Below are positions 1-42,691 of a stretch of DNA of 42,691 nucleotides, one piece after another. The number at the start of each line of letters is the position of its first letter. The first letter of the stretch is position 1. The stretch is from Candidatus Doudnabacteria bacterium. GTDB taxonomy: Bacteria; Patescibacteriota; Doudnabacteria; UBA920. The notes under the pieces are model-generated. The model saw only the letters and a list, made by a program, of their open reading frames with translations, ran no database searches and was not told the DNA's origin. The stretch covers positions 1 through 42,691 of the forward strand of contig JARLHZ010000009.1 of NCBI GenBank assembly GCA_031291995.1, in the 5' to 3' direction. The position numbers and the translations under genes were made by a program.

Positions 1-138
1 ATCGCATAAATCGTTATCTATCGATAGGTTACTACTTGTAGCCTACCGCTTCTTGGCCAGTACTTAAAAACAAAAGCGTTAATAATTAATTCTGAAAACC
101 CAGCTAACTTATCCACTTGATTTAATTTATAGGTAAAT

Positions 139-705
139 TTAAAGGGCTCTCATAATTTTCCTTAAAACCTCGGCTTCCAAACGGCAGTCCACCAAGGCGT
201 CATGCATCTGACTTTTATCAATGTCGATTTTAAGCGCCTTAATTAAATACTCCAGCCCGAATCCCGCGAAATCATTTTTGGAATTAAGCTTGTTATGCCT
301 GGCCAAATAGCCGTAAAACAATGCCCATAAATCAAAATAATGGTAATCAAAAGGCCATTTCACGCCAGCTCTGTTATAAGCATCCATTAGAATCCTTTTG
401 TCATTGTAGCCGACATAAAACGCCTGAATAACATTTTTGGGGAAGGCTCGGCTAAACTTTTTTATAGCGAATTTCAGATCCGGCGCGCTCTTAACCATTT
501 CCCAGGTGATTTTGTTAACAGCCATCGATTCCGGGTCGCGGCTGCCCCATTTGGCCGGCTTGATATAAGTATTAAAAGATTTCTTCTCCTTTAACGTTTT
601 TTTATCCAGTAATACGGCGGCAATCTGCAGAAGGTCGTGTTTTTTTGGCACGTCAAAGCCGCTGAATTCGGTATCTATAAGAAGTATGTCTCGTTTAAAA
701 TCCAT
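139..705 (-). CDS. DEDDh 3'-5' exonuclease (exonuclease I/DnaQ-like)
   Basis: The 188-residue protein is a single RNase-H-fold exonuclease domain of the DEDDh superfamily, which removes nucleotides from 3' ends with two metal ions. The first motif is DTE (D11, E13), a middle Asp lies in the segment GYNDKRIL, and the last motif is HDALVD with H168 and D173, so all four acidic residues and the catalytic His appear present. The segment DLWALFYGYLARHNKL resembles the substrate-binding part of exonuclease-I and oligoribonuclease-like members. Whether it degrades DNA, RNA or short oligonucleotides cannot be told. A related but catalytically degenerate gene lies immediately upstream on the same strand, so the two probably arose by duplication. 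Confidence 0.8.
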   Translation of the reverse strand: MDFKRDILLIDTEFSGFDVPKKHDLLQIAAVLLDKKTLKEKKSFNTYIKPAKWGSRDPESMAVNKITWEMVKSAPDLKFAIKKFSRAFPKNVIQAFYVGYNDKRILMDAYNRAGVKWPFDYHYFDLWALFYGYLARHNKLNSKNDFAGFGLEYLIKALKIDIDKSQMHDALVDCRLEAEVLRKIMRAL

Positions 706-835
706 AATATTTTTACACTGACTACTGATTTCGCACAGATGAACAGATCGATTACATCAAGTTTGAACCACGCCGGATACCTTTACTAGCCGATGGCAAA
801 TCTGTGATTCCGCGTCATCCGTTATCATTGTGCTA

Positions 836-1372
836 TTAAACTTCTTTAATTATCTTTCTGAAAATTTCCGCCTCCAAACGCACTTTCTCCAGGGCATCAA
901 AGGGTTTTTTTTGCTTTAAATGAAAATAATCCACAAAGGTATGGAAGCTCGGCATCTTTTTCAATCCGTAATTCAGGGTATAAATATAACCAAGCGTCCA
1001 GAGCTGAATAATATGCTGATCATAGTCGAACAGCGATACTGCCTTTTTAAAACCGTTTTTTAAAAACAACAGATTATTAAAACTATTTGTTGCCAAAAGG
1101 AAATCCGTGCCAAAATGTTTGTGGAATTTTTTGATTACATCATAAATTTTAGGACTTTTACGCAGGGTTTCGTAATCGGTATGCAATAACTTGGCGTGCT
1201 CATTAATAATACTGTCCAAATAACTTACTCGGATAAAACTGTCAAAATTATTCTTTTCCAAAAGATTGTCTTTGTCCAGTAAAATTGCCGACAGCTGGAT
1301 AATATTGTCTTTATCAGGATCTATTCCGGTTGTTGTCAATTCAAAAAACAACAAGTCTTTAATAAATTTCAT
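836..1372 (-). CDS. Catalytically degenerate DEDD exonuclease paralogue
   Basis: This 178-residue protein aligns end to end with the exonuclease at 139-705: shared features include the LLDK segment near residue 30, an LW pair in the middle and RLEAE near the C terminus. The catalytic positions have changed. The DTE motif has become ELT (E11, T13), and the HDALVD motif has become FDALEK (F158, K163). At least three of the DEDDh residues are therefore missing, while the fold and length are kept and the frame is open. It may be a non-enzymatic partner or regulator of its neighbour, or an RNA/DNA binder. It could also be a decaying duplicate, but no stop or frameshift is present. Confidence 0.7.
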   Translation of the reverse strand: MKFIKDLLFFELTTTGIDPDKDNIIQLSAILLDKDNLLEKNNFDSFIRVSYLDSIINEHAKLLHTDYETLRKSPKIYDVIKKFHKHFGTDFLLATNSFNNLLFLKNGFKKAVSLFDYDQHIIQLWTLGYIYTLNYGLKKMPSFHTFVDYFHLKQKKPFDALEKVRLEAEIFRKIIKEV

Positions 1373-1380
1373 GATTTTAT

Positions 1381-1445
1381 GAAGTACGAAATTTTACGAA
1401 CTTACGAAGGACAAACTTTCGTAAGTTCGTACCGATTCGTACTTC
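1381..1445. repeat. Nested hairpin of TACGAA words between def and the exonuclease paralogue
   Basis: The spacer is an almost complete inverted repeat. Outer arms GAAGTACGAA (1381-1390) and TTCGTACTTC (1436-1445) pair perfectly, and inner arms of 14 bp (1395-1408 and 1418-1431) also pair perfectly. The hairpin is built from the repeated word TACGAA. No T-run follows on either strand, so it does not look like a standard intrinsic terminator. Confidence 0.75.
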
Positions 1446-1451
1446 GTAAAC

Positions 1452-1955
1452 TCAGATTAATTTTTGCTTCCGCCAGCCTTTTACCAAATCTTCGCCCTGG
1501 GTGTATTTTTTAATTAGGTCTATAATCAGCCGGCCGTTTATATGGTCTATCTCGTGCTGCGCCACCCGCGAAACCCAACCCTCGTCAATAAATTTAACTA
1601 TTTTACCTTCGGCATTCTGCGCCTCTATTGTGACTTTTTGGGGACGCTTAACCATGCCAAAGACCTGCGGTATGGACAAACACCCTTCCTCGATTTCGGT
1701 TTTTTTAAAACCTTTGCCGACAATTTTAGGATTATACAAAGCCATCAACGGTACGCCGGACTTTTCCAGATTCACAATTATTAATTTTACTGACCGTCCC
1801 ACTTGCGGCGCGGCCAGGCCAATGCCGTCCGCGGCTCTGACTGTTTCTATCATATCCTTGGTCAATTTTTGCAAATCTTTGGACAATGGAAAAACCACCG
1901 GCTCGGTCGGCCGGCGAAGCACATCGTCGGGAAATATTTTTATCGGAAGAATCAT
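1452..1955 (-). CDS. def: Peptide deformylase
   Basis: Peptide deformylase removes the formyl group from the initiator Met of new proteins, using a metal ion. The 167-residue protein has all three family motifs in order: GIGLAAPQVG (motif 1), EEGCLSIP with the metal-binding Cys (motif 2) and QHEIDH with the two metal-binding His and the catalytic Glu (motif 3). Length is typical of bacterial Def. It starts 3 bp after the stop codon of a small upstream gene and is probably co-transcribed with it. No met-tRNA formyltransferase gene (fmt) is seen in the window. Confidence 0.96.
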   Translation of the reverse strand: MILPIKIFPDDVLRRPTEPVVFPLSKDLQKLTKDMIETVRAADGIGLAAPQVGRSVKLIIVNLEKSGVPLMALYNPKIVGKGFKKTEIEEGCLSIPQVFGMVKRPQKVTIEAQNAEGKIVKFIDEGWVSRVAQHEIDHINGRLIIDLIKKYTQGEDLVKGWRKQKLI

Positions 1956-1958
1956 AGT

Positions 1959-2240
1959 CTACTTCTTGTCATTTTTTTGCTCCAAAACGCTTTTTTTCAC
2001 CAAATACGCGAACAGCTTACCCGGAGTTTTTGCGTTTACGTTTTCCAAGACATCGCCCATAATCTTTCTTAAAAACTGATGGTCATATTTAACGGCCATA
2101 CCGAGATAAAGCGCGAAGTGCTTACTGTCGTTAAATTTTACCGATAATTCGTCGGCCAGCAAATGGGCGGGGGAATGCAGATGCGCATTACTTTTGGGTT
2201 TTCCCGACGAAAATTTAGCAATTTTTCCCAAAGATTCCAT
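1959..2240 (-). CDS. Small protein of unknown function upstream of def
   Basis: A 93-residue basic, mainly helical protein that I do not recognise. The ATG at 2240 is chosen because a TATAAT box (2247-2252) sits 6 nt upstream; an in-frame GTG at 2255 would place the start on top of that box. A conserved-looking stretch HFALYLGMAVKYDHQFL occupies the middle and the C terminus is Lys-rich. No signal peptide or membrane segment is seen. It is the first gene of a probable two-gene unit with def and is divergent from the glycosyltransferase at 2309. Confidence 0.7.
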   Translation of the reverse strand: MESLGKIAKFSSGKPKSNAHLHSPAHLLADELSVKFNDSKHFALYLGMAVKYDHQFLRKIMGDVLENVNAKTPGKLFAYLVKKSVLEQKNDKK

Positions 2241-2246
2241 AAAAAC

Positions 2247-2252
2247 ATTATA
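2247..2252 (-). promoter_or_regulatory. -10 box giving a near-leaderless transcript (small gene and def)
   Basis: TATAAT on the minus strand, 6 nt before the ATG at 2240. Initiation about 7 nt downstream of the box would place the transcript start at or next to the start codon. No good -35 element is visible. Confidence 0.65.
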
Positions 2253-2266
2253 CACGATATTGCCGG

Positions 2267-2291
2267 TTTTGCCTATTAAACAGGGGCAAAA
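2267..2291. promoter_or_regulatory. Inverted repeat in divergent promoter region (possible operator)
   Basis: TTTTGCC (2267-2273) and GGCAAAA (2285-2291) are perfect inverted repeats 11 bp apart, lying between two divergent -10 boxes (2247-2252 and 2297-2302). The position would suit a shared operator. No regulator is known. Confidence 0.35.
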
Positions 2292-2296
2292 TAAGC

Positions 2297-2302
2297 TATA
2301 AT
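2297..2302 (+). promoter_or_regulatory. -10 box giving a near-leaderless transcript (glycosyltransferase-Nudix gene)
   Basis: TATAAT with 6 nt (ACGGCT) before the ATG at 2309. No Shine-Dalgarno sequence fits between box and start, so the mRNA is probably leaderless. Confidence 0.65.
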
Positions 2303-2308
2303 ACGGCT

Positions 2309-3670
2309 ATGAATAAAGTGGATATTGCGGGGCTCAAAATTAATGCCGTCGCCAAAGTTGAACTGCTGGCGGAATTGCGCGATAGAATTAGCCGCGGGCA
2401 AAAGACCTGGTTGACCACCCCATATTCGGAATTTTTGCACGCCGCTTTGCTGGACCCAGAAATCATGCGCGTTTTAAACTCCGCCGATCTCGCCATAGCC
2501 GACGGAATTGGTTTATTTTGGGCTTACCGGTATTTATCGATTCCGCTGATTGCAAAATCCTACTGGGGAAAAATTTTGCAATCTGGCTGGCAGATAATCT
2601 ATTCCCTGGCTGCCATAATTTTCCGCCCACGCTGGATAAAATCTTCGCTGCCGGAAAAAATACCCGGTTCGGATTTGATTTGGGATTTAGCCAAACTTGC
2701 CGCGGAAAACAATTATTCCATTTATCTGCTTGGCGGTTTTGGCGATACCGCGCAACTCGCCGCCGCGAAACTACATCGGACGGATTTTCTCGGCCGAGAA
2801 AATCCGTCCGATGGCAAAGTTGCCATTGCCGGCATTTCAAATAAGAACCCGGAAGATAAAACAATTATCGATGATATAAATAATTCGAGTCCTGGCATTT
2901 TACTGGTCGCTTTCGGACCCATAAAGCAGGAACAATGGATTGCAAAAAATCTTCCGGAACTTAAAGTCAACCTGGTCGTTGGTTTAGGCGGCACGTTTGA
3001 CTATCTTGCCGGCAAACAGCCCCAGCCGCCCCAATTTTTGCGGCAAGCCGGCCTGGAATGGCTATGGCGGCTATTTACCCAGCCAAAAAGGGTTAATCGG
3101 ATAAGGAATGCGACTATTGGCTTGGCGATGGGACTTTGGAGATACAAAGTTATGATGAATCTCCCGTTTAGACAGAATGTGGTCAGCGCGGTCATTAACC
3201 AAAACGGTGAGGTTCTTGTTGCTAAATTTAATTCCGAAAAAAAGGTTTTAAAAGCGCTGGGCTATTCACGCGATCATTTTAAAAAATTTTGGCAGTTTCC
3301 GCAGGGAGGAATCGAATCAGATGAAAGTATTCCCCAGGCGTCTAAAAGAGAGCTATTCGAAGAGACAGGCATGAAAAACGTTTTTTATTTGGGCTCATCG
3401 GAAAAAACTTACTCTTACATTTGGGAAGACCCGGCTCGAAGGCCGCTGCTTATAAAAGCCCGTTACCAATATAAAGGCCAGTTTCAACATATAGCTTATT
3501 TTAAATTTTTAGGCAATGATACGGAAATCAAATTGGACGCAGAAGAGTTGACGGAATACAAATGGGTTAAGCCGGAAAATTTAGTAACCGAGATTCATTC
3601 GCAAAAGGCCGCAATAGCCAAAATTATCCAAGAGGACTTGAAGGAAATGGCGAAAAAAGCTATAATTTAA
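2309..3670 (+). CDS. WecG/TagA/CpsF-family glycosyltransferase fused to a Nudix hydrolase
   Basis: Residues 1 to about 285 form a GT26-type glycosyltransferase, a family that transfers N-acetylmannosamine or related sugars to undecaprenyl-linked acceptors in polymer assembly. The TPYSE segment, the conserved acidic motif ADGIG, LLGG and the GPIKQEQWIAKN segment support this. Residues about 295-453 are a Nudix domain. Its box at 333-355 fits GX5EX7REUXEEXGU exactly, and the preceding WQFPQGG resembles RppH-type RNA pyrophosphohydrolases. The two domains are in one uninterrupted frame. Residues 156-169 are encoded by a perfect 40-bp palindrome and look like an insertion into a variable loop. 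The first domain is clear; the substrate of either domain is unknown. Confidence 0.85.
   Translation: MNKVDIAGLKINAVAKVELLAELRDRISRGQKTWLTTPYSEFLHAALLDPEIMRVLNSADLAIADGIGLFWAYRYLSIPLIAKSYWGKILQSGWQIIYSLAAIIFRPRWIKSSLPEKIPGSDLIWDLAKLAAENNYSIYLLGGFGDTAQLAAAKLHRTDFLGRENPSDGKVAIAGISNKNPEDKTIIDDINNSSPGILLVAFGPIKQEQWIAKNLPELKVNLVVGLGGTFDYLAGKQPQPPQFLRQAGLEWLWRLFTQPKRVNRIRNATIGLAMGLWRYKVMMNLPFRQNVVSAVINQNGEVLVAKFNSEKKVLKALGYSRDHFKKFWQFPQGGIESDESIPQASKRELFEETGMKNVFYLGSSEKTYSYIWEDPARRPLLIKARYQYKGQFQHIAYFKFLGNDTEIKLDAEELTEYKWVKPENLVTEIHSQKAAIAKIIQEDLKEMAKKAII
2774..2813. repeat. Perfect 40-bp palindrome inside the glycosyltransferase coding region
   Basis: The left half is CATCGGACGGATTTTCTCGG and the right half (2794-2813) is its exact reverse complement. 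It starts on a codon boundary and encodes 13 complete codons plus one base, adding residues HRTDFLGRENPSDG between the conserved LLGG and GPIKQEQ parts of the GT26 domain. A perfect palindrome of this length is not expected from coding constraint and suggests an inserted palindromic element. Confidence 0.85.
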
Positions 3671-3675
3671 AGGCT

Positions 3676-3728
3676 AAATGCGGCTTATAAGCCATATAGG
3701 ACTTATAAGCCATATAGGACTTATATGG
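3676..3728 (+). repeat. Short tandem words before gltX
   Basis: The spacer consists of repeated units of the type GGACTTATAAGCCATATA. It supplies an AGGA 7 nt before the gltX ATG, so the last repeat may double as ribosome binding site. Confidence 0.6.
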
Positions 3729-5230
3729 CTGACAAATCTTTAATTAGAACTCGCTTTGCCCCGAGCCCCACGGGCTTTGTTCATATTGGCAATTTTAGAA
3801 CCGCTTTATTTTCTCATCTTTGGGCAAGACACAATGGCGGAACATCTATTCTTAGGATTGAGGATACGGATCAAAATCGCAAAGTTGAAGGAGCAATTGA
3901 ATACTTATTGCGCGTGATGAAGCAAATGGGAGTAGAATTTGACGAGGGTTTCTACTTAAAAGATGACGGCACAACTGGGGAGAGGGGGGACTTCGGACCG
4001 TACCTCCAATCGCAACGTTTAGCACTTTATCAAAAATTTGCGGATCAGCTAATTAGCCAAAAGCAGGCGTATTATTGTTTTTGCAGCGAAGAGCGCCTTA
4101 ATGATTTAAGAAAAGAACAGGTAGCGCTTAAAAAACCCCCGATGTACGACCGGCATTGCTATAATTTATCGGAGGAACAGAAACAAAAATTGATGGATGA
4201 ATTTAAGGCTTCCGGCAAAAATCCTGTCATACGTTTTTTTATTCCAGAAGGCCAAACGGTCGTCAAAGATTTAATTTATGGCCACATCACTTATGAGAAT
4301 AGAGTCTTAGATGACCAAGTGATTATAAAATCGGACGGTTTTCCAACTTACCATTTGGCTGTCGTGGTTGACGATCACCATATGCAAATTACCCATGTTA
4401 TCCGCGGCGAGGAATGGATCCCTTCGACCCCCAAACATATTTTAATCTATAAAGCTCTCGGCTGGGAGCCAACTCTATTTGCCCATTTACCGCTAATTTT
4501 AAATCCCGACAAATCCAAGCTTAGCAAACGGCAAGGCGATGTGGCAACTGAAGATTATCTAAAAAAGGGTTATCTGCCTCAAGTGTTAGTAAATTTCGTC
4601 GCCATGCTCGGTTGGAACCCGAAGACAGAACAGGAAATTTTTTCCATGGATGACCTAGTCAAACAATTCGACTTGTCGAAAGTGAACAAATCGGGGGCAG
4701 TATTTGACCTAAATAAATTAGACTGGATTAGTAGCCAATATATTAGATTAATCCCCGATAAGGAGCTTGCGGATTTATTAGTCCCGTATTGGAAACAAAA
4801 TGGTATTAATACCGACAAATCAAAAATTGAATACCTAACATCCATTGCTGGGTTAGAAAAAGAGCGCCTGAAAAAACTTTCCGAGATAGGGGAGAGAACC
4901 GGTTACTTTTTTGCGGCGCCTGACTACAATCCGGATTTGCTGGTTTGGAAAAAATCCGATAAAGAAAAAACCCGCCGGGCGCTTGAAAGGTTGTCCGAGC
5001 TGCTCAAAACCGAGGAAAATTTTAGCCAAGGCAATTTGGAAATAGTTATTAAGAAATTTATCGCGGAAAATAATTTTGATAACGGTTCCGTGCTATGGCC
5101 TTTGCGGGTCGCGTTGACCGGTCAGGAAAAAAGTCCCGGACCGTTTGAGGTCTGCGCCACACTGGCTTTAGGCCCCGGCAAAGAGGAAATTTTAATGCGA
5201 TTAAATAGGGCGATCCAAAAACTTTCTTAA
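3725..5230 (+). CDS. gltX: Glutamyl-tRNA synthetase
   Basis: This cytoplasmic class I aminoacyl-tRNA synthetase charges tRNA-Glu. The 501-residue protein starts with RFAPSPTGFVHIGN (the HIGH signature as HIGN) and carries a KLSKRQGD version of the KMSKS loop near residue 262. The insert YCFCSEERL followed by YDRHC supplies Cys and His in the arrangement of the zinc-binding site of many GluRS proteins. The C-terminal helical anticodon-binding part is present to the normal length. The start is supported by AGGA 7 nt upstream. No glnS is in the window, so a non-discriminating role with GatCAB is possible but cannot be judged here. Confidence 0.95.
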   Translation: MADKSLIRTRFAPSPTGFVHIGNFRTALFSHLWARHNGGTSILRIEDTDQNRKVEGAIEYLLRVMKQMGVEFDEGFYLKDDGTTGERGDFGPYLQSQRLALYQKFADQLISQKQAYYCFCSEERLNDLRKEQVALKKPPMYDRHCYNLSEEQKQKLMDEFKASGKNPVIRFFIPEGQTVVKDLIYGHITYENRVLDDQVIIKSDGFPTYHLAVVVDDHHMQITHVIRGEEWIPSTPKHILIYKALGWEPTLFAHLPLILNPDKSKLSKRQGDVATEDYLKKGYLPQVLVNFVAMLGWNPKTEQEIFSMDDLVKQFDLSKVNKSGAVFDLNKLDWISSQYIRLIPDKELADLLVPYWKQNGINTDKSKIEYLTSIAGLEKERLKKLSEIGERTGYFFAAPDYNPDLLVWKKSDKEKTRRALERLSELLKTEENFSQGNLEIVIKKFIAENNFDNGSVLWPLRVALTGQEKSPGPFEVCATLALGPGKEEILMRLNRAIQKLS

Positions 5231-5255
5231 AATTTGGCATAATGCCAAATTTTTT
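5229..5255 (+). terminator. gltX intrinsic terminator
   Basis: Arms AAAATTTGGCA and TGCCAAATTTT with a 3-nt loop, followed by more Ts. The stem begins in the gltX stop codon. Its left arm contains TTGGCA, which also serves as a -35-like element for the next gene. Confidence 0.85.
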
Positions 5256-5263
5256 GTTATAAT
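5234..5263 (+). promoter_or_regulatory. Promoter of the M23 peptidase gene, overlapping the gltX terminator
   Basis: TTGGCA (5234-5239), 18-bp spacer, extended -10 TGTTATAAT ending at 5263. The ATG follows after 7 nt, so the mRNA is near-leaderless. Confidence 0.7.
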
Positions 5264-5270
5264 ATGCTAA

Positions 5271-6569
5271 ATGGCTTATGGAAAAAACATCGAAACAAAA
5301 GGAAAAACTATACTGGCCGGATTACTTGCCATTATTTTAATAACGCCCATAAGTAAAGTCTCTGCCGATGCTTTAAGCGACCAATTAACCGCAAGCCAGC
5401 AAAAGCTCCTGCAGTTAAACCAGCAAATTAACTCTTACCAGCAGCAAATCGCCCAGGTCCAGTCCAAATCGAGTACCCTAAAAAATGAGATTTCTATTTA
5501 TAACGATCAGATAGCTTCAACCCAGCTGGCTATAGAAGCCAAACAAACGCAAATAGACGGCGCAAACCTGCAAATAACCCAGCTGCAACGGCAAATTGAC
5601 GAAAAAACTCAGGATATAGCCAATAACCAGCAAGTTTTAGCCCAGTTAATTTCCGAACTTAATGAAGACGACGACCAATACGCTTTAAAAACCACCATCG
5701 GCAGCAGCAATCTTTCCGATTTTTTGGACCAAATCCAGTATGCGCAAAACTTACAAGCGCAGGTTTACCAGCTAGTGGAAAAAATTAAGGCTCTGAAAAC
5801 CCAATTACAGGCGCAGCAGCAAGCCCTGCAAATCCAGGTAAAGCAGCTGCAAAGCCTCCAGGAACAACTTCAAGTTACACAGGACTCTCTGACTACTGTC
5901 CGAAACCAAAAACAACAACTGCTTAACCAAACCCAAGGTCTGGAAAAAAACTTTCAAAAACTTCTGGTATCCAGCAAACAAACCGCGGTAAATTTACAAA
6001 AGGAAATTGAAGACTTAGATAACCAGGTCAAGGCGAAACTCGGCAAATCGGGTGCCATAAATGCAGTCCCGGGATTGCTGGCCTGGCCAATAGACGGAAT
6101 TCTCACCCAGGGCTATGGCAATACCGGTTTTACATCACTCGGGTACAGCTTCCATAACGGAATAGACGTTGCGGGACCTCCGGGGCAGCCAATTTACGCC
6201 GCGGTAGACGGCGTGGTATATGACGACGACCACAGTAGCCAGGATTTTGGCAACTGGGTAGCGTTAAAAAGCACGATAATAACGGCCAGCGGGCCAGCGC
6301 AAATTATTACTCTTTACGGCCATATGCAAAAATATATTGTCGCAATAGGACAAAGTTTAAAGCAGGGCGATTTAATCGGTTACGAAGGCAATACCGGCAA
6401 CACTACGGCTAAACTTTACGGCCCAGAGAGGGGATACCACCTGCATTTTGGGGTTTATAATTTTAACGGTTTCGGGGTGACTCAGGGCGCTTACACCAAA
6501 ACTTACGGTCCTTATAAAGTTCCTTACGGATATACTTATAATCCATTAACTTTTTTACCGGCCAATTAA
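5271..6569 (+). CDS. Secreted M23 (LytM) peptidase with N-terminal coiled coil
   Basis: A 432-residue exported wall hydrolase of the EnvC/PcsB style. Residues 1-32 are a signal peptide (hydrophobic LAGLLAIILITPI, then KVSADA). Residues about 33-255 are a Gln-rich coiled coil, and the last 165 residues are an M23 endopeptidase domain that cleaves peptide cross-links. The zinc ligands are present: HNGID (H295, D299) and HLHFG (H392), with the further active-site His residues H351 in YGHM and H390. In other bacteria such coiled-coil M23 proteins are activated by FtsEX, and ftsE and ftsX are in this window, so a partnership is a reasonable inference. The next gene starts 3 bp downstream, so the two form an operon. 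Confidence 0.9.
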   Translation: MAYGKNIETKGKTILAGLLAIILITPISKVSADALSDQLTASQQKLLQLNQQINSYQQQIAQVQSKSSTLKNEISIYNDQIASTQLAIEAKQTQIDGANLQITQLQRQIDEKTQDIANNQQVLAQLISELNEDDDQYALKTTIGSSNLSDFLDQIQYAQNLQAQVYQLVEKIKALKTQLQAQQQALQIQVKQLQSLQEQLQVTQDSLTTVRNQKQQLLNQTQGLEKNFQKLLVSSKQTAVNLQKEIEDLDNQVKAKLGKSGAINAVPGLLAWPIDGILTQGYGNTGFTSLGYSFHNGIDVAGPPGQPIYAAVDGVVYDDDHSSQDFGNWVALKSTIITASGPAQIITLYGHMQKYIVAIGQSLKQGDLIGYEGNTGNTTAKLYGPERGYHLHFGVYNFNGFGVTQGAYTKTYGPYKVPYGYTYNPLTFLPAN

Positions 6570-6572
6570 ATT

Positions 6573-7766
6573 ATGACAAAAACAAAAAAAATTATTTTGG
6601 GATTCTTGCTTCTTGAGATGCTGTTAAGCTACGCACCGGCTTACGCGCAAAATGACGTAAAATACGATTATTCCCAGGGAGGTACCAATCCGGTTTCCAG
6701 CCAAATTGAAAAATACCTTTGCGCGCCCAGCCCTGTCGTTAGCAGTCAAACCAGTAATACCACGAGCATGTTTGCTGGAATGGCGATTTCGCAACAGCAA
6801 GCTGCTGCCAACAATGCCAATAGCGGCGATCTTTACCGCTGCATAAACCAACTTTATAAACTCGCCATTGTCGTAGCCAGCGTAGCGGGTGTGTTTATGA
6901 TAGTCATAGCCGGTTATATTTACATGTCGGCCAACGGCGAATCGGAATCCGTTACCAAAGCGAAAAATATTTTAGAAACAACCATCACCGCCATAGTAAT
7001 TCTTTTGGCCGGCTATGTGCTTCTTCGGGCTATTAACCCGGACCTGATCCAGTTCCAACCCATCCAGCCGCCCAGTGTGGTTTTGAACAACGCTGTCGGC
7101 GGCCCTTCGCCAACCGGCGCTGCCGGTGCCATACCGACCGGCGCCGCCTGCGGCAACACCGGCGCTGCCTTATGTTCCGGCGGTACGCCCGATAGCAGCT
7201 GTAATAGCACGTGCAATTCATTTAAGAGCCAAATCCAGCAAGCGGTACAAGGTATTTCTATTAGCGGAGTCAATAATACCGCCGCTTTTATCCAATCGAT
7301 TATGTCTGCGGAGTCTTCATGTCGAGCCGGCCAAACGTCACCTCAAGGCGCTTGCGGATTAGTACAGCTCCTGCCAAGTACGGCCAGTCAATATGGCGCA
7401 AGCTGCGGCGTACCGGCAAATGTTGACTGTACTTGGTTAAATAGCTCCGCGCACGCCGTAGCCAGCATTTGCGCCGGAGCAAAGTATTTACAAAGCTTGT
7501 CCAATGGTATTTGCGGACCTTCAAGAGGCGGCAATATGGAAAACATTATTGCGGGTTATAATGGCGGTTCGGGCGGAACCACGCCGGGAGCCTGCACACC
7601 AACAGTCGATTGTGGCGGTTATCAAAGTTGCGGCGGCGGAGCCATGCAAGCCTGGGAATGTCCATATTCCAACGCCAATCACAGCTCCTGCGATAAGGGT
7701 TATTTAGAAACAAGACAATATGTGCCAAAAGTTATGGCTTGTTATACAGCGCTTGGTGGATCCTAG
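6573..7766 (+). CDS. Pilin-like (VirB2/TrbC-type) membrane protein with C-terminal SLT transglycosylase domain
   Basis: The 397-residue protein has a signal peptide (residues 1-25, ending YAQ), two hydrophobic helices between about 88 and 152 in the arrangement of type IV secretion pilin subunits (IVVASVAGVFMIVIAGYIYM and IVILLAGYVLL), a low-complexity Pro/Gly/Ala linker and a Cys-rich lytic transglycosylase domain. The catalytic Glu is probably E247 in AESSCR, followed by GACGLVQLLPSTA and AGYNGG, which match SLT motifs. It would be held in the membrane with the wall-cleaving domain outside. Co-transcription with the M23 gene suggests joint wall remodelling. A link to a DNA-uptake or secretion apparatus is conjecture. 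Confidence 0.75.
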   Translation: MTKTKKIILGFLLLEMLLSYAPAYAQNDVKYDYSQGGTNPVSSQIEKYLCAPSPVVSSQTSNTTSMFAGMAISQQQAAANNANSGDLYRCINQLYKLAIVVASVAGVFMIVIAGYIYMSANGESESVTKAKNILETTITAIVILLAGYVLLRAINPDLIQFQPIQPPSVVLNNAVGGPSPTGAAGAIPTGAACGNTGAALCSGGTPDSSCNSTCNSFKSQIQQAVQGISISGVNNTAAFIQSIMSAESSCRAGQTSPQGACGLVQLLPSTASQYGASCGVPANVDCTWLNSSAHAVASICAGAKYLQSLSNGICGPSRGGNMENIIAGYNGGSGGTTPGACTPTVDCGGYQSCGGGAMQAWECPYSNANHSSCDKGYLETRQYVPKVMACYTALGGS

Positions 7767-7792
7767 AGATCAAAAAATAATCTACTAATTTT

Positions 7793-8554
7793 ATGGGTTA
7801 TCAACAAACATTTATTAATGACGGACTCGATAGCGAGTCCTCATTTTTAAAATACCCCAACCTAAAAAAACAACTCAAACAAGGAGAAAGTACAAAAGGT
7901 ATAGATATTTGGACAAAAGAAAACATACTTGACGGTTTAAACAAATTTTTCGCGGATCACCAAAGGTATCCAACATCTGTGGAAATCGACCTTTACGACT
8001 TTCTACCTTCATCCAGACAAATACAAAGATCTTTTGGCGGATTGAGAAGCTTGCGAAAAGATTTAGGATTAAAAATTTTTGACTACGGCAGGGGAGCCAA
8101 CCGATCTAAAATTGCATTTGAAGGAAACAAGCGGGGAGGCGATGGTGAGAGAGAAATGGAGCAACTGCTCGTGAATCGTTTCGGAGAGCACTTCGTTCAT
8201 GCGGAAAAAACACTATATAAGTATCTTAGACCTGGATGTAATTTAAGAATAGATTCAAAATGCCGCCTAGACTTTGTTGTTTATGCAAAAGATTATACAT
8301 TCGGAGTTGATGTCTTTTATACTACATCATTACGAAACTTAATGGGCAACGTCAATATAAAAACTAAAAAATATTGCGACGTTGCCATGGATATCTACCT
8401 CGTAAATCTTAACGAAACTTCAGATATATCCGCCGAAAGCCTGACTAAATATGTTAATAATAAAAAAATCAAATTAACCCCTAATATTAAACTTTTAAAC
8501 AAATCCGACTTTTTAAAAATAATACAAACTACCCCAATATTAAAGGTTATATAA
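7793..8554 (+). CDS. Putative DNA-binding protein with homing-endonuclease-type repeat and nuclease-like fold
   Basis: A 253-residue protein, AT-richer than its neighbours. Residues about 38-96 (WTKENILDGLNKFFADH, YPTS, LPSSRQIQRSFGGLRSLRKDLGL) resemble the repeat domain found beside homing and HNH endonucleases, which binds DNA. The C-terminal half has a GERE segment followed by RLDFVVYAKDYTFGVDVFY, a strand pattern like a PD-(D/E)XK nuclease, but the usual ExK is VDVF, so activity is doubtful. No transposase or restriction partner is adjacent. The start is the first ATG after the previous stop. A mobile or selfish origin is possible; the function is unknown. Confidence 0.55.
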   Translation: MGYQQTFINDGLDSESSFLKYPNLKKQLKQGESTKGIDIWTKENILDGLNKFFADHQRYPTSVEIDLYDFLPSSRQIQRSFGGLRSLRKDLGLKIFDYGRGANRSKIAFEGNKRGGDGEREMEQLLVNRFGEHFVHAEKTLYKYLRPGCNLRIDSKCRLDFVVYAKDYTFGVDVFYTTSLRNLMGNVNIKTKKYCDVAMDIYLVNLNETSDISAESLTKYVNNKKIKLTPNIKLLNKSDFLKIIQTTPILKVI

Positions 8555-8619
8555 TATATTACGTCGCAAAAGTTACCTTGTACGACCTAGTTGATATTTA
8601 GTTTTCCACTATTCCCTTC

Positions 8620-8656
8620 AAAAAATAAGCTATCCTTAATGGATAGCTTATTTTTT
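8620..8656. terminator. Bidirectional terminator
   Basis: A perfect 16-bp stem (8620-8635 with 8641-8656) with a 5-nt loop; A6 at the left and T6 at the right make it active on both strands. It ends the plus-strand genes and faces the cysteine desulfurase gene. The remaining sequence to 8825 shows no gene. Confidence 0.85.
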
Positions 8657-8825
8657 ATTCTAATTATTGTCTCTTACGATGATTACTTTTTGATTAACGC
8701 AATAACTTACAGATATTAAGCTTGAATCGCAATGTTAAGTTTAAATTTAAATGCTAATAATTCCCCTATTACGCGTCTTAATGAGCGATCAAAAATCTAT
8801 TGCCGTTACAAATAAAAAGCTTCCC

Positions 8826-10037
8826 CTACAGCTGATTACTAGTTTTTCTCAATTGATTTATAACAGGTATCAAAATTTTTATTACATAATCTAATTCAGC
8901 TTTAGAAGTGTCCCTGCCCAGGCTTAACCTGATACTGCTTTTGGCGGCCGTTTGAGACCGACCAATAGCCAATAAGACGTGTGAGGCGTCACTGCTGCCC
9001 GTAGCACAGGCACTGCCGGTTGAAACCTCCACACCATAGCTATCAAGGTACAACATTAAGGCTTCGCCTTCCACGCCTTTTATAGTTACATTGATATTAT
9101 TCGGCAAACGATTCCTGCTTGGCCCATTTAATGTAACTCCGGGAACTTTAAGTAACTTGGAAATCAAAAAGTCTACCAGTCTTCTTATTCTATTACTCTC
9201 CGGCTCAATAATAGCCTGCGACAATTCCAAAGCCTTTGCCAAACCAACTATGCCGGCAACATTTTCGGTTCCGCTTCTTAGGTCCCGCTCCTGGCCGCCG
9301 CCATAAATTATAGGCTTTAAATTTATGCCGTTCCTGACGAATAAAAATCCAGTCTGTTTCGGCCCATAAATTTTACTCCCGTTTACGGACATCAGGTCAA
9401 CACTCAAACGATTTACATCTATATCTAAAAATCCCGCGGCCTGGCAGGCATCAGTATGAAATGAAATACGTGTTAGACCGCTTCGTTCCCTTTCCGTGTT
9501 AATCCTTTTTAACAACTTTCCTATTTCGGCAATAGGTTCAATGGTCCCGATTTCGTTATTGGCATACATTATGGAAACCAAAGATGTTTCCGGCCGGATC
9601 ATTTTTTCAATATCATTGATGTTTACCTCGCCATCGCGATTAACATCTAAAATATCCAAACCATATCCCTCCTCTTTTAAAGCTTTAGCCGGATTAAGAA
9701 CGGCATGATGTTCAATGGCCGAGGTGATAATGTGCGGATGATAATTTTTGTCTGTTCGTAAATTTTTGGATACGCCAAAAATCGCCAAATTACAGCTCTC
9801 CGTTCCCCCAGCCGTAAAAATAATTTCCCCCGGCCTGGCACCAATAATATCCGCGATTTTTTTTCGGGCATCCTCAACGGCCATTCTGGCCTCTCTCCCC
9901 TTTTTGTACAGAGATGAAGGGTTGCCGAAACCGTCACTTAAAAAAGGCTCCATGACTTTTTTTACGAGCGGATCCACCGGGGTTGCGGCCGCATAATCTA
10001 AATAAATATTCTTTTTTTGAGAGACATTTGGAAACAT
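8826..10037 (-). CDS. Cysteine desulfurase (NifS/IscS family)
   Basis: This PLP enzyme takes sulfur from cysteine for Fe-S clusters and tRNA thiolation. The 403-residue protein begins YLDYAAATPVDP, has the PLP-contacting HTDACQ segment, the Schiff-base Lys in NGSKIYGPK (about K222) and the persulfide Cys in STGSACATGS (about C344). The position and short loop around this Cys fit the NifS/IscS group rather than SufS. No scaffold (iscU or sufU) or mnmA gene is adjacent. The gene is preceded by a hairpin and about 300 bp of structured sequence driven by a consensus promoter, so a regulated leader is possible. Confidence 0.93.
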   Translation of the reverse strand: MFPNVSQKKNIYLDYAAATPVDPLVKKVMEPFLSDGFGNPSSLYKKGREARMAVEDARKKIADIIGARPGEIIFTAGGTESCNLAIFGVSKNLRTDKNYHPHIITSAIEHHAVLNPAKALKEEGYGLDILDVNRDGEVNINDIEKMIRPETSLVSIMYANNEIGTIEPIAEIGKLLKRINTERERSGLTRISFHTDACQAAGFLDIDVNRLSVDLMSVNGSKIYGPKQTGFLFVRNGINLKPIIYGGGQERDLRSGTENVAGIVGLAKALELSQAIIEPESNRIRRLVDFLISKLLKVPGVTLNGPSRNRLPNNINVTIKGVEGEALMLYLDSYGVEVSTGSACATGSSDASHVLLAIGRSQTAAKSSIRLSLGRDTSKAELDYVIKILIPVINQLRKTSNQL

Positions 10038-10062
10038 AATTTTCTCTAAACTGTAAATAAAT

Positions 10063-10086
10063 GCCGCGCGCTTTTAAGCTCGCGGC
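10063..10086 (-). terminator. GC-rich hairpin between structured leader and cysteine desulfurase gene
   Basis: On the minus strand GCCGCG pairs with CGCGGC and inner GCTT with AAGC, with an AA loop, followed by ATTTATTTAC. It ends about 25 nt before the ATG. It could end a separate small RNA or act as an attenuator; the T-run is interrupted. Confidence 0.55.
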
Positions 10087-10368
10087 AGGAGGGGGAAGAA
10101 ATTGGCACTGTGGAAGCCTGGCCGCACTCTTTATCAGCCAGTCCGGGGATCTAAATGCTTCCGCGATTACCCACGCCACAGCGATCGTAACCCCGAATTT
10201 CGAATAGGTCAGGTTGACTGGCCGCACCCATCTTTGTTCAAGGATGGGTCGATCGCTGTCCAATGTTATACTCCTCCTCCTTACCCGCCGCCTACCGCGA
10301 AATTTATTGTATCCCTACCTTCCGCGGGACCCAGCTTCCAAGCCAGGATTTTAACCCAAATCAAATCG
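10087..10368 (-). ncRNA. Candidate structured RNA or 5' leader upstream of the cysteine desulfurase gene
   Basis: This 360-bp gap has no convincing gene but has a perfect sigma-70 promoter at its far end and several compatible helices on the minus strand. CCAGCTTCCA (10331-10340) and its partner at 10111-10121 can close the structure with one bulge. ACAGCGATCG (10178-10187) pairs perfectly with 10250-10259, enclosing the hairpin ACCCATC/GATGGGT (10226-10249). A hairpin with arms CTGGC and GCCAG, and a CCGCGGAA/TTTCGCGG hairpin, also form. A GGAGGAGGAG tract could pair with CCTCCT near the end. I could not match it to RNase P RNA, tmRNA, SRP RNA, 6S RNA, T-box, TPP or cobalamin consensus elements. 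Confidence 0.5.
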
Positions 10369-10374
10369 CCTTCA

Positions 10375-10403
10375 ATTATAAAGACGCCGCTATAAATTGT
10401 CAA
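10375..10403 (-). promoter_or_regulatory. Consensus sigma-70 promoter
   Basis: On the minus strand TTGACA (10398-10403), 17-bp spacer, TATAAT (10375-10380): both hexamers and the spacing are consensus. Transcription would start near 10368 and run through the structured region towards the cysteine desulfurase gene. The -35 overlaps the end of the preceding coding region. Confidence 0.85.
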
Positions 10404-10810
10404 CGTCCCGACTTCGCAAACCCGGCCGCCAGGGCTTCGGCCTCGGTATTAAAACATTGCTCGGGCTTTACAACTTTATACGAAGCCCCTCCGGGAACGT
10501 GATAAAGCTTCCTGCCGCCGGTGGAAATATTTCCCTTAATCAGGCAATTTGCGGTTGTGGTCGCGGCTCCGGCCACCGCCGGCTTAGCTGCCGGCAACGT
10601 AGAGGTGGCAGCGGGCTTGGCCGCTGGAATTTTCGCCTGCGAAGTGGTATAATTAGTTTGAGATTTAACGTTTGTTGGCCTGGTTCCTTTCGAGTAATTA
10701 CCGGTTCCGAATCCGACCAAAAACACCAAGACAAAGCTTATGCCAAGCATAACCTTGTCCTTATTTTCTTTTTGTTTATACCAGGTCTTTATTTTTTCGT
10801 AAGTAATCAT
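10400..10810 (-). CDS. Membrane-anchored protein with Sunset-type (Ada-like Cys) C-terminal domain
   Basis: A 136-residue protein with a charged N terminus, one membrane helix (about residues 21-37, MLGISFVLVFLVGFGTG), an Ala/Pro/Thr-rich linker and a C-terminal module CLIKGNISTGGRKLYHVPGG, then KPEQCFNTEAEALAAGFAKS. This module resembles the small Cys-containing domain that follows secreted nucleases and competence-related proteins, where it may bind metal or nucleic acid. It would face outside the cell. The ATG at 10810 is supported by an extended -10 box 9 nt upstream. It may function in DNA handling at the surface, but no nuclease domain is attached here. Confidence 0.7.
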   Translation of the reverse strand: MITYEKIKTWYKQKENKDKVMLGISFVLVFLVGFGTGNYSKGTRPTNVKSQTNYTTSQAKIPAAKPAATSTLPAAKPAVAGAATTTANCLIKGNISTGGRKLYHVPGGASYKVVKPEQCFNTEAEALAAGFAKSGR

Positions 10811-10819
10811 TTCGGCTTA

Positions 10820-10825
10820 ATTATA
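10820..10825 (-). promoter_or_regulatory. Extended -10 box, near-leaderless transcript
   Basis: TGCTATAAT on the minus strand with 9 nt before the ATG at 10810. No Shine-Dalgarno sequence intervenes. Confidence 0.6.
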
Positions 10826-10885
10826 GCACAAATTTAAAATCATCCGAAATCCAATGCCTTTTCCCCGGAAAACGGTATTGGATAA

Positions 10886-12253
10886 ATGATGAATGATTCC
10901 ATGCGCTACGCCTTTGTTTTAGGGAGGGTTTACACTTTATCCGTTGCCGAACTGGCCGCGGTTTTGGAACGGCCCGATACCTCTTTGGGTTTGGCCGGCG
11001 GTCCGGTAAAAATCCTCGAGGCATCGGAAGAAATTTTGATAATTGAAACGGAAAAACCGCTGAATGCCGAACGGCTGCAAAAAAAGCTTGGCGGCGTGAT
11101 TAAAATTTTGGAAGTCGTGGATGTTGTAAAAAAACGGGAACAAGATTCTCTTAATTTCTCTTTAAAGCACTTCTTCAAACCCAGCGTCTTAAAAAAACAA
11201 TTCTTTAAAGACTACAAAGGAAAGAGCCAATTTGGCGTAAGCGTCTATATTTTGGACGGCGATTTGCTGAAAAGGCCGCAACCCCAGCAGCCCAGGCAGG
11301 GTCAAAAACCCATGGGCGATTTTGGCAATATTTTTTCCGAACCCAAGCGCTTGGGCATGATGATAAAAAATGCGTTGACCGAAACGGGGCTGTCCTGCCG
11401 CCTGGTCTTACCGGAGTTTAATTCCCTGTCTTTGGCGTCGGTGGTTGTCACAAAAAATCTCCTGCTTCAAAAAGGCGCGGAAATATGTATTTTAGCCGCC
11501 AAAGACAAAGTCTTTGTGTCCAAGACTTTAACCGTTCAGGATTTTGAAGACTACGGCCGCCGCGACTACCAGCGTCCGGCACGCGACGAAAAACAGGGTA
11601 TGATCCCGCCCAAAGTCGCGCAAATAATGATCAACCTGTCCGGGTGCAAATCGGGAGAAACAATTCTCGATCCGTTCTGCGGTATTGGCACTCTGGTCCA
11701 GGAAGGCTTGCTCCTGGGTTTTCGGATGATTGGCAGTGATATTAACAAAATTGCCATAAAAGGCAGCGAACAAAATTTGGAATGGTTTAGAAATCGTTAC
11801 AAAATCGCTCCGGGCAAATACGGCGTGGAAGTTTCCGATGCCTGCAAGGTGTCGGACTTGATTGAAAAATCCAAAAGCGAAATTAGCGGAATTGTCACCG
11901 AAGGAACGCTCGGCCCAATTTACAGCCAATATCCGAGACCGGAAGAAATTGTGAAAAATTTTAAAGACTTAACTGCTCTCTATACCAAAAGCTTTAAAGA
12001 ATTTTCCAAATTCCTTCCCAAACAAGCCAAAATTATTATGTGCCTGCCGGCTTACAAGCAAGGCCGGTACGATTACCAAATGTTCCCAGGACTTGACTTT
12101 GCCGCCGAATTAGGATACAATTTAGTGGATATTATTTTCCCTACTTTAGCCAAAAACCTGAAGTTTTTAAAACTTACTTCAAGGAATACGGCAATATACG
12201 ATCGCAAAGATCAGATTGTGGCCAGGGAAATAGTAGTATTTGAAAAGAATTAA
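10886..12253 (+). CDS. TRM11-like / UPF0020 SAM-dependent RNA methyltransferase
   Basis: The 455-residue protein has an N-terminal RNA-binding-like half and a Rossmann methyltransferase half. The SAM site is ILDPFCGIGTLVQEGLLLG, followed by the acidic IGSDIN. This pattern is typical of tRNA guanine-N2 methyltransferases of the TRM11/Trm14 group. In the position of the catalytic (N/D)PP(Y/F) motif the protein has GIVTEGTLGP, so the chemistry or substrate may differ. Two ATGs are close (10886 and 10889). The most likely role is methylation of tRNA, but DNA methylation is not excluded. It lies directly before rpmA on the same strand. Confidence 0.75.
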   Translation: MMNDSMRYAFVLGRVYTLSVAELAAVLERPDTSLGLAGGPVKILEASEEILIIETEKPLNAERLQKKLGGVIKILEVVDVVKKREQDSLNFSLKHFFKPSVLKKQFFKDYKGKSQFGVSVYILDGDLLKRPQPQQPRQGQKPMGDFGNIFSEPKRLGMMIKNALTETGLSCRLVLPEFNSLSLASVVVTKNLLLQKGAEICILAAKDKVFVSKTLTVQDFEDYGRRDYQRPARDEKQGMIPPKVAQIMINLSGCKSGETILDPFCGIGTLVQEGLLLGFRMIGSDINKIAIKGSEQNLEWFRNRYKIAPGKYGVEVSDACKVSDLIEKSKSEISGIVTEGTLGPIYSQYPRPEEIVKNFKDLTALYTKSFKEFSKFLPKQAKIIMCLPAYKQGRYDYQMFPGLDFAAELGYNLVDIIFPTLAKNLKFLKLTSRNTAIYDRKDQIVAREIVVFEKN

Positions 12254-12254
12254 T

Positions 12255-12318
12255 TATAGCGAACAGGCAATAGCGAACAGGCAATAACCTATTCACTAAT
12301 CACTATTCACTAATCACT
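12255..12318 (+). repeat. Duplicated words between methyltransferase gene and rpmA
   Basis: TAGCGAACAGGCAA occurs twice in tandem, then CTATTCACTAATCA twice. The spacer is almost entirely made of these two words. Confidence 0.7.
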
Positions 12319-12328
12319 AGGTTTTCCT

Positions 12329-12610
12329 ATGGCGCATAAAAAAGCAGGCGGCAGTACAGCACTGGGCCGCGACTCAGTATCTAAACGTTTAGGCGTAAAA
12401 ATTTTTGGCGCCCAAGCAGTTAAAAAAGGCCAAATTATTGTCCGCCAAAAAGGCACCAAATACCACCCCGGCAAGAATGTGGACATGGGTGGCGATTCGA
12501 CTTTATATTCCTTAGCCGACGGCATGGTCCACTTCCAGCACAAAATGACCAAGCGTTTCCACGGTAACCTCCGTAAAACGAAAATTGTAAACGTTGTACC
12601 TAATAAATAG
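12329..12610 (+). CDS. rpmA: 50S ribosomal protein L27
   Basis: Protein bL27 sits near the peptidyl-transferase centre. The 93-residue sequence has the signature start [10 protein letters not shown], then [15 protein letters not shown] and the [16 protein letters not shown] core. The N terminus has no leader to be cleaved, unlike Firmicutes L27. The usual RNGRDS is ALGRDS here. rplU (L21) and obgE, its common neighbours, are not adjacent. Confidence 0.97.
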
Positions 12611-12669
12611 CTCGTGTTGCCGCCGATTTAGTCGCTGATGAGTACGCGGAATTATCGCTGAACTTTAAA

Positions 12670-12691
12670 CCCCTCCTCGCGGAGGGGTTTT
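12670..12691. terminator. rpmA terminator between convergent genes
   Basis: CCCCTCC and GGAGGGG pair around a TCGC loop, followed by TTTT. It lies between convergent rpmA and pyrG and may serve both. Confidence 0.85.
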
Positions 12692-12707
12692 GCGTATTAG
12701 TAAAAAT

Positions 12708-14405
12708 TTATTTCTTTAACTTCATCGCCGCTTTTACAAAACCGACAAACAGGGGGTGAGGCGAAAGGGGGCGGGATTGGAACTCGGGATGGAATTGTGA
12801 ACCCACAAAATACGGGTGGTCTTTGAGCTCGACTATTTCCACCAATTTGCCGTCCGGCGTCGTTCCCGCTATCACAAGCCCGGCTTTTACTAATTGCTCC
12901 CGATAGGCATTATTAAATTCAAAGCGATGGCGATGGCGTTCGCTGATTTTGGCTGTACCAGATTTCTTAAGCAATCCCGCGGCTAAATACGCCGCTTCGG
13001 TTTTGGTTCCCCGCGTTACCACGCAATCCCAGCCTCCCAGCCTCATGGTCGCTCCGTATTCACGATTTAACATTTTCTTTTCCTGATCCGGCATAATATG
13101 GATTACCGGATGAGGGGTATCATCGTCAACTTCCGTGGTGTTAGCCGATTTTAACCCGGCAACATTCCTGGCAAATTCTATGGTCGCCATCTGCATCCCA
13201 TAACACAGTCCCAGATAAGGGATATTGTTTTCTCTGGCGAACTGGATTGTACTAATCATTCCTTCGGTTCCCCTGCTGCCAAACCCGCCGGGCACTACTA
13301 TACCGTCAAACTTTTCCAAAACCGCCCTAGCGCCCTTTTTCTCAACATCCAAACTGGATACCCAGTGCAGGTTAGTCTTAACGTTATTGCTCCAGGAAGC
13401 GTGTTTTATGGCTTCCACCACCGATATATAGACATCGGCCAGCTTGTAATCGCCGGTCTCAAAATATTTACCCACTACTGCTACGTTCAGTTCTTTTCCC
13501 GCGTGGTTGATTTTGGTAATCCGACCCATTAAATTATGCCACTGCTTAAGGTCGTTCTTTTTGCTTTTCATGCCGAATTTGGCCAGAATTTTATCGGTCA
13601 GGTGTTGCTGTTCAAAATTCATGGGCACGCGGTAAATGGTATCAATATTCGGGGCGCTAATGATGTTGGCCGCCGGCACGCTGGTGACCCAGGCTAAGGT
13701 TTCTTTGCGGCGGTCGTCCAGCGGCTGTTCCGCGCGGCAAATCAAAAAATCCGGCTGAATGCCGCTGCCATTTAAGATTCTTACCGAGGTTTGCACGGGC
13801 TTGCTCTTCATTTCGCCGACCGAAGGCGGCGTGGGCAAATACCCAACGTGCATATGAATGACGTCGCGATTATCGCGATACTTCATTATGCGGTTGGCTT
13901 CCATATACAAAACGTTTTGATATTCCCCCACCGTGCCGCCGATTTCCGCAATTACAAAATCCGCGTCGCGCTCCACCGCAGCCTTTTCCAAACGGCGGAT
14001 AATTTCTTCCGGCACGTGCGGCACAATTTCCACGTCTTCACCGTCGTATTCAAAATTCCGCTCTTTTTGGATGATTTTCTGGTAAACTTGGCCGTTGGTT
14101 ATATAGTTGGAGCTGGATAAATCCGCGTTTATAAAACGCTCGTAATTTCCCAGGTCCTGGTCAGTCTCCACCCCGTCCTTGGTCACAAAGACTTCGCCGT
14201 GCTCCTGAGGCCGTATAGTTCCCGCATCCACGTTTAAATACATATCCGCCTTCACCGGCGCCACTTTATAGCCGCGTGATTCGAGCAGCATGGCAATGGA
14301 AGAAGTGGTAATCCCCTTCCCCACCGATGAAATAACCCCGCCGGAAACAAAAATAAATTTAGTATCCAATTTTTTTGCCTTGCGGGCTTTGATGTGATAG
14401 GACAT
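12708..14405 (-). CDS. pyrG: CTP synthase
   Basis: CTP synthase makes CTP from UTP, ATP and glutamine. The 565-residue protein has the synthase domain first (FVSGGVISSVGKGI P-loop, GGTVGEYQN, the conserved HMHVGYLP) and then a class I glutamine amidotransferase domain. The latter has the nucleophilic Cys in GLCYGMQ (usually GLCLGMQ) and the His/Glu pair in FHPEFQS. Length is normal. The start at 14405 gives a 14-residue basic N-terminal extension before FIFVSGG; no nearer ATG is present. It is the last gene before the convergent rpmA terminator. Confidence 0.97.
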   Translation of the reverse strand: MSYHIKARKAKKLDTKFIFVSGGVISSVGKGITTSSIAMLLESRGYKVAPVKADMYLNVDAGTIRPQEHGEVFVTKDGVETDQDLGNYERFINADLSSSNYITNGQVYQKIIQKERNFEYDGEDVEIVPHVPEEIIRRLEKAAVERDADFVIAEIGGTVGEYQNVLYMEANRIMKYRDNRDVIHMHVGYLPTPPSVGEMKSKPVQTSVRILNGSGIQPDFLICRAEQPLDDRRKETLAWVTSVPAANIISAPNIDTIYRVPMNFEQQHLTDKILAKFGMKSKKNDLKQWHNLMGRITKINHAGKELNVAVVGKYFETGDYKLADVYISVVEAIKHASWSNNVKTNLHWVSSLDVEKKGARAVLEKFDGIVVPGGFGSRGTEGMISTIQFARENNIPYLGLCYGMQMATIEFARNVAGLKSANTTEVDDDTPHPVIHIMPDQEKKMLNREYGATMRLGGWDCVVTRGTKTEAAYLAAGLLKKSGTAKISERHRHRFEFNNAYREQLVKAGLVIAGTTPDGKLVEIVELKDHPYFVGSQFHPEFQSRPLSPHPLFVGFVKAAMKLKK

Positions 14406-14420
14406 AGGTTAATTAAACAC

Positions 14421-14457
14421 AATTTCCGCCAAAGCGGATCCGCCTTTGGCGGAAATT
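14421..14457. repeat. Inverted repeat upstream of pyrG
   Basis: AATTTCCGCCAAAG (14421-14434) and CTTTGGCGGAAATT (14444-14457) pair perfectly around a 9-nt loop with GGATCC. There is no T-run on the minus strand, so termination is doubtful. Confidence 0.7.
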
Positions 14458-14515
14458 AAAAATTAAATAAAATTGACAAGCAAAGAAAAATGAATTCGTA
14501 AATTTGAAAGATTTT

Positions 14516-15019
14516 TTATGGAATAAAAGCGGAATAATTAATATTAATTTTTTTCTGGTAAGTCAGGCTCCCGTCCTTGGCTGAGTAATCGTTAAATTCC
14601 ATATGACCGGTTGGGGTGGTGGAAGTAGCGGTTAAAGTTATCGATGCATTAAATGGCGCTGGATGGCCGTAGTTATCGCCGCTTGTGATAGTATTGCCAC
14701 TGTAAAGTAAAGTGCTACCGGCGTCGTAAACCTTTATGACAATCGTTCCTTCAAACCAATCCTGGGCATACCCGGAAACCGTAAAACTATTTCCGAGAGT
14801 ATCCCCTTCTTTGGGTTGATCTACTTCAAGTCGCCCATCGGCTAAAACTGCCGGCGTTTTTGGCTTTGGCTTAACAACCGCAATCGATGCGGCTTCCAAA
14901 TCTATTTCGGTTTTTTGCTGGAAGTAATCGTTGTAATTTTTGTAAATTAACAGCCCGGCGCCACAGGCAAAGAAAAACACTATCAAAAAAAAGTATGATG
15001 CTTGTTGCCTGTCAGTCAT
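14516..15019 (-). CDS. Membrane-anchored Gmad2 immunoglobulin-like domain protein
   Basis: The 167-residue protein has one N-terminal membrane helix (about residues 9-25, FFLIVFFFACGAGLLIY) and a linker. The C-terminal Gmad2-type beta-sandwich runs from about residue 65, recognised by the order VDQPKEGDTLGNSFTVSGYAQ, FEGTIVIKVYD and the late MEFNDYSAKDGS. Such domains occur on surfaces of Gram-positives and CPR bacteria and are thought to bind ligands or wall. The start is supported by AAGG 9 nt upstream. A repeated palindrome lies between it and rplI. Confidence 0.75.
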   Translation of the reverse strand: MTDRQQASYFFLIVFFFACGAGLLIYKNYNDYFQQKTEIDLEAASIAVVKPKPKTPAVLADGRLEVDQPKEGDTLGNSFTVSGYAQDWFEGTIVIKVYDAGSTLLYSGNTITSGDNYGHPAPFNASITLTATSTTPTGHMEFNDYSAKDGSLTYQKKININYSAFIP

Positions 15020-15035
15020 AAATTTACCTTACAGT

Positions 15036-15060
15036 AGTGTCAGGGGTCGCCCTTGACACT
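15036..15060. repeat. Palindromic repeat abutting the rplI stop codon (copy 1)
   Basis: Arms AGTGTCA and TGACACT with inner GGG/CCC. The central 21 bp (15038-15058) differ by one base from the reverse complement of the element at 31864-31884. In the rplI sense it begins directly at the TAG stop. Confidence 0.75.
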
Positions 15061-15505
15061 AGGTTGGTTCGACTTTTAGGTTAATAGTCGCCAATATGTG
15101 GCCGCCTAATTTTAATTTAGCCTTATGCTCGCCCAATTCCTTTATTGGCTTGTCCAATAGAACCTGACTGCGATCAACTGTTATGGATATTTTTTTACTG
15201 ACAGCTTCCGCAATATCCTTTTCATGCACCCCGCCAAAGACCTGGCCTTTGTCCCCTACTTTGACTTTGAGGATAAATACGCGCTTTTCCAGATCCTGCT
15301 TTAAACTTTCCAACTTTTCCAATTCCTTTTGCCTTTTTCCCGACGCCTCTTTGGCTTCTTTGGCAATTTTCGCCTGAATTTCCGTCGTTGCTAAATGAGC
15401 CAACCCCTTCTTAATTAAAAAGTTCTCGGCAAAGCCGCTGGAGACATCTTTAATCTCCCCCCGCTTGCCCTGTCCGGTCACATCTTTTAAAAAAATAACT
15501 TTCAT
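15059..15505 (-). CDS. rplI: 50S ribosomal protein L9
   Basis: Protein bL9 has an N-terminal rRNA-binding domain and a long helix leading to a C-terminal domain. The 148-residue version starts [20 protein letters not shown] and contains [13 protein letters not shown]. The start at 15505 is chosen over an upstream ATG because it matches the family N terminus and has AAGGAAA about 8 nt upstream; the extra upstream residues come from repeat-like sequence. L9 is absent from some CPR lineages, so its presence may help place the genome. Confidence 0.96.
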
Positions 15506-15534
15506 TTTGGAATTTCCTTTCGTAAATCTAAACC

Positions 15535-15592
15535 TCGCCGCGGATCCGCGTGGGGTTCCGCGTCGCCGATCCGCGTTCTTATCCGCGGTAAA
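15535..15592. repeat. GATCCGCG words upstream of rplI
   Basis: CCGCGGATCCGCG, CGATCCGCG and TTATCCGCGG follow each other within 58 bp, another spacer made of variants of one word in both orientations. Confidence 0.55.
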
Positions 15593-15599
15593 CAAATAA

Positions 15600-15638
15600 A
15601 AAAGCCCCGTATCGCGAGAGTCGCTTTTTGGGCTCTTT
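15600..15638 (-). terminator. ftsX terminator
   Basis: On the minus strand AGCCC pairs with GGGCT, enclosing the hairpin GCGA/TCGC, and a T6 run follows. It lies about 110 bp after the ftsX stop. Confidence 0.65.
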
Positions 15639-15749
15639 GTTAGTATATAGGATTAAATAAAAATGTCAAACTTTCAAAAATTACTACAAAACATGGGATA
15701 TTCCGCCATTATTCCGCAGTTTCCGTAGTGTTCCCTCAACTTTCTGTAG

Positions 15750-16655
15750 TTAAATTTTAAGATATTTCCGAATCGCCAAAAAAGTGGAAATTATCGATAA
15801 AATAAGCGCGGCAACGAACATCATTAACAGCAAATACCAAAAATTAAAAATATTGTGGTTATAAACATTTATCTGCGGATTAACATAAGCCGTAATTTTT
15901 GGCAAAACTTTGGCAAAAACCGGTATAAACAACGCCCCGGTTATAATTGTGGAAAACAGGCTGTACAAAAAACTTTCGGTTAAAAACGGACCGCGAATGT
16001 ACCAATTTGTAGCGCCAACAAGGCGCATTATCTCAATTTCTTCCTTACGGTTGTAAATAGTTAGCGTGATGGTATTAAAAATTACCAAAATGGCAATAAC
16101 CGCGAATACCGCGACCAAGCCAGACCCGAAGGCAATAATAAATTTTAATATTTTATCCAGCCGGTCAATTACGGCTCGGTTGTCCTCAAAATTAACCTTG
16201 TCGATAAAATCCTTATATTGCCCGTTTTCCAACCCCTGAGAAATTGCCGGATAGTCGTCGAGGCTTCTGGCTTTAATGTGCAATGTCGCGGATAACGGGT
16301 TGCTGTTTAACTCATTTAGCGAAGCGGTAATTAGCGGGTCGTTTTGATGAAGCGCCTTAAAATTATTAAATGCCTGATCTGCCGATACATAATCGACCGC
16401 CTCAACCCGGGGATCCGCCTGGACGCTGTCTTTAATGGTCAAAATCTGTTCTTCGGCCAATCCGACTTTAAAATACACGCTAACGTCCACGGTATTTTGG
16501 ATGGTATGGATGGAATAATTAGTCAGGGTAAACAGTAAAAAAAGCGTGGCAAAAATAACCAAAGTCACCGTCATAACCATAGTCGCGGCCAAAGACAGCC
16601 AAATGTTGCGGCCAAAATTGGTAAACCCGTTTTTTATTATGCGCAAAAATGCCAT
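15750..16655 (-). CDS. ftsX: Cell division ABC permease FtsX
   Basis: FtsX is the membrane half of the FtsEX complex, which signals division state to wall hydrolases. The 301-residue protein has the family layout: helix 1 at about 20-43, an external domain (about 45-175) and three C-terminal helices (about 183-205, 225-250, 270-292). MRLVGATNWYIRGPF, before the third helix, is the conserved FtsX signature. It follows ftsE in the same direction with a 110-bp spacer holding a strong hairpin. The coiled-coil M23 protein at 5271 is a candidate FtsEX target. Confidence 0.93.
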   Translation of the reverse strand: MAFLRIIKNGFTNFGRNIWLSLAATMVMTVTLVIFATLFLLFTLTNYSIHTIQNTVDVSVYFKVGLAEEQILTIKDSVQADPRVEAVDYVSADQAFNNFKALHQNDPLITASLNELNSNPLSATLHIKARSLDDYPAISQGLENGQYKDFIDKVNFEDNRAVIDRLDKILKFIIAFGSGLVAVFAVIAILVIFNTITLTIYNRKEEIEIMRLVGATNWYIRGPFLTESFLYSLFSTIITGALFIPVFAKVLPKITAYVNPQINVYNHNIFNFWYLLLMMFVAALILSIISTFLAIRKYLKI

Positions 16656-16675
16656 AGTTTGTAAAATTCCATTCC

Positions 16676-16756
16676 TTTACTAACTACGAATCAGTACGAA
16701 TATACTAATATAAGTGCTTAAAATTAGTATATTAGTATGGATTAGTAGTTAGTAAA
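16676..16756. repeat. Nested hairpin of ACTAAT words between ftsE and ftsX
   Basis: Outer arms TTTACTAACTAC (16676-16687) and GTAGTTAGTAAA (16745-16756) pair perfectly, and inner ATACTAATATA pairs with TATATTAGTAT. It lies within the ftsE-ftsX transcript and lacks a T-run. Confidence 0.75.
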
Positions 16757-16767
16757 GACATCTGAGT

Positions 16768-17445
16768 CTATAACTTATACTTCCCCTGTTCCTGCTGAAA
16801 AGTAATTTTTCCCTCTTCGATAGTCACCACGCGCCTTTTAATTTTATTTACCAGATCCACAGCGTGGGTAGCCAATAAAACCGTAGTGCCAAGCTCGTTA
16901 ATTTTAAGCAATAAATCTATAACCTCCCCGGCGTTAACTTCATCCAGGTTCCCGGTCGGTTCATCGGCCAAAAGCAATACCGGACGATGCGACAGCGCCC
17001 TGGCAATGGCTACGCGCTGTTTTTCCCCGCCGGACATTTCGTCCGGGAAGCTGTTTTGCTTGTGGGCCAGGCCGACCAAATCCAGAATTTTCGGAACTTC
17101 TTCTCTTATTTTATCCCGCGTATGTCCGCAAACTTCCATGGCAAAAGCAATATTTTCAAAAGCCGTGGCTTTGGGCAGCAGCTTAATGTCCTGAAAAACC
17201 GTGCCGATTTTGCGCCGCAAATAGGGCAGGTCGGATTTTTTTAATTTGGCAATGTCAACGTCATCCACCAAAACCTGTCCGCCCTCCGCCCGCTCTTCGC
17301 CCAAAAGCACTTTAAACAAAGTGGTTTTACCGGCTCCGGACAGTCCCACCAATGAAATAAACTCTCCCTGGCGGATTTCCAGATTCACGGAGTCCAAAGC
17401 CTTGTGCTTGTCGTATTTTTTTGTGACGTTTTGGAACCTAATCAT
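16768..17445 (-). CDS. ftsE: Cell division ATP-binding protein FtsE
   Basis: FtsE is the ABC ATPase partner of FtsX. The 225-residue protein has Walker A GLSGAGKTT, the signature MSGGEKQR, Walker B LLLADEPTGNLD and the H-loop TH. It starts MIRFQNVTKKYDK, the family start. Its promoter is probably the extended -10 at 17561, leaving a leader of about 110 nt made of GCGGAT-type repeats. Confidence 0.95.
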   Translation of the reverse strand: MIRFQNVTKKYDKHKALDSVNLEIRQGEFISLVGLSGAGKTTLFKVLLGEERAEGGQVLVDDVDIAKLKKSDLPYLRRKIGTVFQDIKLLPKATAFENIAFAMEVCGHTRDKIREEVPKILDLVGLAHKQNSFPDEMSGGEKQRVAIARALSHRPVLLLADEPTGNLDEVNAGEVIDLLLKINELGTTVLLATHAVDLVNKIKRRVVTIEEGKITFQQEQGKYKL

Positions 17446-17560
17446 GCAACGCTGATCTAAACGCGGATCTGCTACGCGGATAAAACGCAGATCTGTATGA
17501 CTTGTTCTTCGATGTATCTAGTGCAAAACTATTTTATTCCTTGACAATAAGTGCTCCTTA

Positions 17561-17589
17561 ATTATATCACAAAGCGGTACATATGAAAA
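17561..17589 (-). promoter_or_regulatory. Probable ftsEX promoter
   Basis: On the minus strand TTTTCA (17584-17589), 17-bp spacer, extended -10 TGATATAAT ending at 17561. The leader to ftsE is about 110 nt and contains repeated CGCGGATC/GCAGATC words (17460-17493). Confidence 0.55.
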
Positions 17590-17600
17590 TTTTATTGATT

Positions 17601-18581
17601 TTATTGATTTTCGGTCAATAGTCGGTTTAATTTATTTTTGATATACCGGAATCCGTCCATATTTTTTTGCGTAAAATAATAATATGGCAGCATTTGGACG
17701 CATTTGATTATATGAAGCGAGCGTTCGATTATTTTGATTTCCGCCTTGGTAAAGCTGGTTTTGCCGTAACCTCTGAAAAAGTTTTTCTCGATCAATACCT
17801 TTTTCCGCCCTGCGGCCGCGCTAGAGGTTTTGTAATCGGCCCAAAATGTCAGATCGGCATAATCTTCCAACCAAGTGCTGGAAATGGCATTATCCCAGTC
17901 TACCAAGACCCATTTTTTGTCCGGTGTATATATGGCATTTTCCCTGGCCGGATCGCGGTGAACCAAAACCGGCTTAAACCGGCGGTTAAACGGCGACAAG
18001 TCCCTGACTAAAACCTCTTGGGCGATTTTATATATTTCGGGTTGCATAATTTTTATCCGCAACAGATCTTTGGAGTGTTGTTGCAGATTTTTAATTACCC
18101 GTTGGCTTATAAAATCAGAATTTTCCCCTTGCCCGTAATTTACCAATCCAAATTTCCTTACTTTAATCCGGTGGACTTTTTTTAAGGCGCGCCCGATATT
18201 AACAAAAGCCTGCGCCAAAGACAACCGCCCCGCGTTTACTGCGGTGCGTCCATCCCCGCCCTCCAAAAATTCCGTCACCATAAACCCGTTGGGAAAGTAT
18301 CCGGAATCGCGGGAATAGTACAATATTTTGGCGTGAGGAATATGTTGTTTCCGTAATTGTTTTTCGATCCATTGTAATTTACCCGCTTCCGGCCAATATT
18401 TTCGCCGAAACACCCGGGCCAAAACCGGACCCCGGGAAGTTAAAACTTTATATACATAATTGTACTCCCCCATCTGAATTTTTTGGGCATCGGTTACCAA
18501 AACCTTAATCGCACCGGCGGCGGCGGTTTTAATTTTGGCATCTATAAATTTTTTATACCGAAAAATTTTATCTTTCACCAT
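17601..18581 (-). CDS. Aminoglycoside phosphotransferase/choline kinase-like protein
   Basis: The 326-residue protein has a protein-kinase-like fold of the APH family. The catalytic loop is LVHRDPARENAIY (HRD with Asn five residues on), and the metal-binding Asp is in VLVDWDNA. Upstream segments VYKVLTSRGPVLARVFRR and HIPHAKILYY fit the ATP-binding lobe. Such proteins phosphorylate small molecules such as sugars, choline or homoserine; resistance to an antibiotic should not be assumed. It is downstream of prfB with a 27-bp gap and is probably co-transcribed. Confidence 0.75.
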   Translation of the reverse strand: MVKDKIFRYKKFIDAKIKTAAAGAIKVLVTDAQKIQMGEYNYVYKVLTSRGPVLARVFRRKYWPEAGKLQWIEKQLRKQHIPHAKILYYSRDSGYFPNGFMVTEFLEGGDGRTAVNAGRLSLAQAFVNIGRALKKVHRIKVRKFGLVNYGQGENSDFISQRVIKNLQQHSKDLLRIKIMQPEIYKIAQEVLVRDLSPFNRRFKPVLVHRDPARENAIYTPDKKWVLVDWDNAISSTWLEDYADLTFWADYKTSSAAAGRKKVLIEKNFFRGYGKTSFTKAEIKIIERSLHIIKCVQMLPYYYFTQKNMDGFRYIKNKLNRLLTENQ

Positions 18582-18608
18582 AACCTAATACTTTAATACT
18601 GGATTGTA

Positions 18609-19703
18609 TTAAAGTGAGCTGAATTTTTCCAAATATTTTTCCACAAAGTCGTCCAGTTCGCCGTTTAATACGGAATCGGGGTCGGTGGATTCAAAATTGG
18701 TGCGGTGATCTTTAACCAGCTTATAGGGATGGACAACGTACGAACGAATTTGATTCCCCCATTCCGCGGATTTAAATTCACCGCGGATTTCCTGTTTTTC
18801 GGCCTGCAGCCGCTGTTCTTCCAGAGTTTTTAATTTTGCCATTAAAATCTTCATAGCCAATTCGCGGTTTTGGTGCTGGGAACGCTCATTTTGGATGCTA
18901 ACTTTTAAGCCGGTCGGAATATGAGTAATCCGGATGGCGGAATAAGTGGTGTTCACGCTCTGGCCGCCGTGGCCGGACGAAGTATTGGCCTCTATTTTTA
19001 AATCTTTTTCATCAACTTTAAATTCTTCCTGCTGTTCCAGCAAGGGCAGAAGTTCAAGCAAGGCGAATGATGTTTCCCTGGTGTGCGCGGGATTAAACGG
19101 CGACAGCCTGACCAAGCGATGAACTCCGGCCTCGCTCTTGAGCAGGCCGTAAGCGTAAGGTCCAAAAACTTCCACCACCGCGGTTTTCACGCCGCCCTGT
19201 TCGCCTTTGCTGAGTTCCAAAATTTCCGTCGTAAATCCGCGCCGTTCGCAATACCTTAAAAACATGCGCAGCAGCATACTCGCCCAATCTTGGGCGTCCA
19301 CTCCCCCGGCGCCGCTGTGCAGGGAAAAAATCGCGTTATGGTCGTCATATTTCTTACTGAGCAGGGCCACAAACCGGTTCTTCTTATATTCCGATTCCAG
19401 CTGTTGGACCTGGTCCGCCAAATATTTTTTCGTGGTTTCGGATTCGTCCGTATTATTTTTAATAAGATCCAGAATTTCGCCAGACTGACGTTCCAGGTTT
19501 TGCCAAAAATCGTAGAATTTTTTTAACTGGTTATACTCCCGGCTCACCGTCTGCGCGTGTTCATTGTCAGCCCAAAAATCCTTATCCTGCATTTTTTCCT
19601 CCAACTCCAAAACCCTCTGCTCTTTCTGCGGCAAATTCAAATGCGATTTTAGATTGGCGATTTCGGACTTAAGACTTTCAAGGCGCTTAATCAATTCGTT
19701 CAT
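18609..19703 (-). CDS. prfB: Peptide chain release factor 2
   Basis: RF2 ends translation at UGA and UAA. The 364-residue protein has the SPF stop-codon recognition tripeptide (RLSPFNPAHTRETSFA) and the GGQ motif (SSGHGGQSVN) that triggers hydrolysis. The gene is a single open frame from the ATG at 19703, so the programmed +1 frameshift used by many bacterial prfB genes is absent. Its presence fits a standard code with UGA as stop, unlike Gracilibacteria and SR1. An extended -10 box ends 6 nt before the ATG. Confidence 0.96.
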   Translation of the reverse strand: MNELIKRLESLKSEIANLKSHLNLPQKEQRVLELEEKMQDKDFWADNEHAQTVSREYNQLKKFYDFWQNLERQSGEILDLIKNNTDESETTKKYLADQVQQLESEYKKNRFVALLSKKYDDHNAIFSLHSGAGGVDAQDWASMLLRMFLRYCERRGFTTEILELSKGEQGGVKTAVVEVFGPYAYGLLKSEAGVHRLVRLSPFNPAHTRETSFALLELLPLLEQQEEFKVDEKDLKIEANTSSGHGGQSVNTTYSAIRITHIPTGLKVSIQNERSQHQNRELAMKILMAKLKTLEEQRLQAEKQEIRGEFKSAEWGNQIRSYVVHPYKLVKDHRTNFESTDPDSVLNGELDDFVEKYLEKFSSL

Positions 19704-19709
19704 AATACA

Positions 19710-19715
19710 ATTATA
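19710..19715 (-). promoter_or_regulatory. Extended -10 box of prfB, near-leaderless
   Basis: TGTTATAAT on the minus strand with 6 nt before the ATG at 19703; no Shine-Dalgarno sequence. Confidence 0.65.
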
Positions 19716-19721
19716 ACATTA

Positions 19722-19774
19722 AAAAAGAGAGGCCGCTTGATTTTCCCTGGTTCCAAGAGGGAGAAAAGCGGCCT
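19722..19774 (-). terminator. Terminator of the ribbon-helix-helix gene
   Basis: On the minus strand AGGCCGCTT, extended by a TTTTCTCCCT-type inner arm, pairs with its complement across a short loop, and CTCTCTTTTTT follows. It lies just upstream of the prfB promoter. Confidence 0.8.
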
Positions 19775-19783
19775 GTTTTGTAT

Positions 19784-20263
19784 TCATCGTTTTGCGCGCC
19801 AAACGCCGACAATCGAGGCAATAAGCCGTTTCAACCAAAGCCTGCGGATAGGCTGGGATTGGTCAGGTGTACTGGCCGACAATCGAAGCAGACGCTCGAA
19901 TTCCTCCCTCGGAATAGGCCCTTGAGGACCCTGGTAGAAGCCGCAAGCTCTTATGCTCATAAGAACATAAAGTCGAGCCATATGGCCGATGTGGCATTTT
20001 TGCTGCTCAGCTTGCAGCTTCAGACGCCGGTAAGCATCTTCGGCTAGCCGAACCTCAAACTGCTGCCCTTCTCTTAGTTTAATAGGGGCAAATGGGCGCA
20101 GGGCTAAAAGGCCTAATTCGACCAACTCGGCAGTTAGTTCGACAGAAATCTCCAGCAGATACTGCCTGGATACGCCTGCCCTTTTTACCGCCTCATCAAA
20201 TATTACGGCTTCGTTAACGGTTAGCGCAAAGGTCGCTTTACGCTGTTTCTTGTGGCGGTCCAT
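19784..20263 (-). CDS. Unknown protein with two ribbon-helix-helix-like segments
   Basis: A 159-residue basic protein. Residues about 10-45 (ATFALTVNEAVIFDEAVKRAG) and about 75-110 (QFEVRLAEDAYRRLKLQAEQ) both have a short strand followed by two helices, like ribbon-helix-helix DNA-binding units. A duplicated RHH is thus possible, but I do not recognise the family. The ATG at 20263 is preferred; an upstream in-frame ATG-less extension starts on the -10 box TGATATAAT at 20290-20297. Terminators flank the gene on both sides, so it is a one-gene unit. No toxin partner is seen. Confidence 0.5.
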   Translation of the reverse strand: MDRHKKQRKATFALTVNEAVIFDEAVKRAGVSRQYLLEISVELTAELVELGLLALRPFAPIKLREGQQFEVRLAEDAYRRLKLQAEQQKCHIGHMARLYVLMSIRACGFYQGPQGPIPREEFERLLRLSASTPDQSQPIRRLWLKRLIASIVGVWRAKR

Positions 20264-20297
20264 ATTTCGGCGGACGCCAGAGCTCAAAAATTATATC

Positions 20298-20323
20298 AAA
20301 AAAGCCCCCGGAAATCCAGGGGC
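20298..20323 (-). terminator. Terminator of the dTTP-supply cluster
   Basis: On the minus strand GCCCC and GGGGC pair around a 10-nt loop, followed by T6. It ends the cluster of genes from 25353 to 20337. Confidence 0.8.
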
Positions 20324-20336
20324 AAAATATTAAATA

Positions 20337-20855
20337 TCATTCCGATAGTAGATTTACTCCAAGGCGCGTTCCGCAATCATATACAATCTCTTCAATAATT
20401 TCAATTATATTTTTTAGGGTGGTTATATCTCTTCTTCGTTGAGCTCTCAAGCTTTTAAAAATTTGACGTTCATTAAACCCTTCTTTCTTTCCCGTTTCCT
20501 TAATTTGCTCTTTTTTCAAAAACATTTCCCTTATTAAAGATTTATAAAATTCTAGCCGCTTTAAGTCAGCCGGCCTGTCTATTACATTCCGCTTCAATAA
20601 AACGGTAAGCTCTATTTCTACCGACGTCAAAAAAGTATCCTGCGCCATATTCAAGGGTTCCTCGTGGCTTTTCCTGACAATCCTTTTTTTGGGCGGCTCC
20701 GATTCGGATTTTAACATAGCGCGGAGATTGTTTAAAGTGCCTCGTAAGACATTAGCTCTCCGTTGCCGCTCCTCTTCGGGTAAATCCAGTTCCTCGGTGC
20801 CAACGTTTGGATCTCCAAGATCTACTCTTATTCCGCTCTCAGAAAAAATGGGCAT
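20337..20855 (-). CDS. Unknown protein downstream of folA
   Basis: A 172-residue, highly charged, mostly helical protein I do not recognise. An acidic N-terminal part (DLPEEERQRR) is followed by a linker with RIVRKSHEEP and a helical C-terminal half (residues about 80-165) without membrane segments. It starts 2 bp after the folA stop codon, which indicates translational coupling, and it is the last gene before the terminator. Confidence 0.65.
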   Translation of the reverse strand: MPIFSESGIRVDLGDPNVGTEELDLPEEERQRRANVLRGTLNNLRAMLKSESEPPKKRIVRKSHEEPLNMAQDTFLTSVEIELTVLLKRNVIDRPADLKRLEFYKSLIREMFLKKEQIKETGKKEGFNERQIFKSLRAQRRRDITTLKNIIEIIEEIVYDCGTRLGVNLLSE

Positions 20856-20857
20856 GA

Positions 20858-21331
20858 TTAAAAATTTCTTTTATAAATGATGAAGCTAAAACCATCATGT
20901 GGATCATTAGAAATTTTTTGCCAAACATTTTCATCAATATCCGGAAAAAACGCGTCGCCGGGGAAGGATTTTTCCACGCGGGTGATATACAATGTATCGG
21001 CCAAACTCAGGCTTTGGTTAAAAATTTGTTCCCCACCGATTATAAAAACATCTTGACTCTGATGCGCGCGCAAGGCTTCGTCTATGCTATGGAAAAGTTC
21101 AACTCCCGGTGGCAATTTTAAGTCCTGCCTGCTTATGACCACGCTGGTCCGGCCGGGAAGGGGCTTTTTGAGGCGGGCGATAATTGAGTCGTAAGTCTTT
21201 CGACCCATAACAACGACTTTACCCAAAGTCAATTCCTTAAAACGCTTTAGATCTTCGGGTAAATACCATGGCAAATCGTTTTTGGCACCAATGACGTTAT
21301 TTTCGGCTATGGCGGCAATTAGTGCGATCAT
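20858..21331 (-). CDS. folA: Dihydrofolate reductase
   Basis: DHFR regenerates tetrahydrofolate with NADPH, which thymidylate synthase consumes. The 157-residue protein starts MIALIAAIAENNVIGAKNDLPW, with the catalytic acid in LPEDLKRFKELT and the NADPH-binding GRKTYDSI and FIIGGEQIF segments. It is next to thyA, its metabolic partner, separated by a 108-bp spacer made of repeated GATACGGAT words. Confidence 0.95.
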   Translation of the reverse strand: MIALIAAIAENNVIGAKNDLPWYLPEDLKRFKELTLGKVVVMGRKTYDSIIARLKKPLPGRTSVVISRQDLKLPPGVELFHSIDEALRAHQSQDVFIIGGEQIFNQSLSLADTLYITRVEKSFPGDAFFPDIDENVWQKISNDPHDGFSFIIYKRNF

Positions 21332-21344
21332 TTTTATGTATGAT

Positions 21345-21438
21345 ACTGATATACGGATCTGAATACGGATGATACGGATAATACTGATTTCGGTATTCGT
21401 ATTATCCGTATCATCAGTATTTATCAGTATATCCGTAT
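21345..21438. repeat. Hairpin of GATACGGAT words between thyA and folA
   Basis: The perfect 16-bp arms GATGATACGGATAATA (21368-21383) and TATTATCCGTATCATC (21400-21415) are flanked by more copies of CTGATA, ATACGGAT and their complements, so nearly all of the spacer is one word family in both orientations. No T-run is present. Confidence 0.8.
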
Positions 21439-21439
21439 C

Positions 21440-22252
21440 TTATATAGCTATTGGGGCTTTAATTCCCGGATACGGGTCGTAGCCTTCCAGGGTGAAATCT
21501 TCAAACTTAAAGCCAAAAATATCCTTAACTTCGGGATTAATTTTCATCGTGGGCAAGGGTTTTGGCTCTCTTGAGAGCTGTAGTTTAACTTGTTCAACGT
21601 GGTTATTGTAAATATGCGCATCGCCCAGAGTGTGGACAAAGTCACCCAACTCACGGCCGGTCACTTGGGCAATCATCATAGTAAGTAAAGCGTAAGATGC
21701 AATATTAAACGGCACGCCCAAAAATGTATCGGCCGAGCGCTGATAAAGCTGGCAGGATAGTTTGTTATTAGCCACGTAAAACTGAAACAGGCTATGGCAG
21801 GGCGGCGGGGCGGTTTTTTTACCCGCAATTAAAGATTGTAAGTCGGCCACGTTCCAACCGCTTACTATCATGCGCCGGTTGTCGGGATTATTTTTTATCT
21901 GATCCACCACGTAAGAAATCTGGTCATAAGTTTCGCCGTTATACCCTTTCCACGCGCGCCATTGCTTGCCGTAAACCGGACCCAAATCCCCGTTTTCGTC
22001 CGCCCATTCGTCCCAAATGGTCACTCCGTGCTCATTGAGCCACTTCACGTTTGTGTCGCCCCTCAAAAACCACAACAATTCATAAATAATGGACTTCATA
22101 TGGACTTTTTTCGTAGTCACCAAAGGAAATCCGTCCGCGAGATTAAATCTCATCTGATATCCAAAAATCGATTTCGTACCCGTCCCCGTCCGGTCGTGCT
22201 TCTCCACTCCGTCTTTTGTAATTTTGTCCAGAAGATCTAAATATATTTTCAT
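21440..22252 (-). CDS. thyA: Thymidylate synthase (ThyA type)
   Basis: ThyA methylates dUMP to dTMP using methylene-tetrahydrofolate, producing dihydrofolate. The 270-residue protein has the nucleophile Cys in [12 protein letters not shown], then [26 protein letters not shown] and [12 protein letters not shown], all family signatures. The C terminus ends in the mobile PIAI closing segment. It lies between tmk and folA in the same direction, fitting the dTTP pathway. Confidence 0.97.
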
Positions 22253-22256
22253 ATTA

Positions 22257-22306
22257 CTCCCGGCGTGTCATCCCGAGGATCCCTCACCCCTGGCATGACC
22301 CGCAAA
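22257..22306. repeat. REP-like remnant between tmk and thyA
   Basis: The spacer contains GTGTCATCCCGAGGATCC followed by GGCATGACCC; GTCAT and ATGAC form the arms of an imperfect hairpin resembling common interspersed repeats. Only this copy was seen. Confidence 0.35.
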
Positions 22307-22334
22307 TTAATTATTTCTAATCATGAGATAAACC

Positions 22335-23063
22335 TTACGACGGCTTAACATCCTTTAGCGCGATTCTCCTGACCAGTTCCCAGACTTTATTATGCACCTC
22401 GGGCGGGGTTAGCAGCAACCCGCGATTCACGCATTCCACCAGCTTGGTATTGGGGAAGAGCCTGGCAATTTCCTTGTAAACTTTTTCGGCGTTTTTCAGA
22501 TGTTTTAAGTCCGCCTCATGCAAATCCCTCTTTTTGCCGTTGACGTACTGGCGGTCGGCGGAAGATTTTTTGTCCACTAATTTTTGCGCCATTTCCGCGG
22601 GCATATGGAGAATTACGTTTAAATCCGGTTTGGGTATGCCAAAAATATTATATTCCAGATTATCCAGCCATTTAAAAAATTTCAAACGGTCCAAGTCGTC
22701 CGCAATCTTTCCGCCCTGATGTCCGGCATTGGCTGTGACATAACGGTTCGATATCACGATCTTGCCTTCTTTTAACCATTCCCTAATTTTGAAACTCGCG
22801 TCAAAACGGTCTATAGCGTAAAAAATTGACGCCGCTTCCGGCCCCACCTGGCCATATTTACCATTAAGATATTCTTCAATGAGTCCGGCGGACTTGGTGC
22901 CGTATTGCGGAAAATCCACCATCTCCACCGTATAGCCGCCCAGCTTTAACTCTTCCACCAGCAAATTAGTCTGGGTGGCCTTGCCGCTGCCGTCCGTGCC
23001 GTCAATGACAATAAACCGGCCGCGCTGTTTTTCTTCTTTTTTCGATTTGCCAAATTTGAGCAT
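22335..23063 (-). CDS. tmk: Thymidylate kinase
   Basis: Tmk phosphorylates dTMP to dTDP. The 242-residue protein has the P-loop FIVIDGTDGSGKATQ, the thymidine-binding AIDRFDAS segment, NRYVTANAGHQ in place of the DRY-type motif, and a lid with DRQYVNGKKRDLHE. It is about 30 residues longer than E. coli Tmk, mainly from a Lys-rich N-terminal extension and a longer C terminus, and resembles the eukaryote/archaea-like long type. It lies between thyA and a second P-loop kinase. Confidence 0.88.
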   Translation of the reverse strand: MLKFGKSKKEEKQRGRFIVIDGTDGSGKATQTNLLVEELKLGGYTVEMVDFPQYGTKSAGLIEEYLNGKYGQVGPEAASIFYAIDRFDASFKIREWLKEGKIVISNRYVTANAGHQGGKIADDLDRLKFFKWLDNLEYNIFGIPKPDLNVILHMPAEMAQKLVDKKSSADRQYVNGKKRDLHEADLKHLKNAEKVYKEIARLFPNTKLVECVNRGLLLTPPEVHNKVWELVRRIALKDVKPS

Positions 23064-23071
23064 ATGGACGT

Positions 23072-23608
23072 CTACTTTAATTTATTAATAATCTCGTCCA
23101 CTTTCTTATATAATTCATCCAAACTTCCGACATTGTCTATTTTATAATCCGCCTGTTTTCCAAGTTCCGGAATTTCCAGTTCCGTGGGGCCGCTTTCCTG
23201 CTGTTTAAAATGTTCAAAATCCATAACCGCGTCGTCGGCTTTTTCGCGGCGCAACATGTATCGGTCATACCTGATATTTATAGGGGCGGTAATATAAATA
23301 ATCTTAGCGCCCCAGGATTTTACCACGGAAAGCTCGTCCATGCGAATACCGTTTACGACCCGATAGCCGGATATTGACCGCTTTACTCTTTGCTCCAAGG
23401 CATCGACCAAAACATGGGAGCCAAAAATTTTCCGCAGCGACAATCCCAGCTCAATTTCGTTTTTCCGGGAAATTTCCAAATTCAAGTCTTCCAGTATCGC
23501 GTCCAAAATGTGGGTAAACCTAAAATGCCCGGCATCGTACTTGCCGACCAAATAATTCGCCACGGTATCCTTCCCCGCCAATTTTTCCCCGACCAAACCG
23601 ATTATCAT
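23072..23608 (-). CDS. P-loop nucleotide kinase (deoxynucleoside-monophosphate-kinase-like)
   Basis: A 178-residue P-loop protein. GLVGEKLAGKDTVANYL is a Walker A with GKDT as in phage-type dNMP kinases and dephospho-CoA-kinase-like proteins. The middle VVNGIRMDELSVVK and IIYITAPINIRYDRYMLRR fit the core sheet and lid arginines. The ATG at 23608 is chosen; a longer TTG-initiated form would be read from repeat words. Position between tmk and dut suggests it phosphorylates a deoxynucleotide, but CoA or another substrate remains possible. Confidence 0.65.
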   Translation of the reverse strand: MIIGLVGEKLAGKDTVANYLVGKYDAGHFRFTHILDAILEDLNLEISRKNEIELGLSLRKIFGSHVLVDALEQRVKRSISGYRVVNGIRMDELSVVKSWGAKIIYITAPINIRYDRYMLRREKADDAVMDFEHFKQQESGPTELEIPELGKQADYKIDNVGSLDELYKKVDEIINKLK

Positions 23609-23624
23609 AAACAATTTATTGCCC

Positions 23625-23698
23625 AAGATTGCCCAGAATTAAATAAAATTAAGTAAAATTGTTTCGAAAAATTTTGGGCAATTTTATTTAATTGTTAT
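23625..23698. repeat. GGGCAAT words between dut and the kinase gene
   Basis: GCCCAAGATT, GCCCAGAATT and TTGGGCAATT with AATAAAATTAAGTAAAATT and ATTTTATTTAATT form an inverted, internally repeated spacer. Confidence 0.6.
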
Positions 23699-24128
23699 AT
23701 CCTCCCGTGCTCCCCATGCCTCCCCTGTCCACATTGCGCAACTGTCCCATTTCTTCCCACTCGGCTTGTTCGGTTTTTAAAAATATTCCCTGCGCCAAGC
23801 GCTCGCCCCGTTTAACTTCAACCGTCTTTGTTGTAAAATTATGGACAATAATGTGGATTTCGTCGTTCGGCCCGGCATAGTCCGGATCAATAATTCCAAT
23901 ACCATTAGCCAGGACCAGACCCTTCTTGAGCGGAAGGCTGCTACGGGCTGCCGTAAGCAAAAAATGGCCCTTTGGAGCAGCGATTACCAGTCCCGTGGGT
24001 ATTTTTGCGACCTCCCCGGGAGCGATGGCTATATCCGCGGATGAAGCAATATCAAACCCCGCGGATTCGGAAGTGTGATATTTCGGCAATTCGACCTCTT
24101 TATTTAATTTTCTAATTTTAGCTTTCAT
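23688..24128 (-). CDS. dut: Deoxyuridine triphosphatase
   Basis: dUTPase hydrolyses dUTP to dUMP, keeping uracil out of DNA and feeding thyA. The 146-residue trimeric-type protein has motif 1 SAGFDIAS, motif 2 AARSSLPLKKG, motif 3 NGIGIIDPDYAGPNDEI, motif 4 GERLAQGIF and motif 5 RGGMGSTGGY. The ATG at 24128 gives the family start MKAKIRKL. Confidence 0.96.
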   Translation of the reverse strand: MKAKIRKLNKEVELPKYHTSESAGFDIASSADIAIAPGEVAKIPTGLVIAAPKGHFLLTAARSSLPLKKGLVLANGIGIIDPDYAGPNDEIHIIVHNFTTKTVEVKRGERLAQGIFLKTEQAEWEEMGQLRNVDRGGMGSTGGYNN

Positions 24129-24209
24129 ATATAAAATGCAAAATGTCAAATTAAGTCTAAATTCTTGAATTTAAAATTATTCTTTAGACATTGATTTGAA
24201 ATTGGAAAT

Positions 24210-24761
24210 TTAAAATTTGAAATTATTCAATAGTTCGCTTAGGTTTTTGTACAACCCATCCTTACTCCCCTCGTTCTCAATCGTCCAATCCGCCCTGGCA
24301 ATTGGCCCGGCCTGGTGCAAATTTTCGATTTGGGAATAGTCGCGCGATTGCAGGTCGGACTCGGACAACGGCCTGACCGGACGGTTTGCCATCCGCCCCG
24401 CCCGGGTCTTAAACGATGAGTAAATAGCCAAAACTTTAAAATTCTCGCCAAAGGCTTTTTTTAATTCCAAGTATTCTTCCCAGGAGTACATGCTTTCAAT
24501 TATAACCGATGAATTCTCGAAAGCGGATTTTATTGCCGGCATATTGGCAATGGCCATGGCGGCCATGCCATCTTTGGCCCGGAATTCTTCCCGAACCGCC
24601 CTTTCCCCCGCTTCCCCCGGAATCCCGCGCCGGACAGTTTCATCCACCACTGCCTGGCCAAAATAAACTTTGGGCCACCCCGTTTTTTTTAACAAATACT
24701 CCGTCGCCTCCGTTTTCCCGGCCCCGGCCAGTCCAACTATAGCAAGGACAATTTTATCCAT
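24210..24761 (-). CDS. AAA_18-like P-loop kinase in the dTTP cluster
   Basis: A 183-residue P-loop protein starting MDKIVLAIVGLAGAGKTEA, with a Walker A near the N terminus and a lid-like segment RAGRMANRP. The C-terminal RADWTIENEGSKDGLYKNL resembles the IxNxGsxexL element of dephospho-CoA kinases and archaeal nucleotide kinases. The start at 24761 is chosen over an upstream ATG because the P-loop then lies at the usual distance. It shares the general plan of the kinase at 23072. Substrate is unknown. Confidence 0.6.
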   Translation of the reverse strand: MDKIVLAIVGLAGAGKTEATEYLLKKTGWPKVYFGQAVVDETVRRGIPGEAGERAVREEFRAKDGMAAMAIANMPAIKSAFENSSVIIESMYSWEEYLELKKAFGENFKVLAIYSSFKTRAGRMANRPVRPLSESDLQSRDYSQIENLHQAGPIARADWTIENEGSKDGLYKNLSELLNNFKF

Positions 24762-24816
24762 ATAGATTATTAAGCCTCTCAAAGTGGCAAAGAGCACCTT
24801 TGCCACGCGCGCTTCC

Positions 24817-25353
24817 TTACTTTTCTGATTTTAGCTTTACTTCACCCTCGTTTTCCCGTGTTGGAATATCTTCCAGAAAAATTTGCCTGAGTTCTTCGCG
24901 CCACTTGGGATTTTCCGTATAGACTTCCACGCTGACTCCGGCTTCCTTTAACATATCAAGCGCGGACGGGTTTCGATAAACTTTACCGATGACAACGCGC
25001 TTCACCCCGGCCGCGATCACGTACTTGGCACAGTGGATGCAGGGGCTGTACTTGGTGTACATAGTCGAGCCGTCCGTACTGGTTCCTCCCTGCTTGGCAG
25101 CTTGCAAAAGTGAGTTGTGTTCCCCGTGTATAGTACGCACGCAGTGGCCTTCCTCCAGCAAATGTCCGACATCGTCGCAGTGGGGCAAACCCGGAGGGGA
25201 GCCGTTATAGCCGGTCGCGATTATACGATTGTCCTTGACTAAAACCGACCCCGCGTAAAGCCGGTTGCAGGTGCCGCGGGAAGCCACAATTTTGGCTAAA
25301 GCCATAAAATAATCGTCCCAAGAGGGCCGGAAGTGAACTCGTTCTTTATCCAT
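24817..25353 (-). CDS. dCMP deaminase (ComEB-like)
   Basis: The enzyme converts dCMP to dUMP, the substrate of thymidylate synthase. The 178-residue protein has the deaminase zinc site: His and the catalytic Glu in HGEHNSLLQAA, and the two Cys in PCIHCAKYVI. TGYNGSPPGLPHCDD is the family segment for nucleotide binding and extra metal. It is the first gene of the cluster that runs to folA, so together they can make dTTP from dCMP and dUTP. Confidence 0.93.
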   Translation of the reverse strand: MDKERVHFRPSWDDYFMALAKIVASRGTCNRLYAGSVLVKDNRIIATGYNGSPPGLPHCDDVGHLLEEGHCVRTIHGEHNSLLQAAKQGGTSTDGSTMYTKYSPCIHCAKYVIAAGVKRVVIGKVYRNPSALDMLKEAGVSVEVYTENPKWREELRQIFLEDIPTRENEGEVKLKSEK

Positions 25354-25465
25354 AATTTATTGAAAAAATGACTTATTTGAACAAAAAATGGCAAGTCGGA
25401 CGAGTCAGTCTTGTTCAAGCTTTTCTACTCGTTCAATCAATTTATTCTACACCAATTTCAGCGGA

Positions 25466-25494
25466 TTGACAAAAAAAACTTATTGCCTTAAAAT
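25466..25494 (+). promoter_or_regulatory. Strong sigma-70 promoter of an orphan plus-strand unit
   Basis: TTGACA (25466-25471), 17-bp spacer, TAAAAT (25489-25494); start expected near 25501. It points away from the minus-strand dCMP deaminase gene and into a structured leader. Confidence 0.7.
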
Positions 25495-25500
25495 ACTAAC

Positions 25501-25750
25501 AAATGAGCAAAATCTTCTCTTCCAGCCTTATCATTATTATTACTCCGAAGCCGCCGGCCTTGGGAAGAGTTTTAGCGTAAACCTAAACTCCAAACCCCGA
25601 GCCTCGCGGCCCGGGGGTTTTTGTTTGCCGCGTAGCGGCAAACAACCCGCCGAAGCTCCAAAGACAGTCGAGGCGAAGGAGCGTCAGCCACAAGTTTGCG
25701 GTCAAAAGATTGTCACAACCAATCTCTTGCCCACAAAGCGAGGAGCACTT
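25501..25750 (+). ncRNA. Structured leader or small RNA before two unknown genes
   Basis: Three hairpins follow in series. The first is an imperfect GAGTTTTAG/CTAAACTC stem at 25567-25590. The second is AAACCCCG/CGGGGGTTT with inner GCC/GGC, followed by TTTTTGTTT (25592-25622), which is terminator-like. The third is a perfect GTTTGCCGC/GCGGCAAAC stem at 25623-25643. Transcription could end after about 120 nt or read on into the genes, as in attenuation. The rest of the 396-bp gap shows no coding signs. Confidence 0.5.
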
Positions 25751-25921
25751 ATGGATAACACCAAAGTTTTGCTCGACGGTTCCGCCGAGGAACCCGTCAG
25801 CCAAGCAGCCGCCGCGCCGCTTTGCACCAATTCCGCCGCAGAACCTACGGCAAACCGGCAGCAGGAAAATCACCCGTATCCCTTGGGGAACGGATTGACC
25901 TACTTCATACATGTCGGGTGA
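25751..25921 (+). CDS. Small unknown protein, 56 residues
   Basis: The ATG is preceded by GAGGAG at good spacing, one of the clearest ribosome binding sites in the window. The product is Ala-rich (SQAAAAPLCTNSAAEPTANR) and has no recognisable domain. The frame is open far upstream, but only this start has a binding site. A GCCGGC/GCCGGC hairpin follows before the next gene. Confidence 0.4.
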   Translation: MDNTKVLLDGSAEEPVSQAAAAPLCTNSAAEPTANRQQENHPYPLGNGLTYFIHVG

Positions 25922-25969
25922 CAAAACCGCCGGCTCCGCCGGCAAAGACAACTCAAAGGGAGGGGAAAT

Positions 25970-26344
25970 TTGCAAACAAACCAGCAGGTTACGCTTTCGG
26001 GTAAAGCAGGCAGCAACGCGGGGATCTATCGTGGTTACTCTACGCGTATAGAGACACCGCTTTGGGGCCACCGCCTAATCGGGGTAACGCAAGTCGAGGA
26101 ATGGCCGAATGGCACGCTAGTTGTAGCGGCAATCGTTGACGGCGACCACGCTGGCGAACCTTTTTGGGGAATACAACCCTATGATAGCCAAACGGTCGTC
26201 TTAACTCAAAGCCTGCCTCCATCCATTTCGGATGAGGAAGGACAATTCTTCCTCGAATACGCAAACCAGGGTTTGACGTTCGAGGATGACCCTGAATTCT
26301 CGCGCAACCACGCGGCCGACGAAAATTACCCTTGGTGTGTATAA
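25970..26344 (+). CDS. Unknown soluble protein, 124 residues
   Basis: TTG start with GGGAGGGG about 5 nt upstream. The sequence is mixed and protein-like (WGHRLIGVTQVEEWPNGTLVVAAIVDGDHAG), acidic towards the C terminus, without signal peptide or membrane helix; the N-terminal half is probably beta-rich. I do not recognise it. It is followed by a strong plus-strand terminator, which supports a real transcription unit. Confidence 0.6.
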   Translation: MQTNQQVTLSGKAGSNAGIYRGYSTRIETPLWGHRLIGVTQVEEWPNGTLVVAAIVDGDHAGEPFWGIQPYDSQTVVLTQSLPPSISDEEGQFFLEYANQGLTFEDDPEFSRNHAADENYPWCV

Positions 26345-26386
26345 ACGGGCTTTGTGAGAGCGCTTACCGGCGCCAGATGAGCCACC

Positions 26387-26430
26387 GGCAGGCGGACGCA
26401 TTACCATTGCGTCCCCTGCCCTATTTTTTT
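26387..26430 (+). terminator. Terminator of the orphan plus-strand unit
   Basis: GGCAGG-C-GGACGCA pairs with TGCGTCC-CCTGCC (one bulge and mismatch), followed by CTATTTTTTT. Confidence 0.8.
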
Positions 26431-26433
26431 GCA

Positions 26434-26460
26434 CAAAAAAAGCCGCCGGAACGGGCGGCT
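26434..26460 (-). terminator. Terminator of the receiver-protein genes
   Basis: On the minus strand AGCCGCC and GGCGGCT pair around a 6-nt loop, followed by T7. It faces the plus-strand terminator just upstream. Confidence 0.8.
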
Positions 26461-26473
26461 AAAGGGCTTAAAT

Positions 26474-26911
26474 TTAAATTTGGGGTCTCCTAAAATCTTC
26501 TATCCCGTAATTGCGAGGCAGATCGCCTTTGAACATTTTATCCTGGACAACTTTTAAAATTTCCCCGAAATTATTTTGGGATTTGAGCAAATACGCTTCT
26601 ATGCCCAGGCTTTGGGCGGCCTGCATTTCTTCCTGGCTTGCGAAATTAGTCAGGACTACGACCAAAGTGGAAGAAACATTTTGGTCCGGGTAATCCCGAA
26701 CGTGTTTTAAAAAATCCAAACCTTTAACTTTGGGCAGCATCAAATCCAAAATTACCAGTTTGGGCATATGGAACAAAAGTTTTTCCATAGCCGCGGATCC
26801 GTCATCGGCCACGCTAATTTCCAGCCCGAACCCCGAAAGGTAGGCGCTCAGAGCGTTGCGGTATTCTATGTCATCTTCCACAATCAAAACTTTTTTCGAT
26901 AATTCGTCCAT
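26474..26911 (-). CDS. Single-domain response regulator (receiver)
   Basis: A 145-residue CheY-like receiver without output domain. The acidic pocket is VEDD near the N terminus, the phospho-acceptor Asp lies in VILDLMLP, the Thr in VVLTN and the Lys in LLKSQ. It follows a close paralogue by 17 bp. No histidine kinase is in the window. Confidence 0.9.
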   Translation of the reverse strand: MDELSKKVLIVEDDIEYRNALSAYLSGFGLEISVADDGSAAMEKLLFHMPKLVILDLMLPKVKGLDFLKHVRDYPDQNVSSTLVVVLTNFASQEEMQAAQSLGIEAYLLKSQNNFGEILKVVQDKMFKGDLPRNYGIEDFRRPQI

Positions 26912-26928
26912 AACAAATTTTTAAAATT

Positions 26929-27372
26929 TTAATTTTTATCGGGGGTACGAAAATCCAAAACCTCGTCAACCGGCCCTTTTCCGCCTTTAAACAAAATCTC
27001 GCTGGCTTTTTTAAAGACATCCTCAAAACTGGTTTGCGATTTGACGAAGTAAGCGGAAATTTTAAGCTCCTCCGCCGTTTTAATATCCGCTTCGCTGGAT
27101 AAATTACTCAAAATAATCACGGGCATGGCCGCAATTTTTTCGTCGGGGTACGTGCGGATTCTTTTTAAGACCTCAAACCCATGGACTTTGGGCAATAACA
27201 AATCCAAAATAACCAAATCCGGCCGGTGGAATAAAAGCTTTTCCATGGCCATTTCCCCGTCATCGGCTGTGGATATGGTAAAACCGCGGGAAGAAAAATA
27301 ATCGTTTAAAGGGTTGCGGTACGACAGGTCGTCTTCTATAATCAAGATTTTTTTGAACATGTCGTCGTACAT
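26929..27372 (-). CDS. Single-domain response regulator (receiver), paralogue
   Basis: A 147-residue CheY-like receiver with IEDD, the acceptor Asp in VILDLLLP and Lys in FVKSQ. The conserved Thr/Ser is Ser (IILSN). It shares the DDG.AMEKLLFH segment and overall sequence with the next gene, so the two are a tandem duplication. A second in-frame ATG at 27360 (MFKKIL) is an equally good start. Confidence 0.9.
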   Translation of the reverse strand: MYDDMFKKILIIEDDLSYRNPLNDYFSSRGFTISTADDGEMAMEKLLFHRPDLVILDLLLPKVHGFEVLKRIRTYPDEKIAAMPVIILSNLSSEADIKTAEELKISAYFVKSQTSFEDVFKKASEILFKGGKGPVDEVLDFRTPDKN

Positions 27373-27402
27373 AGGGTAATTGACAAAATTGTCAAAATTT
27401 AA

Positions 27403-27461
27403 AAAATTGACATAATTGATACATAATCATTGTGACAATTATGCTCATTTATGTCAATTTT
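27403..27461 (-). terminator. Hairpin after rplA, terminator-like
   Basis: On the minus strand AAAATTGACATAA pairs with TTATGTCAATTTT and T-rich sequence follows. The spacer contains further TTGACA/TGTCAA words in both orientations. Confidence 0.55.
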
Positions 27462-27483
27462 ATTCGGATTTACTCAATACTTA

Positions 27484-28167
27484 TTAAATTTTTACCCTGA
27501 TTCCCGGACCCATGGTGGAGTTCACCGTAACGGACGAGATAAACTGGCCTTTAACGGTAGCGGGACGGCTTTGCTGGATGGACGCAATAAAAGCCTTAAA
27601 GTTTTCCAATAGCTTGGACGATTCAAAATTAGTTTTGCCCACAATTTGGTGGACGTTGCCGCTGTCGTCGTTCTTAAAGTTAACTTTGCCGCCGGCAATT
27701 TCTTTTACCAGCTGGGCAATATTGGCACCCACTGTTCCGGTTTTGGGGTTGGGCATAAGTCCCCTTGTCCCCAAAATTTTGGCAATTTGCGCCAGTTTCG
27801 GCATTAACGCCGGTTCGGCCACAGCCACGTCAAAATCGGTTTTTTCCGTTTCCTTGATTTTTTTAATCAGCTCTTCCCCGCCGACAACAGCCGCGCCGGC
27901 GTCCTTGGCTTCCTTTTCTTTGGCTTCGGTAACGAATGCGGCAACTTTCTTGCTTTTGCCTGTGCCGTTGGGCAAACTCACTGTCCCGCGAACGGACTGG
28001 TCGGTTTTCTTGGCATCAATTAACGTTCGGACATGCACTTCTATGCTGCCGACGAACTTGGTATTACCCGTCTTCTTGGCCAGTTCTATGGCTTCTTCGG
28101 GGCTGTAAACTTTATTCTTGTCCACCAACTCATTGTTGGCCTTAACTCTTTTGGCAATTTTTGCCAT
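27484..28167 (-). CDS. rplA: 50S ribosomal protein L1
   Basis: uL1 forms the L1 stalk and can repress its own mRNA. The 227-residue protein has the family signatures VRGTVSLPNGTGK, LGTRGLMPNPKTGTV and the C-terminal TMGPGIRV. AAAGGAA lies 7 nt before the ATG. It is separated from rplK by a slipin gene, unlike the usual rplK-rplA pair. Confidence 0.97.
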   Translation of the reverse strand: MAKIAKRVKANNELVDKNKVYSPEEAIELAKKTGNTKFVGSIEVHVRTLIDAKKTDQSVRGTVSLPNGTGKSKKVAAFVTEAKEKEAKDAGAAVVGGEELIKKIKETEKTDFDVAVAEPALMPKLAQIAKILGTRGLMPNPKTGTVGANIAQLVKEIAGGKVNFKNDDSGNVHQIVGKTNFESSKLLENFKAFIASIQQSRPATVKGQFISSVTVNSTMGPGIRVKI

Positions 28168-28259
28168 AACTTTATTCCTTTCGTGGTGCTGATGAGTTTA
28201 CTTTAATACGTGACAGTAATAAAATAAGCACTCTCCCACAAATAATTATTATTGATTAT

Positions 28260-29012
28260 TTAGCTCTTTTCATTTTCCATAAACTTCTGGATTTCCTTAA
28301 CGGTACTCATAAACTGGGCCGGGAAGATAATGGTGGAATTCTTTTCAACGGAAATTTCGGACATGGTCTGGAGGTTGCGGAGTTGTAGGGCTATCGGATG
28401 GGCGGCAATGACATCGGCGGCGTCGGCCAGTTTTTGGGCCGATAAAAATTCACCTTCGGCCGCGATAATTTTGGCACGCTTTTCGCGTTCCGCCTCGGCC
28501 TGCTTGGCCATGGCCCTTTGCATATTTTCCGGGAGTTCAATGTCTTTAATTTCCACGGCGGAAACCAAAACTCCCCACTCTTCCGTCCGCTGGTCCAAAG
28601 TGGAACTAATGTCTTTGTTAATAGTGTCGCGTTCGCTCAAAATTTCATCCAGCTGGAATTTTCCCACAATGTTGCGCATGGTGGTTTGGGACAGCTGATT
28701 TATGGCGCTCATCACGTTCTCTATGCCAACGATGGATTTTGTCACGTCGACAATTTTGTAATAAGCCACGGCCGAAACGTTCAGAGACACGTTGTCTTTG
28801 GTAATAATCTGCTGGGCCGGAATCGGCAGGGTGATGGTCCGCAGGTCGACTTTCCGCATCCACGAAAAATACGGGATAATCCAAACCAGCCCCGGATCTT
28901 TAATTGAGGTAATTTTCCCGAACAAAAACACCGCGCCCTTTTGGTACTGCTGGACTACCCGAAATCCGGGAAGGATTATGAAGACGGCAATAATGACAAT
29001 AAGTTCCCACAT
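28260..29012 (-). CDS. Slipin/stomatin-like SPFH protein
   Basis: A 250-residue membrane protein: one N-terminal helix (about residues 3-17), then the SPFH core with VVQQYQKGAVFLFGK, GLVWIIPY and VDLRTITLPIPAQQIITKDNV, and an Ala/Glu-rich helix AMAKQAEAEREKRAKIIAAEGE. These proteins oligomerise at membranes and are often paired with NfeD proteases, none of which is seen here. The start at 29012 (MWEL) is chosen; the upstream in-frame residues come from repeat words. Its place between rplK and rplA is unusual. Confidence 0.88.
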   Translation of the reverse strand: MWELIVIIAVFIILPGFRVVQQYQKGAVFLFGKITSIKDPGLVWIIPYFSWMRKVDLRTITLPIPAQQIITKDNVSLNVSAVAYYKIVDVTKSIVGIENVMSAINQLSQTTMRNIVGKFQLDEILSERDTINKDISSTLDQRTEEWGVLVSAVEIKDIELPENMQRAMAKQAEAEREKRAKIIAAEGEFLSAQKLADAADVIAAHPIALQLRNLQTMSEISVEKNSTIIFPAQFMSTVKEIQKFMENEKS

Positions 29013-29019
29013 AAAATTT

Positions 29020-29105
29020 AGATTTAAATGATTTAAAAGATTGACACGATTGACAAGATTGGGACTGGCAATTCTTGTCAATCATTTAAATCTTATTCAA
29101 TCCTG
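29020..29105. repeat. Hairpin of GATTGACA words between rplK and slipin gene
   Basis: AGATTTAAATGATT (29020-29033) pairs perfectly with AATCATTTAAATCT (29080-29093), and GATTGACAAGA (29048-29058) with TCTTGTCAATC (29073-29083). More GATTGACA variants fill the rest. Confidence 0.8.
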
Positions 29106-29531
29106 TCAATCGATAACGTCCACGCCCATGCTCCGGGCGGTACCGCGAATGATTTTTTCCGCGGCGGCGAGGTCGTTGGCGTTTAAGTCGGGCATTTTCT
29201 TTTCCGCGATTTCGGTAATCTGTTTGGCGGTAATTTTGCCGACTTTGGTGGTCAGCGGATTAGCGCTCCCCTTTTGCAGGCCAATAGCCTTCATAATCAG
29301 GTTAGCGGCCGGCGGAGTTTTTAATATAAAGCTAAAAGACCTATCTTCAAAGATAGTCATAACTATCGGCACAACGGTGTCGCCCATTGCCGCGGTTTTG
29401 TCGTTAAATTCCTTAACGAACCCGGCCAAATTAATGCCATGCGGCCCCAGTGCCGTACCAACCGGCGGTGCCGGCGTGGCCTTCCCGGCGGGAAGCTGGA
29501 GTTTAAGTTGAATCTTTACTTTCTTGGCCAT
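29106..29531 (-). CDS. rplK: 50S ribosomal protein L11
   Basis: uL11 forms the GTPase-associated centre with 23S rRNA. The 141-residue protein starts [32 protein letters not shown] and has the RSMGVD C-terminal end ([10 protein letters not shown]). Length and motifs are normal. It is downstream of nusG as usual, but with a small membrane protein gene in between. Confidence 0.97.
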
Positions 29532-29569
29532 AAGTTTTTTTGATGGTAGACCGCGTTAATATTTTTTCG

Positions 29570-29624
29570 GTAGAGCCAGCCATCGGCTGGCCGCTATCTT
29601 CGGCCGGGCACTGCCCGGCTCTAC
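29570..29624. repeat. GTAG inverted hairpin pair (REP-doublet-like)
   Basis: The plus strand begins GTAGAGCC and the minus strand, read inward from 29624, also begins GTAGAGCC. Each is followed by its own GC-rich hairpin: AGCC/GGCT on the left and GGGC/GCCC on the right, with GGCC/GGCC in the centre. Outer TAGAGCC/GGCTCTA can close a multi-arm structure. The GTAG head is a hallmark of REP sequences. Only this doublet was seen in the window. Confidence 0.6.
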
Positions 29625-29744
29625 GGTGCGATCGAGATCCCGATAAATACCGGAACCAACCATTCCTTTCAAATTAGATTAAAGATGAAAATTCCATCCG
29701 AATTTCATATTTCGAGAAGCGCGAAGTATGAATTAGGAATAAAA

Positions 29745-29996
29745 TTATTTTTGCAGATTATTCTTTTGCCTTTTCGCGTCAATGGTTTCCATAACAAGCA
29801 CCCCAATGATAATTATTAGGGCTATAGCAGGGAATATATACATCCATGCATTAAATAATAACAGTCTTGCAAACCCACAATCTCCACCAGTACACCCAAC
29901 ATTAGATTTAAAAAATAACCATAAAGCAATTAATCCCGCCGCATAAATTAGTGCTAAAATGGATGTCGTTTTTATAGCTGGGGATATATTAGACAT
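29745..29996 (-). CDS. Small two-helix membrane protein
   Basis: An 83-residue protein with two membrane helices (about residues 12-29 and 47-68) joined by a loop with two Cys (CTGGDC), and a basic C-terminal tail. I do not recognise it. It is AT-richer than nusG and rplK on either side, and lies within the secE-nusG-rplK-rplA cluster. Confidence 0.6.
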   Translation of the reverse strand: MSNISPAIKTTSILALIYAAGLIALWLFFKSNVGCTGGDCGFARLLLFNAWMYIFPAIALIIIIGVLVMETIDAKRQKNNLQK

Positions 29997-30084
29997 AAAT
30001 TAACTTTTATAAATATACTAATGCTAGACTACGGGTATCTTTTGCGTCTCGCGATGGCCAGCGGCGCAAAAAATTCCGGGATGG

Positions 30085-30137
30085 CACAATTCAGTTCCGT
30101 AGTTTTCCGTAGTTCCGTTCTGTTCCGTAGTTCCGCA
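30085..30137. repeat. TTCCGTAGT words downstream of nusG
   Basis: AGTTCCGTAGT, TTTCCGTAGT and TGTTCCGTAGT occur in tandem. The same word is found at 15690-15745 and 31655-31765. Confidence 0.65.
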
Positions 30138-30141
30138 TTGA

Positions 30142-30687
30142 CTATATCTTCTTAACCTGCAAAAAATCAAGTTCAACGGGAGTTTCGCGGCCGAAGATGG
30201 TAACCATAACCTTAACTTTGCCGTGCTGTTCGTCCAGGTTGCCGACTTTGCCTTCGTAATCTTTAAACGGCCCGTCCTGGATTTTTACCAGGTCGCCAAC
30301 CATAAAGTCCACTTTAAACTTCGGTTCGTCCGCGCCCATGCGCTTTTTCAAATAGGCCAGCTCTTCGTCGGAAATCGGGGTCGGCACGGTGCCGGAGCCG
30401 ACGAAACCGGTAACGTTGGGGGTGTTGCGGACCACATACCAGGAATCATCCGTCACTATCATGTCCACCAATACGTAACCCGGAAAGATTTTTTCTTCCA
30501 CGGTGGTGCGGCGGCCTTCCTTAATCTTAATCTTTTTTTCCTTGGGCACGAGCGCCTCAAAAATCTTGTCCTGCATATCCATGGACTCGATTCTCTGCTT
30601 TAAATTCCAGGCGACGCTGTCTTCATAGCCGCTGTACGTATGGAGCACATACCAATGGCGTTCGCCGGTAACTTGTTGTCGACTCAT
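30142..30687 (-). CDS. nusG: Transcription termination/antitermination factor NusG
   Basis: NusG binds RNA polymerase and links it to ribosomes or Rho. The 181-residue protein has the NGN domain (WYVLHTYSGYED, FPGYVLVDM, VRNTPNVTGFVG) and a C-terminal KOW domain (GDLVKIQDGPFKDYEGKV). Length is normal. It follows secE, but a YdjM-like gene is placed between them. Confidence 0.97.
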   Translation of the reverse strand: MSRQQVTGERHWYVLHTYSGYEDSVAWNLKQRIESMDMQDKIFEALVPKEKKIKIKEGRRTTVEEKIFPGYVLVDMIVTDDSWYVVRNTPNVTGFVGSGTVPTPISDEELAYLKKRMGADEPKFKVDFMVGDLVKIQDGPFKDYEGKVGNLDEQHGKVKVMVTIFGRETPVELDFLQVKKI

Positions 30688-30779
30688 ATAGTTCTAGATC
30701 CGCTGATTAGTCGCTGATATTTACGCTGATTGGGACGCCGAAATTATATAGTAACGTCCGCTTCAGGTAACCTCAACGG

Positions 30780-31316
30780 TTATTTAAAATAAATTATTAA
30801 TGCTGTTAATATTGTTAACACTTCCAAATAAAAAGTAAGCCGTTTGAGGTATTGCTGAAAAAAACTCCACCAGTGCCTAAAAAATCTCCGGTCCTGGACA
30901 ATTATATTTGGCGGGAAGCTTAAGGCAAACTGTTTTTTTGACAGCGGCCACAGCCACATGATGCCGTCTTCAACACTGTCTAAAATCAAATGGCTCCAGC
31001 TTGCCAGCCAGACTAGCAAACCGACGGTTTGGATATAGGCGGACCGGGACAGAAAATAAATCAGCAGTCCGGCAATTAACCATAATATTGGGGCGTGGCT
31101 GATTAACCGGCGATGATTATTTTTTTGCGAATTTTTTATGGTAAACGCCTGTTCGCGAAAAAATATCCAAAAATAATCCAAGTCCGGAGCGAAGCCAAAG
31201 AACATCCCCCACCATAGCATCTGGTTCTGCTGAAGCGGCGATAATTCGGGATGGGTAAAGTGTAAAAGTGCTTCGGCGGTTAAAAAACCGGCGGCGATGT
31301 GTCCTGGGGGAAGCAT
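30780..31316 (-). CDS. YdjM-like membrane-bound metal-dependent hydrolase
   Basis: A 178-residue membrane protein with the pattern of the YdjM/LexA-binding hydrolase family: an early His in HIAAGF, APDLDYFW with conserved Asp residues, HRRLISHAPILW and SHLILDSVEDGIMWLWPLS. Three to four membrane helices are visible. The family is thought to hydrolyse lipids or related substrates in the membrane, but its role is uncertain. It sits between secE and nusG. Confidence 0.75.
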   Translation of the reverse strand: MLPPGHIAAGFLTAEALLHFTHPELSPLQQNQMLWWGMFFGFAPDLDYFWIFFREQAFTIKNSQKNNHRRLISHAPILWLIAGLLIYFLSRSAYIQTVGLLVWLASWSHLILDSVEDGIMWLWPLSKKQFALSFPPNIIVQDRRFFRHWWSFFQQYLKRLTFYLEVLTILTALIIYFK

Positions 31317-31454
31317 GTAATGGGCAATGGTTAGTAGTTGTAGAAAGTAGTGGAGAAATTAGGTATTGGTTTTGGTTGCTCGAACCTCAAAATCCACACC
31401 TTACAACTAATGCCTGCACTACCTTCTAAAACCGACAACCATATACTAAATAAT

Positions 31455-31631
31455 CTAACGGGCTAAAATCGCGGTAAATAATTGCAGCATCAGGTAATCA
31501 AAAGCTCCCAACACCAAAGCTACAACTATACTAAATACAATAACGGTAAGAGTATATCGGATAGTATCGCTGCGGCTTGGCCACACCACCTTAAAAAGCT
31601 CGGTTTTTACCTGGCGGAGAAATTCAATCAT
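31455..31631 (-). CDS. secE: Preprotein translocase subunit SecE
   Basis: A 58-residue protein starting MIEFLRQVKTELFKVVWPSR, with the SecE signature (KxE xx KVxWP), followed by one membrane helix (about residues 27-46, LTVIVFSIVVALVLGAF) and a short tail DYLMLQLFTAILAR. SecE clamps the SecY channel. The single-helix form is standard outside enterobacteria. It precedes nusG, as usual, with one gene inserted. Confidence 0.92.
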   Translation of the reverse strand: MIEFLRQVKTELFKVVWPSRSDTIRYTLTVIVFSIVVALVLGAFDYLMLQLFTAILAR

Positions 31632-31654
31632 AATAAGGAACTAGTTAAATTCTA

Positions 31655-31765
31655 ATGATTACACGGAACTACGGAAAACTGCGGAACCTACAGAACCAGG
31701 AACTGTAATATTCGGCTATCCCGAACAAAATAAGTTCCGTAGTTTCCGTAGTTTTCTGTAGTGCC
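31655..31765. repeat. Hairpin of TTCCGTAGT words upstream of secE
   Basis: CACGGAACTACGGAAAACTGCGG on one side and its inverted relatives TTCCGTAGTTTCCGTAGT on the other face each other. It lies in the probable secE leader. Confidence 0.65.
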
Positions 31766-31810
31766 TTTCTTATCTATTTTAAAAGGCCCTGCAGGCCTTT
31801 AAGTTAGCTC

Positions 31811-31840
31811 ATGATAACATAAAAGCCTTAAAGATGTCAA
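31811..31840 (-). promoter_or_regulatory. Probable promoter of the secE-nusG-rplK-rplA unit
   Basis: On the minus strand TTGACA (31835-31840), then TATCAT (31811-31816) after 18 bp or TTATCA after 17 bp. The leader to secE is about 175 nt and contains the TTCCGTAGT hairpin. Confidence 0.6.
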
Positions 31841-31863
31841 AAAAAGTAATTATCCGTTTTTTG

Positions 31864-31884
31864 TGTCAAGGGCGACCCTTGACA
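31864..31884. repeat. Palindromic repeat abutting a stop codon (copy 2)
   Basis: TGTCAAGGG and CCCTTGACA pair perfectly around a 3-nt loop, directly following the TAA of the cytidylyltransferase gene. Its reverse complement differs by one base from the element at 15038-15058. Confidence 0.75.
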
Positions 31885-32322
31885 TTATGGCTTATTCTTG
31901 AGCATTTTTATAATTGATGATTTATAAATATGCCTTTTGTAAGGTTTTAAACGAAAAATTTTGACAATCAATCCCCTTTTTTTTAAATCAGACTGCAAAT
32001 TATTTACATAATTTTTTTGGTCAAAACCCAGGGCGATTATGTCCGGGTGCTGCTTTATAATATGCGGGAGGTGACTATTCAGACCACCTAAAACAGCCTT
32101 GTCGATCAACAGGATTTTTTTGACCGCGTCTAATCGTCTGCGCTCGGAGATGCTAGGTCTATGGCCTTTTATCCGCGAAACGTTTTTATCCCGTGCCACA
32201 CTGACTATTAAATATGGATTTTTAGATAAAGCCCGGGCCTGCTTAAAAAAATTTAAATGACCCCGATGCAAAACGTCAAAGGTGCCAAACAACATAATCC
32301 GAGTTTTGGAATTAGGAGTCAT
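31885..32322 (-). CDS. Cytidylyltransferase-family nucleotidyltransferase (FAD synthase/TagD-like)
   Basis: A 145-residue nucleotidyltransferase with MLFGTFDVLHRGHLNFFKQA (HxGH site) and SISERRRLDAVKKI (ISSER-like motif), as in glycerol-3-phosphate cytidylyltransferase, RfaE C-terminal domain and archaeal FAD synthase. Substrate cannot be told from sequence alone. The start at 32322 is used; 32295 (MLFGTFD) is equally possible, since the upstream stretch consists of CCTAATTCC repeats. It is downstream of the flippase gene, with 31 bp between this start and the flippase stop. Confidence 0.82.
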   Translation of the reverse strand: MTPNSKTRIMLFGTFDVLHRGHLNFFKQARALSKNPYLIVSVARDKNVSRIKGHRPSISERRRLDAVKKILLIDKAVLGGLNSHLPHIIKQHPDIIALGFDQKNYVNNLQSDLKKRGLIVKIFRLKPYKRHIYKSSIIKMLKNKP

Positions 32323-32353
32323 AAATTCGGAATTAGGAAGAGAAACAATCGTA

Positions 32354-33805
32354 TTAAGCCGATTGTTTGCCGGCAAAAAAACTCTTAATAAAATTCCAGT
32401 CGTCTTTTTTTATAAAACCCGTGGCGATTAAAATTACAAAATATGACACCGCGCCAACCGGCAAAGACAAAAACAGGTTGTAATTGCGCAGCGGCCAGAG
32501 AACCAAACCCATTATAATTGCGGCCAGGGCGGGTTTAAAAGCCAGGGAGAAAAATTTAAAATCCGTTATCCCCTTGCGGATAAAATAAAAATAAAATATT
32601 CCCTGAAGGCTTTCGCTGACTACCGTCATAAATGCCGCGGCGCGGATTCCGAAATGAGGAATAAGGATCAGGTTGCCCGCAATATTTATAATCACATTGG
32701 CGCCGGTAATAGCCATGGCCTGTTTGGTGAGCTGCGAAATAACCAATGAGTTGGCGGGGATATACACAAACTGGATGGCCGGCGCCCATATTAATATAGA
32801 CAGCACTACGGCCGAATAAGCGTAGCGCGGATCATGCGAGGTTAATAAACCGATAAGCGGCAAAGACAAAATCATTCCGCCCACGGCCATGGGCAAGGCC
32901 AGCGCCAGCATAAGGCTGACATATTTTTCCAGATTTTCCCGAACTTCTAAAATTGCTTTCTTGGCCATTAGCCCGGTAAAAAACGGGAATAAAGTATAGG
33001 ACACTACCGCTGGGAAAAAATTTAGCAGGTCAAAAATGCGGTAAGCGGTAGTATAAAGTCCGGTCTGGGTATAGCCCTTTAAAAACGTGATAATAACGAC
33101 ATCAACTCGGTTATAAATGGCGCTAAAACCAACCAGCAAAGTAAACGGCCACGCTTGTTTTAAAATACCGCGGATTAGCCCAAAATCAAATAATTTAATC
33201 CCCTTTAGGACTTCCGGTTTAGGGATATGTTTTTTGACAAAATGCCAGTACAAAATTAAGTCCATTATGCCGAAGACAAAGGTAACGCTCGATAAAAAAA
33301 CAATATACTTGCGGAGCAAAACCGTTGCCATAATCAGCGTAAAATTTACGCAGGAATTCAAAAAGTTCATCCACGCGACTTTGCGCATATCCTGGAACGC
33401 GGCCATAACCGCCAAATACGGGTACGTTAGCGCGTTGGTGAACATCCCGAGGCCGGCCACGCAAATGCCAAAAAATACCGCGTGGTCATAATGCCGCATA
33501 GAAGCGATACCGACTAACAGTATATAGAGGACTACCGCGACCACAATCTCAAAGGAAAAAAACTTTTGGAAATACTCCTTGGCACGTTCCGGTTGTTCGC
33601 TGATTTTTTTGGTAATAAACTGCTGGACGCCAAAATCGACCACCGTGGAAAACAGCAGGACGTAAGACTGGATATAAAAATACTGCCCCGTCCCGAACGG
33701 GCCGAAATAAGGCAGCAGGGCGCGGTAAGCCAAAAACAGCATTAACAGCGCCAGCACGCGGCTGGCGGTAAGCCAAAAAATATTTTTGGAAATATGCGTG
33801 CTCAT
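32354..33805 (-). CDS. Polysaccharide flippase (Wzx/MATE-like, MOP superfamily)
   Basis: A 483-residue integral membrane protein with about 12-14 helices. The start ISKNIFWLTASRVLALLMLFLAYRALLPYFG, with GTGQYFYIQSY, is typical of O-antigen/teichoic-acid flippases, which move lipid-linked sugars across the membrane. The ATG is preceded by AGGAA. It may act on products of the GT2 and GT26 glycosyltransferases in this window (inference). Confidence 0.88.
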   Translation of the reverse strand: MSTHISKNIFWLTASRVLALLMLFLAYRALLPYFGPFGTGQYFYIQSYVLLFSTVVDFGVQQFITKKISEQPERAKEYFQKFFSFEIVVAVVLYILLVGIASMRHYDHAVFFGICVAGLGMFTNALTYPYLAVMAAFQDMRKVAWMNFLNSCVNFTLIMATVLLRKYIVFLSSVTFVFGIMDLILYWHFVKKHIPKPEVLKGIKLFDFGLIRGILKQAWPFTLLVGFSAIYNRVDVVIITFLKGYTQTGLYTTAYRIFDLLNFFPAVVSYTLFPFFTGLMAKKAILEVRENLEKYVSLMLALALPMAVGGMILSLPLIGLLTSHDPRYAYSAVVLSILIWAPAIQFVYIPANSLVISQLTKQAMAITGANVIINIAGNLILIPHFGIRAAAFMTVVSESLQGIFYFYFIRKGITDFKFFSLAFKPALAAIIMGLVLWPLRNYNLFLSLPVGAVSYFVILIATGFIKKDDWNFIKSFFAGKQSA

Positions 33806-33871
33806 TTCCTGTATATTATCAGATAATTTTTATTTTGTCCCCCAACATCAAATAAAGCGTAAAAATTATGT

Positions 33872-33877
33872 TATAAT
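33872..33877 (+). promoter_or_regulatory. Extended -10 box, near-leaderless transcript
   Basis: TGTTATAAT ending at 33877, then 7 nt to the ATG at 33885; no Shine-Dalgarno sequence. This supports the 33885 start over an upstream in-frame ATG. Confidence 0.65.
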
Positions 33878-33884
33878 TATTTGT

Positions 33885-35339
33885 ATGAATAAAAATCAAA
33901 AATTATTGTCAATTTTGCTTACTGTAATTGCCAACCTGGGTTTCGCGGGATTGGCTTTGGCAAACAACGCCGTAACAACGGCTGCCGCATCGACATCAAC
34001 GGCGCCAAGCCTGTCCGCCACGACAACACCCACATCGACATCAACGCAATCTACCGTGTCCGGATTGCGCGAACCGAGCGTGCCGCCAATTATTACCCAA
34101 ATAAGCCAGGCCAAAAATTTGCTGGCCAATATTACCTTAAACCACGCTCTCGAGCCGGTCTATAGGACAACCAAGAACAAAAAGACCGGCAAGGTAACCA
34201 AAGTCATCAGCAAATACAATTTAACCGACAAGGATATCGCCCTGGCGGTTTTGGACCCTGCAACTAATAATGTTATAACCACCGTTGGGAGATTGAACGG
34301 CACATCCATGGTATTTCCCGACCCGGCGGTTAGCATTAAACTTATAAATTTTAACGGCGTCAACAGCCGGTTTGAAGTAGATAAGCCGGTTAACGGCACA
34401 ATCCTGGCGCTGAAATATCTAATCAGCAATCCCGATACCGGCAGCAAAGCCGCTATTGAAAAAGGCCTTTATCCGGCCGTCTATGTCCCCTACTCCAGCA
34501 ATTTAAATACGCCCGACGTAATTACCTTCGGCCAAAATTATTTAAACGGAGTAATTAACACCGTCGCCCAACAGCTATACGGTCTTCCATCCTCGGCCAT
34601 TCCCGGAGACACGATTACCCAGGCGGTTCCGCCGGCCATGATTAAAGCCCTGGTTTACGCCGAGCACAGCGATACTTCATCCATACTTAACGGCAACGTC
34701 CAAGGATCGCTCGATCAGATGAACATATTACTTGCCTTAAACGGACCGGATACTTACAAATACAGCGTCTCCAACGACGGCTATGCCAGCCGCGGTATCG
34801 CCCAATTTGTAAAATCCACATACGATTCCCTGGTTAAGCGACATCCGGAAGCATTTTTAAATCCCAATTATGTGGCAGGTATGCAGGACCACGTAAATTC
34901 CATTAAGGCCATGTATTTGTTGTTGGATGATTACGCCGGCGATGTGCGAATTAGGGCAAGCCAGGGTTTTGTGGCTGCCAGGGTATTTGATTACGGAGCC
35001 GCTTCTTATAACGGCGGCACCACGCGCGTGGCTAAGGCGGTTAACGCGTTTGGTGACGCCTGGAACCAGGACAGGAGCGCGCAGATAAACGCGTTGTCGG
35101 GGCAAATTTCAAATTTCAAATCGCAAATAACAAACCTGAAGGCTAAAATTAAAAAAACCGCGGTTAAAAAAACCAAAGCTGAGTTACAAGCGCAGCTCGC
35201 GAAGGCGGAGGCAAATTTATCGTCCGATAATTCCCAGCTGGCTACGATGCAGGCCGCCAGCTTAAAAAACGCCACTGTAAATTATTTGGCAAAAATTTAT
35301 AAAGTCATCCAGTATTTTAACGACCAGCAAACTACTTAA
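33885..35339 (+). CDS. Exported transglycosylase-like protein with C-terminal coiled coil
   Basis: The 484-residue protein has a signal peptide (residues 1-27, LLTVIANLGFAGLALAN), a Thr/Ser/Ala-rich linker and a beta-rich middle part (about 60-220). A lysozyme-like region follows: ALVYAEHSD with the possible catalytic Glu, SRGIAQFVKSTYDSL and ASYNGGTTRV, which parallel the SLT motifs ES, GLMQ and AYNxG. The C-terminal 85 residues are a Lys/Ala/Gln coiled coil. It probably cuts or binds peptidoglycan. The lipoprotein M23 gene begins 17 bp downstream. Confidence 0.7.
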   Translation: MNKNQKLLSILLTVIANLGFAGLALANNAVTTAAASTSTAPSLSATTTPTSTSTQSTVSGLREPSVPPIITQISQAKNLLANITLNHALEPVYRTTKNKKTGKVTKVISKYNLTDKDIALAVLDPATNNVITTVGRLNGTSMVFPDPAVSIKLINFNGVNSRFEVDKPVNGTILALKYLISNPDTGSKAAIEKGLYPAVYVPYSSNLNTPDVITFGQNYLNGVINTVAQQLYGLPSSAIPGDTITQAVPPAMIKALVYAEHSDTSSILNGNVQGSLDQMNILLALNGPDTYKYSVSNDGYASRGIAQFVKSTYDSLVKRHPEAFLNPNYVAGMQDHVNSIKAMYLLLDDYAGDVRIRASQGFVAARVFDYGAASYNGGTTRVAKAVNAFGDAWNQDRSAQINALSGQISNFKSQITNLKAKIKKTAVKKTKAELQAQLAKAEANLSSDNSQLATMQAASLKNATVNYLAKIYKVIQYFNDQQTT

Positions 35340-35355
35340 GATATTCATAATTCTT

Positions 35356-36048
35356 ATGCGGAAACTTTTCTTATCCATTTTCGCTGTTTCCCTGTTGGCC
35401 GCGGGCTGTGGTTTTTCATCCGGCCCCAAGACCCAGCCAATTACAACCCTCAATCCGCCAACCCCCACGCCGGCTCCGGAACTAACGCCAGGCACCGCAA
35501 CTTCGTCGGCAGGCGCGGTTTTAACGCCTACCTCGGATAGCCTACCGTCAGGATTATCGTGGCCCATAAGCGACGCGCTGTCCCGCGTGACCAAAAAACC
35601 ATTTGGCCTGTACGTTTCGCCCGGGCACTCCCCTGTTTCACCGGAAAAATTTACCGGCTACCATACCGGAACGGATTTTGAAACCACCGCCGCGGAAAAA
35701 AATATTGATGTGCCGATTTTTGCAATTTGTTCCGGAAAATTATTGCTGAAAAAATGGGCTTCCGGCTATGGCGGAGTGGCCGTGGAATCCTGCACTATAG
35801 ATAACCAGCCAGTGACGATAATTTATGGCCATTTGCGGGAGTCTAGCATTTCGCCTGCCATAGGACAAGCCATAAACACCGGAGATAAAATTGCTGTCCT
35901 GGGTACCGGCTACAGCCAGGAGACCGACGGCGAGCGCAAACATCTGCATCTGGGTATACATAAGGGCAGCGCCATAAATATTTTAGGCTACGTCCAAAAT
36001 GCTTCCAACTTAAGCGCCTGGAACGATCCGCTGGCCGTATTAAAATAA
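35356..36048 (+). CDS. Lipoprotein M23 peptidase
   Basis: A 230-residue exported protein with a lipobox LLAAGC (Cys18), a Pro/Thr-rich linker and an M23 metallopeptidase domain. The zinc site is HTGTDF and HLHLG, with YGHLRE between them. It would be lipid-anchored and cleave wall peptides. It is in operon with the transglycosylase-like gene, so the pair could cut both glycan and peptide bonds. Confidence 0.88.
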   Translation: MRKLFLSIFAVSLLAAGCGFSSGPKTQPITTLNPPTPTPAPELTPGTATSSAGAVLTPTSDSLPSGLSWPISDALSRVTKKPFGLYVSPGHSPVSPEKFTGYHTGTDFETTAAEKNIDVPIFAICSGKLLLKKWASGYGGVAVESCTIDNQPVTIIYGHLRESSISPAIGQAINTGDKIAVLGTGYSQETDGERKHLHLGIHKGSAINILGYVQNASNLSAWNDPLAVLK

Positions 36049-36118
36049 TCTAAATAAATAGAATCGAAGCCTCACCGTAATAAACTCGCTTTCGGAAAAG
36101 CCGCCAAACCCCGGTTTT

Positions 36119-36149
36119 TAAGCCTCCTTTTGCCAAAAAAGGAGGCTTA
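36119..36149 (+). terminator. Terminator after the M23 lipoprotein gene
   Basis: TAAGCCTCCTTTT and its complement pair around a short loop; the tail TAATTTAT is only moderately T-rich. Confidence 0.65.
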
Positions 36150-36224
36150 ATTTATGATGTAATGGCGGGAAACAAACTTTACAATTTGGCGATATAACTG
36201 TCAGTAAGCTTTTTAGGCAAGCTT

Positions 36225-36782
36225 ATGGAAATCAACCACCTGGTAAAACTAGCACGGGACGGCGACGAGGAGGCTTTTGGCCAAATTTATGATAATTTTG
36301 CCCAAAAAATATTCAAATTTATCCGGTATAAAATCCAAAACCGGCAGGAAGCCGAAGACGTCTTGCAAGAAGTTTTTACTAAAGCCTATATTGGCTTGGG
36401 GAGTTTTTCTATGGAGAACTTAAATTTTTCCGCCTGGCTGTATAAAGTCGCGGGCAATACCATTAATGACCATTTCCGGAAAAAATACCGTTCGCCGGTT
36501 ACCGCGGCTATTGATGAAAATTTCGACGCTCCCAGCGGTTATTCCCTGCAGGATGAAGCCGCGACCAAGTGGGATTGGAATTTGGCCAGAGACGCATTTT
36601 CGCAATTGCCGGCCGTCTACCGTCAGGTTTTGGAATTACGATTTGTGCAGGAGTTGTCCGTGGACGAAGTCGCCGATATTTTGCATAAAAGCAACCTCTC
36701 CGTGCGTCTTATCCAGCACCGGGCATTAAAAAAAGTCAGGCAAATTTTAAACAATTATGATTTGGGCTACCAAAAAATTTGA
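36225..36782 (+). CDS. ECF-family sigma factor
   Basis: A 185-residue sigma-70-type factor with regions 2 and 4 only. Region 2 has DEEAFGQIYDNF and NRQEAEDVLQEVFTKAY (the core-binding DxxQ-like helix), and region 4 has LPAVYRQVLELRFVQELSVDEVADIL plus the recognition helix. It overlaps the next gene by 26 bp, the usual sign of a sigma/anti-sigma pair. Confidence 0.92.
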   Translation: MEINHLVKLARDGDEEAFGQIYDNFAQKIFKFIRYKIQNRQEAEDVLQEVFTKAYIGLGSFSMENLNFSAWLYKVAGNTINDHFRKKYRSPVTAAIDENFDAPSGYSLQDEAATKWDWNLARDAFSQLPAVYRQVLELRFVQELSVDEVADILHKSNLSVRLIQHRALKKVRQILNNYDLGYQKI

Positions 36783-37836
36783 GAGGGAAATCCAAAGCCT
36801 CAAGAGGCTTGTCCCCGAACAAGACCCGCTTTCCGCCGATGAGCTGGCAAGTATAAAACAGCGGATTTTTTCGGCTGTAAAAAACCAGACGCCGCCCAAA
36901 ATATTTTACCGAGTTGATTGGCGGCTGAGATTCGCTAAAGTGGCGGCACCGGCTATTTTGGGATTATCCCTGATTGGCGGCACAGCCTACGCTTCCGGCG
37001 GGTCAAAACCCGGGGATTTGCTTTACCCGATTAAGCGCGCCACGGAAACCATTCGGTTGGATCTGGCCGCGTCCGATCAAAGCAAAGCGGTTTTACAGGC
37101 TCAATTTGCCATCGAACGGATTAAGGAACTGGCGGAAATTAAACAATCAGTCCAATCTTCGGCCAATACGTCCGGGCAAAATAACGGCTCCGCCGCCACA
37201 TCGACCGGTGGTGCGGCAGTACAGATTACGGCAACTTCAGGGACATCGACGCTCCAAAACATTGGCGGCCAAACCCGCCTGGAAATCCGCGCGCAAAATG
37301 ACGCCAGCCTGCAGGTTAACGAGGCTCTTAACGCCATGCAAAAAGTTCAGGACAAACTTCAAAATGAAGGAAATAAATCGGCGGCCGACGCGATATCCCA
37401 AAACATCGCGAAACTGCGGTCGGAAGCCCAAATCCAGGATATAAAAATTGGTCCCCGAAAAATTGAGTGGCGCGATAAACCGGACGACGGCGGTATTACA
37501 ATTGATTTTCAGGCTACCACCACAATTCCCCAAGCCCATAAATTACCAAAACTAAAAATTGGGGAACATAATTCAGGTGAGCCCTCTATAACCGTTCCTT
37601 CAATATTACCTCTTCCCGAAGTACAGGGAAGTTCGACCGGATCTTTTTACCGTACCGGCCCGACAACCGGCGTTACAAGCACCGCGCCGGCCACGCCAAT
37701 TTTCCCTATCTTTCAAAACCAATTAAATACGGACTCTCCCGCAACATCATCCGCCTGGCAAGAACGGCAAAGCAACACCGACGGATTTAAAAGCTCATCC
37801 AATAATGAGAACACGCGAAATGGTCAGGACAGGTAG
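36757..37836 (+). CDS. DUF5667 membrane protein, putative anti-sigma factor
   Basis: A 359-residue protein. The cytoplasmic N-terminal part (1-50) is followed by one membrane helix (about 54-72, VAAPAILGLSLIGGTAYA), then GSKPGDLLYPIKRATETIRLDLA and the helical DUF5667 region, and a Thr/Pro/Ser-rich tail. The overlapping upstream sigma factor and single-helix topology suggest an anti-sigma role. No zinc-binding HxxxCxxC anti-sigma motif is visible, so this stays an inference. Confidence 0.72.
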   Translation: MIWATKKFEREIQSLKRLVPEQDPLSADELASIKQRIFSAVKNQTPPKIFYRVDWRLRFAKVAAPAILGLSLIGGTAYASGGSKPGDLLYPIKRATETIRLDLAASDQSKAVLQAQFAIERIKELAEIKQSVQSSANTSGQNNGSAATSTGGAAVQITATSGTSTLQNIGGQTRLEIRAQNDASLQVNEALNAMQKVQDKLQNEGNKSAADAISQNIAKLRSEAQIQDIKIGPRKIEWRDKPDDGGITIDFQATTTIPQAHKLPKLKIGEHNSGEPSITVPSILPLPEVQGSSTGSFYRTGPTTGVTSTAPATPIFPIFQNQLNTDSPATSSAWQERQSNTDGFKSSSNNENTRNGQDR

Positions 37837-37890
37837 CGAAACAAAAATTCGGATTTTACGACATATAATAATAAGAGTCCCTAATATAGC

Positions 37891-37919
37891 AAAAAACCCA
37901 GTCTAGAGCTGGGTTTTTT
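37891..37919. terminator. Bidirectional terminator between convergent genes
   Basis: AAAAAACCCAG and CTGGGTTTTTT pair perfectly around TCTAGAG. It separates the DUF5667 gene from the convergent lysozyme-like gene. Confidence 0.9.
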
Positions 37920-37957
37920 GTTATATTTAGCGATGTGACGTTTACGATAAGGAAATA

Positions 37958-39823
37958 TTATTGGGTCACGGCGTTGGCTTTGGCATAGCTGTCGACTTCG
38001 GCCTGGGGCAGAGTCACTATTTTTTTGGCGCTGTAGCGCCCGGCTTTAAACTGGGCGGCGGACAATCCCGCCAACTGCCCGTTTTTGACCAAATACACGG
38101 TGGCGTCCTTGTCCCCTTTCACCAAAGTACCGTCGCGGGGCGGCACTGGCACGCCGGTATACCATTCCACAAAGACGGCTGTGGAAAATACATAATCGGG
38201 AGTTATTCCGCGCTGTTTGGCCACGAACGATGAAATGGGATGGGTCACGCCGTCTTTAAATTCGTACAAAGAACCGGTTTTGCTGTCCACCGCAAAGAAT
38301 GTCCGGTCTTTGGGCTGAGCGTAAGCCGCGGTGGGCAGCGCGCCGATTTCATCGGAAGTTATAGTCCCCACTTGGCTTTGGCGATATCCCTGATTTTTAA
38401 AGATATCGGCTATCACCGCGTGCTTCAAACCGTCCTGCACCAGGTAGACCGTGGAATTGCCCGCGGTTTTAACCAAGCTGCCGTTTTTGGGCGGCACAAA
38501 ACCATTTTGGGTATAGGTCCCGATTTCATCATCGGGTACAATGACAATCTGTTTTGGTTTGATGTTATTTTGCGCGAATGTATAAGCGCTGTACAGTTCG
38601 ATTTCGCCGTTTTGCACCAAATATACCTGCGGTTTAACGGCCCCGCGAATAATCGTCCCGTCTTTTGGCGGCAAAATTGTACCGGTGGCAAACAGTGAAG
38701 CGTCGGAGGCGTTAACGCTTAAAGCCGTGGCCGCTGATAAACCTCTCTGGCTAATAACAAAGGCGGAGGCCGGATGTTTTACTCCGTTCAAAAATACGTA
38801 ATCTTTCCCATCCGGAGTTTGCACCACGGTATTGTCGACGGGCGCGTACAAATCCCCCGTCGGGTAGTCGGCAAACTCATTGGGCGACAGCGTGATTTTG
38901 GAAGACGTATTCAATCCTCTGGCCTGGGCGACAAAATCCAGCAGCAGCTGTTTGGAACCGTCTTCAATTATATATGTGTTAGTCCCGTTTGCCAGAGTAA
39001 CCAATGTGCCGTTTGGGTATTTAAACCACGCGGTAAAAAATTTCCAAAAATTATAGTTGCCGTTAAAAACGTGCGGGGTGTAGCGGTACAGCGCGGCCGT
39101 GGCATTATTGGCCAGAGTCACGTTTTCCTGAGCCGTTACTCCGTCGTAACCCCCCATGGTATTATCAAGTATTATTGTCTGCCCAACCTGGCTGACGCTG
39201 CCGTTATAGGACGGACCGCGGCCGCCCGAAGTATTAAAAGATTTCATCAGACTTTTGGCGGCGCCCAAGTAACGATTGCCGCTGCTGTCCAGATTGCCGA
39301 ATAACTGATAGTAAAAACCCGGAAAAAGATTCCAGCAGGAGACATTGTCGCCGCAGTTAAAACCCATGGCGTGGTCGATGGCCGTTTGCTGAGCGGCCGC
39401 CGAGCCATACTTCTGGTCAACCAAACCCTCTTCTTTTTCCATAGTCGCCAAAATAACCTGGGGGTTTAAGCCGGTCGATTGGGCGGCGTCCCAAATTAAT
39501 TCCGCGGCCGTGCGCAGGCGCGGCAAGGAAGACTCCGGGTCATCCAGCGCCTGCTTGAGCAATATCGCGTTAGGTTCTTTTAAATTCGGCAAAAAAGACG
39601 GGTCCGTATTGGCCAAAACGGAACCTTTAATTTCCAAAAATTTTTGAATGCCGGCCGCTCCGCCGAACGTTTGAGTATCGGAAAACGCCGTGTCGGAAAT
39701 CAGCTGGTTTGGGTTAAAAACAGGATCAATTGCCATTTGCGCAAATGCAAAAAAGGGCAGAATCGCCAAAACGCCGACACCGGCGAATTTAAAAATATTA
39801 AATTTTAAATTTTTGTTTTCCAT
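37958..39823 (-). CDS. Secreted lysozyme-like protein with six C-terminal surface repeats
   Basis: The 621-residue protein has a signal peptide (residues 1-30, ending AFAQ). A lysozyme-like part (about 90-285) contains NPQVILATMEKEEGLV (possible catalytic Glu), MGFNCGDN and YNFWKFFTAWFKYP. About six repeats of roughly 59 residues follow, with the core PPxDGTLVKG and TVYLVxNG. The same repeats occur three times at the end of the neighbouring subtilase. The repeats probably bind the wall or surface polymers (inference). Confidence 0.75.
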   Translation of the reverse strand: MENKNLKFNIFKFAGVGVLAILPFFAFAQMAIDPVFNPNQLISDTAFSDTQTFGGAAGIQKFLEIKGSVLANTDPSFLPNLKEPNAILLKQALDDPESSLPRLRTAAELIWDAAQSTGLNPQVILATMEKEEGLVDQKYGSAAAQQTAIDHAMGFNCGDNVSCWNLFPGFYYQLFGNLDSSGNRYLGAAKSLMKSFNTSGGRGPSYNGSVSQVGQTIILDNTMGGYDGVTAQENVTLANNATAALYRYTPHVFNGNYNFWKFFTAWFKYPNGTLVTLANGTNTYIIEDGSKQLLLDFVAQARGLNTSSKITLSPNEFADYPTGDLYAPVDNTVVQTPDGKDYVFLNGVKHPASAFVISQRGLSAATALSVNASDASLFATGTILPPKDGTIIRGAVKPQVYLVQNGEIELYSAYTFAQNNIKPKQIVIVPDDEIGTYTQNGFVPPKNGSLVKTAGNSTVYLVQDGLKHAVIADIFKNQGYRQSQVGTITSDEIGALPTAAYAQPKDRTFFAVDSKTGSLYEFKDGVTHPISSFVAKQRGITPDYVFSTAVFVEWYTGVPVPPRDGTLVKGDKDATVYLVKNGQLAGLSAAQFKAGRYSAKKIVTLPQAEVDSYAKANAVTQ

Positions 39824-39853
39824 TTTTTATTGTTAATATTTGCCGGAACAATT

Positions 39854-41722
39854 TTACCTTATATAAGACTCCCCCTGCGGGTAACTTTGAATGTCGGAGT
39901 CCGGAACAATCATCAAAGGAAATATATTCAAACCGCGCTCAATATAAAATCCATAATTTATCGGGTGCAGCTGCTGCCCGATTACCCAGTAAACCGTAGG
40001 CTCGCTTTGCCCGCGCACCAATGTCCCGTCGGTCGGGGGCAAAAAACTCCCGGTCGGCCAGGAACTCAATTCGGCATAGCTTAAAGTATTAATAGGCTTT
40101 TGGTTCATCCCCTGCTCCAGATAAACCGCGTAAGTTACCGGTAATTTTTGCCCGTTCTCCATAATATAGACTGTCGGGTTAGCATCATATTTGACCAGGG
40201 TTCCGTCAAGCGGAGTAAGGTACGCGCCTTCCGGATATGAAGCGATTTGCTCGGAAGTGCTGATTATTACCGTTTGGTCGGAAAACCGCTGATTAAAGAC
40301 AAACGGCGAGACCATCCGTTTTTGGCCGCCGATAATATCGTAAACCACGCCCAAATCCTGGGCCTTTACTAAAGATCCTTCCCCGAATTTTTGCGTAATA
40401 GCCGTTTGCAGGCTGGCAGGCACGTCTATACGTCCGGAGCCCAAAAGTCCGGAGCAGGATGAGCCGCCGCATTGGGTGGAATTATTGCTATCTATGGAAT
40501 CGGCGGTGGAAATTATGCGGTCGCGAATTTGGATATTTGTGGCCGTTGGATACAGAGCCCGAATTAATGCCGCCTGGCCGACTACAAATGGCACGGCTAA
40601 AGAAGTACCCGAAGCGTAGGCGTAAGAATTCGGCGACGGTTTTTTTGTGGTGGGGTCGATGTTGATGGTAGAAAGGATCCGCTTGCCGGGAGCGCTGACA
40701 TCTATGCAGTTATGGCCGTAATTGGAAAAGTCCGCTTTTTGGTCGTTCTGGTCGGTGGCCGCGACGCCGATAACCATGTTGTAATTATTATCGTCGCAAA
40801 TCGGGAACACCGGATCCTGGTCCAGGCTTTGCCCGGTAACATTTAAGTCGTTACCCGCGGCCGATACTATAAGAACGTTTTTATTAAAAGCATAGGAAAT
40901 AGCGTTGGCCAATGTCGTGTCGTGGCCAAAACCCACGCCGCCGACGCTTAAATTAATAAACTGGGCGCCATGGTCAGCCGCCCAAATTATGGCCTGAGCC
41001 AATGTGGCGGCATCGCCCTGTCCCGAGTTGTCCAGGGCTTTTACGGGCATTACGGTAATTTGCCAGTTTGTACCTACTATGCCCAGGCCGTTGTTGGCGG
41101 TAGCGCCAAGCACCCCGGTAACCAAAGTCCCGTGGCCATTGTCGTCGGAATTGGTGCCGGGCAGAATGGATTGTTGGCTGACAAAATTAAACCCCGGCAC
41201 AAAGTTTATGGTTTTTAAATCCTGGTGGGTTTCGTCTATCCCGGTATCAATGACCGCTACAATATTATTTTGGGATCCGGTGGTTTTTTGCCAGGCCTGG
41301 TCAAAACCGGCCTTAAGCAGCCCCCATTCTTTATCAATATCCAGGGGGTTAGTACTGAACCCGGGATCGTTAACTACAATACCGGCGCTTTGCGTCCGCA
41401 TTTCAGGCTCAAGATAATTAAACTGTCCCTGCCACAGGGTCTTTAATTGGGCCAGGGATTCGTTTGAGTCAAAAGTATAAATGTTTTTAAACTCGGGCGA
41501 CTGATTACTGAATAATACATGATGGATATTTCTGGCATCGTTAAGCAGACTGCTAAAATCCGCGGCGCTTTTTAACTGAACCGTATAAAAACCTCCGCCG
41601 TTAGATTGCGGGGAATTTTGCGCCAAAGCTAAAACCGGCATGGCCGATAAGCCTATTAGCCATACCGCGGCGGCCAAACTTAATTTTCTAAAATATTTAC
41701 CGATTATTGCATTCATAAACAT
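39854..41722 (-). CDS. Secreted subtilisin-like serine protease (S8) with surface repeats
   Basis: A 622-residue subtilase. A signal peptide (LAAAVWLIGLSAMPVLALAQ) is followed by a propeptide-like part (40-115) and the catalytic domain with Asp in VIDTGIDETHQDL, His in DNGHGTLVTGV and Ser in SGTSLAVPF. Three C-terminal repeats (TPLDGTLVK, PPTDGTLVR) match those of the lysozyme-like protein downstream. The start may be 41722 or 41716. The two genes are 30 bp apart and probably co-transcribed, so they may act on the same surface. Confidence 0.92.
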   Translation of the reverse strand: MFMNAIIGKYFRKLSLAAAVWLIGLSAMPVLALAQNSPQSNGGGFYTVQLKSAADFSSLLNDARNIHHVLFSNQSPEFKNIYTFDSNESLAQLKTLWQGQFNYLEPEMRTQSAGIVVNDPGFSTNPLDIDKEWGLLKAGFDQAWQKTTGSQNNIVAVIDTGIDETHQDLKTINFVPGFNFVSQQSILPGTNSDDNGHGTLVTGVLGATANNGLGIVGTNWQITVMPVKALDNSGQGDAATLAQAIIWAADHGAQFINLSVGGVGFGHDTTLANAISYAFNKNVLIVSAAGNDLNVTGQSLDQDPVFPICDDNNYNMVIGVAATDQNDQKADFSNYGHNCIDVSAPGKRILSTINIDPTTKKPSPNSYAYASGTSLAVPFVVGQAALIRALYPTATNIQIRDRIISTADSIDSNNSTQCGGSSCSGLLGSGRIDVPASLQTAITQKFGEGSLVKAQDLGVVYDIIGGQKRMVSPFVFNQRFSDQTVIISTSEQIASYPEGAYLTPLDGTLVKYDANPTVYIMENGQKLPVTYAVYLEQGMNQKPINTLSYAELSSWPTGSFLPPTDGTLVRGQSEPTVYWVIGQQLHPINYGFYIERGLNIFPLMIVPDSDIQSYPQGESYIR

Positions 41723-41765
41723 TCGCCAGATTTATCGCTCAAAACGTTAACGTTGTTTCTAGGCA

Positions 41766-42491
41766 TTAATCGCGATTGTATTTTCCCGTCCATAAGTACC
41801 AGCGGACCCGGAACAAATCTTTTAAAACTTCAAAATAACTTGATAAGCTAACAGTGGAATCACCGGCATTTTCCCAGACCACCGGGACTTCCTTAATTTT
41901 AAACCCCAAATTTGTGGCAATAGCCAATATTTCTATATCAAAACCGAACCGGTCGATTTTCGCGCGCCCGAAAACTGCCTGCGCCGCTTTGGCCGTAAAA
42001 AGCTTAAAACCCCGCTGGGTATCGTGGATGCCCCACAATCCAGCCACCAGGCGAATTAAATATTTTGACCAGTGGCCAAAGGCGCGCCTATACCACTGGG
42101 CGTGCTCGTTAACTTTCGCGCCGGCAACTTCAATGGAGCCGATTGCGGCATCGTAGTCCTGGTTAATATAAGGAAGGAGCTTTTCCACCTGCTCAATGGA
42201 CGTGGAATTGTCGGCGTCTGTAAACAGCCGCACGTCGCCGGTGGCGTTCATCATCCCCTGCCTTACTACCCACCCTTTGCCGTGATTTTGGGGGTTGTTG
42301 AATATTTTTAAGTTCGGGATGCTGCCGCTAAACCCCTGCACCACTTCCGCGGTTTTGTCCGGGGAACCGTCTATGCAAACCAATATTTCCCATTGGTACG
42401 GCTGTTTGGAAAAATACCCGCTCATTTTTTGCAAAGTGGGACCAATTCTCCCCTGCTCCTTATACGCCGGAATAACTACCGAAAGTTTCAT
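41766..42491 (-). CDS. Family 2 glycosyltransferase (dolichyl-phosphate-glucosyltransferase-like)
   Basis: A 241-residue GT-A enzyme. SVVIPAYKEQGRIGPTL opens the nucleotide-sugar fold, CIDGSPDKTAEVV follows and LFTDADNSTSIEQV holds the metal-binding DxD. The later GIHDTQRGFKLFTAKAA and RFGFDIEILAIA are typical of polyprenyl-phosphate sugar transferases. There are no C-terminal membrane helices. It probably makes a lipid-linked sugar. An extended -10 box lies at 42513. Confidence 0.88.
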   Translation of the reverse strand: MKLSVVIPAYKEQGRIGPTLQKMSGYFSKQPYQWEILVCIDGSPDKTAEVVQGFSGSIPNLKIFNNPQNHGKGWVVRQGMMNATGDVRLFTDADNSTSIEQVEKLLPYINQDYDAAIGSIEVAGAKVNEHAQWYRRAFGHWSKYLIRLVAGLWGIHDTQRGFKLFTAKAAQAVFGRAKIDRFGFDIEILAIATNLGFKIKEVPVVWENAGDSTVSLSSYFEVLKDLFRVRWYLWTGKYNRD

Positions 42492-42512
42492 TTTGGATAA
42501 TTAATTTTTTTT

Positions 42513-42521
42513 ATTATAACA
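42513..42521 (-). promoter_or_regulatory. Extended -10 box of the GT2 gene
   Basis: TGTTATAAT on the minus strand, ending 21 nt before the ATG at 42491, giving a leader of about 14 nt. Confidence 0.55.
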
Positions 42522-42579
42522 TAAATTATCGTCAAATAAAAACCATACCCTGGTAACTGCCCACTGGGCATAAGTCAAT

Positions 42580-42604
42580 AAAAAACTGGCCTTTTCAGGC
42601 CAGT
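42580..42604 (-). terminator. Terminator overlapping the end of the last gene
   Basis: On the minus strand ACTGGCC and GGCCAGT pair around a 6-nt loop that contains the TGA stop; T6 follows. Confidence 0.8.
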
Positions 42605-42691
42605 TGGGAGGCGGTAATTTTCAGTTTTGATGTTTGCTGTAGCAGTCTTTGGTATTCAGCAAAGAATTTATCCTTTGATGTCCGCCATAAG
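42595..42691 (-). CDS. 3' end of a gene entering from the right edge
   Basis: A minus-strand frame enters at the window edge and ends in TGA at 42595-42597, giving the C-terminal residues RTSKDKFFAEYQRLLQQTSK then LKITASQLA. The helical, charged composition and a terminator formed around its stop codon suggest a real gene. Too little is seen to name it. Confidence 0.45.
   Translation of the reverse strand, partial: LWRTSKDKFFAEYQRLLQQTSKLKITASQLA

Follow-up and report, generated by a model that had tools for sequence, protein, structure and literature searches.

A candidate structured small RNA with a conserved, helix-masked Shine-Dalgarno-like motif upstream of nifS in one family of Candidatus Doudnabacteria

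The element is located on the minus strand of the window (the whole 42,691-nucleotide stretch of DNA analysed here), between a gene for a 136-aa protein and a gene for a cysteine desulfurase (nifS). The features of the locus are as follows.

10400..10810, minus strand: upstream gene, 136-aa protein with an N-terminal hydrophobic segment; the neighbour is kept in relatives
10375..10403, minus strand: promoter TTGACA-N17-TATAAT, 12/12 consensus; it overlaps the upstream gene's stop codon
10054..10368, minus strand: predicted RNA of about 315 nt (promoter, terminator, absence of coding signal)
10271..10291, minus strand: 5' strand of the core helix, GCGGCGGGUAAGGAGGAGGAG (pair probabilities 0.6–0.9), including AAGGAGGA at 10282–10275
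10261..10263, minus strand: UUG 3' of AAGGAGG, a possible start codon by sequence, with no conserved ORF
10178..10259, minus strand: inner arm, closed by the perfect 10-bp helix ACAGCGAUCG/CGAUCGCUGU (MFE fold)
10082..10100, minus strand: 3' strand of the core helix, anti-Shine-Dalgarno-like, UUCUUCCCCCUCCUGCCGC or nearly so (pairing, shuffle test)
10054..10087, minus strand: intrinsic terminator, hairpin 10087–10062 and U-rich tail (dG −16.7 kcal/mol)
8826..10037, minus strand: downstream cysteine desulfurase gene of the NifS/IscS type (PF00266, E = 4e-74)

The TTGACA box occupies 10403–10398 and the TATAAT box 10380–10375, with a spacer of 17 nt, and the perfect promoter reported in a preliminary description of the locus is thus confirmed at all 12 positions (10403–10375). 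The start of the predicted RNA was placed about 7 nt past the −10 box and its end at the U-tract. The terminator reads TGCCGCGAGCTTAAAAGCGCGCGGCA (10087–10062) followed by TTTATTTA and ends 24 nt upstream of the nifS ATG, in agreement with the terminator-like hairpin described earlier at 25 nt from that codon. A −10 box belonging to nifS itself is not clear in the window. The upstream 136-aa protein gave no match in a Pfam search. A 40-aa ORF starting with TTG (10281–10403, minus strand) overlaps both the promoter and the upstream stop codon (TTGA); its codon use is gene-like (0.27 bits/codon, in an ORF too short to judge), and it has no counterpart in relatives.

The interval had been described as about 300 bp without a credible gene, and the measured stretch of about 315 nt bears this out. 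The 109-aa ORF that follows AAGGAGG scores 0.016 bits/codon in the part before nifS, as compared with 0.21 for nifS and 0.06 for the 5th percentile of real genes, and has no Pfam match; a protein-coding reading was rejected on these two grounds. The preliminary description had also failed to match the element to known RNA consensus elements, and a search of Rfam 15 agrees: the window has no match at the gathering score, the region 9950–10480 has none even at E ≤ 10, and 16 nifS loci have none at E ≤ 1. ARAGORN found no tmRNA in the window. The RNase P RNA of the genome matches at C3:21799-22201 (92 bits, where the cut-off is 100) and its ssrA (tmRNA) at C15:5086-5479 (115 bits). The element resembles the housekeeping RNAs (RNase P, tmRNA, SRP, 6S) in size and in its single copy per genome, but identity with RNase P RNA or tmRNA was rejected, as the genome's own copies sit elsewhere and the element is missing at the nifS genes of many relatives. 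The 6S (RF00013) and SRP RNA (RF00169) models match nowhere in any of the 22 family genomes, so a very divergent version of either is formally conceivable.

The predicted fold of the window RNA includes the core helix 10291–10271/10100–10082, which contains AAGGAGGAGGAG and is bulged in the window (GGGUA ahead of AGGAGG). The pairing of GGCGGCGGG with CCTGCCGC, proposed earlier as an antiterminator, has a pair probability of 0.8–0.9 and forms the base of this longer helix, and the 10-bp helix reported at 10259–10250/10187–10178 is likewise present in the MFE fold. The outer closing helix of the preliminary description (10331–10340/10111–10121) fares differently: the complementarity exists, but the helix is unsupported because CAGGCTTCC is taken up by a local helix in the MFE fold. 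In the predicted fold, the true core is the former antiterminator pairing rather than the outer closing helix. The terminator's 5' arm and the 3' strand of the core helix have 9 nt in common in the window. The whole 334-nt leader has a folding z of −1.1, unremarkable for its composition, and the motif domain has a z of −3.1. The duplex of the AAGGAGG strand is equalled by 5 of 300 downstream shuffles and ranks third for downstream pairing among the 101 AAGGAGG sites of the genome. This conserved and masked AAGGAGG(A) strand, which resembles a Shine-Dalgarno (SD) sequence and is the defining feature of the family of RNAs, was absent from the preliminary description.

The same layout is found at ten nifS loci of one Candidatus Doudnabacteria family, in genera g1, g3, and g6, and runs in the order promoter, variable 5' domain, AAGGAGG in a long helix, and terminator abutting or overlapping that helix. 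Besides the window, the members are G001, G002, G004, G005, and G007 (same genus), G009 (g3), and G012, G019, and G021 (g6). The RNA always lies between the 136-aa-type gene and nifS, co-directional with nifS; the upstream gene in the members ends in AGFxKSSR and is the same gene as that of the window. The promoters of the relatives match the consensus at 9–12 of 12 positions just past this gene, with the 17-nt spacing kept in nine of the ten members, and all ten have an intrinsic terminator. Core helix and terminator share 1–9 nt in nine of ten members (1–4 nt in half of them) and none in L034. At L038 (G009), the terminator lies 348 nt from nifS. Six loci (L034, L035, L045, L050, L051, and L054) have a consensus TATAAT about 6–13 nt before the nifS ATG, past the terminator of the RNA, and a −10 box so near the start codon suggests a leaderless or nearly leaderless nifS mRNA. 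G002, G005, and G007 have the helix a second time, in less strict form, beside the terminator.

The distribution of the RNA is narrow and patchy: each genome that has it carries a single copy, and all copies known so far come from one Doudnabacteria family. The nifS loci of genera g2, g4, g5, and g7–g10 are without the element; in G003, there is a promoter and a structured leader, with AAGGAGG missing; and in the g5 relatives L036 and L033, a promoter just past the upstream gene reads into nifS with no such RNA in between. The nifS loci of other CPR lineages show no comparable upstream helix. BLAST searches with the leader in 98 relatives returned chance pieces only, and a DNA pattern search gave nothing beyond the known G005 copy; as the sequence of the RNA drifts too fast for DNA searches, nifS synteny is needed to find orthologous sites. 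A covariance model, R1, made with nine members that represent eight RNAs and resting on one ungapped helix, recovered seven known nifS loci at E < 1e-11 in a search of 145 genomes. Its weaker matches (L250–L257) lie mostly within open reading frames, and one of them, L254, is a tandem repeat. R1 matches neither the window nor L050 at E ≤ 5, and the membership of the window copy therefore rests on synteny and architecture. Helix scans of the genome itself, which is nearly complete, gave no other matching element (four inspected matches are without such an RNA). No convincing match was found outside the family, and the RNA was not found in phage records.

Three other elements were met in these searches. 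In family f3 of the same order, a different element, about 300 nt long, sits between a methyltransferase gene and nifS (L049:1160-1450, L042:2721-3020, and L048:2721-3020), with 86% mean column identity over three species and no Rfam match. Its minus strand folds better than the other (−98.6 versus −78.4 kcal/mol), and it is possibly another undescribed RNA. The L254 match (L254:1072-1669), in an unrelated Patescibacteria genome, consists of tandem hairpin repeats of 103–119 nt beside tRNA-like sequence, two units having AGAAGGAGGA-N5-6-ATGG; these repeats are a possible analogue of an SD-bearing hairpin RNA. A palindromic repeat, CCCCTCC...GGAGGGG, occurs at six places in the window's own genome (G000): C2:41061-41240, C25:94114-94218, C32:21004-21058, C11:33559-33615, C16:46288-46342, and C18:4538-4592. 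The copy at C2 is in frame within a gene that resembles the exonuclease domain of DNA polymerase I; those at C25 and C32 apparently lie within open frames too.

Covariation was evaluated on nine aligned domains over a 14-bp core helix. Paired cells make up 92.7% of the helix as compared with 74% in shuffles, double changes number 23 against 7.9 ± 2.3, and none of 500 shuffles attained the covariation score of 0.538 (0.172 in shuffles). With the partner slid by 1–3 columns, the score was at most 0.227, a control that is somewhat favourable because the helix was chosen from the same sequences. Columns 3 and 6 each show all four Watson–Crick pair types; the strong part of the covariation consists of these two positions and the double changes in the flanks. 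Covariation among homologues upstream of nifS, which the preliminary description had proposed to look for, is strong against shuffles at the helix flanks. In the three g6 species, the RNAs of about 400 nt fold alike and 16 pairs change on both sides, although with three aligned rows only, and with an unfavourable covariation term.

The two strands of the core helix behave differently. The 5' strand GAAGGAG is nearly invariant, and its 3' partner changes mostly to U, giving G–U pairs; a fixed motif strand with a partner drifting to G–U indicates selection on the sequence of the motif strand beyond pairing. AAGGAGGA is present in nine of ten non-redundant regions, where any 8-mer reaches at most three in shuffles; it is the only widely shared 8-mer and the only conserved sequence, and it occurs once per RNA, within a long, GC-flanked helix. 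In every member, the downstream pairing of the motif strand exceeds that of at least 96% of shuffles, and the motif domains have z values of −3.1 to −8.4. In the predicted mature folds, the motif is fully paired, in duplexes of −19 to −31 kcal/mol. Taken with the missing Rfam match, the kept promoter and terminator, and the lack of a conserved protein, the covariation upholds the original proposal of an undescribed structured RNA.

The 3' end of the 16S rRNA is intact and carries the anti-SD sequence, GGATCACCTCCTTTCT. Use of SD sequences in the genome is low: any 4-mer SD precedes 152 of 976 long ATG ORFs as compared with 87 in a control window, a count that is somewhat underestimated because starts were taken as the first ATG. 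AAGGAGG itself stands before 4 of the 976.

A conserved SD-like motif locked in a helix suggests a new RNA that may sense or compete for ribosomes. Our preferred reading, held tentatively and as somewhat short of an even chance, is a structured small RNA, transcribed separately and ending at an intrinsic terminator, that would act via the 16S anti-SD. The anti-SD tail of the 16S rRNA would read the fixed motif strand, in which case the RNA would act on 30S subunits. The motif would emerge about 60–190 nt before its partner strand, and a 30S subunit could bind the RNA while it is being transcribed. Completion of the partner strand would mask the motif, and the RNA would be released as a stable form, which would have to open before competing for ribosomes; as the motif is fully paired in the mature fold, 30S binding needs either this kinetic window or remodelling. 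A more specific proposal is that, in cells whose mRNAs are mostly SD-less, this dedicated RNA retains in its conditional helix a near-perfect SD with which it measures or restrains free 30S subunits. It would then be an RNA-based device that senses or regulates how many ribosomes are available, the terminator serving as read-out; we consider this proposal unlikely as it stands.

The terminator could alternatively belong to a ribosome-sensing attenuator of nifS, with the core helix as antiterminator and 30S binding deciding between helix and terminator. If no 30S subunit were bound to the nascent AAGGAGG, the helix would form and take bases of the terminator 5' arm, and polymerase would read into nifS; if one were bound, the helix would be blocked and the terminator would form. 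The RNA always lies directly upstream of nifS in the same direction, the helix/terminator overlap in nine of ten members is largest (9 nt) in the window, where nifS has no clear −10 box, and in L036 and L033 (g5), the promoter after the upstream gene runs into nifS without the RNA. However, the gene order is kept where the RNA is missing, so its position may be simple inheritance; helix and terminator share just 1–4 nt in half of the members, and nothing in L034. The consensus TATAAT past the terminator in six relatives and the 348-nt gap at L038 make the RNA look like a transcription unit of its own, and on this evidence, the small RNA is preferred to an attenuator, which we regard as possible yet less probable for the family. 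In the window itself, given the 9-nt overlap and the lack of a clear nifS promoter, attenuation is quite possible. Of the antitermination switch conceived in the preliminary description, the shared nucleotides of helix and terminator stand, and the separate −10 boxes and the long gap at L038 speak against it; a switch at nifS is possible.

The remaining readings treat the motif otherwise. AAGGAGG with a following UUG, GUG, or AUG might be a genuine translation start that is hidden in the manner of type I toxin mRNAs, and the RNA a messenger for a short peptide. A start codon does lie 3–14 nt past the motif in eight of nine non-redundant members (a modest enrichment, with a hand-estimated P of about 0.01) and 4–9 nt past it in five of nine, and the window ORF extends over 109 codons, though running into nifS. 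L034, however, has no start codon in range, the ORFs of 14–109 codons have no common sequence, the window ORF shows neither coding signal nor Pfam match, and a 1-nt indel between two sister species, the closest relatives, shifts the frame after the motif, so that no peptide is conserved; we hold a peptide to be very improbable. The purine-rich strand might instead be a protein site (GGA-binding, CsrA-like or S1-like), or the C-rich strand a masked antisense seed for mRNAs, with the 16S tail uninvolved. GGAGGA is a typical GGA-type site, and the CUCCUU strand is complementary to any SD. CsrA-type GGA-binding proteins prefer hairpin loops, whereas the motif sits in a stem, and the antisense seed is disfavoured because the C-rich strand is the variable one; both variants appear improbable. 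Finally, a strong promoter and an insulating terminator with drifting filler and a leftover motif would require no function in trans, in keeping with the great variation in size and sequence and with the weak z of the whole window leader. The fixed 8-mer and the strong covariation argue against this, and we rate it the least probable of the readings.

Among known systems, RNA thermometers, translation-controlling riboswitches, and type I toxin mRNAs mask an SD and thereby control the ORF that follows. The pairing of an SD-like with an anti-SD-like strand is common to these elements and the Doudnabacteria RNA, but the latter is without a conserved ORF and is terminated before the next gene. With T-box and amino-acid attenuators it shares the position of a 5' leader and a helix overlapping a terminator arm; it differs in having no Rfam T-box or riboswitch match, no conserved leader peptide or aptamer core, and in that nifS often has its own promoter. 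SprF1 of Staphylococcus aureus is a ribosome-associated ncRNA whose purine-rich 5' end is proposed to bind the ribosome and attenuate initiation (PMC8938821). It is the nearest functional analogue of the Doudnabacteria RNA: both would be independent small RNAs with a purine-rich stretch, and the resemblance is confined to how they are proposed to act. SprF1 serves as an antisense antitoxin and has the stretch at its 5' end, whereas the Doudnabacteria motif is internal, masked by a helix, and has no toxin partner. The literature searched on Doudnabacteria, on RNAs of the CPR, and on SD decoys yielded no match, and no Patescibacteria-specific structured RNA was found in the open-licence literature. 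As the ORF of a masked SD is missing here and the likeness to SprF1 is only a proposed one, we report a new, narrowly distributed group of RNAs with a proposed mechanism.

The RNA combines the layout of a complete gene with covariation, and its sole fixed sequence complements the 16S tail of an organism in which SD use on mRNAs is low. This connects ribosome supply with a small RNA, in a specific way that experiments could test, in cells that are minimal and probably depend on a host.
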